The notes under the pieces were generated by a model. It was given only the letters and a program-made list of their open reading frames with translations, had not been told where the DNA came from and did not search any database. From the NCBI GenBank assembly GCA_017619755.1, contig JAFZRU010000022.1, positions 1-59,984 of the forward strand: DNA of 59,984 bases, written 5' to 3'. Shown here one piece after another: positions 1 through 59,984 of the stretch. Source of the DNA: Prevotella sp. GTDB lineage: Bacteria; Bacteroidota; Bacteroidia; Bacteroidales; Bacteroidaceae. The translations under genes were made by a program, and so were the position numbers. The first letter of the stretch is position 1. Each line of letters begins with the position of its first letter.

Positions 1-57
1 GTGCCTATGGCTCTCCTTACGTTCGGCTACGCCTCACTCCAGGAGAGCCATAGGCAC
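1..57. repeat. Perfect 17-bp inverted repeat (hairpin)
   Basis: Bases 1-17 are the exact reverse complement of bases 41-57, around a 23-nt loop. The stem is long enough to fold as RNA or as a DNA cruciform. It sits just before IS-like direct repeats and a truncated gene, so it may be the terminator of an upstream gene or part of a mobile element end. No second copy was seen in the window. Confidence 0.7.
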
Positions 58-67
58 AGACCGAAAC

Positions 68-793
68 ATGCTAAACAAACAATGGTTAGTGGTACACTTT
101 TCGATTATTAGGGGTGGTACACTTTTCAGTTACAATCTACATTTTTTACAAATGGTTATATTATCTTGTGACATCGAGCAGCGTTATCGCATAGCTTTTA
201 TGTCTCAATTTGAAAATATGGCTCACCACCTTCTGAATATTTCACCCTGCGTTATGTCAATACCTGACCTTGCTGAATTATTCAATTTCAAGTCACCGCA
301 TACGGTTCGTAACTACGTTGACTATCTCAAACAGGCTTTCCTGCTTGTTGGGTTGAAGAAATTTTCTCAGAAGAGCAAACAGCGTATGGTTGGCGAAAAG
401 GTGTATGCTGTTGACGTAGCCCTGATGAACCAAAGGGAGAATGCGTTTGCGGGAGAAAACCTTGGGTGGCCGCTGGAGACCATGGTCTTGATTCATCTTA
501 TTCGCAAGTGCAAGTTTGAGGGATGGGATGTTTATTATCTCAAAGAGCGATCCGGTGAGTGCGACTTTGTGGTGTGCGATGGCAACAAAGTGCTACAGTG
601 CGTCCAAGTGTCATACGACAGCTCATTGGCCAAAACGCGTAAACGGGAAATCAACGGACTTCTTTTGGCTCATAGGCTGACCAAGTGCGAAACCCTGCTC
701 TTACTGACAGACCATGAGTATGAAGAAGTGGATATGGATGGCCTCCATATCCAAATTAAACCCGTGTATGAATGGTGTACTGAAATAACGTGA
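68..793 (+). pseudogene. 5'-truncated DUF4143 (AAA-family ATP-binding) protein
   Basis: From about residue 35 (DIEQRYRI) the translation matches the C-terminal half of the AAA_14/DUF4143 ATP-binding family: a winged-helix-like segment (HTVRNYVDYLKQAFLL), then the nuclease-like end with YYLKERSGECDFVV. Family members are usually about 400 residues and begin with a Walker A/B ATPase domain. That domain is absent: the first ~34 residues of this reading frame are unrelated and come from DNA with IS-like direct repeats. I read this as a remnant whose 5' end was replaced by an insertion; the stated start is only the first in-frame ATG. The remaining frame is open to its stop, so loss was recent or the fragment is still translated. 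Confidence 0.7.
89..127 (+). repeat. 14-bp direct repeat, IS-end-like
   Basis: GTGGTACACTTTTC occurs at 89-102 and again at 114-127, a 25-bp period. Short spaced direct repeats of this kind are typical of IS21-family termini. They lie immediately before the point where homology to the DUF4143 protein begins, so they probably mark the end of an inserted or partly deleted element. No transposase is present inside the window. Confidence 0.5.
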
Positions 794-828
794 ATTTTCC
801 TTAGATCACACTAAGAAAAATTCACGTT
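787..828. terminator. Hairpin, probable bidirectional terminator
   Basis: An 18-bp stem with one G-T pair and a 6-nt loop (ATCACA) has A and T runs inside the arms. It overlaps the stop codon of the DUF4143 remnant and lies 36 bp beyond the end of the convergent ten-gene operon, so it could stop transcription from both sides. Confidence 0.65.
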
Positions 829-863
829 TAAGTTCGTAAGCTTGAACCTACGATATTGGTTTC

Positions 864-1253
864 TCACTTAACAATCTCTACTTGGTAAACAAAACCCTCG
901 TCATCGAGACGCATGGTTTCATATCCTTTGCCGCCGTATGTGATTTTGATGCCTAATCGGTGTTTTCCGGGTGTTTGGTTTTCCAAAAGAAAATTAAGTC
1001 CAAAGGGTGATTTCTTCACTTTTTCTATGAGTTTCCCATCCCAATAATAATCAACCCGTTTGATTTCTAACCCAAGGCTGCTTTTTGCCGTATTAACACC
1101 TACGGTAACATCTTCATATTGGCCATTTTCAATAGGGCTTTTATAATTGATGGTGAAATCAGCTTTGGGAATGATTTTGTACAAAGTGAATGAGGTGCAT
1201 AAAACAATAAGGGTGAAAGCCAATGCACCAAAAGTCAGTTTTTTTGTTTTCAT
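864..1253 (-). CDS. Exported hypothetical protein, Ig-like fold suspected
   Basis: This 129-residue protein has an N-terminal hydrophobic segment (about residues 7-25) that acts as a signal peptide or single membrane anchor. The rest is rich in beta-strand patterns, with PGKHRLGIKITYGG near the end, which resembles small bacterial Ig-like domains. No catalytic motif was seen. Its ATG overlaps the stop of the preceding pseudo-caspase gene as ATGA, so the two are probably translationally coupled. It is the last gene of the operon. Function unknown. Confidence 0.75.
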   Translation of the reverse strand: MKTKKLTFGALAFTLIVLCTSFTLYKIIPKADFTINYKSPIENGQYEDVTVGVNTAKSSLGLEIKRVDYYWDGKLIEKVKKSPFGLNFLLENQTPGKHRLGIKITYGGKGYETMRLDDEGFVYQVEIVK

Positions 1254-2128
1254 TTCTCTATGTCTTTTTTGTTTATTTGCTTGATGTCAAACCAATAGGA
1301 TGTTTGATGAATACCGCTGCTTGCATTGATACCGTTAGCTCTTGAAACACAGTCATCGAGCAAATCCGACCATAGGCAATTTCTTCTATAGCATAAATTC
1401 ATAAAAGTGTTACTTAAGTAATAACTCAAGGTGTAAGGAAGTGAATGATTATTGTTTTGACCAGGTTGACATGCCATCAGAATATAATTTCCTTTTTGTG
1501 AGAAAAGATTTTGCCATGCATTCTTTGACGTTTTCCCCCGAAAGGAGTAATTAGTTAAATCGGAATAACGATTGTCGCTTATTCTATCAAGAATGACAAA
1601 ACCCAGGGAGTCGGCAGCTACATCCTCTCTTCCACTTTCGCAGATTACGACTAATAGCCTATGTGGCTTAGCCAGAAGGACAGAAAGGATGTCGGAGAGG
1701 AACATCACCTTTCCCTCTTTCACTGCCACCGAGTCGGAACCAAGGAAAAGCAAAGGAAGACTGTCATTGGGAACTGTGGCTCCCTTTCCACAGAAATAGA
1801 ACATTATCACATCGTTGGCAGCGGTCTTCATATTCGCAATCCTTGCAGATATGAAATCTCTATCTGCCTTTTCTTTTGTAAATTCGTTGGCCACGGCTGT
1901 GAAGGTCGTATTTAGATTGATGCTGTCTGCCAATGTCTGGGTGAAGAAAGAATGATTATCTATGACTATTTGTTCCTCCCCTTTTTTATCTATATCGGCA
2001 CACGAGATGATATGGATGATATCACCTGAACTTTGGTTTTTGGTTTTTGATGGTTGTTGTGGCTGCGCAAAGATGGCGCAAACTGTCATAACAGTATGGA
2101 TGGTGAATAAATATCTAAGGATTCTCAT
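1250..2128 (-). CDS. Exported caspase-fold protein lacking the catalytic dyad
   Basis: A signal peptide (residues 1-21, ending FAQ) is followed by a caspase (peptidase C14) fold. Aligned by eye with the intact caspase upstream in the same operon, the His-bearing SGHG motif is CGKG here (Lys115). After the shared anchor KPH, the TDCC motif reads CESG, so neither Cys is kept. Both catalytic residues are therefore gone, while fold landmarks such as DVIMFYF and KPHRLLVV remain. It is probably a pseudoenzyme that binds substrate or the active paralogue. I chose the ATG at 2128 because GGAGGAG lies 7 nt upstream and the codon follows the previous stop directly; the longer open frame lacks a signal peptide at its start. 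Confidence 0.8.
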   Translation of the reverse strand: MRILRYLFTIHTVMTVCAIFAQPQQPSKTKNQSSGDIIHIISCADIDKKGEEQIVIDNHSFFTQTLADSINLNTTFTAVANEFTKEKADRDFISARIANMKTAANDVIMFYFCGKGATVPNDSLPLLFLGSDSVAVKEGKVMFLSDILSVLLAKPHRLLVVICESGREDVAADSLGFVILDRISDNRYSDLTNYSFRGKTSKNAWQNLFSQKGNYILMACQPGQNNNHSLPYTLSYYLSNTFMNLCYRRNCLWSDLLDDCVSRANGINASSGIHQTSYWFDIKQINKKDIEK

Positions 2129-2130
2129 AG

Positions 2131-2961
2131 TCATACTCCTCCGTTGGTTAGATAATAATGAAAATTCTTGGCATTGTCTTTTGTCTTCCAATCAGCATAC
2201 TTTTCAGCATTTTCGAGGTAAAAGAGGATTTTTTTCTTGCGTTCACTACTCCTATATTTATCTTTACATCCCTGCTTGAAATAGGTCATTAAAGCCAGAC
2301 GGTAGTTCGTGTCGCCGTCTTTGGGATTCAAATCGAATGCTTTCAGATATTCATTGTAAGCCTCGTAATATCGCTTTTGGGAGTACATTTTGGCTGCTCT
2401 TGAGCGAATGGCAAAGATGCTTTCTCCTTGACCTCCACCCAACTCATTCTCGATTGATACAATCTTTGATGTTAAAGAATGAATCCTAACAATGTCATGA
2501 TATTGCTTAGCAAGGGAACCAAACTTTACTTTTTTTGTCACATAAACTTCATAAAAGTTTTTACTATCTTCCTTCTTGAAAGCCTTGGCTTCTTCCAATG
2601 CTTCCACTTTGTCGATAGTTACATCAAAAGCCACTTTCTGCTTAATAGCACAATTAGTCATTTGGGTAATATATGGTAGAAGTGGAACAAATGATTGGTT
2701 GGTAAAATCTTGATTGAACAATCCTATTTCATTAGGCATGCATATATCATTATCACTACATAGATTTGTTATACTGTTTTGAAGGCTGATGGTCTCGTCT
2801 GTTTGGCATCTTTCAAGATTTATTATGTCCATCATTTTGTTAAGATTACTATAAAATGATTTCGCAATGTTTTTAGCGTCATTCTCGCTAAAGGCCATTG
2901 TTTGGATTGCCAGCATCGTTAGAATCAACGTGCAAATTGTATGTAAGTAGATACGTTTCAT
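2131..2961 (-). CDS. Exported TPR-like protein
   Basis: The start MKRIYLHT gives a clear signal peptide (to about residue 23, TMAFS); the open frame extends upstream but without signal features. The C-terminal third holds TPR-like helices (RAAKMYSQKRYYEAYNEYLK, then LNPKDGDTNYRLA). The middle contains four cysteines and no known enzyme motif. It lies 2 bp before the pseudo-caspase start and 17 bp after the barrel-like gene, so it belongs to the same transcript. TPR units usually mediate protein contacts, so a scaffold role is plausible, but no function is shown. Confidence 0.75.
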   Translation of the reverse strand: MKRIYLHTICTLILTMLAIQTMAFSENDAKNIAKSFYSNLNKMMDIINLERCQTDETISLQNSITNLCSDNDICMPNEIGLFNQDFTNQSFVPLLPYITQMTNCAIKQKVAFDVTIDKVEALEEAKAFKKEDSKNFYEVYVTKKVKFGSLAKQYHDIVRIHSLTSKIVSIENELGGGQGESIFAIRSRAAKMYSQKRYYEAYNEYLKAFDLNPKDGDTNYRLALMTYFKQGCKDKYRSSERKKKILFYLENAEKYADWKTKDNAKNFHYYLTNGGV

Positions 2962-2978
2962 AGATATGCAAGTTTCAA

Positions 2979-3749
2979 TCAATAATAGACATTTTGACGA
3001 TTTTCCCGTTGACCTGGTGTCACAGCCCAAATTAGTCCAGCGGACCAATTGTTAAGCTTGCCATTCTCTGATTTCAACAAATCAAAATGATTGATGTCGA
3101 AATATACTCCGAAGTCTTGCAAGCCTTTTGCTGTGGAAACCTTGATGGCCCAGTGACTGGATATTCCGTTATCTATGTCCTCTTTTCCTATCGCTAAAGG
3201 GCCTTTGTAACCCAAGCACATACTGTAACGTATTCCGCCCTCAAACATCAATCTGAAAGGTTTTTCCATATTGCCAATGACGGCAAAAAGAGACCCTCCA
3301 AAGAGAGCCCTGTTCAAGGTGTTTTTATGATGGATATCTGACCCCTCAAATCTACTTTTAAAATGATTGTGTTGGTATTCTGCAGTTGCGTAGGCACCAT
3401 AGTTGAAATCGCTTAATGAACTTGACTGGTATCCTATTTTCAGAGAAGGGTGCAAATTTTGGAATAGTTCATTGGCGGTAAAGCCAGTGATATTGTAGTT
3501 GCGCATATTGATTTTGTCATTTCCCAAATCTCCATTGAAGACAGAATATTCCAAAGCACTTTCAAAGATATTGGAGTGGGTTAGTTCGTTAAGACCGTAT
3601 GTCAAGAAACTTGGATAACTGGCAGTATAGACATTGCCTGCTGCAAAATCTATATGAAAAAACAAGTGTTTGTTGCGAATTTGAGCATTGGCATTAATGG
3701 AGTATGCGGCAACCATTAAAATGATGGCAATTATATTATTTGTTTTCAT
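2979..3749 (-). CDS. Predicted outer membrane beta-barrel-like protein (copy B)
   Basis: This 256-residue protein has a signal peptide ending ANAQ. The body alternates aromatic and polar residues in short strand-like stretches and ends in a strand-like tail, which suggests an 8-10-stranded barrel. It is a diverged paralogue of the first gene of this operon: both share a segment near the N-terminus (FFxIDxxxGxxYxxxPxF), a central SLKxGYQ, and NGxSxH near the C-terminus. The exact function is not recognisable. Confidence 0.7.
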   Translation of the reverse strand: MKTNNIIAIILMVAAYSINANAQIRNKHLFFHIDFAAGNVYTASYPSFLTYGLNELTHSNIFESALEYSVFNGDLGNDKINMRNYNITGFTANELFQNLHPSLKIGYQSSSLSDFNYGAYATAEYQHNHFKSRFEGSDIHHKNTLNRALFGGSLFAVIGNMEKPFRLMFEGGIRYSMCLGYKGPLAIGKEDIDNGISSHWAIKVSTAKGLQDFGVYFDINHFDLLKSENGKLNNWSAGLIWAVTPGQRENRQNVYY

Positions 3750-3764
3750 AATTCTTAATTTGTT

Positions 3765-4559
3765 TTACATTCCTAAAATATTCTTTTTGTAAGAGGGTTT
3801 CATCTCGTCAGGCAGTTCGCTAAAGACTGTAATCAGCCATCCTGAGTTGAACCCTTTCCTCCCAACCTCCTCTATGGTGAAAACATAGTCGGGGATTTGC
3901 ATGAAGATGAACTTCACACTGGTAACATAGTCGAATTTCAAGAGACCTGCTTGTGCTAAAGTGACAAAAGCGGTGAGTTGGTCAAATTCATGGCTTTCTG
4001 ACATATAACCGGGCAAGTTCTTCAAGTCATGGTGGAAAGTACTTGAGAGTTGTATGAAATTCAAGTCATGTTCCAATGGACTAATGATACCATCTTCACT
4101 GGTGGTTATCAAGTTTCCATAGACACCTTTAGCACCGCACAACGCCCATCTGCGTCTCTTTCCATTGTGGCATTCCGGCCTTATGGTAAGCGTCAGAGGA
4201 ACATTTTTCCCTTTGGAGATGACATTGCATCCAACTTGTGCATACCAGGTAGTATCGCAAAATTCAAGACGCGTGTTGTCTTTTATCACTTTGTTTACAA
4301 AAGCATTTGCTTTCTTTTTCAGTGATTCATCCATTTCCACGTCGAAAAGAGAAAATAGGTTTTTCTTGCGATAATCAGGAGAGTTTTTTTCTAAGCCTGG
4401 ATATGACGCTTCTCCATTGAATCGAAGCATGAACTCCTCTACACTCTTCACGTTAGCGGCAAATTGCTCGTTGAGCGTTGGGTCAGATATGTGTTGCCCC
4501 CATGAAACAGTCCATACCCCTATTATGAAGAATGCACATATAAGTCTATGATTGTTCAT
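3765..4559 (-). CDS. Exported hypothetical protein
   Basis: A 264-residue protein with a signal peptide (MNNHRLICAFFIIGVWTVSWGQ). The mature part has no recognised domain. It contains a beta-rich middle (WYAQVGCNVIS, VPLTLTIRPECHNGKRRRWALCG) and a C-terminal half with an alternating helix-strand pattern. It is 9 bp from its upstream neighbour and 15 bp from its downstream one, inside the caspase operon. Periplasm or cell surface is the expected location. Function unknown. Confidence 0.75.
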   Translation of the reverse strand: MNNHRLICAFFIIGVWTVSWGQHISDPTLNEQFAANVKSVEEFMLRFNGEASYPGLEKNSPDYRKKNLFSLFDVEMDESLKKKANAFVNKVIKDNTRLEFCDTTWYAQVGCNVISKGKNVPLTLTIRPECHNGKRRRWALCGAKGVYGNLITTSEDGIISPLEHDLNFIQLSSTFHHDLKNLPGYMSESHEFDQLTAFVTLAQAGLLKFDYVTSVKFIFMQIPDYVFTIEEVGRKGFNSGWLITVFSELPDEMKPSYKKNILGM

Positions 4560-4568
4560 AACCTTTCA

Positions 4569-5213
4569 TTATTGGATACTAACTACAGAAATATCGCCAA
4601 GCAATATTTTCCAGATTTTTTGGCTTCCGCCAGGTGCTGGTACTTCCTTTAGGTCGAAGATGATTTTTACTTTTTTCTTAGTCGTATCAGAATAAACTAG
4701 TCTGTTTTCCACATATCCATAATATTTTTGGTAAAAATATGCCACTCCCTCATATTGCCCATTCGGCAGTTGTCGGATATTGCTGTCAACATATACGGCA
4801 TCAGAAGACTCCACGACCAGACGTGTGTATTTCGTTTTATTTCTCAGTTCCTCAAGATATTCCACCATTGGTTGTGGTCTATGCAATCCCGATCTTTTCC
4901 CCGCCGTCTGCATAGTTACCGCATTATGATGGACTTTTGTTTCTTTTCCGGTTTTCTCGTCAATTTCTGTTAGGTAATAGTCCTTTCCTTTTCCAATGAA
5001 CAATTCCAGCGCATTTGCGGTTGCTGCGTCTTTGTTTTGAGAACTGACTTTTCTGCTCGCAATCTGGCTGATATATTGTTGAAAATCTTCTATCTTGTTC
5101 TTTACACGTATTTGAAGTTCTTTCTTTTCCTTTTCTGTGAGTTGCTGTGCATATGTCAGGCATGGGAAAAAAGAAAGGATGATGAAAAATGATATGATTT
5201 TGATGGTTTTCAT
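4569..5213 (-). CDS. Exported 214-residue protein, tandem copy 2
   Basis: The start MKTIKIIS gives a signal peptide ending TYAQ and exactly the same length as the neighbouring copy (214 residues). A longer open frame upstream runs into the previous gene's end and is rejected. By eye about three quarters of residues match copy 1, with long identical stretches (AQQLTEKEKKELQIRV, ALELFIGKGKDYYLTEID, VHHNAVT). An N-terminal helical part is followed by a beta-rich part with KVKIIFDLKEVP near the end, an arrangement reminiscent of NTF2-like folds. No enzyme motif was seen. Confidence 0.8.
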   Translation of the reverse strand: MKTIKIISFFIILSFFPCLTYAQQLTEKEKKELQIRVKNKIEDFQQYISQIASRKVSSQNKDAATANALELFIGKGKDYYLTEIDEKTGKETKVHHNAVTMQTAGKRSGLHRPQPMVEYLEELRNKTKYTRLVVESSDAVYVDSNIRQLPNGQYEGVAYFYQKYYGYVENRLVYSDTTKKKVKIIFDLKEVPAPGGSQKIWKILLGDISVVSIQ

Positions 5214-5307
5214 TGTGATAAAAGTTTTTGATGATAGTTTTTGTTGTTTTTCTCTTGTTCCGTTCTTATTTTGGTGATGGTGATGTATGGCAGCCCATCC
5301 TAAACGG

Positions 5308-5952
5308 TTAGGTGATTTGATTGATAACCACATCACCAAGCCATACCTTCCATATTTTTTTGCTTCCATTAGATGTTGGCACTTCCTTGAGGTCGAAAAT
5401 GATTTTCACTTTCTTCCATGAAGGATGAATATAAGCCAGCCTGTTTTCCAAATAGTTATAGTATTTCTGGTAGCAATATGCCACTCCCTCGTATTGGCCA
5501 TTGGGAAGTTGTTGGATTATGCTGTCCACATAAAAGGCATCAGCGGACTCTACGACCAGACTTGTGTATCTTGTTTTGTTTCTCAATTCTTTAAGATATT
5601 CCACCATAGGTCGTGGTCTATGCAGGCCCGATTTTTTCTCGACCGTTTGTATGGTGACCGCATTATGGTGGACTTTTGTCTCTTTCCCAGTATTCTCGTC
5701 AATTTCTGTTAGATAATAGTCCTTTCCTTTCCCGATGAACAATTCCAATGCTTTTTCAATTGCTAAGTCCTTGTTTTGAGAACTGACTTTTCTGCTTGCA
5801 ATCAGACTGATATATTGTTGAAAATCTTCTATCTTGTTCATTACACGTATTTGAAGTTCTTTCTTTTCCTTCTCCGTGAGTTGCTGTGCAAATGTCAAGC
5901 TTGGGAAGAAAGAAAGGATGATGAAAGTTGAAATGAATTTGATGGCTTTCAT
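5308..5952 (-). CDS. Exported 214-residue protein, tandem copy 1
   Basis: Tandem paralogue of the next gene downstream, with a signal peptide ending TFAQ. Divergence is concentrated around residues 63-67 and in the C-terminal quarter, while the segment after the signal peptide and the KVHHNAVT region are nearly unchanged. It follows the intact caspase gene by 40 bp. The duplication and its selective divergence suggest related but non-identical partners or substrates. Function unknown. Confidence 0.8.
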   Translation of the reverse strand: MKAIKFISTFIILSFFPSLTFAQQLTEKEKKELQIRVMNKIEDFQQYISLIASRKVSSQNKDLAIEKALELFIGKGKDYYLTEIDENTGKETKVHHNAVTIQTVEKKSGLHRPRPMVEYLKELRNKTRYTSLVVESADAFYVDSIIQQLPNGQYEGVAYCYQKYYNYLENRLAYIHPSWKKVKIIFDLKEVPTSNGSKKIWKVWLGDVVINQIT

Positions 5953-5992
5953 TGTGATGATAGTTTTTGATGAATGTTTCTGTTGCCTTTCC

Positions 5993-7147
5993 TTATTCCG
6001 TTCTCATTTCTGTGATTGTGATGTATGGTAACCCATCAGAAGCGGTTTCCTCTTTGATCACATTGATGCGAACTATCTTTTTGGAGGATGCGATGCGCCT
6101 GAAGAATGTTGCGGCCTCTTCATAATCAACTACGGTCTCAAGGTCACGTCCTAATGTGACTATATGTCCTCCTGTCGGGAAATGGCTGTTGAGGATTTGT
6201 GGTATCATGTTTAAGCGTTGTGAGACATCTTGTTGAGACAGAATGGTAGCCAACACATTTGTCAATGGTGTATTGGTGGTAATTTGATTATTGTTATTAG
6301 AAGGCGTGGGAGGTGTAGGGATGGGTACTGGTGTGGTTTCGCCACCATTCGTGCTATGGATGTCAATTACAAAATATGGCTCTTGTTCTTCTGGCCTAGG
6401 CAAGCGGCTAGCCTGGGCCATTGTTTCCTTTGTTGTTTCACGCAAAATATTTTGCCAGGAGGGATTGTTGCCTTGTGAGCATTCCGCATAAAGTTTGTCC
6501 CAAAAACAGATGGAAAAGAGGCCTCCTTTTGTGAGGGCTATTGAGGTTTGTCCCAATTTACATCCCGTGGCCATTATCTTTCCTTTGCTTTCCACGAACA
6601 GACGCTTGTAGTTGGCCGCCTCGCTCGACTTGGCTATGGTAGTGGATTGAAGTTGGGAAAGCGCTGACTTTGGCCTGACACCATTGACTATGTTGTTGCA
6701 ACAATCGGTGAGAATGAGCAGCAAACCGTGAGGTTTTTTGTCCAATTGCTCTGCCACTAACCTCACAGGAACGAAATCACCCTCATAGCGAGAATTAAGG
6801 AGCATTTGTGGAAACTTGTCATTGTCTTGTCCGGGTGCATGTGTGCCATGGCCTGAATAATAAAATACGATGATATCGTTGGATTGGGTTTGGATTGTAT
6901 TTACAACTTTCATCAAATTGCTTTTAGTGCAATTGGAACCATTATAAACATAACGTGCAACTTTGTAACCGATATAGCCGGCAATATCATCTATTTCATC
7001 TAATTCACGATCGTTATCTTCACAAACGCTCTCACCAATATTTGGATCGTTTGTATCGCAAAACATGATGTTGTGAAGGGTTTGTGAGAATGAAAGGGTG
7101 GATGTCAAAACGCATCCCCATATAAGCAGTGTCTTTTTAATATTCAT
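5993..7147 (-). CDS. Exported caspase-family peptidase (C14), catalytic dyad intact
   Basis: A 384-residue protein with a signal peptide ending SFSQ. The caspase-like domain spans about residues 24-235: IIVFYYSGHG carries the catalytic His100, and LLLILTDCC carries the nucleophile Cys150 in the usual position after Asp. A linker rich in P, T and N (about 268-290) leads to a C-terminal region (290-384) that I do not recognise. Known caspase-like peptidases cleave after acidic or basic residues; specificity here cannot be read. The signal peptide puts it in the periplasm or outside the cell, unlike most prokaryotic caspases, which are cytoplasmic. It shares an operon with a catalytically dead paralogue. 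Confidence 0.88.
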   Translation of the reverse strand: MNIKKTLLIWGCVLTSTLSFSQTLHNIMFCDTNDPNIGESVCEDNDRELDEIDDIAGYIGYKVARYVYNGSNCTKSNLMKVVNTIQTQSNDIIVFYYSGHGTHAPGQDNDKFPQMLLNSRYEGDFVPVRLVAEQLDKKPHGLLLILTDCCNNIVNGVRPKSALSQLQSTTIAKSSEAANYKRLFVESKGKIMATGCKLGQTSIALTKGGLFSICFWDKLYAECSQGNNPSWQNILRETTKETMAQASRLPRPEEQEPYFVIDIHSTNGGETTPVPIPTPPTPSNNNNQITTNTPLTNVLATILSQQDVSQRLNMIPQILNSHFPTGGHIVTLGRDLETVVDYEEAATFFRRIASSKKIVRINVIKEETASDGLPYITITEMRTE

Positions 7148-7189
7148 AGTTTCAGTGTTTTTTGTTTGAAAAGGTTTGTGACAAGCCTG

Positions 7190-7723
7190 TCATCTCTTTT
7201 CTTTTTGGGCTTGTTGTTGGATAAAATAATTGCAGAAGCGCTCTATTACATCACGCTCTACGTAGTCGTAAGTAAACTGTGTCTTGCCATCATAGTAAAT
7301 GCTCCATGACATATTGGCAAGTGAAACGAGAAGCCAGGCTTTTTTCTTCCCCTTGGCAAACTCAAATGCTAGCCTTGGCATATAGGGGCTTTTCACCTTG
7401 GCAGGATTGACATGATAGTTTGCTTCGTTAGATGGAATGAGAAATTCAAGGATGGCTACTTCTTGGCGACTCAATTTGGTAATCAATTCACCCAATACGA
7501 AATTTTCAGTGAAAGCAAAATCGGTTTCTGATGGCTGACGAACATTTCGTACAGCATAGCATTTCACTGTCGATGGAGAAGACAACAATTGTGCAAGACT
7601 CGTGCCCAACTGTTTGCATACAATGGAGTCTGGTGTGAGCATTTTGTTTGGTTTAGTTGGCTGGCACCCCCACAGGTTGAAATTTACGAGGATAGCGATG
7701 AATAAGATAATTATTTTTCTCAT
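7190..7723 (-). CDS. Predicted lipoprotein, unknown function
   Basis: A 177-residue protein with an N-terminal hydrophobic segment ending in the lipobox-like NLWGC, so Cys20 is probably lipidated after signal peptidase II cleavage. The mature part is mixed alpha/beta with no recognised motif. It is 12 bp downstream of the barrel-like gene and 42 bp upstream of the caspase gene. Lipid anchoring beside a barrel protein suggests an outer membrane complex, but this is inference. Confidence 0.75.
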   Translation of the reverse strand: MRKIIILFIAILVNFNLWGCQPTKPNKMLTPDSIVCKQLGTSLAQLLSSPSTVKCYAVRNVRQPSETDFAFTENFVLGELITKLSRQEVAILEFLIPSNEANYHVNPAKVKSPYMPRLAFEFAKGKKKAWLLVSLANMSWSIYYDGKTQFTYDYVERDVIERFCNYFIQQQAQKEKR

Positions 7724-7735
7724 AACAATTTGGTT

Positions 7736-8545
7736 TTAAAAGTCTTTTGCTAATACAATACTAAAATTCCAACGACGGGAGTGGATTTTCTCGTAGGGTC
7801 GAACGTTCCCAAGTTCGTATTCTTTGTTAAAGAATTCGTAATGGTCATGCTCGATATCAAGAATGAGTGAGGCACTCTCCCATTTCCAACCGAGACCCAC
7901 ATGTGTGGATAAGCCATTGTTCAACTCCTTTTTGTCTCCATCAAATCCGCCTTTGAGTCCAAAGTGGTAGTTATAGGTACTACCTATTTCTATAATAGGT
8001 GCTCCGAAATCTTCTTCCATCAAAAATTCCAAAGGTGAGATTCTAATGCCTAATCCAGGACGGAATGTGTCAATACGGTATTTCGTCCACTCACCATCTT
8101 CCTCTTCGCTAAACATTAGCCTAAAGTTCTCATGCGCGTATCCTAATCGTGCATAAAAGCCAACAGGGATGAGTTCTGGTTGATATCCAAATTTCAAACT
8201 TATGTCAATGTCACGGAATATGTCTTCAGCACGCCAACCAACGTTGCGGACTAAATTGTATTTGTAATCATCCCAGCTTTTAAAAGACCTATTGTAACCC
8301 CAACTTTTCATCTTCACGCCGTCGTTAAAATACCGTGCATAGCGAGAGTTTAACCCAGGGTTAACACAAAAAGGAATATCCTCATCCATTGTAAGACCCT
8401 GAGCTATAAAAAATGGGAAAAGAGGATATATGTGTCCTGATTCCGCATCAAGGGTGATAAAAAAACGACTTTGAGCAGACCCGCTCATTGGGCTTAGCAA
8501 TAACACTGCCAAGGCCATCAAGTTTAATTTCCATTTGTTTTTCAT
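7736..8545 (-). CDS. Predicted outer membrane beta-barrel-like protein (copy A)
   Basis: First gene of the caspase operon, 269 residues, with a signal peptide ending GSAQ. Strand-like segments rich in aromatic residues and Gly run to the C-terminus, which ends on Phe (SIVLAKDF), as many outer membrane barrels do. It is a paralogue of the seventh gene of the operon (shared layout FFxxxDxxxGxxYxxxPFF, SLKFGYQ, NNGLSTH). No Bacteroidota -7 box was found close upstream on this strand; the nearest good one is about 400 bp away. Confidence 0.7.
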   Translation of the reverse strand: MKNKWKLNLMALAVLLLSPMSGSAQSRFFITLDAESGHIYPLFPFFIAQGLTMDEDIPFCVNPGLNSRYARYFNDGVKMKSWGYNRSFKSWDDYKYNLVRNVGWRAEDIFRDIDISLKFGYQPELIPVGFYARLGYAHENFRLMFSEEEDGEWTKYRIDTFRPGLGIRISPLEFLMEEDFGAPIIEIGSTYNYHFGLKGGFDGDKKELNNGLSTHVGLGWKWESASLILDIEHDHYEFFNKEYELGNVRPYEKIHSRRWNFSIVLAKDF

Positions 8546-8804
8546 ATTTTCTCAATTTGATGATTTTTTATGACATAAATAATCCGCACTAAATGTCAAC
8601 AACCATCAATTGTATTATTGACAGCTGCGATACAATTTGCCTAAAAGGCAAAATCTTATCTAAAAAACCTTTCATAATTGGCCGTTATTTAGGGGTTTTT
8701 TGATAGGGGTCATAATAGTATGGAAAAGAAAGCGGACGTCTTCTGCACATTCGTTATCGCCCCAGGGGAACGGCCAAGTACCCCGCAAAAAGATAAATAA
8801 AAGG

Positions 8805-8947
8805 AGAAAACGCCCACTATAGGGGCGTATCTACTCCCTTCTATTCTCTTTTTGCTCTCACTCATTATTGGCCGTTTTCTGAGGCGAGAATGAAGTTCAT
8901 AAACACGTTTTATCCGACTCTCTTGTCCGAGATCATTTTTCAATGAC
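8805..8947 (-). ncRNA. Candidate small RNA or attenuated leader upstream of the caspase operon
   Basis: Starting about 6 nt after a minus-strand promoter, the transcript would begin with a small hairpin (UCAUU/AAUGA) and end about 140 nt later in ACGCCC-loop-GGGCGU followed by UUUUCUCCUUUU, which looks like an intrinsic terminator. It could be an independent small RNA, or a leader in which read-through into the operon 260 nt further on is controlled. No family was recognised. Confidence 0.35.
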
Positions 8948-8952
8948 CGATG

Positions 8953-8983
8953 CAAAAATAGTCGATTTTTTTTTAATATGCAA
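8953..8983 (-). promoter_or_regulatory. Bacteroidota-type promoter, minus strand
   Basis: On the minus strand, CTTG, 20 bp, then TATTTTTG, which matches the -33 (TTTG) / -7 (TAnnTTTG) layout. It points towards the caspase operon and would start transcription near 8947. Confidence 0.5.
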
Positions 8984-9088
8984 GTTTTTCTTCTATTTTT
9001 TGCAAAACCAGTCGTTATTACACCTACGATTTTCAGTTTTTGTCGAACTATGTCAATTTCAAAATTCTCATTTTCTTTGCTCATCCGG

Positions 9089-9118
9089 CTTGTATGTGGA
9101 AAAATTTTCATAAATTTG
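9089..9118 (+). promoter_or_regulatory. Promoter of the PL11 / GH105 genes
   Basis: The -7 box TAAATTTG matches TAnnTTTG exactly, with a weak -33 box CTTG 18 bp upstream. Transcription would start near 9125, about 90 nt before the PL11 start. Confidence 0.6.
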
Positions 9119-9126
9119 CATCCAAG

Positions 9127-9204
9127 ATGAAAAAGACGGAAAGATACAAGACTATGTTGAAACGACTGGCGAAGCGTGTCGGTCTGTCCGTTTGTTGGAA
9201 TTGA
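9127..9204 (+). CDS. Possible 25-codon leader peptide
   Basis: A short frame begins right at the predicted transcription start: ATG, 24 further codons, then TGA 10 bp before the PL11 ATG. The peptide is strongly basic (MKKTERYKTMLKRLAKRVG at its start) and ends in VCWN. It may regulate translation of the following pectinase genes, or be chance. No Shine-Dalgarno sequence is possible because the leader before it is only a few nucleotides. Confidence 0.3.
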   Translation: MKKTERYKTMLKRLAKRVGLSVCWN

Positions 9205-9214
9205 TGAAATAACA

Positions 9215-11164
9215 ATGTTAAAAACCATGAGGAGAGCACTATTTTTTGTCTTGATATTGTGCGGCCTTGCTGTGACAGTCTTCGCACAGCCCCGCTACGA
9301 CTTGGAAAACATGAGTCGCGAGCACCTCAACCGGGGCGTGGTGGCAGTGCGCAGCGGCGACCGGGTGGTGGTAAGTTGGCGCACGCTCAGCAGCGATGCC
9401 ACAGGCCAGCCCTTCGACGTCTATAGAAACGGGGAGAAACTTAATGCCAGTCCCCTGATTACGGGAGGTACGATGCTCATCGACGAACACCCGCTCTCCG
9501 GTGCTGCCACCTACGAGGTGCGTGGCGGTGGGCGCGACGGCAGTTACACCCTCGCCGCCGACGCTCCCGACGGCTACATCGCCATCCCTTTGCAAAAACC
9601 AGAGGGGGGCACGACACCCGACGGACGCTCCTTCACTTATTCCGCCAACGATGCCAGCGTGGGCGACATGGATGGCGACGGGCAATACGAACTCGTGCTG
9701 AAATGGGACCCTTCCAACGCCCGTGACAACGCCCACGACGGTTTTACTGGTTCCACACTCTTCGACTGCTACCGCCTTGACGGCACGCTCCTCTGGCGCA
9801 TCGATATGGGCATCAACATCCGCAGTGGGTCACACTACGTGCCGTTCATCGTCGGCGACTTCGATGGCGACGGCCGCGCCGAGATGATGGTGCGCACCGC
9901 CGATGGCACACGCGACGCACGAGGCAAGGTGATAGGCGACTCCATCGCCGACTACCGCCACCGTCCCGCCAGCGACGGAAAGCCCCCCGTGCCGGAGGGA
10001 GAGTGGGGCAGATACAACCGGAGGGAGCGGCCCATGACCGGGCGCATCCTCACTGGCCCGGAATACATCACCGTCTTCAACGGCATGACCGGGGAAGCTA
10101 TGGATAGCAAGCCATACATCCCTCAGCGCGGCGACCCTATGGACTGGGGCGATAGTTATGCCAACCGCGCTGACCGCATGCTCGCCGCCGCCGGATACCT
10201 TGACGGACGGCGTCTCAGCGGCATCTTCTGCCGGGGGTATTACACGCGTACTGTCATCGCCGCATGGGACTGGGATGGAAAGGAACTGAAAAACCGCTGG
10301 ACCTTCGACACCAACGAGCCGCAATGGGCCTCATACGCCGGACAGGGCAACCACAACCTGCGCGTGGCCGACGTGGACGGTGACGGATGCGACGAAATCA
10401 CCTACGGTGCCATGGCCATCGATAACGACGGACAAGGACTATACAACACTGGCATGGGGCACGGCGATGCCATTCACCTCATGGCTTTCGACCCAAAGAG
10501 CACACGCCTGCAGGTGTGGGACTGCCACGAGAACCGCCGCGACGGTTCCGAATTGCGCGACGCTGCGACCGGCGAAATCATCTTCCAGATACCCTCGAAG
10601 AGCGACGTCGGACGGTGCATGGCCGCCGACATCGACCCCACCAACCCCGGCGTGGAGATGTGGAGCAGCGACAGCCACGGCATACGCAACATACGCGGAG
10701 AGGTCATCGGCAGTGCCAAAGACCCCGACGACCCGCAGCACCAACAGCACCTCGCCCTTGGCGGGAGACACCTCTCCATCAATTTTGGCATTTGGTGGGA
10801 CGGTGACCTCCTGCGTGAGCTCCTCGACCGAGCAACAGTGACCAAATACGACTGGACAGACAACACCATTCGCGAGGTGGAACGCTTCGAGGGCGTCGTC
10901 TTCAACAACGGCACGAAATCCAACCCCGCCCTCGCCGCCGACATCCTCGGAGACTGGAGAGAAGAGGTGGTGGCCCGCACACCCGACAGCATCGAACTGC
11001 GCATCTTCGTCTCCACCATCCCCACCGATCACCGCATCAACTGCCTGATGGAGGACATCCCCTACCGTCTCTCCACCGCCGCTCAAAACGTGGGATACAA
11101 CCAACCTTCGGAGCCGGGCTTCTACCTCGGACCCGATGAAACCGTCAACCCCTTCCTCAAATGA
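9215..11164 (+). CDS. Rhamnogalacturonan lyase, PL11 family, exported
   Basis: The protein cuts the rhamnogalacturonan I backbone by beta-elimination. A signal peptide (MLKTMRRALFFVLILCG..., ending VFAQ) precedes the family's characteristic start (ENMSREHLNRGVVAVRS) and an eight-bladed-propeller body with repeated calcium-binding loops DMDGDG, DFDGDG and DVDGDG. The ~650-residue length is normal for PL11. The ATG at 9215 was chosen because it precedes the signal peptide directly; the frame opens 13 codons earlier. The stop overlaps the start of the GH105 gene (ATGA), so both are made together. GC content is clearly higher than in the caspase operon. Confidence 0.9.
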   Translation: MLKTMRRALFFVLILCGLAVTVFAQPRYDLENMSREHLNRGVVAVRSGDRVVVSWRTLSSDATGQPFDVYRNGEKLNASPLITGGTMLIDEHPLSGAATYEVRGGGRDGSYTLAADAPDGYIAIPLQKPEGGTTPDGRSFTYSANDASVGDMDGDGQYELVLKWDPSNARDNAHDGFTGSTLFDCYRLDGTLLWRIDMGINIRSGSHYVPFIVGDFDGDGRAEMMVRTADGTRDARGKVIGDSIADYRHRPASDGKPPVPEGEWGRYNRRERPMTGRILTGPEYITVFNGMTGEAMDSKPYIPQRGDPMDWGDSYANRADRMLAAAGYLDGRRLSGIFCRGYYTRTVIAAWDWDGKELKNRWTFDTNEPQWASYAGQGNHNLRVADVDGDGCDEITYGAMAIDNDGQGLYNTGMGHGDAIHLMAFDPKSTRLQVWDCHENRRDGSELRDAATGEIIFQIPSKSDVGRCMAADIDPTNPGVEMWSSDSHGIRNIRGEVIGSAKDPDDPQHQQHLALGGRHLSINFGIWWDGDLLRELLDRATVTKYDWTDNTIREVERFEGVVFNNGTKSNPALAADILGDWREEVVARTPDSIELRIFVSTIPTDHRINCLMEDIPYRLSTAAQNVGYNQPSEPGFYLGPDETVNPFLK

Positions 11165-12561
11165 CCATGACAACGAAAAGAACCCTCCCGACATTCGCCG
11201 TCGCCTTTGCCACGGCTTCCTTGGCGATTGCCCAGCAAGTGAACGACAACAACACGCCGCTCCACCTCATGCAACCCAAATATGAAACGGGATATGGCAT
11301 TCCCACCGTGGAAAGCGTGAAGCAGACCATGGACCGGGTGTTGAGATACATCGACATGGAGACGCCCGCAGCATTGGAAGACCCGGCCACGGGAAAGGAG
11401 GTGAGGGTGGGGGACGCCGGTCCCAGCACCTGTCTGAAACAAGGCGGTTTCCGCCTGACGAGCTATGAATGGGGAGTGACTTACTCCGGGGCATTGGCCG
11501 CCTACGAGGCAACGGGCGACGCAGCCTACCGCGACTATGTCTTCACCCGTCACCGCTTCTTGGCGCAGGTGGCTCCCGTCTTCAGGAAAATGTATGAGAA
11601 GGACGGCAAGGTGGACACTAACATACGTCGCGTCATCGACCCCCATGCGCTCGACGACGCCGGGGCTGTCTGTTGCTCCATGACCAAGGCTCTGATGGCC
11701 GACGGAAAACTGCCCCTGAGGCCACTCATCGACAACTACATCGACTACATCATGCACCGCGAATACCGCTTGGCCGATGGCACGTTCGCACGCCTCCGGC
11801 CGCAGAAAAACACAGTGTGGCTCGACGATATGTTTATGGGCATCCCGGCTGTGGCATATATGGGCAAACTCACTGGCGAGAGCCGCTACTTCGACGAGGC
11901 GGCACGACAGGTGATACGCTTCGCCGACCGTATGTTCGTGGAAGAAGACAACCTCTTCCGCCACGGATGGGTGGAGGCCATGGAGCCGCACCCCACCTTC
12001 TATTGGGGAAGGGCCAACGGATGGGCCATCCTCACCCTCTGCGAGGTGCTCGACGTGCTGCCCGAAAACCACCCGCAACGACCGCAAATCCTCCGTCTCC
12101 TGCGCCGCCATGCCGCCGGACTGGCACGGAGGCAGCATCACACCGGCTTCTGGCACCAACTGCTCGACCGCAATGACACCTATCTCGAAACCTCCGCCAC
12201 GGCCATCTACACCCTCTGTTTCGCACACGCCGTGAGCAAGGGGTGGGTGGATGCCAAGGCTTACGGTCCCGTCGCCCTTTTGGGGTGGCAGGCGGTGGCC
12301 ACAGCTGTAAGTGAGAAAGGTCAGGTGATGAATGTGTGCGTAGGCACTGGCATGGCCTTCGACGCCGCCTTTTACGCCCATCGGCCCGTGCACCCTATGG
12401 CGGCCCATGGCTACGGCTCCGTGCTCTGGGCCGGCGCGGAAATCATCCGCCTGCTGCGCACCACCCACCCCAAGATGAACGACAGCGCCGTCCAGTTCTA
12501 CGACAGCGAGGTGCCCACCAACCAGCCTATCTTTAACTATGACGGGAAAATAAGGTATTAA
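11161..12561 (+). CDS. Unsaturated rhamnogalacturonyl hydrolase, GH105 family
   Basis: GH105 enzymes remove the unsaturated galacturonyl residue left at the non-reducing end by pectin lyases, so this acts directly after PL11. The (alpha/alpha)6-barrel signatures are visible: HALDDAGAVCCSM, WLDDMFMGIPAVAYMG, HGWVEAMEPHPTFYWGRANGWA and ETSATAIYT. A signal peptide ends at SLAIAQQ, so it is exported. Its 466 residues are somewhat longer than cytoplasmic members because of the leader and N-terminal extension. Translation is coupled to the PL11 gene by a 4-bp overlap. Confidence 0.9.
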   Translation: MTMTTKRTLPTFAVAFATASLAIAQQVNDNNTPLHLMQPKYETGYGIPTVESVKQTMDRVLRYIDMETPAALEDPATGKEVRVGDAGPSTCLKQGGFRLTSYEWGVTYSGALAAYEATGDAAYRDYVFTRHRFLAQVAPVFRKMYEKDGKVDTNIRRVIDPHALDDAGAVCCSMTKALMADGKLPLRPLIDNYIDYIMHREYRLADGTFARLRPQKNTVWLDDMFMGIPAVAYMGKLTGESRYFDEAARQVIRFADRMFVEEDNLFRHGWVEAMEPHPTFYWGRANGWAILTLCEVLDVLPENHPQRPQILRLLRRHAAGLARRQHHTGFWHQLLDRNDTYLETSATAIYTLCFAHAVSKGWVDAKAYGPVALLGWQAVATAVSEKGQVMNVCVGTGMAFDAAFYAHRPVHPMAAHGYGSVLWAGAEIIRLLRTTHPKMNDSAVQFYDSEVPTNQPIFNYDGKIRY

Positions 12562-12570
12562 GAAGATGAA

Positions 12571-12620
12571 ATCTCCTAAAAACTCCTATATTCTCCTATA
12601 AATTCCCATAATCTCCTATA
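12571..12620. repeat. Five 10-bp tandem repeats (nnCTCCTATA)
   Basis: Five consecutive decamers (such as TTCTCCTATA and ATCTCCTATA) fill almost all of the 67-bp gap between the GH105 and GH51 genes. They belong to the 9-10 bp repeat family found at several other gene junctions in this window. Confidence 0.7.
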
Positions 12621-12628
12621 ATAAAAAG

Positions 12629-15190
12629 ATGAGACACCACCAATTTCTCCTTTGCGCGCTGACCTCGCTGACCATGCTCGTCACCACGCAGTCCGCCCTG
12701 GCTCAGAACGAGGGCGACGACATCCCCCGACAAATCTTCATCTACTGCCCCAGCGAGCATGCCGGCCTCCACGCCGCCTATCTCGACTTCGACAACCAAT
12801 GGCACGAGATAGGGCAGTTATGTGCCTCCGACTACGGTCAGTGGGGGGCAGAAAAGCGTATGTACAACCCCAACTTGGTACGCGCCGCCGATGGTACTTG
12901 GCGCGCCGTGTGGCAGCTGAACGACAACGCACCGTGCTTCGCAGCAGCCTACAGCCCCGACCTCATCACCTGGCGCCCACAGGACTACCCGCGTATGAGC
13001 ACGCCTTCCTGTGAGCAGCCCATTGTCTTCGAGGGCGACGAGGGTATGTTCGACATCTACTACAAGTCAGGTGGACAGCGCCGATATGTGTGTGCCTCCA
13101 ATGACTTCCGCACCTTCTCGCCCGATGTGGAGAGCAGCATCGGCGACGCTGCCTGGGGCACCTACAGCGTCGCCTTGGGAGACAAGCAGTATGAAGGGCA
13201 GATTTTCGACGTCACCCAGGGCGAACTCATTCGCCTCTTGGCGCATTTCGAAATCCTTCGCCGCGACGGTGAGGCAAGTGCCGAGCGGATGGGCGACGAC
13301 GCCACGCGTTTCCAAGGATTGCAGGGCGCCACTGCCACCCTCAACGTCAACACCGGGGAGAAGAAAGTCATCAGTGACAAGCTCATCGGCATCTTCTTTG
13401 AGGACATCAGCTATGCCGCCGATGGAGGACTCTACGCCGAATTGGTGCAAAACCGCGACTTCGAGTACGGCCCCAAGGACAGGAGGGAGTGGAACGCCAC
13501 CACCGCATGGACTTCCACGGAGCCCATCGTCGTGGAAACCGACAATCCTCTCAGCACCAACAACCCGCACTATGTTGTGATGGAGAGCGCACCGCTCACC
13601 AACGAGGGATGGGACGGCATCTTCGACCCCGCCCCCGGTCAGGCCTACGACTTTTCTATGCACGTGCGCAACATCGACTGCAAGAAGAAGCAGTGGTTGG
13701 TGCAACTCGTCACCAACGACGGTCAGGTCTTGGCGCAGGGCAAGCTTGTCACTCGAGGCACAGGATGGCAGCGCTACAACGCCGTACTCAACACCAACCA
13801 ACCCAAGACAAGGCCGGAGGGCGACGCTCCCCTGCAATGCGTCCTCCGCATCATGCCGCTGAAAAAGGGGAAGGCCGCCATCGACATGGTGAGCCTCTTT
13901 CCGCAAGAGACTTTCCACCACCGCAAGAACGGCCTCCGCAAAGACTTGGCACAGGTCATCGCCGACCTCAAGCCCAAGTTCGTGCGCTTCCCCGGAGGGT
14001 GCATGAGCCACGGACAGGGAATAGAAAACATCTACCGCTGGCATCACACCGTCGGGCCGTTGGAGGAGCGCAAACCCGACTTCAACATCTGGAACTACCA
14101 CCAGACACGCGGCCTCGGCTTCTACGAGTATTTCCAGTTTTGCGAGGACATCGGAGCCGAACCGCTTCCCGTGCTCGCCGCCGGCGTGCCTTGCCAGAAC
14201 TCTGCTGCCAACAGCGAAGGTTATGGCGGACAGCAAGGTGGAATACCCATGGAGCAGATGGAGGCGTACTGCCAGGAGATTCTCGATATGATAGAATGGG
14301 CCAACGGAGACCCTGCCGTCAGTCGTTGGGCGCGCATGAGGGCCGACGCCGGGCATCCGGCACCCTTCCGCCTGAAATATGTGGGCATTGGCAACGAAGA
14401 CCTTATATCCACCACCTTCGAGGAGCGTTACGGCATGCTGTGCAAGGCCATCAAGGAGAAATATCCCGATATCGTCGTCTGCGGCACAGTGGGGCCCTTC
14501 CACTCTCCCTCGTCGGACTACGTCGAGGGATGGGACTACGCCCGCAAGCACCGCGACATCATCGACATGGTGGACGAGCATTATTACGAGAGCACAGGAT
14601 GGTTCATCAACCACCAGGACTACTATGATGAATACGACCGCAAGGACCCCAAGGTGTATCTCGGAGAATACGCCGCCAGCACACGGACGAAGCGAAGCAA
14701 CGTGGAGACTGCCCTTGCTGAGGCCATCCACCTTTGCAATGTGGAGCGCAATGGCGACGTGGTGGCCATGACGTCATACGCTCCGCTGCTCGCCAAGGAC
14801 AAGCACCACAATTGGAACCCCGACTTGATTTATTTCTCCAACACCGAGGTGCGCACCACGCCGAGTTATGAGACGCAACGCCTCTTCTCCATCTACTCCG
14901 GCGACAGATACCTCACCTCCAAGGTGAGCACCGATGAACAGTTTGCTAAGCGCGTGGTGGTCAGCGTGGTGGAGGATAGCAAGACGGGGAAGAGACACGT
15001 CAAGGTGGTCAACGCACTCCCTGTGCCGCTCACCCTCAACGTCAACGGCCTCGACATACCGCAAGGCACACCATACGAAGGCTTCACTGGAAAACCCGAC
15101 GAACAGCAAGTGACGGTGGAGAAGGGCGCCGCTACAGCAGGTCCCATCGTCATACCGCCTTACACGCTCCGCGTCTTCACGCCTCAATGA
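12629..15190 (+). CDS. Alpha-L-arabinofuranosidase GH51 with N-terminal GH43-like segment
   Basis: A signal peptide ends at LAQN. Residues ~30-210 resemble a partial GH43 five-bladed propeller (MYNPNLVRAADGTWRAVWQL, then SPDLITWRPQDYP). Residues ~230-850 are GH51: KLIGIFFEDISYAADGGLYAE, FVRFPGGC, then IGNED with acid/base Glu590 and YLGEYAAS with nucleophile Glu680, followed by the C-terminal beta-sandwich. GH51 enzymes release arabinofuranose from arabinan side chains, which fits the neighbouring rhamnogalacturonan genes. The propeller segment is too short for a complete GH43 domain, so it is more likely a binding or remnant module than a second active site. Confidence 0.85.
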   Translation: MRHHQFLLCALTSLTMLVTTQSALAQNEGDDIPRQIFIYCPSEHAGLHAAYLDFDNQWHEIGQLCASDYGQWGAEKRMYNPNLVRAADGTWRAVWQLNDNAPCFAAAYSPDLITWRPQDYPRMSTPSCEQPIVFEGDEGMFDIYYKSGGQRRYVCASNDFRTFSPDVESSIGDAAWGTYSVALGDKQYEGQIFDVTQGELIRLLAHFEILRRDGEASAERMGDDATRFQGLQGATATLNVNTGEKKVISDKLIGIFFEDISYAADGGLYAELVQNRDFEYGPKDRREWNATTAWTSTEPIVVETDNPLSTNNPHYVVMESAPLTNEGWDGIFDPAPGQAYDFSMHVRNIDCKKKQWLVQLVTNDGQVLAQGKLVTRGTGWQRYNAVLNTNQPKTRPEGDAPLQCVLRIMPLKKGKAAIDMVSLFPQETFHHRKNGLRKDLAQVIADLKPKFVRFPGGCMSHGQGIENIYRWHHTVGPLEERKPDFNIWNYHQTRGLGFYEYFQFCEDIGAEPLPVLAAGVPCQNSAANSEGYGGQQGGIPMEQMEAYCQEILDMIEWANGDPAVSRWARMRADAGHPAPFRLKYVGIGNEDLISTTFEERYGMLCKAIKEKYPDIVVCGTVGPFHSPSSDYVEGWDYARKHRDIIDMVDEHYYESTGWFINHQDYYDEYDRKDPKVYLGEYAASTRTKRSNVETALAEAIHLCNVERNGDVVAMTSYAPLLAKDKHHNWNPDLIYFSNTEVRTTPSYETQRLFSIYSGDRYLTSKVSTDEQFAKRVVVSVVEDSKTGKRHVKVVNALPVPLTLNVNGLDIPQGTPYEGFTGKPDEQQVTVEKGAATAGPIVIPPYTLRVFTPQ

Positions 15191-15208
15191 TAGAAACTAT
15201 CGCGCTTT

Positions 15209-15240
15209 TTTGGCAAGTTCGTATTTTTGCATTAATTTTG
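15209..15240 (+). promoter_or_regulatory. Promoter of the Sel1-repeat gene
   Basis: TTTG, 20 bp, then TAATTTTG gives a textbook Bacteroidota promoter. The start codon at 15262 is about 15 nt downstream of the expected transcription start. Confidence 0.75.
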
Positions 15241-15261
15241 CAGCGTCACAACAAAAACACG

Positions 15262-16392
15262 ATGAATATGAGCAAGAGAAATATCATCACCGCACTGCTC
15301 CTGGCAGGCTTTTCATTGGCCGCTGTCTCGCAGACGGCTGCCGACGTGGCCAAACTGCGCAAGGAGGCCAACGCCGGAAACGTGAAATCCCAGGTGGCCT
15401 TGGGCAACTGTCTCTTGGGCGGGAAGGGCGTGAAGTCCGATTTCGCCGAGGCCGCGCAATGGTTCACTCGTGCTGCCAACAAGGGCAACGTCGAAGCACA
15501 GTTCAACCTGGCTTTCTGCTACGAGAAGGGCTATGGCGTGCCAAAGAGTATGCAAAGTGCCGTGGAGTGGTACACCAAGGCTGCCAACAAGGGAAGCCTT
15601 TCTGCCATGAACAGTTTGGGGCATTGCTACGACGAGGGTGCCGAGGGCTTTGACAAGAATTACGCCAAGGCCGTGGAATGGTATCGCAAGGCAGCTGAAA
15701 AAGGATATGCCGGTGCACAGTTCAATTTGGGCTTGTGCTACGCGCAGATGAAAGGCGTGGACCTGGACTACAAGGAGGCGGTGAAATGGTGGGAGAGGGC
15801 AGCGGCTCAAGGGAACGCCGGGGCCTTGTACAGCCTTGCCGGCAGCTATCTCCTCGGCGAGGGTGTGGAGAAGGATACCGCCAAAGCCTTCGGATACTAC
15901 TTGCGCTTGGCTGACAGCGGCGATGCCCGTGCTCAATACGAGGTGGCCAAACTCTACGCTCGTGGCGAAGGTGTACCACAGGACAATAAAAAGGCCGTGG
16001 AGTATTACACCAGGTCGGCAGAGAGAGGGTACGCCCCCGCCCAACTTGCCTTGGGGCGCTACTACGACAACGGCGTCTATGTGGCTCAGGACTACGAAGA
16101 GGCGTCCAAATGGTATCTCAAGGCCGCCGAGCAAGGTCTTCCCGAGGCTCAATACAACATCGGCAACATGTGCTTCAACGGCATGGGCATCGCACGGAAT
16201 TACGAGGAGGCTTTCTTATGGATGGAGAAGGCTGCCATGCAGAGTTATCCTCCCGCACAGACCGGCGTGGGCATTTGCTACTACTACGGCTATGGCGTGA
16301 AGCGCAACAAGGACTTGGGTCGCCAGTGGATCAACAAGGCCGCCGCCATGGGCGACACCTACGCCAAAGAGACCCTGCAAAAACTGAAATAA
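15262..16392 (+). CDS. Exported Sel1-like repeat (SLR) protein
   Basis: After a signal peptide (ending AAVSQ), about nine 36-residue Sel1-like repeats fill the protein, each with the pattern AxxWYxxAAxxGxxxAxxxLGxxYxxGxGV. Such alpha-solenoids bind other proteins, often in the envelope. The frame opens 25 codons earlier, but a promoter lies just upstream of this ATG and the signal peptide begins here. The gene has its own promoter and is probably separate from the upstream pectinase genes. The partner cannot be inferred. Confidence 0.9.
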   Translation: MNMSKRNIITALLLAGFSLAAVSQTAADVAKLRKEANAGNVKSQVALGNCLLGGKGVKSDFAEAAQWFTRAANKGNVEAQFNLAFCYEKGYGVPKSMQSAVEWYTKAANKGSLSAMNSLGHCYDEGAEGFDKNYAKAVEWYRKAAEKGYAGAQFNLGLCYAQMKGVDLDYKEAVKWWERAAAQGNAGALYSLAGSYLLGEGVEKDTAKAFGYYLRLADSGDARAQYEVAKLYARGEGVPQDNKKAVEYYTRSAERGYAPAQLALGRYYDNGVYVAQDYEEASKWYLKAAEQGLPEAQYNIGNMCFNGMGIARNYEEAFLWMEKAAMQSYPPAQTGVGICYYYGYGVKRNKDLGRQWINKAAAMGDTYAKETLQKLK

Positions 16393-16410
16393 AAAGAAAT
16401 CATAGGAAGT

Positions 16411-16450
16411 CCTATCCTTTCCTATAAAATCCTGTAATCTCCTATAAAAT
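16411..16450. repeat. Four 10-bp tandem repeats (CCTATAAAAT type)
   Basis: Units CCTATCCTTT, CCTATAAAAT, CCTGTAATCT and CCTATAAAAT follow the Sel1 gene and run straight into a terminator stem. This is the same family as the array after the GH105 gene. Confidence 0.65.
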
Positions 16451-16485
16451 GCCGGGCGTGGCTATTTCTTCACGCCCGGCATTTT
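16446..16485. terminator. Bidirectional terminator overlapping a coding end
   Basis: A perfect 15-bp stem with a 10-nt loop and A/T-rich outer ends. One arm encodes the last residues (MPGVKK) of the minus-strand gene, so the terminator and the C-terminal codons share sequence. Confidence 0.75.
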
Positions 16486-17229
16486 CATATAGGTGTCGTG
16501 GAAGGATTCTCGCTGTGGCATGTGGCCATGCTCCACCGACAGCTCGAAACTGAACGACGGGGTGACGTTGTAGCGTATGGTGGCTCCGATGCGGTCGCCC
16601 AGATGGCCGAGGTCGTAGAGGGGGTAGGGTGTGAAGCGGTCTTGGATGAAGGACTTCTGCCCATAGAGGAAGGCCTCCCAGTGCTCATCGAACTGATATC
16701 CCATGACAGCGGAAAGGCCGGCGCTGCGATGTGCGTCGTGTGCCCAGTAGAGGTTGTTGAAATATCCACCGATGGCTACTGACAATTTATCAGTGAGCGG
16801 TATGGCATACATGGCGGAGAGGCTTTGTCCGAAGCCCGCTCCGTGTGGTGCGTGTTTGCCGAAGGAGGCGAACACCGAAGCTCCGAGGCTGACATTGAGT
16901 CCCTTGTGCAGGTTCCATGTACCCCATCCCGGTCGGAAGAGCGGGAAGCTTCCCGTCCAGGTACGACCCAGGTTGTCGAGCGTGGGAAGGTGGAGGGAAT
17001 CGGTTTCCCAGTTGTCTCTTGTATCCGGGAAGGTGGGGGCCTGCAGTTTGCTGGCTGCATATTCCTCCGGCGTATATTCCCTCAGAACACGGGCGGCGGA
17101 ATAGGTGTCGGTGGTGTTGCTTGGAGGCTGCACTTCCTGCAAGTCGGTAGTGGCATATCCTCCGCCCACCTCCTGGGCATGGCCGGAGGTGAAGGCCAAC
17201 AGTGCTGCGATGAGGATGGCTTTTGTCAT
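16462..17229 (-). CDS. Predicted outer membrane beta-barrel protein
   Basis: A 255-residue protein with a signal peptide (MTKAILIAALLAFTSGHAQ). A polar N-terminal stretch of about 75 residues precedes alternating strands (LNVSLGASVFASFG, KLSVAIGGYFNN, AGLSAVMGYQF, RIGATIRYNV, SFSFELSVEHG) consistent with a small outer membrane barrel. It lies 14 bp downstream of the PL10-GalM gene and is probably co-transcribed. Specific function unknown. Confidence 0.7.
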   Translation of the reverse strand: MTKAILIAALLAFTSGHAQEVGGGYATTDLQEVQPPSNTTDTYSAARVLREYTPEEYAASKLQAPTFPDTRDNWETDSLHLPTLDNLGRTWTGSFPLFRPGWGTWNLHKGLNVSLGASVFASFGKHAPHGAGFGQSLSAMYAIPLTDKLSVAIGGYFNNLYWAHDAHRSAGLSAVMGYQFDEHWEAFLYGQKSFIQDRFTPYPLYDLGHLGDRIGATIRYNVTPSFSFELSVEHGHMPQRESFHDTYMKMPGVKK

Positions 17230-17243
17230 TTTGTAGGTGCTGC

Positions 17244-20015
17244 TTATTTTGAGAGTGAAACGATGCCCACCACTCCGAGGCCGGTAAGGCTGGCGGCAGT
17301 GCCATACATGAGGATGGTCTTGGCCAGGTTCCTGTCCTTGTGGGTTTTCCCGGTGAACTGGTAGGTGGTGGTGGAGCGGTAGGTCTCTCCGGGATTGAGG
17401 ACGGTGGATGGGAACTCCGGGTGGTTGGGGCTGTCAGCCAGGTGCATGGTTTCCAAGCAGACGGCAGTGCGTTTTTGGTAGGCAGTGCCGTTTTTACCCC
17501 GTAGCAGGCCATTGAGGCCGTTAGCGGTATATACTTGCACGACGGGCTCCGTGGTATAGACCCTCAGTTCCCTTCCGCTTTGGTTGTCGAAGAGGATGGC
17601 GGCGGGCTTCTTCTCATTGCCCGGATGCCTCAGCACGAAGGAGTGGTCGTAGCCTTTGGTTACCTTCATCTGTTCATCGTAGATGTCGATGTCGGTGCCT
17701 ATCGCTTTGGGGGTGAGGAAGTCGAAGGGGGTGTTTCTCACTTTCATAAAATTCCCGTCGAGGTTCTTGTCCTTGTCGTAAGTGGCGATGTATTTGGCAT
17801 CGACATAGAGTTGTTGGTCTGTCACCGGCGTGTCGGGGTTGCCGGAGATGTTGAAGAAGGTGTGGTTGGTGAGGTTCACCACGGTGGGTTGGTCGGTGGT
17901 GGCCTCATAACTGACGGTGAGGGCGTGGTCGTGTGTGAGTTGGTAGGTCGCCGTCACGGTGAGGTTTCCGGGGAAACCGTTTTCCTCATCGGGCGAAAGT
18001 ACCTTGAGTTTCAGTGTGCTGTCGTTGTGCTCCACCACGTCCCATACCTTGTCGGCCAGACCCGGGTATCCACCGTGTGAGATGTTGGCACCGGTTTTCT
18101 GCAAGTCATACTGCTTGCCGTTGAGTGTGAATTGAGCGTCCTTGATGCGCCCTGCGTAGCGTCCCACGGTGCTGCCGAAATTCTGCTTGTATTGGTGGTA
18201 GTCGTCGATGTTGTCGAAGCCTAAGACGACGTCCTGCAACTCTCCGTTCTTGTCGGGTGTCATCAGCGACACTATTCGTGCGCCATAGTTGGTGATGCAT
18301 GCTTCCATGCCATTGCTCTGTAGCACGTATAGTCCGGTGGGCTTCCCTTCCACGGTGGATTGGAAGCGTTGCGGGTCGAGGCCGGAGAGGGTGGTGTTGT
18401 ATGGCTTCAGGCTGTTGATCAGTGTCACCATGTTTTGGATGTAGGTGCGTGTGGAGATGCCCATCACCATTTGGTTCTCATAGGGTGACGTGTCGTATCG
18501 GTCGCCTACCATCGTCTGGCTGTATGCCTTGTCTTCGCTCTTTCCTTCCATTTCCTTGGGGATGGGGAGGTAGGGGTTGGAGACCTGTCGGATGGGTGAG
18601 AGCCAATATCCTTTCTCTCCCAAGGATTTGATGATGTCATCTACGCTCTGTGGTCTCTCGCGCCCCATGACCATGGTGTATGCCCTGCTATAGTATGCCT
18701 CCTTGGGTCCTGCTGTAGTAGCCTTGGTGAGAGGAGAGTTGCGCTCCAAGTCTTTCTTCACTTTCATGCGTGTGAGTTGGAGGGCCTCCTTCAAGTGCGG
18801 GATGTTGGCGGTGGCGAAGGAACTGTAATGGGCGATGGTGCCGTCCGGGTTGTTGTCGGTGTAGTATTCCCCGTTGGCCACGTTGGTGCCTTTTCGGTGC
18901 ACATAGAGGGGTTGGCCGTTGTCGGGATTGACAAATCTTGGCATGAGAATCTCGCCCTCTTGGAGGGGCATGCGTTTCACGCCTTGTGCGATGGAGGTCG
19001 GCAGTTGTTGGCTTTCGAGGAAGGTGATGGCCTCTGGTATGCGCTCTATGAAACTCTTGTCGCCGGTGAGGGTGTAATAGTCCATCATCTTGTAAGCCAT
19101 GGCGATGGTGGTGGCGGTGTTGACGGCTCTCGGTTCGTAGGAGCGTGCGTGCGCCGGGAGCAGGTCGTCGGGCGTGTATTGGTCAGCCCACCCTGCGAGT
19201 GGTGGCTTCTGCTGCAAGTCGCGCAAAAGGTGCATGGCCTTGAGGATGGGTGCTTGCAGTTCCTCCATGCCTAAGGAGTTGTAGCATTGTATGAGGAAGT
19301 CGATGTTCTCCACCATCACGTTGTCGTTGAGAGTGACGAAGGGGGTGTAGTCGGCTTGTCCTCGGAAGGGATGGTCGGTCATGATGGGGTATCGCTGTGG
19401 CCATCCTCCGTTGGGATATTGGCTGTCGAGGAAGAAGCGGATGGCCTTGTCGAGCGGCGGGCGGAAAGTGTTGTCGCGCTTCTCCAAAAAGATGCGCAGC
19501 AGGAATTCAGCGCAGTGCTTGGTGGCCTCGTCGTCGAAGGTGGCGTTGCCGTAGTAGTGCTGGAATTCCTCCAACCTCCATGCCTGCCGGCCCACGGTGG
19601 CATACCATGCCTTGAGGGAGTCCTCCGGTTCCAAGTCAAACATGTAGTTCCATCCTCCACAGGGCAGTTGTCCCTGCATGATGCACAATGCCACGCACTT
19701 GGCGCTCTCATAGTAGTATTCGTCTCCAGTGGCGTGATAGGCGTCGAGCAGCACCTGCCCCATGTCGGGCGTTGATGGCGACTGCAGCCACACCATGGTG
19801 CGTCGTGCCTCCAACTCTCCCCATTGGCGGGAGTAATCGGGCAGGTAGGTCCATACGAAGCCTCCGTTCCAGGAGGCCACGTCCATCATGTATTGTGTTG
19901 CGCGGAGCATGGCTTGTTTCACCTCGCCGTCGCCGGCATGAACTGCCATGGTGGCCGTCATGAGGGCAAGGGAAATGGCGAGGCGTCTCATGGTTGTCTG
20001 TATGGTTGTTTTCAT
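17244..20015 (-). CDS. Fusion of PL10 pectate lyase and aldose 1-epimerase (GalM), C-terminal TM
   Basis: After a signal peptide (ending AVHAG), residues ~25-510 match PL10 pectate lyases, which cleave polygalacturonate: WNGGFVWTYLPDYSRQWGE, PNGGWPQRYP and TLNDNVMVENIDFL. Residues ~545-885 match galactose mutarotase: NYGARIVSL, FGSTVGRYAGRI, VNLTNHTFFNISG with a catalytic His, and CLETMHLADSPNHPEFPS with the catalytic Glu. A hydrophobic C-terminal helix (TILMYGTAASLTGLGVVGIV) follows, unusual for either family, and may anchor the protein. The first ATG of the open frame is 8 codons upstream; I chose the one nearer the signal peptide. The fusion would couple depolymerisation to anomer interconversion. 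Confidence 0.85.
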   Translation of the reverse strand: MKTTIQTTMRRLAISLALMTATMAVHAGDGEVKQAMLRATQYMMDVASWNGGFVWTYLPDYSRQWGELEARRTMVWLQSPSTPDMGQVLLDAYHATGDEYYYESAKCVALCIMQGQLPCGGWNYMFDLEPEDSLKAWYATVGRQAWRLEEFQHYYGNATFDDEATKHCAEFLLRIFLEKRDNTFRPPLDKAIRFFLDSQYPNGGWPQRYPIMTDHPFRGQADYTPFVTLNDNVMVENIDFLIQCYNSLGMEELQAPILKAMHLLRDLQQKPPLAGWADQYTPDDLLPAHARSYEPRAVNTATTIAMAYKMMDYYTLTGDKSFIERIPEAITFLESQQLPTSIAQGVKRMPLQEGEILMPRFVNPDNGQPLYVHRKGTNVANGEYYTDNNPDGTIAHYSSFATANIPHLKEALQLTRMKVKKDLERNSPLTKATTAGPKEAYYSRAYTMVMGRERPQSVDDIIKSLGEKGYWLSPIRQVSNPYLPIPKEMEGKSEDKAYSQTMVGDRYDTSPYENQMVMGISTRTYIQNMVTLINSLKPYNTTLSGLDPQRFQSTVEGKPTGLYVLQSNGMEACITNYGARIVSLMTPDKNGELQDVVLGFDNIDDYHQYKQNFGSTVGRYAGRIKDAQFTLNGKQYDLQKTGANISHGGYPGLADKVWDVVEHNDSTLKLKVLSPDEENGFPGNLTVTATYQLTHDHALTVSYEATTDQPTVVNLTNHTFFNISGNPDTPVTDQQLYVDAKYIATYDKDKNLDGNFMKVRNTPFDFLTPKAIGTDIDIYDEQMKVTKGYDHSFVLRHPGNEKKPAAILFDNQSGRELRVYTTEPVVQVYTANGLNGLLRGKNGTAYQKRTAVCLETMHLADSPNHPEFPSTVLNPGETYRSTTTYQFTGKTHKDRNLAKTILMYGTAASLTGLGVVGIVSLSK

Positions 20016-20131
20016 AAAGAGTTGGTAGCTTGATGTCATTAGACGTGGTAAAAATATAAAAAAATATGCTTGCAGCGTGATGTTTTACATTTTTTAACAC
20101 CCTTTTCGCCTTTCACGCCGCCGTCAACGCT

Positions 20132-20139
20132 TATATTTG
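20132..20139 (+). promoter_or_regulatory. -7 box of the M20 peptidase gene
   Basis: TATATTTG matches TAnnTTTG exactly and lies about 45 bp before the chosen start codon. The -33 region (TTTC, 17 bp upstream) is weak. Confidence 0.55.
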
Positions 20140-20183
20140 CAGTCATAAATCCTTCAAGCAGTCTTTTTCAACCATCTCGAACG

Positions 20184-21242
20184 ATGAGCAAGAGTTATTC
20201 AGACGCAGCGGTGGAGTTGCTTCGCCGTCTCATTGCAACGCCGAGCGTGAGCCGTGAGGAAAAGGGTGCCGCCGACGTGGTGGAGGCCTTTTTGGCCGAT
20301 GCCGGGTTGTCGCCCCGCCGTGACAAGAACAATGTGTGGTCGGTGGCTCCGGGCTACGATGCATCCCGCCCCACCTTGCTGCTCAACGCCCATGTGGATA
20401 CGGTGAGGCCGGTGGCCTCTTGGAGCCGCGACCCGTTCTCCCCCGATATCGAGGATGGGCGTCTTTACGGCCTTGGCAGCAACGACTGTGGCGGTGGTTT
20501 GGTGGCCTTGTTGCAGGTGTTCCGCCATTTGGCTGGCACGCGTCAAAGTTACAACTTGGTTTATCTGGCCTCTGCGGAGGAGGAGGTGTCCGGGGCTGAT
20601 GGTGTGAGCCACGTGCTACCCTTGCTGCCACCCATCGACTTGGCGTTGGTGGGCGAACCGACGGGGATGCAGCCGGCGGTGGCCGAGAAGGGGCTGATGG
20701 TGGTGGACATGGAGGCGCATGGGAAGTCGGGACATGCCGCCCGAGGCGAGGGCGTGAATGCCATCTACATGATGCTCGACGACTTGGTGTGGCTTCGCGA
20801 CCACCGTTTCGAACGTGTGAGCGACCTCCTTGGGCCTACGCTGATGAGCGTGACGGTGCTCAACGCCGGCACTCAGCACAACGTGGTCCCTGATGTTTGT
20901 CGGGCGGTCATCGACGTGCGCACCAACGAGCTGTACACCAACGAGGAGGTGTTCTCCATCATCCGTTCGCACGTTCGTAGTGATGTGCGTGCGCGTTCTT
21001 TCAGGCTGTCATCGTCGCGTCTCGACCCGGAGCATCCCTTGGTGCGTCGTTGCGTGGCGATGGGCAAGAAGCCGTTTGGCTCGCCCACGTTGAGCGACCA
21101 GGCCTTGATGCACTTCCCGTCGATGAAGATGGGTCCCGGTGACTCGGCGCGTTCCCACTCCGCCGATGAGTACATCCTCTTGGAGGAGATAGAAAACTCC
21201 ATCGAGGAGTACATGGACATCCTCGATGGAGTGGATTTGTAG
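20184..21242 (+). CDS. M20-family metallopeptidase, ArgE/DapE-like deacylase
   Basis: The M20A zinc hydrolase pattern is complete: NAHVDT (His70 ligand, Asp72 catalytic), GSNDCGGG (Asp101 bridging ligand), AEEEVSG (Glu132 general base) and GEPTG, plus the dimerisation lid region with GKSGHAARGEG. Its 352 residues are typical of N-acyl-ornithine/citrulline deacetylases that serve arginine synthesis in Bacteroidota, but substrate specificity (ArgE, succinyl variant or DapE-like) cannot be decided by eye. Start chosen after the promoter; the upstream frame is noncoding in character. No signal peptide, so cytoplasmic. Confidence 0.85.
   Translation: MSKSYSDAAVELLRRLIATPSVSREEKGAADVVEAFLADAGLSPRRDKNNVWSVAPGYDASRPTLLLNAHVDTVRPVASWSRDPFSPDIEDGRLYGLGSNDCGGGLVALLQVFRHLAGTRQSYNLVYLASAEEEVSGADGVSHVLPLLPPIDLALVGEPTGMQPAVAEKGLMVVDMEAHGKSGHAARGEGVNAIYMMLDDLVWLRDHRFERVSDLLGPTLMSVTVLNAGTQHNVVPDVCRAVIDVRTNELYTNEEVFSIIRSHVRSDVRARSFRLSSSRLDPEHPLVRRCVAMGKKPFGSPTLSDQALMHFPSMKMGPGDSARSHSADEYILLEEIENSIEEYMDILDGVDL
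21197..21231 (+). terminator. Inverted repeat at the 3' end of the M20 gene
   Basis: CTCCATCGAGG and CCTCGATGGAG form a perfect 11-bp stem with a 13-nt loop inside the last codons, followed by a T-rich stretch. Because only 13 bp separate the convergent gene ends, this coding hairpin may serve as terminator. Confidence 0.35.
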
Positions 21243-21255
21243 ATGGTTTTGCCTT

Positions 21256-23196
21256 TTATCTTCCCAACCAGGTTTCGGGGTTGAGTTTGTTGGTTTCTCG
21301 GCGGAGTTGGAACTGTAGGATGTTGTCTTGACCGACGGTGCCGAGCACCTGTCTTGTGCTTACCTTTTGACCTCTTCTCACGACCACGTTTTTGAGGTTG
21401 CAATAGACGGAGATGAAGTCTCCGTGTCGCACCATCACTACTAACTGTCCTGCCACGCTGACCACGGCGCTCACCTCTCCGTCGAAGATGGCCCTTGCGC
21501 TGGCTCCCGGTTGGCATTGTATGTTGATGCCCTTGTTGTCGAGTTTGACATTTTTCAGTCCCTCGACAGCGTTTACTCCGTAATGGCTGACGATTTTGTA
21601 GGTGCCGGTGACGGGCATGGGCAGACGTCCTCTGTTGCTCTCGAAACTGCCGCTGATTTGCCTATCGACAGCGGACATGGTTTCGGATCTCTCCTCCTCT
21701 CGTGCGGCGGCCTCCTCTTCGCGCTCCCTGCGCTGTGCCTCTGCGAGGGCTTTTCGCTCGGCGGCCACTCGTGCGGCCTCTGCCTCTCGTGCAGCTTGCT
21801 CCGCCTTTTGCTGTTCGGCGGCGGCCCTTCGTGCGGCCTCCTCGGCTGCTCGTGCCTCTTCAGCTGCTGCTTTCGCCTGTCGCTCCGCCTCTTTCTTCGC
21901 CTTGGCCTCTGCGTCGCGGCGTGCCTTGGCTTCGGCATCGCGTTTGGCGCGGTCGGCAGCCTCCTTGCGTGCCGTTGCCTCCGCTTCTGCTCTTGCTCGT
22001 GCCTCAGCGGCGGCTTTCTCAGCAGCGGCTCGTCGTTCGGCGGCGGCCTTCTCGACAGCGGCTCGTCGCTCCGCCTCTCGACGTGCTTGCTCAGCGGCGG
22101 CTTTTGCACGTGCTTCCTCGGCCTTGGCGGCGGCGATGCGTCGCTCCTCCTCCCGTCGTGCCTTTTCGGCAGCGGCTTTCTTTCGTGCAGCCTCCTCGGC
22201 ACGTTTCTTGGCTGCCTCCGCCTCTGCCTTGCGGGCGGCCTCTGCGGCGGCGCGAGCACGGGCCTTCTCCACCTCGACGGCCACGAGGCGGTCGATTTCG
22301 GCGTTGATCTGCGCGTTCTTCTTCTCTTGGTCGGCGATGATTACTTGGATGGTTCGCTGTTCGTTCTTCAGGTTGTCCACCATTTTCTGCTGCTCGGAGT
22401 GCTTCACTTGCAGGTCGGCCTTGGCGCTCTTGCCCTTGCTGAGAAGTTGGTTTTTCTGAATGCGGGCGACCTTGAGCTGTTGGTCTTTGACATTGATTTC
22501 CTGCTGCTTGAGCCTCACCTGTTCTCCCTGGGCTCTTTGAAAGGCGGCGTATTCCTGCACGAAGCGTAGCCTGCGGTAGGCTTGTGTGAGGTTGCTCGCG
22601 CTGAAGATGAACATGAGTTTGTCTTGAATGGAGCGATGCTTGGCCATGTACCTCACCGACTTGATGTATTTCTCCTGGCGTTCTTTGAGTTGCTCTTGGA
22701 GGGTGCTCATCTGCGACTTGAGGATGCCAATGTTCCCGTCAAGGTTTTGTATCTCCTTTTCATATCCGTCGATGTCCTTCTGTTTGGCCTCGATTTCCCC
22801 ATTGAGCACAAGGAGGTTGTTGAGGCGTTGTTCCACGTCCTCCTTGTTGGCTCGCAGTCGGTTTTGCTGGTCGCGGATGTCCTGCTCTATCTGTTGGCGC
22901 TGACTCTGCAACCCGCGTATCTCGTTGGTGGTGTAGTTGGGCTTGGCGGTGGTTTTGGTGGTTTTTGTGCTTCTCCTCGCCTTGGTGCCTTGCCTGACCT
23001 GTGTGCCTTGCCTGGTCTGCGTGGTGGCTTGTTGGGTCTGCGTAGTGGCCTGTGGCGTGTAGGTTTGCCGCTTCCTTGTGTTCTGTCGCTGCCACGTGTT
23101 GGTTTGCCGCGTAGTACCGTGCCTCTGCTGCCTTGTTTGTGCATATTGTGGTAGGGCCATGAGGAGAATGGCCGCTAATATCAGTAGTTTTCTCAT
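21256..23196 (-). CDS. EnvC-like murein hydrolase activator with degenerate LytM domain
   Basis: A signal peptide (ending YAQ) and a Q/T/R-rich low-complexity stretch (to ~85) lead into a long coiled coil (~90-300), then an extended charged Ala/Glu/Arg/Lys-rich helix (~300-510), and a C-terminal M23/LytM-like domain. The zinc ligands expected in LytM (HxxxD, and HxH in the final motif) are replaced: NKGIN instead of HxGxD and LQFQL instead of LHFEL. That is the hallmark of EnvC-type activators, which switch on periplasmic amidases at division rather than cutting peptidoglycan. It ends the dut-TPR-DUF4292 operon, a common Bacteroidota arrangement. Confidence 0.85.
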   Translation of the reverse strand: MRKLLILAAILLMALPQYAQTRQQRHGTTRQTNTWQRQNTRKRQTYTPQATTQTQQATTQTRQGTQVRQGTKARRSTKTTKTTAKPNYTTNEIRGLQSQRQQIEQDIRDQQNRLRANKEDVEQRLNNLLVLNGEIEAKQKDIDGYEKEIQNLDGNIGILKSQMSTLQEQLKERQEKYIKSVRYMAKHRSIQDKLMFIFSASNLTQAYRRLRFVQEYAAFQRAQGEQVRLKQQEINVKDQQLKVARIQKNQLLSKGKSAKADLQVKHSEQQKMVDNLKNEQRTIQVIIADQEKKNAQINAEIDRLVAVEVEKARARAAAEAARKAEAEAAKKRAEEAARKKAAAEKARREEERRIAAAKAEEARAKAAAEQARREAERRAAVEKAAAERRAAAEKAAAEARARAEAEATARKEAADRAKRDAEAKARRDAEAKAKKEAERQAKAAAEEARAAEEAARRAAAEQQKAEQAAREAEAARVAAERKALAEAQRREREEEAAAREEERSETMSAVDRQISGSFESNRGRLPMPVTGTYKIVSHYGVNAVEGLKNVKLDNKGINIQCQPGASARAIFDGEVSAVVSVAGQLVVMVRHGDFISVYCNLKNVVVRRGQKVSTRQVLGTVGQDNILQFQLRRETNKLNPETWLGR

Positions 23197-24098
23197 TGGA
23201 TGTTGAGGATTTTGTTGATCACTTCGTCGAGCTGTACGGGTTTGTATTTACCCGATACCTTGGTGCTGGTGTCCCAGTCGTCGTCGGCTTTCATGCTCTT
23301 GAGTGTGATGTTGACGTTGAGTGTTTTTTTTGTGGTGGAGATGGTGATGGCGTGTTGTGCGGGGAAGGGCTTTCCTCCGAAGGTTTTGAAGTCGGAGTAG
23401 TCCCATCCAAGTTGCGACTTGCCATGCTGGGTGCTGGAGTACGTGGCGAGTGCGGAGAGTATTCGCTCCACGCTGTTGTCGGTCTGCCACCGGTAGTTCA
23501 TCTTGCCTTGTTGCAAGGTGATGTTGCTGCCGTCCACCTCATATTTTGCGAGGAGGTTTTTGTTGATGGTGCGCTCTCCCGGGATGAAGAGTTGGTTCCA
23601 GAAGAGTGCTTGTAAGGCGTAGAAGTCGATGCCGTTGTTTTTCAGGAAACTGACTTGGTCGTAGCTGCTCTTGAGGAATTGCTTGTGTACTCGGTCTATG
23701 ATGAGCACGGAGTCCTTGGTGAACTCCAGTCTTCCCACTTCCATGAGTCCCATGGGAGTGAGTTGTATTCTCACAACCTGGTCTTTTTTCATACTGAGTT
23801 TTCCTCCCACGGTGATGTCCTTCTTCCCCGACTTGAGGTTGAAGTCGATGTTGGCCACCATGGCCTTTTCCGTGGGTTGGTTGGCTGTCACTTTGGCCAG
23901 GTAGGTGATGTTGTCTGCTTTTTTGACAGCCGGAGCAGTGCCGGTGTTCCCGGTGTTGGTGGCTCCGGTGGTGATGTCCACGCCCTTGTTGTTGTCGTCG
24001 ATGACTGTTTTCTTGCTGCCGCACGATGCGGTCAATATGGGCGTTGCGATGAGCGCCGCCATGGCGATGCGGCGCATGGTGCTGAGGATGGTTGTCAT
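23193..24098 (-). CDS. DUF4292 lipoprotein
   Basis: An N-terminal hydrophobic segment ends in the lipobox LTASC, so this is a lipoprotein. The DUF4292 domain follows a T/N/G-rich linker: a LolA/LolB-like half barrel with VTVGGKLSMKKDQVVRIQ-type strands and PMGLMEVGRLEFTKDSVLIIDR. The true start is the ATG at 24098, overlapping the upstream TPR stop as ATGA; the longer frame lacks any signal. The stop overlaps the start of the EnvC gene. The family accompanies dut and envelope genes and may help outer membrane or lipoprotein assembly; function not established. Confidence 0.85.
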   Translation of the reverse strand: MTTILSTMRRIAMAALIATPILTASCGSKKTVIDDNNKGVDITTGATNTGNTGTAPAVKKADNITYLAKVTANQPTEKAMVANIDFNLKSGKKDITVGGKLSMKKDQVVRIQLTPMGLMEVGRLEFTKDSVLIIDRVHKQFLKSSYDQVSFLKNNGIDFYALQALFWNQLFIPGERTINKNLLAKYEVDGSNITLQQGKMNYRWQTDNSVERILSALATYSSTQHGKSQLGWDYSDFKTFGGKPFPAQHAITISTTKKTLNVNITLKSMKADDDWDTSTKVSGKYKPVQLDEVINKILNIQ

Positions 24099-25903
24099 GG
24101 GTTGGATGGGTTGTCGATGTATTTTTTCATTTTGATTTTCTCTTCGAGCACGGCGTTCTGCTCTTCTCCCTTTTGCAGGGCTTGTTTCCAGAAGTCGAGT
24201 GCTTTTTCCGTTTCTCCGGCCATCATGTAGATGTCGCCAGCGTGTTCGATGATGACCGCGCTGACGGTGGAGTCGTTGGCCAAGGCTTGGTCGATGTACA
24301 CCTTGGCCTCCTGGTATCGTTGCTGTCGGAAGAGGATCCATGCGTAGGTGTCGAGGAAGGTGGAGTTTTTTGGCTCTGCCTTGACGGTTCTGTAGCTCAT
24401 CTGCTCCGCCTTGGAGAGGTCGCGGTCGATAACGCTGAGGTAGTAGGCGTAGTTGTTGAGGCATCCGATGTTGTCCGCCTTCCACTGCAGGCAGCTGTCG
24501 TATGCGGCGAAAGCCTCTTCCACGAGTCCTTTCTCGTGCAGGATGTCTCCCATGATGCTGTAGAAGTCGGAGACGATGTTTTTGTTGCTGTTCTCGCCTG
24601 TCTGCCCCACGCCTTTTCTGAATGTTTCGAGGGCGCTGTCGTGGTCGTCCTTTTGGTAATAGGCCACCCCGAGGAAATAGTAGAAGCCGATGTTGTCGGG
24701 GTTGTATTCCGTACCTGGCTTGGCGAGCATCACTACTCTGTCGAGGTCTTTCTTCCGGTATGCGGCGTCGAGGAGGTCGTATCTGGCGTTGACGTTGGAC
24801 GGTTCGATTTCGAGAACATGCTCTAATGCTTTGTCGATGCTGTCTTGTGGCATTTTCTTCATGGCCATGTAGGCTGCATTGATTTCCGCCATTCGTGCAT
24901 CGGGTTGGGGTAGTGCGAGCATTTTGCGGAAGATGTCGAGCACCTGTGTGCTGTCGATGGAGGGGTCGGCCTCGCTGTCGGCGACGAACTGCTTGACGAG
25001 AAGCATTTTGCTGTCTTGCTCTATGGCGGGACTGAGGAGGAGTTGGATGGTCTGCTCTTTGGCGAGCGTGTCGAGGTGCTCTGCCTTGTAGTAGTCGAGG
25101 ATGGACATTCTCGCCATGATGTTGGAAGGCTCTTTTTTGAGCACGGCGTTGTATTCCGCTAATGCATCTTTCTTCTTGCCGTTTTTCAGGAGCCAGTTGC
25201 CGAGCATGACGCGGTAGTTGTAGTCGTAGGGATGCTGTCGCATGAGGCTGCGCAGTTCGTTGTACTCTTTCTTCTTGTCTCCCAACTGGGCGTAGAGTTG
25301 CATCTTGTAGAAGGTGAGGTCTTCACTGCTTCCCTCGATGGCCTCCATGCGGTTGAGGGCTTCAATGGCCTTTTGGTAGTCTGGCCGCCAGTTGTAGAGT
25401 TGGACGAGGGTGTTGAGCACGTCGGTGCGTGCCGGATTGTGCAGCTGGAGTTCCTCATACACCTCGATGGCGCTGTCGTAGTCGTGTGTGCGCAGGTACG
25501 CCTCTCCGAGTTTCTCCAAATAGGTGTCGTTGTCGGGGCATAGTTCGGCAGCCCGTCGCATGCAGTCGAGCATCCCCTGCTTGTCGTCGAGGGCGGAGTG
25601 AAAGTCGGAGAGGGCGGAATAGACCTCCGGGGAGGAGGGGTTGATGTCGAGGCAGTGCCGGTAGAGGTCGTAGGCGGCGGCGTAGTTGGACTGCTGCTGC
25701 TGTCTGACGGCTTCGAGGAAGAAATAGTTGAAGCGCTTGGCGTTGTTCTCGCTGAGGATGACGGGTTGCACGGGTTGTGCTTGCTGCATGGTACGCTGCT
25801 TCTTTTTTGCCGACAAGGGTGTCAGCGTGAGGAAGCACAGCAGCAGGAGGGCAAGTCGTGCGGCCGTCGTGGCGTGGTTGTTTCTGCTTGTGTGGGTCAT
25901 CAT
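24095..25903 (-). CDS. Exported TPR-repeat protein
   Basis: After a signal-anchor segment ([16 protein letters not shown]), the ~600-residue protein consists of tetratricopeptide repeats across its whole length (for example [24 protein letters not shown] and [16 protein letters not shown]). It has no enzymatic domain. The start ATG overlaps the dut stop (ATGATG), so it is coupled to dut, and its stop overlaps the DUF4292 start. It is likely a periplasmic or outer membrane scaffold for envelope assembly; the partner is unknown. Confidence 0.85.
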
Positions 25904-26337
25904 TTCACTCCTGTATGGCCATATCCTCCCGCTCCCCGTTCTGTCTCGTCGAGGGTTTCCACTTCCACCCATTCTCCGCGCTCATGGCGGGCCACCACCA
26001 TTTGTGCGATGCGCTCGCCGTCCTCCACGATGAAGTCGTCGCTGGAGAAGTTCACGAGCAGCACCATCACCTCTCCTCGGTAGTCGGCGTCGATGGTGCC
26101 GGGTGTGTTGAGGACGGTGACGCCGTGCTTTAAGGCGAGTCCGCTGCGTGGTCTCACCTGTGCTTCGTATCCTGGGGGCAGTGCGATGAAGATGCCGGTG
26201 GGTATGAGTCTCCGCTCCATCGGGTGGAGTGTAAGCGGTTCGCCGATATTGGCTCTCAAGTCCATGCCGGCGCTAAGCGGTGTGGCGTAGCGTGGCAGTG
26301 GATGTCGGCTCTTGTTCACTACTTTTATCTCTGTCAT
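25900..26337 (-). CDS. dut: dUTP diphosphatase (dUTPase)
   Basis: Hydrolyses dUTP to dUMP and pyrophosphate, keeping uracil out of DNA and feeding thymidylate synthesis. All five trimeric dUTPase motifs are present: AGMDLRA (23-29), RSGLA (64-68), [11 protein letters not shown] (80-90), GERIAQ (107-112) and the Gly-rich C-terminal RGAGGYG (134-140) that closes over the active site. The length of 145 residues is normal. The open frame begins 54 codons earlier, but homology and a promoter 26 bp upstream support the start MTEIKVVN. First gene of an operon with TPR, DUF4292 and EnvC genes. Confidence 0.95.
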
Positions 26338-26362
26338 GGGTGTTCTCGTTTTGAATGGAGTG

Positions 26363-26370
26363 CAAAAATA
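26363..26370 (-). promoter_or_regulatory. -7 box of the dut operon
   Basis: On the minus strand TATTTTTG matches TAnnTTTG and lies 25 bp before the dut ATG. No clear -33 element was seen. Confidence 0.5.
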
Positions 26371-26565
26371 ACCATTTCCTCCGACATACCGCCATTTTTT
26401 TAGTGAAAAAAGGGGAAATTTTACATTTTTTGAATTTGTAGCCATACTGTTTCCATAAAATGGAAGAAAAACTAACGAAATGATGGAAAAAAGTGTCATT
26501 TTCTTGCAAAAGTCATTTTATTTTACTTATTTTGCAAACGCCAAAACAAAACCTATGAGAAGTTG

Positions 26566-28086
26566 ATGATGCGTCATTCCCTATACTTCGCCTTGTTTGC
26601 CGCCCTGCTGGTTTCCTGCGGCAAGACATTCACAGCTCCCACGAAAGAGGGTGTGGAGTTGACTTACCATATCACTGATAACACGGAGAAAATATGCGAG
26701 GTGAGCACGGGCGACCCGAAGCGGGCAGCCGTGTCGGCTGAAGACTACCATGGCCCGCTCACCATCCCCTCCTCTGCTGACGACTACTACGTTGATGCCA
26801 TCGGCGAGGGGGCTTTCCGCGGCTTCTCCGGCATGACTTCGGTGACCATTCCTGCGAGTGTCACCACCCTCGGCGCACACGCCTTTGAGGGATGCAAGGG
26901 GCTCAAGGAAGTGGTGGTGCATAGTCGTGTGCAGACGTTCGGGGAGGGTGTCTTTGCTTCTTGCACACAGTTGCAGAAGGCGAAATTCCGCTGTCCGCTC
27001 CCCCGAATACCCGATCGCCTCTTTGATGGCTGCAAGCAATTGGAGGCTTTCGATATCCCTGATGAGGCGACGGCCATCGGCGACTACGCTTTCAAGGACT
27101 GCGCCGCCTTGCAGGGAGTGGTGCTGCCTTCAGGTATGCGTACGATTGGCATCGAGGCGTTCATGGGGTGCAGCAGTCTTCGGGAGGTGGTGCTTCCGGA
27201 GGGCTTGACATCCATTGGTGACGGTGCATTCCAAGGATGTGACAATTTGGAGGCCATCCACATCCCAGCCAGTGTGACGAGCATCGGAGCGAGGGCTTTC
27301 CACCACTGTTCCCATCTCACGTCCATCACCGTGGACCCGAAAAATCCGGTGTACGACTCACGCGACGGCTGCAACGCCCTTATGGAAAAGGAAAGCAACA
27401 TGCTTCTCCAGGCTTGTTCCAAGACGCAAATACCTTCCACCGCGAAGACTATCGGCGACGAGGCGTTTGCCTACTGCAGTGGCATCGAGCGTGTCAGTCT
27501 GCCCTCGGGGGTGATAAGCCTCGGTAATCTTGCATTCTCCTTCTGCCCCAACTTGCGCGCTGTGTACTTCCCGTCCAGCCTCACTACTATCGGTGAATGT
27601 CCTTTTGCTGGGTGCAACCAACTGTCATCCATCGACATTCATAGCGAGAACCCTGCCTTCGACTCCCACAGCCAATGCAACGCCGTCATCGAGACACACA
27701 CCAACACCCTCCTCTATGGCTGTCGCACCACCACCATCCCCTCCGTGGTGAAAAAAATCGGTTCCAAAGCCTTTGCTGCATGTCCGGGCCTCACAGCCAT
27801 TCATCTGCACGAGGGGGTGAAGAGCATCGGCGAGGAGGCCTTTGCCGGGTGTACCAACCTCAAGGAAGTGAGGCTGCCCTCCACCTTGGCAAGCATTGGC
27901 TTGATGGCTTTTTTGAACTGCAAGGCATTGACAACGGTGGAGGTGAGGACACGAACGCCTCTCAACATCGGCGAGGGTGTCTTCCAAGGCTGTCCCAAGG
28001 ACTGCCTCTTCGTGCCTAAAGGCAAGCGCGACGTATATCTCGCCACCCCTGGTTGGATGGAGTTTCAGAGAATAGAGGAGCGATAA
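26566..28086 (+). CDS. BspA-like leucine-rich repeat (LRR_5) surface lipoprotein
   Basis: The N-terminus is hydrophobic with lipobox LLVSC, so it should be lipid-anchored. About twelve BspA-type repeats follow (pattern xxxIGxxAFxGCxxLxxVxLPxxVxxI), interrupted by two ENPAFDS/KNPVYDS-type loops. BspA-like proteins of oral and gut Bacteroidota bind host matrix or other bacteria. The C-terminus (CLFVPKGKRDVYLATPGW) is the usual cap of such repeats. Two ATG codons in a row precede CGT; I list the first. A near-consensus -7 box (TTATTTTG) lies at 26528-26535. Confidence 0.85.
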   Translation: MMRHSLYFALFAALLVSCGKTFTAPTKEGVELTYHITDNTEKICEVSTGDPKRAAVSAEDYHGPLTIPSSADDYYVDAIGEGAFRGFSGMTSVTIPASVTTLGAHAFEGCKGLKEVVVHSRVQTFGEGVFASCTQLQKAKFRCPLPRIPDRLFDGCKQLEAFDIPDEATAIGDYAFKDCAALQGVVLPSGMRTIGIEAFMGCSSLREVVLPEGLTSIGDGAFQGCDNLEAIHIPASVTSIGARAFHHCSHLTSITVDPKNPVYDSRDGCNALMEKESNMLLQACSKTQIPSTAKTIGDEAFAYCSGIERVSLPSGVISLGNLAFSFCPNLRAVYFPSSLTTIGECPFAGCNQLSSIDIHSENPAFDSHSQCNAVIETHTNTLLYGCRTTTIPSVVKKIGSKAFAACPGLTAIHLHEGVKSIGEEAFAGCTNLKEVRLPSTLASIGLMAFLNCKALTTVEVRTRTPLNIGEGVFQGCPKDCLFVPKGKRDVYLATPGWMEFQRIEER

Positions 28087-28088
28087 AA

Positions 28089-28142
28089 TCCTTAGGGTCC
28101 TTAAAGTCCTTAAAGACCTTAAAGTCCTTTTAGTCCTTCTTC
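28089..28142. repeat. Six 9-bp tandem repeats (TCCTTAAAG type)
   Basis: Units TCCTTAGGG, TCCTTAAAG (twice), ACCTTAAAG, TCCTTTTAG and TCCTTCTTC fill the junction of two convergent genes. The array runs into the end of the AraC-type regulator gene, where it encodes the last residues GLKGL and the stop codon. Confidence 0.75.
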
Positions 28143-29363
28143 CCCCTCATACCTCTTCCAGTTTCTGTAGAAGGATGAGGGGGTGTTGTATCCACACATG
28201 GAGGCCACTTGGCTTTTGGAGAGTGCAGGGTTTTCTGCCATCAACTGCTTGGCGTAGGCGATGCGCAGACGGTTGATGTATTCCTTGAACGATATTCCCT
28301 TCCCTTCGTTCAGGGCATAGATGAGATAGGTGCGGTTGGTGCCAAGCATGTCGGCCACCTCGTCCAAGCGCAAGTCGTAATGCAGGAAGAGCTTCTCTCC
28401 TTCTATCAATTTCGCGGCCTTGACGAAGAGTGGGAGTTTCTCCTCCTCCTCTTTGGGGCGGTCGGAGGCTCCAGGTTTCATGGCGTCTATAGTGTCTATA
28501 GCATCTATAGCTTCTATAGTGTCTATAGCTTCTATAGGATTTATAGTGCTTATGGCTTGTATGGGGTCTTCTATTTCCCTTATGTCGATTCTTTGCAGAA
28601 TTTCCTTTGCTGCCAGACGCTTGTGCAAGCCGATCCATCCTATGGTAAACAACACGCTGGTGAAAGCAAGCGATGGCAGTGCGAGCCATAAGGAACCCTC
28701 AAACCACTGACGCCCCACTCGGTTGGCTACGAGCGAGAAAAGCGAGGTGATGATGAGCAAAGCCAGGATGATGTTCACCCAGTTGAGCGAGCGCCGCTCG
28801 GTGTCGGCATAGAGTAGGTCAAGTTTTTTGTTGTAGTTGCGAACTTTTTTTACGCAAAATACCAATACGCCGACCACCTCCAATGAAAACAACACTCGTG
28901 TGACATCGTGAATGACTGCCTGGGTCTTTGCAACTCCATAAAGGTTGCCATGGCCTTCTTCATACAAATAGGTGCTGATGAAATTGGCGGTCTCCCCGGG
29001 CGACATCATTATGTAGGCGATGCCGCTTGCCAACCCTCCCGCCACCGCCGGGCAGAGGAGCAAGGCCACGGCCCATGGCTTGGACGACAGTGGCTGCGTG
29101 TCGGCCAATTCGCTGATGTAAACAAGGTAGAGTGGATATACCGCCAAGTTGCAAGCCACATATACAGTGTTGCTCCATGGCAGCAACCAATGCACATGGT
29201 GGAAAAAGATATAATGACAGGTATAAAGCACGGTGGCCGTCGCCGCCCATATCAACAGGCAGCGGCGGGGACGGTCGCTGTCGCGCAGCAACTCCAACGC
29301 CAACTCCACGGTGATGACTGCGCATAACACCATGGGCAAAGCTGCAAACAGGGATAGCAACAT
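28119..29363 (-). CDS. Membrane-embedded AraC-family transcriptional regulator
   Basis: The N-terminal ~240 residues contain about seven hydrophobic helices (from MLLSLFAALPMVLCAVITVE to LALPSLAFTSVLFTIGWIGL). A linker of three-residue repeats (~257-290, xxI pattern) follows, then the AraC-type DNA-binding domain at the C-terminus: LRLDEVADMLGTNRTYLIYALNE and ISFKEYINRLRIAYAKQLM, then SQVASMCGYNTPSSFYRNWKR. Such membrane-tethered regulators are common in Bacteroidota and may sense envelope signals. It is divergent from the secreted repeat protein gene next door, a plausible target. The linker and extreme C-terminus are encoded by the window's 9-bp repeats. Confidence 0.85.
   Translation of the reverse strand: MLLSLFAALPMVLCAVITVELALELLRDSDRPRRCLLIWAATATVLYTCHYIFFHHVHWLLPWSNTVYVACNLAVYPLYLVYISELADTQPLSSKPWAVALLLCPAVAGGLASGIAYIMMSPGETANFISTYLYEEGHGNLYGVAKTQAVIHDVTRVLFSLEVVGVLVFCVKKVRNYNKKLDLLYADTERRSLNWVNIILALLIITSLFSLVANRVGRQWFEGSLWLALPSLAFTSVLFTIGWIGLHKRLAAKEILQRIDIREIEDPIQAISTINPIEAIDTIEAIDAIDTIDAMKPGASDRPKEEEEKLPLFVKAAKLIEGEKLFLHYDLRLDEVADMLGTNRTYLIYALNEGKGISFKEYINRLRIAYAKQLMAENPALSKSQVASMCGYNTPSSFYRNWKRYEGEEGLKGL
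28479..28568. repeat. In-frame array of ten 9-bp repeats inside the AraC-type gene
   Basis: Ten consecutive 9-mers (TATAGTGTC, TATAGCATC, TATAGCTTC and variants) encode, on the minus strand, triplets such as EAI, DTI, DAI. The unit resembles the CTATAGCCT repeats found at noncoding junctions near 40014 and 41623. Because 9 is a multiple of 3, copy-number change would lengthen or shorten the linker without breaking the frame. Confidence 0.85.
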
Positions 29364-29368
29364 GGGTG

Positions 29369-29376
29369 CAAAGATA
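29369..29376 (-). promoter_or_regulatory. -7 box at the AraC-type gene start
   Basis: Minus-strand TATCTTTG matches TAnnTTTG but ends only 5 bp before the ATG, implying a nearly leaderless transcript or use of a later start (Met11, codon at 29333). Confidence 0.4.
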
Positions 29377-29480
29377 AGCCTTTATCGCCAAATAAAGAAC
29401 AATCATTCCTTTTTTTGCCATTTTTTGAACATTTTGCAAAAGATTTTCTATTTTGCAACCATTTTTTTAACGCTTATTGA

Positions 29481-29488
29481 TATTTTTG
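29481..29488 (+). promoter_or_regulatory. -7 box of the PPC-repeat gene
   Basis: TATTTTTG matches TAnnTTTG, 31 bp before the ATG. The nearest TTTG upstream is 25 bp away, longer than usual. Confidence 0.45.
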
Positions 29489-29519
29489 CCAATCAATTTA
29501 ACTAATAACATCAACTATT

Positions 29520-32500
29520 ATGAGAACAAAATTACTCGTATTGGCCCTGTGGCTGACAACACTTCCGTTGCTCACCCACGCGGCGGGTTCCACTTGGCAG
29601 AACGCCACCTTGATAGAGAATGGCAAGACACTTTCTGGCAGCCTCTCGAACACTAACACCGAAGGGTGGTTTAAAATCAACGTGACTGAGGACGGACTTG
29701 CCGACCTCACCTGCACGCCGGGCAGCGGTCTGAGCATCCGCTACATCACGCTCTTCAGCTTGGTAGGCAATGAGTTGAAGGAGCGTGGATCCCAATGGGT
29801 GGACAAAAACAGCGTCACCCTCAACGTAAACGGTTTGGCTGCCGGCACCTACTACGTGAGGGTGAACTACGGCGGCGGGCAGGGAAGCTACACCGTGGCC
29901 TACAACTTTTCGCCCCTCTCCAACACCTACGCCGACGACGGGGAGCCCAACAACAACTTCTCACAAGCCAAGACCTTGGCCACCAACGGCAGCAAGACGG
30001 GTCACATGGGCTACTTCTATTGGGATGACCAGGACACCGAGGATTGGTTCCGCATCAACGTGCCGGAGGATGGGCAGGCCGACCTCGCCTGCACGCCTGG
30101 CGACGGCCTGAGCATCCGCTACATCACGCTCTACAGCTTGGCTGGCGAAGAGATGAAGGAGCGGGGAGCCCAATGGGTGGACAAAAACAGCGTCACCCTC
30201 ACCGTGAGCAGTCTGGCTGCTGGCACCTACTACGTAAGGGTGAACTACAACGGCGGGCAGGGAGGCTACAAGGTGACCTACAAATTCACACCCACCTCCA
30301 ACACCTACGCCGATGACGGGGAGCCCAACAACGACTTCTCACAAGCCAAGACCTTGGCCACCAACGGCAGCAAGACGGGTCACATGGGCTACTTCTATTG
30401 GGATGACCAGGACACCGAGGACTGGTTCCGCATCAACGTGCCGGAGGATGGACAGGCCGACCTCACCTGCACGCCAGGCAGCGGCCTGAGCATCCGCTAC
30501 ATCACGCTTTACAGCTTGGCTGATGGAGAGATGAAGCAGCGGGGAGCCCAATGGGTGGACAGGAACAGCGCCACCCTCACCATCAAGGACCTCAAGGCCG
30601 GCACTTATTACGTGAAGGTGGACTATGGCGGCGGGCAGGGAGGCTACACGGTGGCCTACAATTTTACACCTATCTCCAACACCCATGCTGACGACAAGGA
30701 GCCAAACGAAACATACACCGACGCCAAACTGCTGCGACGGGGACATTCCATCACTGGTCATATGGGATACCAATATTGGGAAGACAGGGACATGATAGAT
30801 TGGTTCAAGATAGTGGTACCTTGCGACGGAACAGCCAACCTCACCTGCACGCCTGGTGAAGGACTTTCCATGAGATACATCACGCTTTACAGTCTGTCCG
30901 GTGGAGAGACGAAAGAACGTGGAAGCAATTGGATAGACAAGAACAGCGTCACCCTCACCGTCAAGGACCTCAAACCCGGCACTTACTACGTGAGTGTGAA
31001 CTACGGTAGCGGGCAGGGTGGCTACACCATCGCTTACGACTTTGAACAAACTCCCTATGCCACCGACCAGGAACCCAACGACGAACGGCAACAGGCCATT
31101 TCTTTGGGAAAGGGAAAGACGGTGAGCGGACACTTGGGATACCAATATTGGGATGACAGGGACACGGAGGACTGGTATGAGGTGAAGGTGTCGAGCAAGA
31201 GCACCGTCAATTTCACCGTCCAACCCTTTGGCGACCTTTCCATGCGCTACATCACCTTATATCAAGGAGATGCTGAGAAAGGCTCCCAATGGATTGACAG
31301 AAATCTCGTCACCCTCAAACTCGAAAATGTGGAGGCTGGCACCTACTACGTGAGGGTGAATCACGGCGGTGGGCAGGGTTATTATTTCCTCGCCTTTGAC
31401 AGCAAATTGGGTAGTGTGACGCCACTCGACCCACTGCCCGCCGACGAGGACAACGGCGTGCCAACAGACCCCAACCCAGGCAACACCTGGCAGGAGAGCG
31501 ACCAAATCGTGGGAGGACAGAACGCGGATGGCGGCATGAACGAGCAAAAGAAGGATGCATGGTACAAGGTGGTGGTGGCCAAGGACGGTACTGCTCATTT
31601 CACCATCAGCCTCGACAGCAAGCTCGACATCGGCTTCATGGAATTATGCTACCTCGACAAAGAGCAGAAGCCACAGCGCAGGTACAACAACTATCTCGAC
31701 GCCGGACCCGGGGAGAAGAAAACGCTGTCCGTGAACGACTTGGCTCCCGGCACCTACTTCCTCCATATCAGTCGTTGGAGCGGCGACGGGAAATACAACC
31801 TTGCCTATCGCTTCGAGCCTAATGCTTATGACAACGACAACGAGCCCAACGAAACCTGGAGGAAAGCGACACTCTTGCCACGCAACCAAAGTGTCACCGG
31901 GCATTTGGGATATCAATACTATGACGACCCCGACGAGACCGACTGGTACAAAATCAACGTGCCGCGTGACGGAAAGGTGACACTCACGCTCACCCAGCAC
32001 GACAACCTCGACATCTATTTCATGAGCATCAACATCACCGCCTCCGAAAACCTCGTTTTCGAGCGCAACAAGGTGGACAACGGCTCCAATGTGGAGAACA
32101 AGATTGAAGCTCCCGACGTGGCCGCCGGAACATATTATGTAAAGGTGCAGCGATACAGCGGACCGGGGGCTTACACGCTCAGTTACAAGTTCGAGCAGAA
32201 CGAATATGCCAACGACCAGGAGACCAACGACATCTGGCAGAGTGCACAGATGCTTGTTGACGGGGAGCCCACTTCCGGGCATCTTGGCTACTACGATATC
32301 TCAAATGATACGGACAAGGATGACTGGTATGCCATTGACGTGCCGTCGAAAAGTACCGTGGAACTCACCATCCGCTTGTGCAGCACCTTGGACATCGGCT
32401 ATATGAAGATGTACAGCCTCAGCGGCAACTCTACCAAGGAGTACAGTGGAGGCAGCATCGACGCCGGCTATGGAGAGGAGAAGAAGCTCACCCTCAAAAA

Positions 32501-33086
32501 CGTGGAGCCGGGCAGGTATTACGTTTGCGTTCACCGTTACGACGGCTACGGCCACTACCTCATCGGCTACAACTGCAAGGTGGACGGCGTACAACCACAG
32601 GACGAGCCACCCGTGGAGCCGGACGTGGAGCCTGGAAGCGGAGGCGGCGGCTCCAACAACTCGGCGGCCGGGTATTTCTTCGCTTGGCTCAACAACGGCA
32701 TGTACACCGCATATCCGCTGGCCCACCGTCCCAAGCTCACTATGAGCGGCACCACCTTCACCCTCAAGACGACACAGACCAGCGTCACCTACGAGGCGAT
32801 GGACGTGCTGAAATTCACCATGAGTGACCTCAACGGCACGCCGCTCGACATACAGGAGGTCTTCAGCGGCAGGGTGGCTCCCACCATGAGCCGTGAGAGT
32901 GATGCCCTCCATGTGAAGGGGTGCATCCCCGGAGCCGCTATCACCGTGTTCTCCACTGACGGCAAGGCCGTGGGTACACACTGTGCCGACGCCAATGGCG
33001 ACGCCATCCTCACCCTCTCCGACCTGCCGCAAGGTGTATATATCGTCAAATCAGGAAGTGCAACCATCAAAATTACGAGAAAATGA
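29520..33086 (+). CDS. Secreted protein with about eight PPC-like repeats and T9SS sorting domain
   Basis: After a signal peptide (ending THAAG), eight modules of about 125 residues follow, each a beta-sandwich like the pre-peptidase C-terminal (PPC) domain: DDxEPNxxxxQAxxL, GHxGYxYWDDxDTEDWF, then AGTYYVRVNYGGGQGGYxxAY. Modules 2 and 3 are nearly identical. A Pro/Gly-rich linker (VEPDVEPGSGGGGS, ~1040) precedes a C-terminal domain ending in PQGVYIVKSGSATIKITRK, a type A type IX sorting signal. No peptidase domain is attached although PPC usually accompanies one, so binding is more likely than cleavage. A 4-bp overlap couples it to the next gene. Confidence 0.8.
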   Translation: MRTKLLVLALWLTTLPLLTHAAGSTWQNATLIENGKTLSGSLSNTNTEGWFKINVTEDGLADLTCTPGSGLSIRYITLFSLVGNELKERGSQWVDKNSVTLNVNGLAAGTYYVRVNYGGGQGSYTVAYNFSPLSNTYADDGEPNNNFSQAKTLATNGSKTGHMGYFYWDDQDTEDWFRINVPEDGQADLACTPGDGLSIRYITLYSLAGEEMKERGAQWVDKNSVTLTVSSLAAGTYYVRVNYNGGQGGYKVTYKFTPTSNTYADDGEPNNDFSQAKTLATNGSKTGHMGYFYWDDQDTEDWFRINVPEDGQADLTCTPGSGLSIRYITLYSLADGEMKQRGAQWVDRNSATLTIKDLKAGTYYVKVDYGGGQGGYTVAYNFTPISNTHADDKEPNETYTDAKLLRRGHSITGHMGYQYWEDRDMIDWFKIVVPCDGTANLTCTPGEGLSMRYITLYSLSGGETKERGSNWIDKNSVTLTVKDLKPGTYYVSVNYGSGQGGYTIAYDFEQTPYATDQEPNDERQQAISLGKGKTVSGHLGYQYWDDRDTEDWYEVKVSSKSTVNFTVQPFGDLSMRYITLYQGDAEKGSQWIDRNLVTLKLENVEAGTYYVRVNHGGGQGYYFLAFDSKLGSVTPLDPLPADEDNGVPTDPNPGNTWQESDQIVGGQNADGGMNEQKKDAWYKVVVAKDGTAHFTISLDSKLDIGFMELCYLDKEQKPQRRYNNYLDAGPGEKKTLSVNDLAPGTYFLHISRWSGDGKYNLAYRFEPNAYDNDNEPNETWRKATLLPRNQSVTGHLGYQYYDDPDETDWYKINVPRDGKVTLTLTQHDNLDIYFMSINITASENLVFERNKVDNGSNVENKIEAPDVAAGTYYVKVQRYSGPGAYTLSYKFEQNEYANDQETNDIWQSAQMLVDGEPTSGHLGYYDISNDTDKDDWYAIDVPSKSTVELTIRLCSTLDIGYMKMYSLSGNSTKEYSGGSIDAGYGEEKKLTLKNVEPGRYYVCVHRYDGYGHYLIGYNCKVDGVQPQDEPPVEPDVEPGSGGGGSNNSAAGYFFAWLNNGMYTAYPLAHRPKLTMSGTTFTLKTTQTSVTYEAMDVLKFTMSDLNGTPLDIQEVFSGRVAPTMSRESDALHVKGCIPGAAITVFSTDGKAVGTHCADANGDAILTLSDLPQGVYIVKSGSATIKITRK
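29931..30686 (+). repeat. Near-identical 378-bp tandem modules inside the PPC gene
   Basis: Two 378-bp units begin at 29931 and 30309 and differ at few positions, especially over the first ~150 bp; a third, more diverged unit starts at 30687 with the same phase. Low divergence points to recent duplication or gene conversion. Confidence 0.8.
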
Positions 33087-33904
33087 AACGCAACATCTTT
33101 CCATACATCATCACCCTGTTGCTCGCCATGGTCGGCATGCAGGGACGTGCGCAGGGCATCGTCGTCTATGAGCACAACGGCACACAGACCAACATTCCCG
33201 CTGCGGAGTTTGACTGCATCGTTCCCGACGCCGCTGTAGGCCTGAAGGGCGTGGTGGTGAAACGCAACGATGGCTCCAGCATCACCGTGTCGGCGTCACA
33301 GCTCGACAGCATCATCACCTACGCCCAGGCATATGACGAGCGCCTCACTTACTCCATCCCCGAGGAGTACCTCAACAAGATGGGGAAGCACATGCCTATT
33401 TACTCCGGCAACACGCCTCCCACCGTCGAGGGAGTTTATTCCTTTAGCCCCACCATTGCTGTCTTCTTCGAGGACTATGCCCAAGCTCCCGGCAAGGAAT
33501 ATGCCGCCCTAACGATACGCCTTGAGAATCAAGACAAGCAGAAGAACACGCTCGACTTCAGTGGCAAGGGTAGTGTCTCCTCCTCTGCCAAGGGTGCAGC
33601 CATCATCGGCTCCGGCGACGATTTCACCTGCTTCTTCATATCCATTGGAGAATCGAACGGCATACCCACCAAGGCGGCGACGCTCATTTCTGGTACGAAG
33701 ACTTCCAACGGCATCAAGAACATGTACTATGGTTTCGTCTTGCTTGAAAAGGGTGACGACCCCAACAACACATTGATGAAAACGGGTGTCTATCGCGTGT
33801 TCAAGGATGGCGATGGTAACAGTACCGTCACGTCATGGGCCAATGCTGCTATCTTTGACCCGGAGGAGGAACCGCTTGAGTTGCCTTTGATTGAAAGCAG
33901 ATAA
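33083..33904 (+). CDS. Exported hypothetical protein
   Basis: A 273-residue protein with a signal peptide ending GRAQG. The N-terminal ~70 residues (VVYEHNGTQTNIPAAEFDCI, VVVKRNDGSSITVSASQLDSI) look like a duplicated motif common at the start of Bacteroidota secreted proteins. The rest is beta-rich and resembles lipocalin-like folds only vaguely. It overlaps the stop of the PPC-repeat gene (ATGA), so it is co-expressed and may be its partner. It has no type IX sorting domain. Function unknown. Confidence 0.75.
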   Translation: MKRNIFPYIITLLLAMVGMQGRAQGIVVYEHNGTQTNIPAAEFDCIVPDAAVGLKGVVVKRNDGSSITVSASQLDSIITYAQAYDERLTYSIPEEYLNKMGKHMPIYSGNTPPTVEGVYSFSPTIAVFFEDYAQAPGKEYAALTIRLENQDKQKNTLDFSGKGSVSSSAKGAAIIGSGDDFTCFFISIGESNGIPTKAATLISGTKTSNGIKNMYYGFVLLEKGDDPNNTLMKTGVYRVFKDGDGNSTVTSWANAAIFDPEEEPLELPLIESR

Positions 33905-33974
33905 GCCTCCTGTATGGACTTCGTTCCGTAGGTTGCGTTAGTAACGCAACAGACAGAACAACAGACAGAACAAG

Positions 33975-34010
33975 AAAAGCCGCCTCTTCCTGCGTGAAGG
34001 GGCGGCTTTT
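33975..34010. terminator. Bidirectional intrinsic terminator
   Basis: Stem AAAAGCCGCCTCTTC / GAAGGGGCGGCTTTT (one G-T pair, 6-nt loop) lies between convergent genes. A second small palindrome, GTTGCGTTA/TAACGCAAC, lies at 33932-33950, followed by a 12-bp direct repeat (ACAGACAGAACA). Confidence 0.85.
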
Positions 34011-34050
34011 CGGGTGAAAGACAAGTAGAGGGCTTTTTCTGTCCTCCCGC

Positions 34051-36780
34051 TCATTTCAGCTTGGGTTTCAGCTCGTCGGGGGAATCCTTGGTGAACATGT
34101 CCACCCGTGGGGCCTCCTTCTCATACAGGTGGGTGATAACCTCCGGGGCGATGGTGATGGCGGGCTGGAACTTGTCTGATTGCATATACTGGAGGATGGA
34201 GTGGCGCAGCTGCCTTGCTACGGGGCGGTGGTCCAAGTCGTGCTGCAGGTCGATGGTGGTCATCATCAGTTTTCCGCCCAAGACGTTGGCTTCCACCAGC
34301 ATGCCTAATTTGCGCGAGATGTGCCAGGTGTCGATGGGTTGCACGATGGGTTGGTAGCTGACGGGGAACTCTGCCAAGTTCATCACTTGGGTTCGGTTCA
34401 CCAACTCCCACCAGTTGAGGTTCTGCCAGTCGTCGGTGGGGAAGTGCTCGAACACTGGGTGGCTGTTGTCGATGTAGGCGCCGGTGGTGTGGGGTGGACG
34501 CATCTTGAACCAGCTGGTGTTCCAGAAGACGGGGAGGTAGTGGTGGCTCACGTCGTTGCCGTGGCGCACCTTGCCGGCGGCGCAGAGGAGCACTTTTCCG
34601 CCTTTCCGCAAGGCGTCGGTGGCGCGGTCGTCGAGGGTGTCGGTGACGAGGATGCCCGATGTGGAGGGCTCTTCCAAGCGGTCGGGATAGACCCAGAACT
34701 CATAGTGGTTGGTGTGGCCCATGGCGGTGAGGGTGAGGGTGAGCTTTTCCGGTGCTGCCACGTCGGAGGGGAGGTAGTTGATGGTTTCTCCCGTGGCTAC
34801 GTCGCCCTGTGCCAATGTCCGCCCTCCGCCGGTGATGAGGTAGTTGATGCGCCCGCCTTTCCTCAGGGTGGTGTTGTAGAGGGCGGTGCCGATACGCAGG
34901 GTGTCGGCAGTGGTGAAGACGAAGCGTGGGAAGAGGGCCATCGGCACGATGTCGGAGCAGAACTCCCGCCACTGGCCGGAGGTGCAGTAGCCTTTCTCGC
35001 CCCAGTGGACGTTGAGCACGCCGACAAGGGCGGTGCCTTGACCACTGTAGTCGTTGAGGCTGAGGATTTGGAAACCGGCGTAGTCGTGGCTGCGCAGGTT
35101 GCGCTCTATCTCATATTTGTAGGCGAGGGTCTGCAGTTTTCCGCTGGACATGAGGAATTTCTCTGCTTGGGAGGCCATCCCCCCGTCGCGCAGCAGGTCG
35201 CGGAAGATTTCCAGGTTGCCGGCCTTGTAGGCTCCGGTGTATTGGGGGATTTCCTTGAAATCGGGGAAGACGCACCACTGCCCTTGCTCGTGGCTAATGT
35301 ATGGCTCGGTGTTCTCAGGCCGCTCTTCCGTGGGTTTGAAATTGCGGGGGAGCCTCACCTGTTCGTCGAAGTTGTCGGTGCTTTGCGGGGCGTGACGGTC
35401 CCATTCGAGTCCTCTTGCACCGCCCTTCACGTGGTATTCGGAGCCGGCATCCCATGCCCATCCGCCGCCAACACTCGCCGTGCAATAGACACGGGAGGGG
35501 TCGTAAGCCTTCATCTCCTTGCAGAAGTCGGCACCCCAGGGAACCCAGTCGCCGGCTGGTTCGTTGCCTGCGGCGAGCATCACCAGTGAGGGGTGGCTGC
35601 CGTAGGTGTCGATGATGCGCTTGCATTCGTCCACCAAGTACTGGTCGATGGGCATACCACGGCGTAGGCGCACGCCGTGATTGGGCCATGACGGCCCCTC
35701 AGGCTGAAGGTAAAGCCCTAATTGGTCGGCGGCGATGAAGGCGGCCTCCGGCGGGCAGTAGCTGTGGAAACGCACGTGGTTGAGGCCGTACTCCTTGCAT
35801 TTGCCGAAGACTTTCAGCCACGACTCTACGTCGGTGGGGGGATAGCCGGTCTCTGGGAAGCAGCAGTTCTCCACCGTCCCTCGAAACCAGATGGGTTGGT
35901 CGTTGAGGAGGAACTGTCTCCCCTTGATGGCGACTTCTCGCATGCCGAAGGTGACGGGGATGGAGTCGCCCTGGTAGCACACCTTGACGGTGTAGAGCTG
36001 TGGGTTGTCGGCGCTCCACAGGCGCAGGGGTTGGGGCAGGTGGATGGTGTAGGTGGTGTCGTTGATGAGGATCCGTGCCGTGGCGGTGTGGATGTCCGTT
36101 TCCACGCGCTTGCGGTGGATGAGTGGTGCGGCGTCGAGGGTGATGCGTCCCGCGATGCCGTTCCAGTCGCCCTGTGTCTGGTCGGTCACGCTGTGTGAGT
36201 CCTGGCCTACGCAGACGTTCTCTATGCCGTTATAGACCTTGATGGCGATGACATCCTTCTTCCCCGGTCGCAAATAGTCGGTGAGGTCGTATTGGTGGGG
36301 GGCACTGAGGGATAATTGGTGACCTGCCTCGCGGCCGTTGACATAGACGGTGGTCTCGATGTGGGGCCTCTCAAGGTGGAGGGTGATGAGTTTGCCTTTC
36401 CAACTCTTGGGGGTCGTCACCTCCCGTGTGTACCAAGCGGCACCCACGTAGTGCTTGTCGGGGGTGAGGAAGAAGGGGAATTTCATCCTACCGGGATGGC
36501 GGTATGGCTCCATGTGGGGGTTGAAATAGTAGGAGGAGTCGTAGAGCGACCCCACCCATTTCGTCTCAGGGGTGACGGGGTCTCCCTTGCCGTTGGTGAG
36601 CATGGAGCCGGGCAGGTTGATGGTTTCTTCGCAGCGTGTCGGCGGTGTGCTGCTGTTCTCGCGGTCAATGGCGAAGTTCCATTTCCCGGCGAGGTTGATG
36701 CTGTTTTGTGCGTTGGCGCTGAGCAGGGCGCATGCGCAGAGTGCGCAGAGGATGGTTTTTCTAATCATGGCGGTTGTCAT
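34051..36780 (-). CDS. Exported glycoside hydrolase family 2 protein
   Basis: A signal peptide (ending LSANAQ) precedes the GH2 domain order: sugar-binding jelly roll (AAWYTREVTTPKSWKGKLI, then HIETTVYVNGREAGH), Ig-like domain, and TIM barrel with LNHVRFHSYCPPEAAF, AAGNEPAG (probable acid/base Glu) and EPYISHEQGQWC (probable nucleophile Glu). An additional C-terminal beta-rich region of ~300 residues follows. GH2 covers beta-galactosidase, beta-glucuronidase and related activities; I cannot assign one. The start was placed at the ATG 14 bp from its promoter; another ATG 12 bp later is possible. It may act on side chains released by the nearby pectin genes. Confidence 0.85.
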   Translation of the reverse strand: MTTAMIRKTILCALCACALLSANAQNSINLAGKWNFAIDRENSSTPPTRCEETINLPGSMLTNGKGDPVTPETKWVGSLYDSSYYFNPHMEPYRHPGRMKFPFFLTPDKHYVGAAWYTREVTTPKSWKGKLITLHLERPHIETTVYVNGREAGHQLSLSAPHQYDLTDYLRPGKKDVIAIKVYNGIENVCVGQDSHSVTDQTQGDWNGIAGRITLDAAPLIHRKRVETDIHTATARILINDTTYTIHLPQPLRLWSADNPQLYTVKVCYQGDSIPVTFGMREVAIKGRQFLLNDQPIWFRGTVENCCFPETGYPPTDVESWLKVFGKCKEYGLNHVRFHSYCPPEAAFIAADQLGLYLQPEGPSWPNHGVRLRRGMPIDQYLVDECKRIIDTYGSHPSLVMLAAGNEPAGDWVPWGADFCKEMKAYDPSRVYCTASVGGGWAWDAGSEYHVKGGARGLEWDRHAPQSTDNFDEQVRLPRNFKPTEERPENTEPYISHEQGQWCVFPDFKEIPQYTGAYKAGNLEIFRDLLRDGGMASQAEKFLMSSGKLQTLAYKYEIERNLRSHDYAGFQILSLNDYSGQGTALVGVLNVHWGEKGYCTSGQWREFCSDIVPMALFPRFVFTTADTLRIGTALYNTTLRKGGRINYLITGGGRTLAQGDVATGETINYLPSDVAAPEKLTLTLTAMGHTNHYEFWVYPDRLEEPSTSGILVTDTLDDRATDALRKGGKVLLCAAGKVRHGNDVSHHYLPVFWNTSWFKMRPPHTTGAYIDNSHPVFEHFPTDDWQNLNWWELVNRTQVMNLAEFPVSYQPIVQPIDTWHISRKLGMLVEANVLGGKLMMTTIDLQHDLDHRPVARQLRHSILQYMQSDKFQPAITIAPEVITHLYEKEAPRVDMFTKDSPDELKPKLK

Positions 36781-36794
36781 TATCTTCGCGACAG

Positions 36795-36825
36795 CAAAGA
36801 TAGTGCAAGCCGAAGACAATACAAA
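36795..36825 (-). promoter_or_regulatory. Promoter of the GH2 gene
   Basis: On the minus strand TTTG, 19 bp, TATCTTTG: a full-consensus Bacteroidota promoter 14 bp upstream of the start codon. The rest of the gap up to 37213 holds two short repeats and a plus-strand promoter, and no gene. Confidence 0.75.
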
Positions 36826-37020
36826 GCAAAAACCAAAGTTTTTTATTTTGCATTTCTTTTTTACTTGGCTCCATTTGGTCGGAGCATCGTCGGAATAAGA
36901 TGAAATGGGGTGGGGGATGATGTCAGTGGGGGGCGCGTATCACTACGGGCGAAAAGGTTCCCTCTGACAATCAACACTATACACAAACATTATGAATCAT
37001 TTACTTTTTTCTGCATGCAA

Positions 37021-37072
37021 AGGTAGGGCTTTTGGGGCATGCATGCAATACCTAAAAGTAGGGTTTTTGGGG
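37021..37072 (+). repeat. 17-bp direct repeat flanking GCATGCATGC
   Basis: AGGTAGGGCTTTTGGGG and AAGTAGGGTTTTTGGGG, 35 bp apart, flank the palindrome GCATGCATGC. They lie 70-145 bp upstream of the promoter for the lectin-like gene and could be regulator binding sites. Confidence 0.5.
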
Positions 37073-37141
37073 TGATATTTGTGGAAGAAAGGAGAGGAGT
37101 GAACAAAAAATCACTATATTTCATATTTTTTCTGGAAAAAG

Positions 37142-37173
37142 GTTGGATTTTTCACACATTTTGAGTATTTTTG
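37142..37173 (+). promoter_or_regulatory. Promoter of the lectin-like secreted protein
   Basis: GTTG, 20 bp, TATTTTTG; the start codon is 40 bp downstream of the -7 box. Confidence 0.6.
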
Positions 37174-37213
37174 TCAGCAGAATCAGATTTAACTTTAAAT
37201 TTTTACTAATCCA

Positions 37214-37945
37214 ATGAAAAAAATACTATCTTTTTTCGCATTGTTGTCCTTGACATTCACGACCAATGCACAAACAACCTTAAGAGGTGATATGGATAAT
37301 GACAGCAAGTTATCCGTTTCTGATGTGACGATGTTGGTGGATGCAATCCTAAATGGTCCAAAATATGACCTTTCTTGCCCCGATGCCAACCATCCACACG
37401 CCATCGACCTCGGACTACCCTCCGGCACCCTTTGGTCATGCTGCAACTTGGGTGCTTCCACACCCGAGGAGTATGGCGGCTACTATGCCTGGGGAGAAAC
37501 CGAACAGAAGGAAGTGTACGATTGGAGCACCTATATGTATTACAATAACTCAGATGGTTCTTGTAGGAATCTTGGTTCCGACATTGTTGGTACACCATAC
37601 GATGTTGCCCACGTGAAGTGGGGCGGCACTTGGGTGATGCCGTCTAAAGACCAAATCCAAGAGCTGCTTGATAACTGCACAAGTGAATGGATTATGTTCA
37701 ACGGAGTCAAAGGGCTTCAGTTGATGAGCAAGAACAACGATGGCACGATATTCTTGCCTGTGGCTGGCCATCGCTGGGTTGACAACCTCAACAGTGCCGG
37801 CAACTACGGCTACTACTGGTCGTCCACGCAGTTTCCCTCCTACTCATTCTACGCCTACCTCCTGTACTTCAATTCGGACGGTGCGCACTCGTTCTACAGC
37901 ATTTGTCGCGACTACGGTCAGAGCGTTCGCCCCGTCTCCAAATAG
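37214..37945 (+). CDS. Secreted protein, dockerin-like EF loop plus C-type-lectin-like domain
   Basis: After a signal peptide (ending NAQ) a dockerin-like calcium loop (GDMDNDSKLSVSDVTMLVDAI) precedes a ~170-residue domain opening with AIDLGLPSGTLWS and closing with YYWSSTQ...SVRPVSK. That domain belongs to the family of Bacteroidota paralogues with a formylglycine-generating-enzyme / C-type-lectin-like fold, which also includes variable proteins of diversity-generating retroelements. The C-terminal ~40 codons are rich in TAC, TTC and TCC, as in such variable regions. No reverse transcriptase or template repeat lies in the window, so retroelement diversification is only a possibility. Confidence 0.75.
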   Translation: MKKILSFFALLSLTFTTNAQTTLRGDMDNDSKLSVSDVTMLVDAILNGPKYDLSCPDANHPHAIDLGLPSGTLWSCCNLGASTPEEYGGYYAWGETEQKEVYDWSTYMYYNNSDGSCRNLGSDIVGTPYDVAHVKWGGTWVMPSKDQIQELLDNCTSEWIMFNGVKGLQLMSKNNDGTIFLPVAGHRWVDNLNSAGNYGYYWSSTQFPSYSFYAYLLYFNSDGAHSFYSICRDYGQSVRPVSK

Positions 37946-37992
37946 GCACTTAATAACATTTTATCATCGCAATAGTTAAAAATGCTGCCTTT

Positions 37993-38026
37993 TTTGCGTC
38001 TTTTAGGTTGAAAAGTAGTACTTTTG
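37993..38026 (+). promoter_or_regulatory. Promoter of asd
   Basis: TTTG, 22 bp, TACTTTTG, 34 bp before the asd ATG. Confidence 0.65.
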
Positions 38027-38060
38027 CAACCCGAAACATTATTATATAACGCAAATAAAG

Positions 38061-39071
38061 ATGAAAGTAGCGATTGTAGGCGCCAGCGGCGCCGTTGGTC
38101 AGGAATTCCTCCGCGTGTTGGAGGAGCGCAATTTTCCCATTGACGAGTTGGTGCTTTTCGGCTCCACCCGGAGCGCCGGGAGAAAGTATGTTTTCAAGGG
38201 CGTGGAGCATGAGGTGAAGTTGTTGCAGCACAATGACGACTTCAAGGGTGTTGACATCGCCTTCACTTCAGCCGGTGCCGGTACGTCGAAGGAGTTTGCC
38301 GAGACCATCACCCGCCATGGAGCAGTGATGATCGATAATTCCAGTGCCTTCCGTATGGACGACGACGTGCCTCTCGTCGTTCCTGAGTGCAATGCCGCCG
38401 ACGCCCTCAACCGTCCCCGTGGCATCATCGCCAACCCCAACTGCACGACCATCATGATGGTTGTGGTGTTGCAGCCTTTAGAGCAGCTCTCCCACATCAA
38501 GCGCATCCATGTGTCGAGCTACCAGAGTGCGAGTGGCGCCGGTGCCGCCGCCATGGCAGAGTTGGAACAGCAATACCGCGAGATTGTGGAGCAGCGCCCG
38601 GTGACGGTGAAGAAATTCCCTTATCAGCTGGCCTACAACGTCATCCCACAGATAGACGTGTTCCAACCCAACGGCTACACGAAAGAGGAGATGAAGATGT
38701 TCAACGAGACGCGCAAGATCATGCACTCCGATGTGCGTTGCTCCGCCACCTGCGTGCGTGTGTCGTCTCTCCGCTCCCACTCCGAGAGCGTGTGGATAGA
38801 GACGGAACGCCCCCTCGGCGTGGAAGAGGCCCAGACCGCCATCGCCGCAGCCCCCGGCTGTACCCTGTGCGACGATCCGACGCAGCTCGTCTACCCCATG
38901 CCTCTCGACACCGCCGGTCACGACGACATCTACGTAGGGCGTGTACGAAAGGACTTGGCCGACGACTGTGGCCTCACCTTCTGGCTCAGTGGCGACCAAA
39001 TCCGGAAGGGAGCCGCCCTCAACGCCGTTCAGATTGCCGAATACCTCATCCAGGTGGGCGACGTGAAATGA
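38061..39071 (+). CDS. asd: Aspartate-semialdehyde dehydrogenase
   Basis: Converts aspartyl phosphate with NADPH to aspartate semialdehyde, the branch point to lysine/diaminopimelate, threonine and methionine. The Rossmann motif GASGAVG (7-13), [12 protein letters not shown], the catalytic Cys128 in NPNCTT and a likely catalytic His in LRSHSES are all present. The 336-residue length is standard. It has its own promoter and a terminator right behind, so it is a single-gene unit. Cytoplasmic. Confidence 0.95.
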
Positions 39072-39111
39072 CGCACCCTTTCAGGCATCAAGACAGACTA
39101 CAACACTTCTT

Positions 39112-39147
39112 GACGCCGGGGCCACAACTGACCCCGGCGTCATTTTG
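39112..39147 (+). terminator. Intrinsic terminator after asd
   Basis: A perfect 10-bp GC-rich stem (GACGCCGGGG / CCCCGGCGTC) with a 10-nt loop is followed by ATTTTG, 40 bp downstream of the asd stop. Confidence 0.85.
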
Positions 39148-39201
39148 CTGAAAAATAACACTTGTTGGTTGATAATCATTTCAAGAAAATACTTTTCACG
39201 T

Positions 39202-39209
39202 TATTTTTG
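39202..39209 (+). promoter_or_regulatory. -7 box of the VTC gene cluster
   Basis: TATTTTTG, with TTTC 19 bp upstream as an imperfect -33 box. The start codon is 59 bp downstream. Confidence 0.5.
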
Positions 39210-39268
39210 CGTTAAATCTTCGGGAAGACTCCCAACTACCCGGAAACGAAGCATCAATCTTTAACGCC

Positions 39269-40018
39269 ATGGACGAAATTCTCTCAAAATTCGACAAAAT
39301 CTCGCTTGACGAGATGAGCGGCATACGCCTGATGAACCGCATTGACACGAAGTTTGTCACCACGATGCCGGTGCTGAGGACATTGCTCGAAATGGCCATG
39401 GACGACTATATGGCACAGGAGATTGGCGGGGAGCGCAACATGAGGTACAACACCACCTATTTTGACACCCGCAACTACGATATGTACTACCAGCACCAAC
39501 ACGGGCATGCCGGCAGGCAAAAGCTCCGTTTCCGCACCTACGTCAGTTCCAATCTGCAGTTCATGGAGGTGAAGACGAAGAACAATCGTGGAAGGACGAA
39601 GAAAAAGCGGATGGAGGTGACCGACATGGGCCTCGACGACCCGGAGAAACTACAGTTCCTCGCCACTCATTTGCGATACGAGCCTAAAGAGCTCATACCG
39701 GCCATACAAAACGCCTTCGACCGCATCACACTCGTCAATAAGGCGCGCACCGAACGGCTCACCATCGACACCAATCTGCAATTTCATAACCTCGTCACCG
39801 GCGAAAAGCGACACATGCACCCCCTGGTCATCGTGGAGCTCAAGCGCGACGGGCTGTGCTACTCGCCTGTCTTGGAGATGCTCCGCCAGCTACGCGTCTT
39901 CCCCCACGGCTTCAGCAAGTATTGCATGGGCTCCGCCCTCACCAACCATCACTTGCAGGTCAACCGCTTCAAGCCCAAGCTTATCGACATCAAAAAAATC
40001 GCCGCCTCTGCCACATAG
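39269..40018 (+). CDS. VTC-domain protein, predicted polyphosphate polymerase
   Basis: The VTC (triphosphate tunnel) fold is indicated by its basic and acidic tunnel motifs: NRIDTKF, YFDTRNYDMYY, KLRFRTY, MEVKTKNNRGRTKKKR, VELKRDG and the closing SKYCMG. In eukaryotic VTC4 this domain makes polyphosphate from ATP. The 249-residue length covers a single domain. The next gene encodes a DUF4956 membrane protein, a frequent partner, which suggests membrane-associated polyphosphate synthesis or export. Enzymatic activity is inferred from family, not shown. Confidence 0.85.
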   Translation: MDEILSKFDKISLDEMSGIRLMNRIDTKFVTTMPVLRTLLEMAMDDYMAQEIGGERNMRYNTTYFDTRNYDMYYQHQHGHAGRQKLRFRTYVSSNLQFMEVKTKNNRGRTKKKRMEVTDMGLDDPEKLQFLATHLRYEPKELIPAIQNAFDRITLVNKARTERLTIDTNLQFHNLVTGEKRHMHPLVIVELKRDGLCYSPVLEMLRQLRVFPHGFSKYCMGSALTNHHLQVNRFKPKLIDIKKIAASAT

Positions 40019-40052
40019 ATAGCATCCATCTATAGCATCTATAGCCCCCATA
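40014..40052 (+). repeat. 9-bp CTATAGCAT-type repeats after the VTC gene
   Basis: About four imperfect 9-mers (ATAGATAGC, ATCCATCTA, TAGCATCTA, TAGCCCCCA) begin within the TAG stop codon and fill most of the 64-bp gap to the DUF4956 gene. Confidence 0.6.
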
Positions 40053-40082
40053 AAAAAGAAAAAATCAAAAAATCATACAATA

Positions 40083-40754
40083 ATGGAATTCATCCTCAAA
40101 TTCGTCTCTGCGGACTACCTGCAAATGCTGGTACGCTTCGCCATCTGTATGTTGGTCAACTGGATCATCGTCAAATACCTCTACTATCCCAAGAGCAAGC
40201 GGCGTGACTTCTTCTTCACTTTCATGCTCATTGGTGTGGCCATCTTCTTCATCGTCTTCTTTATGATATTCGTCCTCGAAGATATGAAGGGAAAGACCGG
40301 AATAGGCGTGGGTATCGGCATGTTTGGCATCTTCAGCATCATGCGCTACCGCACCGACGCCATGCCGGTGAGGGAGATGACCTATCTCTTCATCGTGCTG
40401 TGCCTCTCCGTTGTCAACGCCTTGGCATCCACCATGCCCGTCGTGGAACTGCTGCTCACTGACATCCTCATCGTGCTGTGTGTGTGGTTTTGCGAGCGTG
40501 TCCTCAAGGTGGTGCCTTGCAAACTCATTCAGTACGACCGCATCGAACTCATCCGCCCGGATTGTCGAGAGGAACTCATCGACGACCTCAAGAAGCGCAC
40601 CGGCTTGGCTATCACCAGGGTGGAGGTGGGAGGCCTTGACTTGCTTCGTGACATGGCCGTGCTCAAGGTGTATTATAAGAACAGCGACAAGACTGGCTCT
40701 AACTCCGTTGACGCCAAGGTGAAACTAAAGCAGACAGAACTGCGCGAGGTATAA
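40083..40754 (+). CDS. DUF4956 membrane protein
   Basis: A 223-residue protein with four predicted membrane helices (about 13-30, 45-70, 77-88 and 105-130) and a cytoplasmic C-terminal domain of ~85 residues (PCKLIQYDRIELIRPDCREELIDDL...). The family motif GIGMFGIFSIMRYRTDAMPVREMTYLF is well preserved. DUF4956 proteins typically neighbour VTC-domain polymerases, as here, and may form a channel or anchor for polyphosphate. No transport function can be proven from sequence. Confidence 0.85.
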   Translation: MEFILKFVSADYLQMLVRFAICMLVNWIIVKYLYYPKSKRRDFFFTFMLIGVAIFFIVFFMIFVLEDMKGKTGIGVGIGMFGIFSIMRYRTDAMPVREMTYLFIVLCLSVVNALASTMPVVELLLTDILIVLCVWFCERVLKVVPCKLIQYDRIELIRPDCREELIDDLKKRTGLAITRVEVGGLDLLRDMAVLKVYYKNSDKTGSNSVDAKVKLKQTELREV

Positions 40755-40838
40755 AGACTTTAAAGACCTTAACGACATTAAAGTCCTTAATCCCTTAAAC
40801 CCCTTAAACTCTTGAACCCTTAAACCCTTCAACCCCAT
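40755..40838 (+). repeat. About nine 9-bp repeats (CCTTAAACC type)
   Basis: The whole 88-bp gap between the DUF4956 and DUF2490 genes consists of 9-mers such as TCCTTAATC, CCTTAAACC and CCTTAAACT. Same family as the array at 28089. Confidence 0.75.
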
Positions 40839-40842
40839 AAAG

Positions 40843-41628
40843 ATGAAAAAGACAATGCTTTTGCTGGCTCTCGCCGTGACTCCCTTGGCCGGTTTCGCCC
40901 AAGCCGACAGCGGCGATGACTTCGGCACGGAGATTTCCATAGAGGCCGTAAAGAAGATAGACAAGAAATTTACCGTGGGTGTGGAGGCGGAGATGCGCAC
41001 CCGCGACGATGTGAAGACCGTGGACCGTTGGTCTGGCGGCGTGGCCGTTGGCTACAAGGTACTACCCTGGCTGAAGGCCTCGGCTGGCTACACCTTCCTC
41101 TATGACAACAACGAGCGCATCTCGTATTACGAAGAGGGTGACGGCAAGGTGCAAAAAGGTCTTCGCAAGGTTGGCGACCCGAAGAAACGCGCACAATACT
41201 GGGGGGTGAGGCATCGCTTCAACGTCTCGCTCACTGGCAGTTGGAAAATCAGTCGTATGGAGTTGTCGCTGCGTGAGCGTTGGCAATACACCTACCGCCC
41301 GGAATACACCGTGGACCAACGGTGGAGCTACTACGATGAGGACTGGGACGGTGAGGAGCACACCTACCGTGGCAAGGGGAAGAGCGTGTTGCGCAGCCGT
41401 TTGATGGGAGAGTACAAGCTCTCCGGCATCCCCGCCACCCCCTATCTCAGCGTGGAGGCCTTCAACGCCTGGAACTTGGAAAAAATCCGCTTCACCGCAG
41501 GAGCAGACTGGAAACTCAACAAGAAAAACACCTTGGGTCTATACTACCGCTATCAGCGTGTGGACGACGACTCTGACAACGAACCCAACCGCCACGTCGT
41601 GGGTCTGAGCTACAAGCTAAGGCTATAG
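40843..41628 (+). CDS. DUF2490-like outer membrane protein
   Basis: A signal peptide (ending GFAQ) is followed by beta strands with alternating polar and aromatic residues: SGGVAVGYKVLPWLKASAGY, MELSLRERWQYTYRP, NTLGLYYRYQRVDDDSDNEP, and a terminal strand VVGLSYKLRL. This is the DUF2490 pattern of a 10-12 stranded barrel of about 240 mature residues. It follows the VTC and DUF4956 genes and probably shares their transcript. The stop codon TAG lies within the first CTATAG unit of the downstream repeat array. Confidence 0.8.
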   Translation: MKKTMLLLALAVTPLAGFAQADSGDDFGTEISIEAVKKIDKKFTVGVEAEMRTRDDVKTVDRWSGGVAVGYKVLPWLKASAGYTFLYDNNERISYYEEGDGKVQKGLRKVGDPKKRAQYWGVRHRFNVSLTGSWKISRMELSLRERWQYTYRPEYTVDQRWSYYDEDWDGEEHTYRGKGKSVLRSRLMGEYKLSGIPATPYLSVEAFNAWNLEKIRFTAGADWKLNKKNTLGLYYRYQRVDDDSDNEPNRHVVGLSYKLRL

Positions 41629-41700
41629 TGCCTATAGCTTCTATAGCCTCTATAGCCTCTATAGCCTCTATAGCCTCTATGGCCCCTATCCCCCTATAAA
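41623..41700 (+). repeat. About eight 9-bp CTATAGCCT repeats
   Basis: CTATAGCCT occurs four times in immediate succession, flanked by variants (CTATGGCCC, CTATCCCCC). The array starts at the DUF2490 stop codon and fills most of the gap to the GH30 gene. Confidence 0.85.
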
Positions 41701-41731
41701 AAAGTCCTCCCTTGAAAAATCCCTGTAAAAA

Positions 41732-44278
41732 ATGAGAAAAATCTTTTTGGGCATCATTGTCTTTTTCGCGGTCCTAACAGCAGCCCCGGCTTTCTCCCAG
41801 CCGGCCACCGTTCGCCTTGACGCCCGGGTGCGTCACCAGTACGTCACAGGCTTTGGTGGTTTTGTCTGCTCTCCGCAGTTCACCTACAATCACATGAGCA
41901 CCTCCGACATCAAGAAAGTGTGGGGGGCTGGCAGCACGGTGGGTTGCAACATCATGCGCCTCTACATTCCTGTAGGGAAGAACGCCTGGAGCCAGTCGCT
42001 ACAGACAGCGAAGAACGCCAAGCAAATGGGGCTGATTGTCTTTGCTTCCCCTTGGGGACAGCCGGCGGAATGGAAGACCAACGGCACCTCCAACGCCAAG
42101 AACAGTGACGGCACGCTGGGATACCTGAAGAAGGAAAACTGGCCTGACTACGCCCAATACTTGGAGGACTATGTGCAGTATCTGCGCAACAACGGCGTGG
42201 AGCTTGACGCCATCAGCATCCAAAACGAGCCTGATTGGGCTGCCACCTACGCTGGATGCCTATGGTCTGCCTCCGATATCGCGGAGTTTGTGAAGACCTA
42301 CGGTGCCACCATCAGCTGCAAGGTGATTGCCCCGGAGACACTCGCCGTGAGCGACAACTACGCCAACGCCTTGAACAAGAGCGACGTGCTGCCGGGCTTC
42401 GACATCTATGGCGGACACCAATATGGTGGCATACAGTCGGCCTACAAGAACCTTGCCGCCAAGGGGAAGGAACTATGGATGACGGAATACCTCATCAACT
42501 GGAACGAGAACCAGGCCTCAAACCGAAATTTCGATTTCTCGAAGGATTTCTTCGACTTCTTCCGCGCCATCAACACCTGCATGTTGGGCGACTTCAACGT
42601 CTGGGTGCACTATGCTGCCAAGCGCTATTACGGTATGCTTGGCGACGGACAAATGGGCACCTCTGCCGGCGTGGTGACAAAACGCGGGTGGGTGATGGCC
42701 CATTTCGCACGCTTCGTCACCGGCATGACCCGCATTGACTCCGATTTCGGGTCCGCTGGTCTGGAAGGGTCGGCATACCTCTCCACCACTGGCGACACGG
42801 TGGTGGCCGTGGTGGCCAACGAGGCAGAGGGGGAGGTCTCCGTGAGGTTCGACCTGCCTTTCTATACCCAGGAGGGGAAGATGGTCAGCACAACGAGGAG
42901 CAAGAGCTTCCAAGCCACCACACTTGCTTTGGAGGGCGAGACGTGCCGACCGGTGGTGAGCATCGAGCCACGAAGCGTGGCCACCGTCCTGTTCATTCGC
43001 AGCAGCGACCGCCAGCCGTCGGATATGAAGGGCGGCATCGCCCATTTCAATCGTCTCGACGACATGGTGGCCACCAAGAGCATGTTCGGCACCACCTACA
43101 AGTTGAGCGGGAAGACAAAGACCTTCGACCACAATACGCCTCTTATCTCCTCGCGCACCAATGCCAACTATGGCTTTGTGGCTCTCGACAACCGCTACAC
43201 GCGATTAGTGATGCAGGTGAAGAAGATGACGTCCACGCTCAACTACAGTTCGGCTCTCACCACGCTGACTTATGTCAATGCCAACGGGGAGGTTTCGACA
43301 CACAACTATGGCGACTTGGAGTTCACGCAACGTGAGAATTTCAACATCGTACTCGACCTCTCGCCGCAGACTCTGCCCGACGGTTGCCAGGGACTGATCT
43401 CGCTGACCAACAACAATTGGTCATCGACGCTCTCCATCACCTTCGGGGATGTCTATCTTGCCGGGCCAACAGCACCTTACGCCGCCACGCTCACCGGTGC
43501 CTACGTGGCCGACGACACCTATGTGCTCGACTACACCAACGACGCCAACTGCACCAGTCTCGACTTGACAGGCGTGACGCTGCTGCCAACAGAACTGCCC
43601 TGGATGGGTGGCAACCGCGTGGCCTACCTGCCCGTGGGCAGCAGCATCGAGGCCGCCAACGTGGTGGTTGACGGACAGTGCGCTTTACTCACGCTCACCC
43701 CCGACGGCGGCGACTTCCTCCCGGCAACCCCCTTCACTGCACAGCAGGCCACGCTGACGCTACAGGTGGATGGCCTTCGGATGGTTATGTTGCCCTTCGC
43801 CGCCACAGTTCCGGAAGGGGCGAGGGTGTATGCCGTGGATGAACAACTCTCACTGACACCGTTAGAAACTGTTCCGGCGCTTACCCCCGTCGTCGTGGAG
43901 GCACGGGGCGAAGTGGTTTTCACAGGCAATGGCGAGGTGGCCTCTCAGGCATCGCCGCTCACTGACATGCTGCGGGGTGCCTTTACGCGCATACATCTTT
44001 ATATAGGTGATTATGTTCTCTCCTGCCGCGACGGCCAATGGGGCTTCACCCGATTGGAGGAGGACGCCGTGCTGGAGCCTTTCGCCGTCTATGCCTGTCT
44101 AGACACCTCGGAGCCTTTCATCGCTCTGAAGGGTGGGGAACTCGGGGTGAACCTGCCGGTAGTGGCTCCACAGGGTTATGCCGTCGTCCATGACCTCAGT
44201 GGGCGGCGTGTCACCACAAGTCATTCCGCCCCCGGCATCTACATCGTCAATGGGAAAAAGATGGTCGTTAAAGAATAA
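41732..44278 (+). CDS. Secreted GH30 glucuronoxylanase-like enzyme with T9SS sorting domain
   Basis: A signal peptide (ending AFSQP) precedes a GH30 (subfamily 8-like) TIM barrel and side beta domain. Acid/base Glu166 lies in SIQNEPDW and the nucleophile Glu252 in LWMTEYL; HYAAKRYYGMLGDG and RGWVMAHFARFV are typical. GH30_8 enzymes cut glucuronoxylan next to methylglucuronic acid branches. A middle region of ~180 residues (430-610) resembles a carbohydrate-binding beta-sandwich. The C-terminus (VVHDLSGRRVTTSHSAPGIY, then IVNGKKMVVKE) is a type A type IX sorting signal, so the enzyme should be exported to the surface by the PorU/PorV system encoded nearby. Confidence 0.85.
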   Translation: MRKIFLGIIVFFAVLTAAPAFSQPATVRLDARVRHQYVTGFGGFVCSPQFTYNHMSTSDIKKVWGAGSTVGCNIMRLYIPVGKNAWSQSLQTAKNAKQMGLIVFASPWGQPAEWKTNGTSNAKNSDGTLGYLKKENWPDYAQYLEDYVQYLRNNGVELDAISIQNEPDWAATYAGCLWSASDIAEFVKTYGATISCKVIAPETLAVSDNYANALNKSDVLPGFDIYGGHQYGGIQSAYKNLAAKGKELWMTEYLINWNENQASNRNFDFSKDFFDFFRAINTCMLGDFNVWVHYAAKRYYGMLGDGQMGTSAGVVTKRGWVMAHFARFVTGMTRIDSDFGSAGLEGSAYLSTTGDTVVAVVANEAEGEVSVRFDLPFYTQEGKMVSTTRSKSFQATTLALEGETCRPVVSIEPRSVATVLFIRSSDRQPSDMKGGIAHFNRLDDMVATKSMFGTTYKLSGKTKTFDHNTPLISSRTNANYGFVALDNRYTRLVMQVKKMTSTLNYSSALTTLTYVNANGEVSTHNYGDLEFTQRENFNIVLDLSPQTLPDGCQGLISLTNNNWSSTLSITFGDVYLAGPTAPYAATLTGAYVADDTYVLDYTNDANCTSLDLTGVTLLPTELPWMGGNRVAYLPVGSSIEAANVVVDGQCALLTLTPDGGDFLPATPFTAQQATLTLQVDGLRMVMLPFAATVPEGARVYAVDEQLSLTPLETVPALTPVVVEARGEVVFTGNGEVASQASPLTDMLRGAFTRIHLYIGDYVLSCRDGQWGFTRLEEDAVLEPFAVYACLDTSEPFIALKGGELGVNLPVVAPQGYAVVHDLSGRRVTTSHSAPGIYIVNGKKMVVKE

Positions 44279-44368
44279 AACGCCTGTTAAAGATTGTTTA
44301 AACCGTTAAAAAAGTGTAAATCATAGGTGGGGGGCTTGAAGAGTGTCACCAAAATGAAATAGAATGTG

Positions 44369-44376
44369 TACCTTTG
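44369..44376 (+). promoter_or_regulatory. -7 box of the ribosomal protein operon
   Basis: TACCTTTG fits TAnnTTTG. Transcription would start near 44383, leaving a leader of about 137 nt before rplM. Confidence 0.6.
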
Positions 44377-44393
44377 CAGTCCGATTATTTCCA

Positions 44394-44519
44394 GGGGGTA
44401 GCTTAGAGCCCCCGGGTTTGGCGTGTTAATAGTGGTGCCTTTGGCCGGGCGCGACGGTTAGTGAATCGCCATTCCACCTTAATTAAATTTGTTTTTTAGT
44501 AGTAAATTCAAAATTTTAA
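44394..44519 (+). promoter_or_regulatory. Structured leader upstream of rplM
   Basis: The leader opens with a stable hairpin (GGGGG at 44394-44398 pairing with CCCCC at 44409-44413), followed by GC-rich segments (GGTTTGGCG, GCCTTTGGCC, GCGACGG...TCGCC) that can pair further. Ribosomal protein leaders bound by their own product are known in many bacteria, and L13 leaders have been described for Bacteroidia; I could not check this one against a model. Confidence 0.5.
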
Positions 44520-44981
44520 ATGGACACTTTAAGTTACAAGACCGTTTCCATGAGCAAGCAAACCGTTCAGAAGGAGTGGTTGGTCATCGATGCCACCGAC
44601 CAGGTGGTGGGCCGTCTCTGCTCGAAGGTTGCCAAGTTGCTCCGTGGAAAGTACAAACCCTGCTTCACACCCCATGCGGACTGTGGAGACAACGTGATTA
44701 TCATCAATGCCGACAAGGTGGTGTTCACTGGGAAGAAAGAGACCGACAAGCTCTACACCCACTACACCGGCTATCCTGGCGGCCAGCGCTTCAATACTCC
44801 TGCCAAGCTTCGTCAGAAGAAAAACGGCGTGGAGCGCATCATCCGTCATGCCGTGAAGGGCATGCTCCCCAAGGGTCCCCTTGGCCGCAGCCTTCAGTAC
44901 AACCTCTACATTTACGAGGGCACCGAGCACCAGCAAGAGGCTCAGAAACCCCGTGCCATTGATATTAACCAGTATAAATAA
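44520..44981 (+). CDS. rplM: 50S ribosomal protein L13
   Basis: An early-assembling large-subunit protein. The family core is intact: WLVIDATDQVVGRLCSKVAKLLRGK, DCGDNVIIINADKV, HYTGYPGGQR and RHAVKGMLPKGPLGR. The 153 residues and the start MDTLSYKT are usual for Bacteroidota, so the first ATG is right and not the internal MSKQTV. It starts the operon rplM-rpsI-rpsB-tsf. Confidence 0.96.
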   Translation: MDTLSYKTVSMSKQTVQKEWLVIDATDQVVGRLCSKVAKLLRGKYKPCFTPHADCGDNVIIINADKVVFTGKKETDKLYTHYTGYPGGQRFNTPAKLRQKKNGVERIIRHAVKGMLPKGPLGRSLQYNLYIYEGTEHQQEAQKPRAIDINQYK

Positions 44982-44990
44982 TCACAGCAA

Positions 44991-45377
44991 ATGGAATACA
45001 TTAATGCCATAGGTCGCCGCAAGAGCGCCGTCGCACGTGTTTATATGTGCGAAGGCACCGGCAAGATCACCATCAACAAGAAGGACCTCACCGAATATTT
45101 CCCCTCTCCCCTGCTGCAGTATGTGGTCAAGCAGCCACTCAACCTGCTCGGCGTGGCAGAGAAGTATGACTTGAAGGTGAATTTGGACGGTGGAGGCTTC
45201 ACCGGGCAGAGCCAAGCCCTTCGTCTGGCCATCGCCCGTGCTTTGGTGAAGGAGAACGCCGAGGACAAGAAGGCGTTGAAGGACCAGGGCTTCCTCACCC
45301 GCGACTCACGCGAGGTGGAGCGCAAGAAGCCGGGTCGCCCCAAGGCACGTGCACGCTTCCAGTTCAGCAAGCGTTAA
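44991..45377 (+). CDS. rpsI: 30S ribosomal protein S9
   Basis: A small-subunit protein whose C-terminal tail reaches the P-site tRNA. IGRRKSAVARVYMCEGTGKITINKK at the start, GGGFTGQSQALRLAIARALV, and the basic end KKPGRPKARARFQFSKR are complete. The length of 128 is normal. It is 9 bp behind rplM. Confidence 0.96.
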   Translation: MEYINAIGRRKSAVARVYMCEGTGKITINKKDLTEYFPSPLLQYVVKQPLNLLGVAEKYDLKVNLDGGGFTGQSQALRLAIARALVKENAEDKKALKDQGFLTRDSREVERKKPGRPKARARFQFSKR

Positions 45378-45415
45378 TACGACAATCGTGTTTAGCATCC
45401 AAACCGGCGAGACCC

Positions 45416-45448
45416 GTCGCCTGGCTTCTTGAGAGGCCGGGAGGCGAC
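45416..45448 (+). promoter_or_regulatory. GC-rich hairpin between rpsI and rpsB
   Basis: GTCGCC and GGCGAC flank a partly pairing interior (TGGC...GCC). No T tract follows, so it is not an ordinary terminator; it may regulate S2/EF-Ts synthesis as S2 leaders do elsewhere. The rest of the 131-bp gap is A-rich before the rpsB start. Confidence 0.4.
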
Positions 45449-45508
45449 TACTTGGCGGTTGGTTGATAGAGAAGACTAAAAGGAAAGTAAACAAAAAACA
45501 AAAACAAA

Positions 45509-46378
45509 ATGCCAAGAACAAATTTTGACATGCTGCTGGAGGCCGGTTGCCATTTCGGACACCTCCGCCGCAAATGGAACCCCGCCATGGCTCCCTACAT
45601 CTTCATGGAGCGCAATGGCATCCACATCATCGACCTGCACAAGACGGTCGTGAAAATCGACGAGGCCGCCGAGGCTCTCAAGCAAATCGCCAAGTCGGGA
45701 AAGAAAATCCTCTTCGTCGCTACTAAAAAACAAGCCAAGAGCATCGTGGAAGAGAAAGCCACGAGCATCAACATGCCATACGTCATCGAGCGTTGGCCGG
45801 GCGGCATGCTCACCAACTTCCCCACCATCCGCAAGGCTGTGAAGAAGATGGCCACCATCGACAAACTCATCGCAGACGGCACCTATGCCAACCTCTCCAA
45901 GCGCGAGCTGCTCCAGGTGACACGCCAGCGTGCCAAGTTGGAGAAGAACCTGGGTTCCATCTCCGACCTCACCCGCCTGCCCTCAGCCCTCTTCGTCGTC
46001 GATGTGATGAAAGAGAACATCGCCGTGAAGGAGGCCCGCCGCTTGGGTATCCCCGTCTTCGGTATCGTGGATACCAACTCCAACCCCGATGACATCGACT
46101 TCGTCATCCCCGCCAACGACGATGCCAAGGACAGCATCGACGTCATCCTCACCGCTTGCTGCGCCGCCATTGCTGAAGGCTTGGAGGAGCGCAAGGCTGA
46201 GAAGGCTGACGAGAAAGCCGCTGCAGAGCAAAACGAAGAGGCTGCAGAGCCCAGGCCCATGCGTCAGCGCAGAGCTCGCAAGGAGGCCGCTCCCGTCGTA
46301 GAGGAGCCAGCCGCTGAGGAGCCGGTAGCAGAAGCTCCCGCCGCTCCCGCCGAGGAAGATGCCCCGGCAGCAGAATAA
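45509..46378 (+). CDS. rpsB: 30S ribosomal protein S2
   Basis: Conserved from its start (MLLEAGCHFGHLRRKWNPAMAPYIF) through ERWPGGMLTNFPTIRKAV to VFGIVDTNSNPDDIDFVIPANDDA. The total of 289 residues exceeds the usual ~230-250 because of a C-terminal tail rich in Ala, Glu, Pro and Arg (from ~235), ending AEEDAPAAE. Such acidic tails occur in Bacteroidota S2. It is followed directly by tsf. Confidence 0.95.
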   Translation: MPRTNFDMLLEAGCHFGHLRRKWNPAMAPYIFMERNGIHIIDLHKTVVKIDEAAEALKQIAKSGKKILFVATKKQAKSIVEEKATSINMPYVIERWPGGMLTNFPTIRKAVKKMATIDKLIADGTYANLSKRELLQVTRQRAKLEKNLGSISDLTRLPSALFVVDVMKENIAVKEARRLGIPVFGIVDTNSNPDDIDFVIPANDDAKDSIDVILTACCAAIAEGLEERKAEKADEKAAAEQNEEAAEPRPMRQRRARKEAAPVVEEPAAEEPVAEAPAAPAEEDAPAAE

Positions 46379-46412
46379 TCAACACCAACAACCCAAAAAA
46401 CAAAGAAAGAAA

Positions 46413-47414
46413 ATGGCTTACAAACCCAATATGGAAGACATCAAGAAGCTCCGCACCATGACAGGTGCCGGCCTGGCTGACGTCAAGAAGGCGCTCACCG
46501 AGGCTGAGGGAGACTTCGACAAGGCTAAGGACCTCCTCCGCGAGCGTGGCCTCGCCATCGCCGCCAAGCGCAGCGACCGCGAAACCTCCAACGGATGCGT
46601 GCTGGTGAAGGTGGAGAATGGCTTCGCCGCCATCATCGCCCTGAAGTGCGAGACCGACTTCGTTGCCAACGGAGCCGACTTCATCGCCCTTACCCAGGCC
46701 GTCCTCGACGCCGCCGTGGCCAACCGTTGCCAGACCCTCGAAGAGGTGTCCAACCTCACCCTCGCCGACGGTCAGAAGGTGGCCGACGCCATCACCCAGC
46801 GTTCTGGCATCACCGGTGAGAAGATGGAGCTCGACGGATACAACTTCCTCCAGGGAGAGAACATCTACAGCTACAATCACCAAAACAAGAACATCCTCTG
46901 CACCCTCGTGCAGCTCAACAAGGACTTCAGCGAGCAGGGCAAGAAACTCGCCCTCCAGGTGGCTTCGATGAACCCCGTCGCCCTCGACGAGGAGAGCGTG
47001 CCGCAGGCTGTGAAGGACAACGAGCTCCAAGTGGCCATCCAGAAGACCAAGGAAGAGCAGATTGAGAAGGCCGTGGAGGCCGCTCTGAAGAAGGCCGGCA
47101 TCAACCCCAACCTGGTTGACAGCGACGACCACATCAGCTCCAACATCGCCAAGGGATGGCTCACCGAGGAAGAGGCTGAGAAGGCCCGCGTCATCAAGAA
47201 GGAGGCCGCTGAGGCCAAGGCTGCCAACCTGCCCGAGCAGATGATTCAGAACATCGCCAAGGGTCGTATGGCAAAATTCTTCAAGGAGAATTGCCTCGTC
47301 AACCAAGAGGTGATCATGCACGAGCCGAAGGAGAACGTGGCCACCTATCTCAAGGCTGCCGACAAGGAGCTCAAGGTGCTTGACTTCAAGCGCTTCACCC
47401 TCCGTGCCGACTAA
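46413..47414 (+). CDS. tsf: Translation elongation factor Ts
   Basis: Guanine-nucleotide exchange factor for EF-Tu. The UBA-like N-terminus (MEDIKKLRTMTGAGLADVKKALTEAEGD), the core motif ETDFVANG and the C-terminal dimerisation segments are present. At 333 residues it is within the range seen in Bacteroidota. The open frame begins 18 codons earlier inside the rpsB end, but MAYKPNMEDIK is the family start. Ends the operon before a strong terminator. Confidence 0.95.
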   Translation: MAYKPNMEDIKKLRTMTGAGLADVKKALTEAEGDFDKAKDLLRERGLAIAAKRSDRETSNGCVLVKVENGFAAIIALKCETDFVANGADFIALTQAVLDAAVANRCQTLEEVSNLTLADGQKVADAITQRSGITGEKMELDGYNFLQGENIYSYNHQNKNILCTLVQLNKDFSEQGKKLALQVASMNPVALDEESVPQAVKDNELQVAIQKTKEEQIEKAVEAALKKAGINPNLVDSDDHISSNIAKGWLTEEEAEKARVIKKEAAEAKAANLPEQMIQNIAKGRMAKFFKENCLVNQEVIMHEPKENVATYLKAADKELKVLDFKRFTLRAD

Positions 47415-47442
47415 CGCGCATCCTTTTGCAAGCAACATCCAC

Positions 47443-47481
47443 AGCCAGGCAGTGGGGGAAGCACCCCCTGCCTGGCTTTTT
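47443..47481 (+). terminator. Intrinsic terminator after tsf
   Basis: AGCCAGGCAG/CTGCCTGGCT plus a GGGG/CCCC extension (one bulged T) with a short loop and TTTT downstream. Confidence 0.9.
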
Positions 47482-47510
47482 CACACCAACAAGGAGAGCC
47501 TCCAAACCCC

Positions 47511-48122
47511 ATGAAAATCTTCAACGTCGCTTTCAATTACACCACATACAATAAAGTGGCCGGAGTGCCGTTATATAATATTGAAGAGAACCCCGTCGTC
47601 TTCAACCGGCCCGACTCCACCCTCATCAAGGGAGGGAAGCCGTGCTTCATCCCCGACGACTTGGGGACGGTGAAGGCCGCAGCACATATCGTGGTGCGGG
47701 TCTGCCGGCTTGGGAAGGGCATCCCCGAGCGTTTCGCACACAGATACTACGATGCGCTCACCTGCGGTATGACATTCACGGCCACCGACCTTCTCGAACA
47801 ACTGAGGCGGGAGGGCCTGCCATGGCATCCCGCCATTGGCTTCGACGGAGCCGCGGCGATAGGGGAGTGGCTCGACGTGGGGGAGCTTCGGCGACACTCC
47901 TTCCGCATCGACATCAACGGAGCGACTGCCCAGGAGGGGGACTCTTGCCATATGCTGCACACCATCGACAGCATCATCTCACACATCAGCCGCCATACCA
48001 CGCTGCGGATGGGCGACCTCGTTTTCACCGGGGCGCCGGCGCCGCTGTTCCCCGTGTGTGAGAACCAACATGTCATAGGATTCCTGGATGACAGGAAACT
48101 ACTCGAGTTCAATGTCAAGTGA
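47511..48122 (+). CDS. Fumarylacetoacetate hydrolase (FAH) family protein
   Basis: A 203-residue single-domain FAH fold: IPERFAHRYYDALTCGMTFTATDLL carries typical substrate and metal positions, and MGDLVFTGAPAPLFPV resembles the family's closing GDxxxTGxP motif. Members cleave C-C bonds in oxo-acids or decarboxylate oxaloacetate; specificity is not readable. In Bacteroidota such a gene commonly sits beside porU, as here. It has no signal peptide. The porU open frame overlaps its last codons, but the true porU start is probably after this stop. Confidence 0.8.
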   Translation: MKIFNVAFNYTTYNKVAGVPLYNIEENPVVFNRPDSTLIKGGKPCFIPDDLGTVKAAAHIVVRVCRLGKGIPERFAHRYYDALTCGMTFTATDLLEQLRREGLPWHPAIGFDGAAAIGEWLDVGELRRHSFRIDINGATAQEGDSCHMLHTIDSIISHISRHTTLRMGDLVFTGAPAPLFPVCENQHVIGFLDDRKLLEFNVK

Positions 48123-48156
48123 GCAAACGATTGTTTTGAAACATCACCACATCCAC

Positions 48157-51100
48157 ATGCAAGCCACATCGACGAAGTGTTTGGAGGCCATGGCCGGAAA
48201 GGCCAAGCGCATGCTCGCCGCCATCCTGCTGCTGTTCACAGCACAGATGGCGGGCGCCCAGCAATTCTACAATCTCACCGCAGGGGAGCTGGCTGTGGAT
48301 TCCGTGCTGCCACGCTTCGCTTGCTCCCTGCCGTTGCCCGACAACTATGCCGACTCCACCTACACCGTCAGCATCCTCTACCCGGAATTTATAGATACCG
48401 CCCCTTACAGCGTCAAGCGGCTCAAGGCGCTCGTCGCCGATCCGCTGCCCGAGTTGCCGGAGCCGGAGTGCAACGTCGTGGTGGAGCGCAAGAAGGCCCG
48501 GTTGGAGGTCTCCTTCCATCCCTTCGTCTTTCGTGACAGCCGCTACAAGACCATCGTGAGTTTCATGCTCAAGGTGGAGGCACGGCCTGTGCCTTCCATG
48601 CGCCGCGCCCCGAAGGCACAAGAGGCGGGTGCTGGCCGCTATGCCGACAACTCCGTCCTGGCCAACGGTCGATGGGTGAAAATCCGCGTGCCGTCCTCCG
48701 GCATCTACCAGCTCAACGACGCCTTGGTGAAGCAGGCCGGCTTCAGCGACCTCTCCAAGGTGCGCCTCTACGGCTACGGCGGCGCCCTTCAGAACGAACT
48801 GCTCAATCCTGACGAGCTGGTGGCCACCGATGACTTGAAGGAGGTGCCTACCTGCAACGTCGGCGGGAGGAGGCTGTTCTACGCCCAAGGCCCCGTGTCG
48901 TGGTCCACGCCGTCCACCATGCAGCGCACGCGCAACCCTTATTCCGACCATGGCTATTATTTCCTCACCCAAGGTGATGGCGAACCATTGTCCATCGACA
49001 GCGCCGCCTTCGTCAGCGAGCATTATCCCCGCCCTGAGCATTACCACACCCTGCATGAGACGGACAACTACTCCTGGTTCAAGGGAGGGCGCAACCTCTT
49101 CGAGAGCACGCCCATCAACGTCGGCTACCCACAGACATACGTCTTGGCAAGCCCCGGTGGGGAAGGGCCGGGAAAGGTGGCCGTGGCGGTCACTGCCGGC
49201 GTCTCCACCGTCGTCGAAGTGAGCATCAACAACTCCGTCGTGGGCGAACTCTCCATGAACCCGGGCAGCTATGAGCGCGGCAAGGAGACAAAGCAGGTTT
49301 ATGACGTGCCAAATCTCAGGGCCACCGACACCATCATCATCTCCACCGTCTCCGGAGGCCCTGCCAGGCTCGACTACATCGACATCTACACCGAGAAGCC
49401 GCGCCACATGACAGCCCTCACCTACAGCGGCATCCCCACGCCCGAGGTGGTGCACGCCATCACCAACCAGAACCACCACGCCGACGGGCCGGCCGACATG
49501 GTCATCATCATCCCCACCTCGCAGAAACTCCTGCCTCAGGCCAAGCGCCTGGCCGAATACCACGAGGCGCACGACTCCCTCCGCGTGCGCATCATTCCCG
49601 CCGACGAGCTATACAACGAGTTTGCCAGCGGCACGCCCGACATCAACGCCTACCGCCGCTATCTCAAGATGCTCTACGACCGGGCCGAGACAGAGAGCGA
49701 CATGCCCAAGTACGTCCTTCTCTTCGGAGACGGCGTGTGGGACAACCGTATGCTCACCTCCGACACGCGCAACTTCTCGCCTGACGACTTCCTCCTGTGC
49801 TACGAGAGCGAGGAGTCTTTCAGCGAAATCTATTGCCTCGTTGATGACGGCTTCATCGCACTCCTCGACGACGGAGAGGGCCTCAACCCGCAAAGCACGG
49901 ACAAACTCGACCTCGCCGTGGGACGCTTCCCCGTACACACTGCCGCCGATGCAAAAACTGTCACTGACAAGAGCATCAACTACATGGAGAACGGCGACGC
50001 CGGGGCTTGGGAGAACCTCGTCGTTGTCTTGGGCGACGACGGCAACAACAACTCGCACTTGGTGGATGCCAACAACGCCGCCAACCTCGTCAACTCCCTC
50101 TATCCCGGCTTCCAGGTGAAGAAGGTGATGTGGGACGCATACACCAGGGTCACCACCTCCACCGGCAACACCTACCCCGACTGCGCGAAGGACATCAAGC
50201 AGACTCAGGCCTCTGGCGCCCTCGTCATCGACTATTCCGGCCACGGTGCTGCCAACAGCATCTCCCATGAGAAGGTGCTGATGCTGCAGGACTTCAAGGA
50301 CTTCACCAACACCCACATGCCCTTGTGGATCACCGCCTCCTGTGACATCGCCCCCTTCGATATGGCGGAGGATTGCATCGGCGTGGAGTGCCTGCTCAAC
50401 AAGAAGGGCGGTTGCATGGCCTTCTTCGGCACCACGAGAACCGTCTATCAGAGTTACAACGCCTACCTCAACCGCACCTACCTCAAGCACGTGCTGAGTG
50501 TCGTGGATGGGAAACGCGTGTCGATAGGGGAGGCACAGCGCTTGGCGAAAAACGAGATGATCACTTCCGGGCAGGACAAGACCTCCAACAAATTGCGCTA
50601 CTCCCTCTTGGGAGACCCGGCGCTCTGCCTCAACGTACCCACGCTCAAGACCGTCGTGGACAGCATCAACGGCATTCCAGTGGGAAGCGGGAAGGATATC
50701 GCCATCGCCGCCGGTTCCATTGCCACCGTCGCCGGGCACATCGAGCGCAACGGAGTCTGTGACGAGAGCTTCAACGGACAGCTCACTGCCGTGGTGAGGG
50801 ACTCCGAGGAACTGGTCACCTGCCGTGGGCAGGCGGAGGACAGCGACGAGCCTTTCACCTACTACGACCGTCCCAACGTGCTGTTCAACGGCTTCGACTA
50901 CGTGGAGAACGGCAAGTTCCATTTCTCTTTTGCTGTGCCGATGGACATCAACTACTCCGACGGGCTTGGACTGATGAACCTGTACGCCGTCAACGACCAA
51001 CACACCTTGGAGGCCCATGGTGCCTGCGACGCCTTCCGCGTTGGAGGGTCCCAGACGGCGGAAAACGACTCCATCGGGCCGTCCATCTTCTGCTACCTCA

Positions 51101-51732
51101 ACAAATCGTCGTTCACCAATGGAGACGATGTCAACAGCACCCCCTATTTCGTGGCGAGAGTGACAGACAAGGATGGCATCAACGCCGCCGGTACGGGCAT
51201 AGGACACGACCTGCAGCTCACCATCGACGGAGACATGGGGAAGACCTATGTGCTCAATGATAACTTCACTTTCGACTTTGGAAGCTACACCAGTGGGACC
51301 ACTTATTACAACATACCGGCACTCGAACCCGGCAGGCACACCCTCAGGTTCAGGGCTTGGGACATCCTCAACAACTCCTCCACCGCCGAGTTGACTTTCA
51401 ACGTCGTCATGGGCATGCAACCCAACCTGCTTAGTCTCAGCTGCACCAACAATCCCGCCACCACCGGCACCACGTTCATCATCACCCATGACAGGGCGGG
51501 CAGCGAAATCGATGTCGTGCTTGACATCTTCGACGTCAGCGGGAGGCTGCTGTGGAGCCATTCCCAGACAAGCGCCAACACCTCCACCACCATCACCATC
51601 GACTGGGACCTCACCGTGGACGGAGGGCAGAAATTGCAGACCGGTGTCTATCTCTACCGGGTGCGCATCGCCTCCGACGGTAGTTCCATGGCCTCCAAAG
51701 CCAAGAAACTCATCATCATAGACAATAATTAA
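48157..51732 (+). CDS. porU: Type IX secretion system sortase PorU (C25 peptidase fold)
   Basis: PorU removes the C-terminal signal of type IX cargo and attaches many of them to surface lipopolysaccharide. The gingipain-like C25 domain shows its catalytic His696 (VIDYSGHGA) and Cys729 (WITASCDIAPFD). N-terminal propeptide-like beta domains precede it, and an Ig-like and a terminal region (VYLYRVRIASDG...) follow. The ~1190-residue length is standard. The start is uncertain: Met codons at 48157, 48190 and 48211 all precede the hydrophobic signal (MLAAILLLFTAQMAGAQQ). The next gene is porV, its functional partner. Confidence 0.92.
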   Translation: MQATSTKCLEAMAGKAKRMLAAILLLFTAQMAGAQQFYNLTAGELAVDSVLPRFACSLPLPDNYADSTYTVSILYPEFIDTAPYSVKRLKALVADPLPELPEPECNVVVERKKARLEVSFHPFVFRDSRYKTIVSFMLKVEARPVPSMRRAPKAQEAGAGRYADNSVLANGRWVKIRVPSSGIYQLNDALVKQAGFSDLSKVRLYGYGGALQNELLNPDELVATDDLKEVPTCNVGGRRLFYAQGPVSWSTPSTMQRTRNPYSDHGYYFLTQGDGEPLSIDSAAFVSEHYPRPEHYHTLHETDNYSWFKGGRNLFESTPINVGYPQTYVLASPGGEGPGKVAVAVTAGVSTVVEVSINNSVVGELSMNPGSYERGKETKQVYDVPNLRATDTIIISTVSGGPARLDYIDIYTEKPRHMTALTYSGIPTPEVVHAITNQNHHADGPADMVIIIPTSQKLLPQAKRLAEYHEAHDSLRVRIIPADELYNEFASGTPDINAYRRYLKMLYDRAETESDMPKYVLLFGDGVWDNRMLTSDTRNFSPDDFLLCYESEESFSEIYCLVDDGFIALLDDGEGLNPQSTDKLDLAVGRFPVHTAADAKTVTDKSINYMENGDAGAWENLVVVLGDDGNNNSHLVDANNAANLVNSLYPGFQVKKVMWDAYTRVTTSTGNTYPDCAKDIKQTQASGALVIDYSGHGAANSISHEKVLMLQDFKDFTNTHMPLWITASCDIAPFDMAEDCIGVECLLNKKGGCMAFFGTTRTVYQSYNAYLNRTYLKHVLSVVDGKRVSIGEAQRLAKNEMITSGQDKTSNKLRYSLLGDPALCLNVPTLKTVVDSINGIPVGSGKDIAIAAGSIATVAGHIERNGVCDESFNGQLTAVVRDSEELVTCRGQAEDSDEPFTYYDRPNVLFNGFDYVENGKFHFSFAVPMDINYSDGLGLMNLYAVNDQHTLEAHGACDAFRVGGSQTAENDSIGPSIFCYLNKSSFTNGDDVNSTPYFVARVTDKDGINAAGTGIGHDLQLTIDGDMGKTYVLNDNFTFDFGSYTSGTTYYNIPALEPGRHTLRFRAWDILNNSSTAELTFNVVMGMQPNLLSLSCTNNPATTGTTFIITHDRAGSEIDVVLDIFDVSGRLLWSHSQTSANTSTTITIDWDLTVDGGQKLQTGVYLYRVRIASDGSSMASKAKKLIIIDNN

Positions 51733-51802
51733 GCCATACATGCGTTTTTTATATGCAAGTCCGGCCACATCACGGCTTTCATCAGCAGAAAAAAGAAGAA
51801 AA

Positions 51803-52972
51803 ATGAATATCAGAGGAATCACCGTCTTCGCACTCTCCATCCTGTCCCTCGCGGCAATGGCCCAGAAGGAAGATATGTTCAACCCCGTCAACACCTCCGT
51901 CACCTCTCAGACGATAGCACCCGACGCACGTGCAGCCGGCATGGGTGACGTGGGAGCTGCCACCGACCCCGATGTCGTGTCGCAGTACTGGAACCCGGCC
52001 AAGTACCCCTTCACCATTTCCAGGGCCGGCGTGGCGCTCAACTACACCCCGTGGCTCCGTCAGCTTGTCAGCGATATGGACTTGGCATGGCTCGTGGGGT
52101 ACTATCGCATCGGTGACTACAGCGCCGTCTCCGGCTCCTTGAGATATTTCTCCTTGGGAGAGGTGATGACCAGCAGTTCACTCGACGACACCAACGACAT
52201 GACCATCAACCCCTACGAGATGTCGCTTGACGTGGCGTACTCCCTCATGCTCAGCGAGAATTTCTCCCTCGGTGCGGCTGTGAGGTGGATTTACTCCGAC
52301 CTCACCTACGATTTTACGGAGGACACCAGCCCCGGTTCGGCCTTCGCAGCCGACATCTCGTGCTATTACCAGAACTACCTCAACCTTGGTGCGCGTGAGT
52401 GCCAGCTCGGCTTGGGCCTCAACGTGAGCAACATAGGTAGCAAGATTTCCTTCGGAGGCGACGACCACAGCGAGTTCATACCCACCAACCTTCGTTTAGG
52501 CGCCTCGCTGATGATTCCCGTGGACGAGTACAACCGCTTCACCATCGCCGCCGACGCCAACAAGCTTCTCGTACCCACCTATCCCAAGCAGCGGGAGGAA
52601 GAGACTTCCCAGGAATACCAGGACCGTTTGGAGAAGGAGTATTTCGACGTGTCGAGCATCAGTGGCATGTTCAAGAGCTTCAACGATGCTCCCAACGGCT
52701 TTAAGGAGGAGTTGCAGGAGATACAGTGGAGCGTCGGTGCTGAATATACCTACCATGACCAGTTCGCCATACGTGCTGGATACCATTTCGAGCACGAGAA
52801 CAAGGGAAACAGAAAATATTTCACCGTGGGCGCTGGCTTCAAGATGAGCGTCTTCTCCCTCGATGCCGGCTATGTCATCGCCACGGCGAAGAGCAATCCC
52901 CTCGACCAGACGCTGCGTTTCACGTTGTCGTTCGACATGGACGGCATCAAGGACCTCTTCAACAGGAGATAA
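51803..52972 (+). CDS. porV: Type IX secretion outer membrane protein PorV (LptO)
   Basis: A FadL-like 14-stranded barrel that shuttles type IX cargo from the translocon to PorU. A signal peptide (ending AMAQ) precedes the family signature APDARAAGMGDVGAATDPDVVSQYWNPAKYPF. The C-terminus ends in LRFTLSFDMDGIKDLFNRR, also typical. The frame opens earlier, but the signal peptide and an A-rich ribosome-binding region place the start here. It is 70 bp downstream of porU and overlaps the ispF start. Confidence 0.93.
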   Translation: MNIRGITVFALSILSLAAMAQKEDMFNPVNTSVTSQTIAPDARAAGMGDVGAATDPDVVSQYWNPAKYPFTISRAGVALNYTPWLRQLVSDMDLAWLVGYYRIGDYSAVSGSLRYFSLGEVMTSSSLDDTNDMTINPYEMSLDVAYSLMLSENFSLGAAVRWIYSDLTYDFTEDTSPGSAFAADISCYYQNYLNLGARECQLGLGLNVSNIGSKISFGGDDHSEFIPTNLRLGASLMIPVDEYNRFTIAADANKLLVPTYPKQREEETSQEYQDRLEKEYFDVSSISGMFKSFNDAPNGFKEELQEIQWSVGAEYTYHDQFAIRAGYHFEHENKGNRKYFTVGAGFKMSVFSLDAGYVIATAKSNPLDQTLRFTLSFDMDGIKDLFNRR

Positions 52973-53457
52973 TGGCCATGATAATCAGGGTGGGATTCGG
53001 ATACGACGTGCACCAGTTGGTGTCGGGGCGTGCACTGTGGCTTGGCGGTGTGAGGATTGATCATCACCTCGGCCTCTTGGGGCATAGCGACGCCGACGTG
53101 TTGGTGCATGCCATTTGTGACGCATTGCTTGGAGCTGCCGCCATGCGCGACATCGGATATCATTTCCCCGACACCTCCGACGACACGCTCGATATGGACA
53201 GCAAGGTGATTTTGAAAGAGGTGGTGGACCTCATCGCCTCCAAAGGCTACCGCGTGGGAAATGTGGATGCCACTGTCTGCGCAGAGAAACCCAAGCTCAA
53301 CCCTCACATTCCCGCCATGCAGCAATGCTTGGCACAGATCATGGGCGTGACACCCGACGATGTCTCCATCAAGGCCACCACCACGGAGAAGCTCGGCTTC
53401 ACCGGGCGTCAGGAGGGCATCAGTGCCTACGCCGTGGTGCTTGTTGAAAAGGGGTAA
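52972..53457 (+). CDS. ispF: 2-C-methyl-D-erythritol 2,4-cyclodiphosphate synthase
   Basis: Forms the cyclic diphosphate in the MEP isoprenoid pathway. Zinc ligands Asp12, His14 and His46 lie in GFGYDVHQL and SDADVLVHAICDALLGAAA; GYHFPDTSDD and the C-terminal TTTEKLGFTGRQEGISAYAV complete the trimeric active site. Length 161 is normal. Its ATG overlaps the porV stop (TAATG), so it is co-translated with the secretion gene. Confidence 0.95.
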   Translation: MAMIIRVGFGYDVHQLVSGRALWLGGVRIDHHLGLLGHSDADVLVHAICDALLGAAAMRDIGYHFPDTSDDTLDMDSKVILKEVVDLIASKGYRVGNVDATVCAEKPKLNPHIPAMQQCLAQIMGVTPDDVSIKATTTEKLGFTGRQEGISAYAVVLVEKG

Positions 53458-53520
53458 CAACTTAGTTCACCATTCAAATGAGTACAACGCCCGGGCGCTC
53501 GCTCGGGCGGATTTGTAATC

Positions 53521-53734
53521 AAAAAAAGTGTGCCGCGACTCATCTCTGAGCCACGGCACACGAGCCTATGTTTAACTAAAAATCCTTTCAAAACCAAAGG
53601 GAACCTCACGGTCGCCTTTGTTGTCCAATTAAACAATCTACTTAATACCTTAAACCTAATAACTAAAAACCTAAATCTATTACTACTAACCTAAACAATC
53701 TATTAACCTTTATGATTGATGACTCAATCATTGA
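53521..53734 (-). ncRNA. Candidate small RNA with own promoter and terminator
   Basis: In the 443-bp gap after ispF, the minus strand carries a strong promoter and, ~210 nt later, an intrinsic terminator: stem GTGTGCCG/CGGCACAC (53528-53561) followed by seven U. The transcript would start with a perfect hairpin (arms of 8 bp, 53712-53731). A U/A-rich middle follows with repeated UUUAGGUU-like segments, then a hairpin CAAAGG...CCUUUG near 53600. It contains no credible coding frame. I do not recognise the family with confidence; Bacteroidales small-RNA families or 6S RNA would be candidates to test. Confidence 0.65.
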
Positions 53735-53739
53735 CGATG

Positions 53740-53771
53740 CAAAGGTACAACCAAAAGTGGGCGTGTGCAAT
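53740..53771 (-). promoter_or_regulatory. Promoter of the candidate small RNA
   Basis: Minus strand: ATTG, 20 bp, TACCTTTG. The spacing and -7 box fit the Bacteroidota consensus; the start is expected near 53734. Confidence 0.65.
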
Positions 53772-53884
53772 TTTTTTTGGCTTATTCTACATAAAAATGC
53801 CTTTTTCTTGATATAAATCAACTGCCGTGTGCGATAACAACAACATTTTTTCTTTGTTTATGCGAAAAATAGAGATTTTATTTT

Positions 53885-53892
53885 TACTTTTG
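53885..53892 (+). promoter_or_regulatory. -7 box of the glycosyltransferase pair
   Basis: TACTTTTG ends 8 bp before the ATG, so the transcript would have an extremely short leader or none. Confidence 0.5.
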
Positions 53893-53900
53893 CCTTTACT

Positions 53901-55175
53901 ATGCGAGTACTCATTATCAACACGAGCGAGCGAACGGGCGGTGCCGCCCTGGCCGCCAACCGCCTCAAGGACGCCCTTAACAATACAGGGGTAAAGGCCA
54001 AGATGCTGGTAAGGGACAAGGAGACCGATGACATCACCGTCGTGGGGATGGGCGACAGCCTCTTGGCGCAGCGACATTTCCTGTGGGAGAGAATGTCCAT
54101 CCTCCCGAGTCTGCATTTCTCCCGCAAACACCTCTTCGACATCGACATCGCCAACGCCGGCTTCGACATCACCCGCACAAGGGAGTTCCGCGAGGCCGAT
54201 ATCATCCACCTGCACTGGGTCAACCAGGGCATGCTCTCCCTTTCCGGACTGAAAAAGGTGTTGGCGAGTGGGAAGCCTGTGGTGTGGACCATGCACGACG
54301 CCTGGCCCTTTACCGCCATCTGTCACCTCACCATGGGCTGCAAGGGATACAAGTCGCAGTGCAGGCAGTGCAAGTACCTGCCCGGGGGCGGTGACGTCAA
54401 CGACCTGGCTGCCAAGGTGTGGTGGCGGAAGAAGGCCGTTTTGGAGCACCAAAATATCTTCTTCGTGGCCTGCAGCAGGTGGTTGGAGAGCGAGGCACGG
54501 CAGAGTGCGCTTCTCGTCGGGCACAATGTGACCAGCATTCCCAACCCCATCGACACCAGGGTATTCCATAGCAAGGACAAGGTGGCGGCAAGGCAGGCCT
54601 TGGGGCTTCCTCAAGACAAGAAACTCATCCTCTTCGTCTCGCAGCGCGTCACCAACACCTATAAGGGCATGGACTACCTCGTGGAAGCCTGCCGCCTCCT
54701 CGTGGAGGGGCACCCGGAAATGGGCGAGCAATGTGCCGTGGTGGTGCTGGGAGGCCATGCCGAGGAGGTGGAGGGGATGTTGCCCTTGAAGGCATATCCC
54801 TTGGGGTATGTGAGCGACGAGCAGCGGGTGGTCGATGTGTACAACGCCGCCGACGTTTTCGTGCTGCCATCACTCTCCGAAAACCTTCCCAACACCATCA
54901 TGGAGGCCATGGCGTGCGGCGTGCCGTGCGTGGGGTTCAAGGTGGGCGGCATCCCGGAGGAAATCGACCATCTCAAGACGGGATACGTGGCGGAATACCG
55001 CAGTGGCAGAAGTCTCATGGAGGGCATCCACTGGGTGTTGTGCCAGGCCGATAGACAGGCCTTGGCGCAAGCCTCCGTGCGCAAGGTGGCGGCAAATTTC
55101 TCGCAAGACAGCGTCGCCCTTCGATACATTGAGGTCTATAACCATGCCCTGGCATTCAAGCATTACGGAATATGA
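53901..55175 (+). CDS. Glycosyltransferase, GT4 family
   Basis: A GT-B fold retaining glycosyltransferase of 424 residues. The N-terminal domain begins MRVLIINTSERTGGAALAANRL, and the C-terminal donor-binding motif reads PSLSENLPNTIMEAMACGVP followed by GGIPEEI with the EX7E-type pattern. A Cys-rich segment (CHLTMGCKGYKSQCRQCKYLP) typical of some polysaccharide transferases lies near residue 145. It probably adds a sugar to a surface polysaccharide or glycan; the donor is not readable. Overlaps the next glycosyltransferase gene by 4 bp. Confidence 0.9.
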   Translation: MRVLIINTSERTGGAALAANRLKDALNNTGVKAKMLVRDKETDDITVVGMGDSLLAQRHFLWERMSILPSLHFSRKHLFDIDIANAGFDITRTREFREADIIHLHWVNQGMLSLSGLKKVLASGKPVVWTMHDAWPFTAICHLTMGCKGYKSQCRQCKYLPGGGDVNDLAAKVWWRKKAVLEHQNIFFVACSRWLESEARQSALLVGHNVTSIPNPIDTRVFHSKDKVAARQALGLPQDKKLILFVSQRVTNTYKGMDYLVEACRLLVEGHPEMGEQCAVVVLGGHAEEVEGMLPLKAYPLGYVSDEQRVVDVYNAADVFVLPSLSENLPNTIMEAMACGVPCVGFKVGGIPEEIDHLKTGYVAEYRSGRSLMEGIHWVLCQADRQALAQASVRKVAANFSQDSVALRYIEVYNHALAFKHYGI

Positions 55176-55978
55176 CACGCATCACTATCGTCACCATCAC
55201 CTACCAGGCGGTTGAAGTGCTGCAACCCACGCTCGACAGCGTGGCGGCACAGCAGCACCCATGGGTGGAGCACGTCATCGTGGACGGAGCCTCCACCGAC
55301 GGCACCGTGGAGATGGTGAAGGCCTACTGCCAAAGGGCTTTGGAGGAGGGTAGGCACGAGGTGCGAATGATTTCCGAGAAAGACAACGGCTTGTACGATG
55401 CGATGAACAAGGGGCTGCGGATGGCCACAGGGGACTATGTGTGCTTCCTCAACGCAGGGGATCGCCTCGCCGCAGAAGACACTCTCGCCGTGGTGGCAGA
55501 GGTGGTGGAGACCCGTGCCGATGGTGTCAGGCCCGCCGTGGTGTATGGCGACACCGACATCATCGACGGCGAAGGACGTTTCCTGCGCCATCGGAGGCTC
55601 AGACCGCCGCAGAAGCTGACTTGGCGCTCCTTCCGTTATGGCATGTTGGTGTGCCACCAGGCCTTCTATGCACGGTTGGACATCGCCAAGGAGACACCCT
55701 ACGACACGCACTACCGCCTTTCTGCCGACGTGGACTGGTGCATCCGCGTGATGAAGAGGGCAGAGGAGTTGAACGCACCGCTTTGTAACGCCGGGCAGGT
55801 GCTGGCACTCTATCTCGCCGAGGGACAAACCACACAGCACCACCAAGCTTCACTCCAGGAGCGCTTCCATGTGATGCGCTGCCACTACGGACTGCCCCTT
55901 ACTCTCGCCATGCACGCCTGGTTTGCCCTCAGGGCAACAAAAAGGAAATGGTTAGATGGAAGAAAAAATGTTAAATAA
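55172..55978 (+). CDS. Glycosyltransferase, GT2 family
   Basis: A GT-A fold inverting glycosyltransferase of 268 residues: TIVTITYQAVEVLQPTLDSV, VDGASTDGT, SEKDNGLYDAMNKGLRMATGDYVCFLNAGD and the SADVDWCIRV segment. This subgroup, with DNGLYDAMNKG, often makes O-antigen or exopolysaccharide. The start overlaps the GT4 stop (ATGA). It has no membrane segments. A C-terminal basic tail (RATKRKWLDGRKNVK) could contact the membrane. Confidence 0.9.
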   Translation: MTRITIVTITYQAVEVLQPTLDSVAAQQHPWVEHVIVDGASTDGTVEMVKAYCQRALEEGRHEVRMISEKDNGLYDAMNKGLRMATGDYVCFLNAGDRLAAEDTLAVVAEVVETRADGVRPAVVYGDTDIIDGEGRFLRHRRLRPPQKLTWRSFRYGMLVCHQAFYARLDIAKETPYDTHYRLSADVDWCIRVMKRAEELNAPLCNAGQVLALYLAEGQTTQHHQASLQERFHVMRCHYGLPLTLAMHAWFALRATKRKWLDGRKNVK

Positions 55979-55998
55979 TGAAAAATGTGTATGAAATA

Positions 55999-56030
55999 AT
56001 TGGTTATATCGAAAAAAACGCCTACTTTTG
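55999..56030 (+). promoter_or_regulatory. Promoter of the large surface protein gene
   Basis: ATTG, 20 bp, TACTTTTG. Transcription from here would give a leader of about 290 nt. Confidence 0.6.
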
Positions 56031-56325
56031 CACGTCCTATTGAGAGATACCGATATCTGTGTTCCTTTACATTATTATAGTCCAAGATAGATAGATGCAT
56101 ACACTATCCACATGCATGCCAATGGCAAAATGCCATGAATGTCATCAATGCCACCACTCACCGCCTTGCATTTTGGGGTGAGCCTCACACCTTTGTGACT
56201 CTCTCAAATGAAAGACCCTAAAGTCCCTAAAGATCTTTATTTACCTGAATTGTTCAACCCCAATAATCCCAGAATATCATTTCATAATTCCTGAATATAA
56301 TAATCACCTTAAAAATCAACCTTAT
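56031..56325 (+). promoter_or_regulatory. Long 5' leader with a short 9-bp repeat patch
   Basis: No gene is seen in this stretch. It contains a repeat patch at 56211-56239 (AAAGACCCT, AAAGTCCCT, AAAGATCTT) of the same family as other junction arrays, and a GGCAAAATGCC palindrome near 56121. An RNA control function is possible given the length. Confidence 0.4.
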
Positions 56326-59300
56326 ATGAAACATTCATTACATTGTTTTGGGGCACTCTTGGTAGCCCTATTGCTATATGCCACCGACTTGCCGGTGATG
56401 GCCGGAACAAATCGAGATTGTGGCCCGTATTCCTACTATGGTGATGGTTGGAGCGCTTCATTCGAAGTCAAGTTCGACGAGAATGAAAACCTCTCCTACT
56501 CCTACTCATGGTGGACGGGTGAAGGCGCGAAAGACATGACCTTACGCCTTAAACATGTGGATATCTCACGAAATGCCACCTGCACCAGTGAATATCCGGG
56601 TTTCGACGTGGAACTCGGCGTGAGTGCTGTGCAGAAAAAGGGTATGGAATACAGAAACACTGACTTTGATTACTACTTGGTCAATGACAACGGAACCGAG
56701 CTCTTGGTGGGGCACGGCTATTTTGACAAAGATGACAGTGAAAATTTCCAGTTGGATAATAAATCTGGTTCTGGATTGATTGAACTGTCCCATCCCGCTC
56801 TCTATCGCAAGGGGTCGAAAGACACGGAATACGAGCACAAAATCAACACACGTGTCTCCTTGTCGCAAGATGCTTACAATCAAGGCTACAAACACCTGAG
56901 GGTGAAAGGCCGCAGCAAATACTACAAGGACCCGTCGTGGCATACTGATGTCATCATCTATGTGTGGTTCAACTATTACATCGAACTGAAGGAACCCGCT
57001 TATGAGACGCTTCCTGAGCCAGAATATGCTTGGAAAAGTCCTACAGAGCTAATGCTTACCTTTCGTGGTGACAAACTGCCGAAAGTCAACAGTTCTCAGA
57101 TGGAGGACACCAATGGTAGCACCCGTTTGGGCATGCGTAACAATGGTGTGACGCAGTCCTCTGTCAAGTCAAATTTTACCCTTGAGTTGTGGGATGAGAC
57201 TGAAACTAACCTTATAAATAAGAATAATTTTGAAATTGATGGATACGAATCAAAATCTTTTACCATCAATGTGCCGAAAAACCAATCTTTTAAGGTGAAG
57301 GTTACCAGCAAATCCACTTACAAGGTGACCGTGAAGAATGCCTATTACCGAAATAAAGCATGGTCTGATGGCAAACGAACGCTAACCAATTCGTCCAAAG
57401 AGAAAAGTTATACCAAGTCGTTCAACAACCAGGGCATCGATTTGCAGTTCACTTTCAACCAGGTGAAGGGCAATACGACCCTTTCTTGGCCGAGGGATTT
57501 GAAAATGCCCAAGGATCCTTCGGTGTACATCTATCGAACAACCCTCAACGAAGACGGCTCATACGCTAGCAACCGCGAGGAATTGGGTTATACGACGAAA
57601 AACACGTTCCAGGACAATGCCGACCGCGGCATGGAATGGGGCAAGAAATACCGTTATGAGGCTGTCGTTCTGGCGAAGGAATGGATAGACAATGGTTTCA
57701 AAGTGCCTACAGATCCGGAAGTCCTTCCCGATTGCAATTCCACTGAGTGTTTCGTGAACACCAGTCCCATCCTGCCAATCCATCTCACTCAAGATATGAG
57801 TGAAGTGGAGAAAATCAAGATTGGATGGGATTTCCAGGGCATCCCTGAGAAAGAAACCGACCTCAATTTCCGCATACATCGCCTCAACTCCGATGGAACA
57901 GAAGAAATGGATTACGGCTCCGTGACCGTTCGTCGCAAGGATGGACATGCCAATTTCATTGATGACAAGCCTGCGAGCAACTGCGAAGTCTATAAATATT
58001 TCGTGCAGTTAGACCTCATCGACAACAATTTGCATTATTACAGCGACACCCTCACCGCACGCATCACCGCAAGCACCTCCATTACCAATGTAGAGGTATC
58101 CAAGGGTACAGCCTCCGATGGCATACACCTCACATGGAAGGCCAACCAAGTGGGTGCCAACCCCACCACTTATTTGGTGAAGCGTCGCATCGTCGGCTCC
58201 AAGGAATGGAGTACCATTTACACCGTGGCAGGCACGACGGATGAATACACCTTCCTCGACGTTGAATCCGAGCCTGGAAGATACTACGAGTATTGCGTGG
58301 AGGCCTACGGTGCCAACTGCGAAGACAGCGATGACTTGTTGCTCACCGACAGCCGCATAGAGCCTGGCTTCGGCCAAGCATCAGGCACCATCACCGGCCG
58401 TGTCTCCTTCGACACCGGCACCGCTGTGGACAACGTGAAGGTGAACCTGCTGAGAAGTGACGACGAGGCCAATGGCAACGTCCAATTCTACTCCAGGCAA
58501 ATCCTCCAAGATGGCGGTGGTGTCGCTTGGAAAACCACAGCCGACAAAGTGAAGGAGGTTATTGGAGCGCAAAACGACTGGTCGTTGCAGATGTGGGTCA
58601 AGCCCGACGACATCCAAAGCACCGACATGATACTCCTCGTTGACGTGGCGGACATCCTGAAACTAGGTCTTCAAAAAGACAATGACACTGATGCAGACTA
58701 CAGGTTAGTGTGGCTTGACAGTAGCCAAGGAGCCGCCCCCGTGGCCATTTGCGACAGCATACCCACCGACGAGTACAGTCAGGTCACTTTCATTCACAAC
58801 AGTGACACGCTCATCGCATACGTCAACGGAAAACTGAAGGGCACCACCATCCTGCAAGCTAAGGAAAACGTTTATGAGAGCCTGTCAGGCGACGTGAGCG
58901 TGAATTTCTGCGGTGACAACTTCACCGGCTATGTGGACGAGGTCCGCCTCTGGAACAAGGCACTCTCCGAGAAGGAGGTGGTCAACACCTGGGGCCGCAT
59001 CATCAGTGGTCGTGAGGACGGCCTGAAACTCTACTGGCCGTTCGACGAGGGCTTGGCCGAGTACGCCTTTGACTTCTCTCGCACCGGCGGCGTGGCTAAC
59101 AGCAACCATCCCAGCGTGGGCTTTTCGCAACTCAGCAATGTAACCCCCACCTCCACGCAGTTAGGGCTTTACGGCGTGACCAACGAGAACGGTGAGTATG
59201 TCATCCGCGGCATCCCCTTCACCGGCAGCGGCACGGGCTACACCGTGCTGCCCGAACTGGGTGTCCATGAGTTCTCGCCTCAGACGCGCAACGGCTTCAT

Positions 59301-59984
59301 CAGCGCCAGTTCCATGTCGCTCAACAACTACGACTTCACCGACGTCTCCAGTTTCAAGGTGAGCGGCGTCGTCTATTATGCCGGCACCGACGTGCCGGTG
59401 GACAGCGTAATGTTCGCCGTGGACGGCACAACATGCATGGCAGATGGGAAAATTATCTATACCAACGCCAATGGCGAATACACCATCAGCGTTCCCATCG
59501 GCTTCCACCGCATCAACGCCTCCCGTGCCGGTCACACTTTTGTGAATGAAGGACGCTATCCGTCAGGGCCGGGCACCACTTACGAGTTCCGCAAGGAAGA
59601 GACGATCAATTTCACCGACAACACCCTGGCGCATTTTGGCGGGCGTGTCACCGGCAGCTCCATCGAGGGCATCAAGCCCCTGGGCTACGGCGTGAGCAAG
59701 AACACCATCGGACAGGCCACCCTGCAGCTCGAGGCCATCGATTACCCGCAGTGCCGCCTCAATGTGGTTGAGAATGTCAACGGGCTGGTGACGGAGATTG
59801 TCAACAATCCGGAGAACGCCCCCGTGGAGAGCTTCACTGAATTTGTGGAAAGCGAGTCGTGGCGCGCCGGTGGCGACGCCAACGCGATGCGATACATCTA
59901 TGTCAAGACCGACCCGAAGACGGGCGAGTTCAGCGCCATGCTGCCTCCCCTTCGCTACCGTGTGAGCAGCGTGACCTTCGAGCA
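56326..59984 (+). CDS. Giant secreted protein (LamG-like and regulatory-like domains), 3' end outside window
   Basis: An open frame of 1219 codons runs off the window without a stop. A signal peptide (MKHSLHCFGALLVALLLYATDLPVMAG) is followed by ~570 residues of beta-rich sequence, a fibronectin type III-like stretch (~580-680, SDGIHLTWKANQVG...YYEYCVEAYG), and a LamG/concanavalin-like domain (~735-900: WSLQMWVKPDD, then FTGYVDEVRLWNKALSEKEV). Carboxypeptidase regulatory-like beta-sandwich repeats follow (NENGEYVIRGIP; VSGVVYYAGTDVPVDSVMF; NANGEYTISVPIG). It is probably a surface adhesin or carbohydrate binder exported by type IX secretion. The first half is AT-richer than the second. Confidence 0.8.
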   Translation, partial: MKHSLHCFGALLVALLLYATDLPVMAGTNRDCGPYSYYGDGWSASFEVKFDENENLSYSYSWWTGEGAKDMTLRLKHVDISRNATCTSEYPGFDVELGVSAVQKKGMEYRNTDFDYYLVNDNGTELLVGHGYFDKDDSENFQLDNKSGSGLIELSHPALYRKGSKDTEYEHKINTRVSLSQDAYNQGYKHLRVKGRSKYYKDPSWHTDVIIYVWFNYYIELKEPAYETLPEPEYAWKSPTELMLTFRGDKLPKVNSSQMEDTNGSTRLGMRNNGVTQSSVKSNFTLELWDETETNLINKNNFEIDGYESKSFTINVPKNQSFKVKVTSKSTYKVTVKNAYYRNKAWSDGKRTLTNSSKEKSYTKSFNNQGIDLQFTFNQVKGNTTLSWPRDLKMPKDPSVYIYRTTLNEDGSYASNREELGYTTKNTFQDNADRGMEWGKKYRYEAVVLAKEWIDNGFKVPTDPEVLPDCNSTECFVNTSPILPIHLTQDMSEVEKIKIGWDFQGIPEKETDLNFRIHRLNSDGTEEMDYGSVTVRRKDGHANFIDDKPASNCEVYKYFVQLDLIDNNLHYYSDTLTARITASTSITNVEVSKGTASDGIHLTWKANQVGANPTTYLVKRRIVGSKEWSTIYTVAGTTDEYTFLDVESEPGRYYEYCVEAYGANCEDSDDLLLTDSRIEPGFGQASGTITGRVSFDTGTAVDNVKVNLLRSDDEANGNVQFYSRQILQDGGGVAWKTTADKVKEVIGAQNDWSLQMWVKPDDIQSTDMILLVDVADILKLGLQKDNDTDADYRLVWLDSSQGAAPVAICDSIPTDEYSQVTFIHNSDTLIAYVNGKLKGTTILQAKENVYESLSGDVSVNFCGDNFTGYVDEVRLWNKALSEKEVVNTWGRIISGREDGLKLYWPFDEGLAEYAFDFSRTGGVANSNHPSVGFSQLSNVTPTSTQLGLYGVTNENGEYVIRGIPFTGSGTGYTVLPELGVHEFSPQTRNGFISASSMSLNNYDFTDVSSFKVSGVVYYAGTDVPVDSVMFAVDGTTCMADGKIIYTNANGEYTISVPIGFHRINASRAGHTFVNEGRYPSGPGTTYEFRKEETINFTDNTLAHFGGRVTGSSIEGIKPLGYGVSKNTIGQATLQLEAIDYPQCRLNVVENVNGLVTEIVNNPENAPVESFTEFVESESWRAGGDANAMRYIYVKTDPKTGEFSAMLPPLRYRVSSVTFE

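Follow-up and report, generated by a model that had tools for sequence, protein, structure and literature searches.

A Prevotella sp. operon of predicted exported proteins that combines a caspase with a recurring NTF2-like gene core

To our knowledge, nearly all work on bacterial caspases concerns enzymes of conflict or cell death in the cytoplasm. In the accessible part of one survey, caspases, metacaspases and orthocaspases have mostly cytoplasmic-type architectures, with 46 of 671 sequences carrying an N-terminal helix that is possibly a signal peptide (PMC3501461). Pseudo-orthocaspases, which match the caspase fold family and lack the catalytic pair, are described in excerpt as having Tyr/Ser at both positions and as mostly cyanobacterial or alphaproteobacterial, with 10/1,078 Bacteroidetes sequences (PMC6426788). 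EACC1-caspase systems, in the portion of the account available, are two-gene systems of the cytoplasm or inner membrane in which a constant component is coupled to a constant caspase and the interchangeable partner domains vary (Kaur et al. 2020, PMC7159879), and polymorphic toxin systems, in the sections consulted, include caspase-like peptidases together with NTF2-fold and LRR proteins (PMC3482391). Here, we describe a ten-gene operon (g1 to g10) from the gut bacterium Prevotella sp. (contig JAFZRU010000022.1, 59,984 nucleotides analysed in full, hereafter the window) that likewise couples a constant component to a caspase with interchangeable partners. Unlike the EACC1-caspase systems, the caspase is here the part that varies and all parts are predicted to be exported. 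No system of this composition was found in the open-licence PMC literature, as an earlier note on this DNA had supposed.

All ten open reading frames claimed for positions 864 to 8545 of the minus strand were found, with gaps from g1 to g10 of 12, 42, 40, 94, 9, 15, 17, 2 and -4 bp (the g8/g9 gap of 2 bp becomes -4 bp with an alternative g9 start at 2134). G+C content is 39.6% in the operon and 55.7% in the remaining window, a difference that the earlier note did not mention. An inverted repeat at 787..828 (18-nt arms, 6-nt loop), a candidate operon end that is absent from the consensus terminator list, sits in the interval between g10 and a DUF4143 gene that runs towards it. The operon sits at the contig end and the DUF4143 gene adjoins it; DUF4143/ATPase genes also lie close to several caspase loci. 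The Bacteroidetes-type promoter consensus TTTG/TANNTTTG has no occurrence in the operon and 3 in the window (chance mean 0.67). Scans for sigma-70-type promoters and terminators gave results close to or over shuffled background and were set aside. No tRNA was detected in the window, and no mobile-element gene was identified.

A hydrophobic leader is present at the N-terminus of all ten products, which agrees with the claim that nearly all are exported; the basis of this prediction is hydropathy together with leader motifs and the fact that homologues conserve them. No Type IX secretion signal of the kind found in gingipain-like cargo (Por_Secre_tail or other T9SS C-terminal signal) was detected in the ten proteins at E-values up to 1. 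Gene g2 (7190..7723, minus strand, 177 aa), immediately upstream of g3, encodes the lipoprotein that had been proposed, its lipobox Cys being invariant in 11/11 homologues, and strong matches to it (E < 1e-50) occur in 5 of 251 family-level genomes, each also g6-positive.

The product of g3 (5993..7147, minus strand) is predicted to be an exported caspase (residues ~23-266, His100/Cys150) followed by a linker and a C-terminal domain (CTD, ~291-384). It matches PF00656 (E 5.2e-13; 49.6 bits, cut-off 21.4) and H100 and C150 are invariant in 15/15 alignment rows, so that the peptidase does look active by sequence; model comparison also supports the caspase fold and dyad. A PDB sequence search with the caspase profile found metacaspase-9, and the generic caspase model was the only PADLOC match. 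Against the NCBIfam model for EACC1-associated caspases g3 scores 23.7 bits (cut-off 140), which places it outside the EACC1 type, and in the general NCBIfam search none of the ten genes has a match to an EACC1-type component (one conserved transmembrane helix). Compared with caspase family C14 (PF00656), g3 stands apart in its predicted export, its C-terminal fusion to the new CTD and its encoding with g5 and g6. The product of g9 (1250..2128, minus strand, 292 aa) is an exported pseudo-caspase without the CTD, which matches PF00656 at 24.5 bits, over the cut-off. It had been described as lacking catalytic residues; the His position is Lys in both alignments, whereas the loss of Cys depends on the alignment, since one pairs DCC with ESG and the other brings a neighbouring Cys into the column by a 3-residue gap. 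Like pseudo-orthocaspases g9 keeps the family match without the catalytic pair, and unlike them it has Lys at the His position, the Tyr/Ser replacement not being found. Its branch is very long (best identity 20%), and a separate gene of this kind occurs only in the window among the loci compared.

The NTF2-like superfamily includes the CaMKII hub, ketosteroid isomerase and SnoaL-type proteins. Gene g5 (4569..5213, minus strand, 214 aa; the start at 5213 was taken over a longer one at 5369) encodes an exported NTF2-like protein, and g4 (5308..5952, minus strand) is its tandem duplicate with 79% amino-acid identity. The duplication has a 739-bp spacing and its block includes the 3' end of g3, so that a remnant of that end lies between g4 and g5 at 5254..5309 (82% identical to its source at 5992-6047); dN is 0.124 and dS 0.615 between the copies, a ratio of about 0.20. 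The tandem 214-residue pair thus arose by a duplication that the earlier note had not recognised, and it is a local feature rather than a general part of the operon: in other caspase loci the g5-type gene is single-copy, immediately upstream of g6. The call of an NTF2 cone fold for g5 is based on a VIA-align comparison of the predicted model. The best E-value from Foldseek alone was 5e-3, so that none reached 1e-3; the VIA lists for g3 and g5 hold only chains that Foldseek ranked high, and families absent from them may also match. Relative to the superfamily, g5 is distinguished by predicted export, by its fixed partner g6 and by the lack of any listed Pfam NTF2-clan match, which holds for g4 as well.

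Gene g6 (3765..4559, minus strand, 264 aa) encodes an exported member of a new conserved family with no Pfam or NCBIfam match. No relation between g6 and g5 was found, and no convincing PDB hit came from sequence searches that used the profiles of g6, g5, the lipoprotein and the barrels. The CTD has the topology helix-helix-strand-strand-helix-strand-strand and looks like an NTF2 cone without its last strands; it was compared as part of the g3 model, where VIA barely covers it. Profile comparison with hhalign gives 79.7% for the caspase CTD against the CTD of lipoproteins at other loci (100 controls with shuffled columns stayed at or below 3.8%) and 39.2% against g5 (at most 2.7% in column-shuffled controls). 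A g5 domain shared with g8, LRR proteins and 362-aa proteins was considered and rejected: with signal peptides trimmed, the values against g5 were 0.4% for g8, 20.7% for the LRR N-terminus and 14.8% for the 362-aa protein, and the earlier values of up to 92% were therefore partly leader artefacts. Iterated searches drifted and were excluded from the evidence, and the profile labelled G8N is mixed, not one family.

Genes g1 (7736..8545, minus strand, 269 aa) and g7 (2979..3749, minus strand, 256 aa) encode exported barrel-like proteins A and B, which belong to one family, as their description as paralogues implied. OMP_b-brl_2 (PF13568) was detected in 1/13 members of this family and in neither g1 nor g7, so the barrel fold is likely but weakly supported. 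The g1 family is kept in five genomes (G207, G071, G421, G603 and G573), and g7 is kept immediately after g6 in the first four of these. Barrels are strongly matched in 4 of the 251 family genomes, all g6-positive, and occur in just part of the caspase-locus set; in G157 the barrel lies ~11 kb from its g6. The g2 and barrel profiles behind these strong matches were themselves partly built from the g6-positive genomes, and one weak match each, for g2 (E 9.9e-4) and for the barrels (E 5.6e-4), fell in a g6-negative genome. Gene g8 (2131..2961, minus strand, 276 aa) encodes an exported TPR-like protein (PF13414, 18.5 bits, sub-threshold), with homologues that follow barrel B in G207, G421 and G603. 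Gene g10 (864..1253, minus strand, 129 aa) encodes an exported Ig-like protein (Big_7, 20.9 bits, sub-threshold), with relatives of two kinds: G207 and G071 have short lipoproteins, whereas those of G033, G247 and Palleniella are Ig-type proteins of greater length. Both g9 and g10 are accessory and not fixed partners.

The gene set recurs in the same order in G207, G421 and G603, and in G071 split over two contigs, and an eight-gene order is kept across several families. An exported caspase with lipoprotein, barrel-like and repeat proteins is accordingly a recurring operon, and a caspase with the CTD was found in the window and at 14 other loci in 13 other genomes. The repeat protein, a TPR protein in the window, is an LRR, WG or TPR protein elsewhere. 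Subtypes can differ within a genus, as they do between two of the genomes. Gene g6 itself is present in 6/251 family-level, 81/393 order-level and 7/395 phylum-level genomes. Among the 68 order-level g6 loci where the upstream sequence exceeds 2.5 kb, g5 is present in 61 (it was not recognised in the other 7), a CTD protein in 57 and a caspase-domain protein in 6, one of these (L089) without the His; the census used a home-made ORF caller, and its counts are lowered because the g6 ORF was cut or merged in a few loci (e.g. L033, L100, L162). The first proposal, with caspase and pseudo-caspase at the centre of the unit, is not supported: the CTD-g5-g6 core is its most conserved part and is much commoner without a caspase, and both the pseudo-caspase g9 and the duplicate g4 were added locally. 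At one locus (L175) the CTD (444-514) follows a Ser/Thr kinase domain (PF00069, 9-261) and a hydrophobic segment (323-341), in a gene directly preceding g5-g6; this fusion is a single case, found among 3,069 pooled ORFs at E 2.9e-4. L057, L119, L175 and L176 have additional kinase, FHA or PP2C genes nearby.

Caspase-type operons have a G+C content below that of their flanks in 12/12 measured, clearly in 9, the other three differences (-0.013 to -0.018) falling inside the range of lipoprotein-type loci, which agree with their flanks (-0.033 to +0.017, n=10); both samples are subsets of all loci. With this composition and the patchy distribution of g6 in the family, the caspase operons look horizontally acquired. 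Phage or plasmid origin was considered and not demonstrated, g6 relatives being absent from viral contigs by pattern scan and from 72,556 plasmid and 50,697 phage records; integrative elements stay compatible with this absence.

We give an even chance to the reading that the operon was acquired by horizontal transfer and is a caspase-armed variant of an extracytoplasmic module, so far undescribed, that is resident in Bacteroidales. The core of this module would be three adjacent genes for exported parts: an output protein with a short NTF2-related CTD at its end (in the window, the caspase), the full NTF2-like g5, and g6. The CTD would dock on a g5/g6 scaffold and tether the protease, lipoprotein g2 and barrel-like g1 and g7 would keep the assembly at the outer membrane, and ligand sensing by the repeat protein or g5/g6 would cluster or release the caspase to cut an envelope or extracellular target, with g9 perhaps a decoy or regulator. 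Its purpose may lie in an envelope stress response, in competition, or in a phage or cell-death response. Comparison of sequences or models shows the gene set, its recurrence, the caspase and NTF2-like folds, the intact His/Cys and the swapping of N-terminal parts before the CTD; we infer docking, localisation, triggering and the role of g9, as well as the outer-membrane proteolytic system that the earlier note envisaged. A broader reading, which we hold tentatively, is that in Bacteroidales CTD-g5-g6 serves generally as an NTF2-like receptor or hub outside the cytoplasm, taking interchangeable outputs (lipoprotein, transmembrane Ser/Thr kinase, caspase, dead caspase), and that the caspase form would be the transferable, periplasmic counterpart of death or immunity complexes that pair an adaptor with a caspase.

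It is improbable that the locus encodes a secreted toxin with immunity, with the caspase as the toxin or as the peptidase that releases it, and with immunity conferred by the NTF2-like g4/g5. The duplication of g4/g5 and the patchy distribution suit a conflict role, and polymorphic toxin systems, in the available text, do have caspase-like processing peptidases or toxins and Imm-NTF2 immunity proteins (PMC3482391). However, g5-g6 is widespread and syntenic without a caspase, the CTD protein being of lipoprotein type at 50 of the 68 order-level loci and a kinase at one g5-g6 locus, so that an NTF2-like gene is here widely conserved without a peptidase. Moreover, g5 and g6 are themselves predicted to be exported, and the ten proteins have no long toxin carrier and no toxin (Pfam), RHS or trafficking domain that was recognised. 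An envelope housekeeping or stress protease for misfolded or surface proteins, acting without a dedicated signal, is unlikely too: the export of all parts, the barrels and lipoproteins, and the single-copy, native-GC lipoprotein-type relatives across whole families would suit it, but caspase-type loci are rare and AT-rich, caspases usually cleave few sites, and the kinase and FHA associations point toward signalling. We think it highly unlikely that the locus is just a collection of exported genes that accumulated in a variable region and do not work together; the low G+C, the contig-end position, the adjoining DUF4143 gene and the loose association of g9 and g10 would fit this, whereas the conserved order of eight genes across families, the lack of strong g2 or barrel matches in g6-negative genomes and the g4/g5 dN/dS argue against it. 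A locus harvesting protein nutrients, akin to polysaccharide-utilisation loci but for peptides, is very doubtful: the lipoprotein, barrel-like proteins and protease near carbohydrate-degradation-like genes in the window would suit it, but the ten proteins have no SusC- or SusD-type domain, the barrels are only ~250 aa long, and the core occurs without the protease.

For the caspase-armed module, the individual folds are known, and we claim newness for the module and its swapping. Other parts replace the caspase on this envelope module in many relatives, a pattern suggestive of an extracytoplasmic plug-and-play device for signalling or proteolysis. An exported caspase with a fixed scaffold would be a concrete model for bacterial caspase use beyond the cytoplasm and would give a function to the g5, g6 and CTD families, which have no Pfam or NCBIfam name and occur in about one fifth of the sampled order genomes (81/393), and a shared envelope receptor for caspase output and phospho-signalling becomes testable.

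Ten minus-strand genes occupy positions 864-8545 with spacing of -4 to 94 bp (ORF calling), just as the earlier note had read them; they are numbered g1 to g10 from the 8545 end. Upstream, the cluster is bounded by a gap of several hundred bases and then a divergent gene, and downstream by a 42-nt inverted-repeat hairpin and then a convergent DUF4143 gene at 68-793. A promoter consensus scan supported no start site for the operon, so that g1-g10 are read as one operon from their spacing and their conserved order. The composition of the region is foreign, its G+C content being 39.6% compared to 55.7% in the remainder of the window. The g3 product is a caspase-family protein above the Pfam cut-off, and g9 passes the same cut-off but lacks the catalytic His by motif comparison; the caspase and pseudo-caspase of the earlier note were thus both recovered, but a pseudo-caspase in the form of g9 was seen in the window only. 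The barrel-like g1 and g7 are paralogous, and g2 encodes a lipoprotein. Nine predicted matches to other families (Pfam/NCBIfam, E up to 1, below cut-off) were disregarded. AAA-ATPase genes with DUF4143, DUF234 or ATPase_2 domains lie beside caspase operons in the window (68-793) and in loci L031 (2207-5136), L091 (1242-2570) and L044 (4835-6283), with four DUF4143 matches in the window's genome, and such genes could mark shared variable regions.

The NTF2-like g4 and g5 are 79% identical and form a tandem duplication with 739-bp spacing. The duplicated block includes the last ~56 bp of g3, and this carried-along 3' end accounts for the unusual 94-bp gap. Their divergence (dN 0.124, dS 0.615, ratio ~0.20) suggests that both copies remain under selection.

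Searching 251 family-level genomes with g3 yielded a caspase match in 17, mostly in other exported-caspase loci, and comparison of neighborhoods recovered the window's gene set in two genomes, G207 and G071, with G247 and G033 having part of it. A profile of g6, a new family, matched 6 of 251 family-level genomes (2 of 17 in the same genus, the window's own counted) and 81 of 393 at order level; a fuller profile matched 7 of 395 at phylum level, including the window's own. Named carriers are Xylanibacter muris, Palleniella intestinalis and several gut MAGs. For each of the 88 order-level match places, which comprise 86 new loci together with the window and G033, the neighborhood was retrieved, as it was for the 6 other phylum-level genomes (7 places).

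These loci fall into two main classes. Class I has the order [barrel A]-[Ig lipoprotein]-lipoprotein g2-caspase-g5-g6-[barrel B]-[TPR protein], with a long form of seven shared genes in the window, G207, G421 and G603; G071 probably has this form too, split over two contigs. Besides the window, 14 loci in 13 other genomes encode a caspase with the C-terminal domain (CTD) of g3. Class II has no caspase and the order ~220-aa lipoprotein-g5-g6-~870-aa leucine-rich-repeat (LRR) protein. Across the 86 order-level loci, g6 was recognized by profile in 84 and not in 2, both weak matches. Where more than 2.5 kb lies upstream (n=68), g5 precedes in 61, a CTD protein in 57 (lipoprotein type in 50) and a caspase-domain protein in 6, with g5 or a CTD protein going unrecognized in 11; where more than 1.5 kb lies downstream, 65 of 80 have an LRR protein. 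The seven phylum-level loci have g5 in 7, a lipoprotein-type CTD in 6 and an LRR protein in 5. A third arrangement (L158, L181, L182) consists of a ~1,100-1,140-aa protein, a ~640-aa protein, g5 and g6, the large protein of L182 having Ig and FG-GAP repeats and a type IX secretion tail.

The CTD is a separate domain in the last ~90 residues of g3, with a predicted helix-helix-strand-strand-helix-strand-strand fold (294-382). Its profile matches the remaining class I caspases, one member of the caspase family with His replaced by Gly (L089), one protein whose N-terminus differs (L057) and a Ser/Thr kinase (L175; residues 9-261, PF00069 E 2.4e-53) that has a single hydrophobic segment (323-341), carries the CTD at 444-514 and is encoded directly before g5 and g6. 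Profile comparison gave 79.7% with the C-terminal domain of class II lipoproteins and 39.2% with g5 (100 column-shuffled controls, maximum 3.8% and 2.7%). Run against 3,069 pooled ORFs (E up to 1), the profile found its 14 training rows, 3 further caspases, L175, 5 g5 proteins and 1 class II lipoprotein, all in g6 loci. Thus, by profile evidence, the slot directly before g5-g6 is filled by proteins with a common C-terminal domain and an otherwise different make-up. Kinase, PP2C or FHA genes lie near g5-g6 in L057, L119 and L176; one 13-kb stretch of L057 (G157:C198, 1371-14692) holds LytTR, two FHA proteins, PP2C, a Ser/Thr kinase, a Sel1 protein, a second caspase (260 aa) and a CTD-g5-g6-WG set.

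G+C content relative to flanks is negative in all 12 class I-type operons measured (-0.161 to -0.013), with 9 at -0.057 or lower and 3 overlapping the class II range (-0.033 to +0.017, 10 loci). In the caspase tree, G033 groups with Palleniella, G247, a deer-gut MAG and G573 of another family (99/100); it belongs to the window's genus, yet does not sit beside the window, whose own branch has no settled position. Strong g2 and barrel matches among the 251 family-level genomes occur in g6-positive genomes only. Taken together, these observations fit a class I that spreads horizontally and a class II inherited vertically. Neither a transposase nor an integrase was identified, and g6 searches of phage, plasmid and viral sequences gave no match.

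Other protease loci were also seen. L041 (G207:C9, 9304-19855; caspase, lipoprotein, unknown genes, trypsin-like protease, ~1,150-aa protein and weakly tubulin-like protein) and L038 (G083:C496, 12907-14826; caspase, then DNA/RNA non-specific endonuclease) look like a different, undescribed protease-nuclease conflict locus. L035 and L042, in family genus g14, are exported caspase-lipoprotein-exported caspase triads of a different type, which occur in several genomes of one genus with G+C content near that of their neighbors. An exported papain-like C1 peptidase with DUF4384 follows the g6-barrel-TPR stretch of L058 (G071:C247, 3238-4641) and is a second protease type adjoining this operon. In L034 (G033:C3, 6627-8347), a distant g2-like protein (E 5e-4) precedes a second intact exported caspase, and therefore the lipoprotein-caspase pair may duplicate as one unit.

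The CaMKII hub, of NTF2 type, gathers kinase domains. A similar role, by analogy, may fall to g5/g6, which would gather or gate caspases in this operon and kinases in other loci. The CTD appears to act as a connector, a shortened NTF2-like segment that always lies close to its full-length relative g5. Through the lipoprotein and the barrels, the complex would be located at the outer membrane, with the repeat protein as a candidate for sensing. Inactive caspase homologues in animals bind the same partners as active ones, and g9 could likewise bind the partners of the caspase. We infer this arrangement of CTD, hub, anchor and sensor, and the role of g9, from anatomy.

Published accounts (PMC3501461, PMC6426788, PMC3482391, PMC8195603, PMC7159879) cover caspase conflict systems of the cytoplasm or inner membrane, as well as pseudo-orthocaspases and polymorphic toxins. 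Among these, EACC1-caspase is nearest in logic to the g3 module, but g3 falls below the model cut-off for the EACC1-associated caspase. In agreement with the earlier note, which knew of no system of such composition, no description of an exported caspase with NTF2-like partners was found in the open-licence PMC literature. What would be new is the module as a whole, with component folds that are already known and a putative function.
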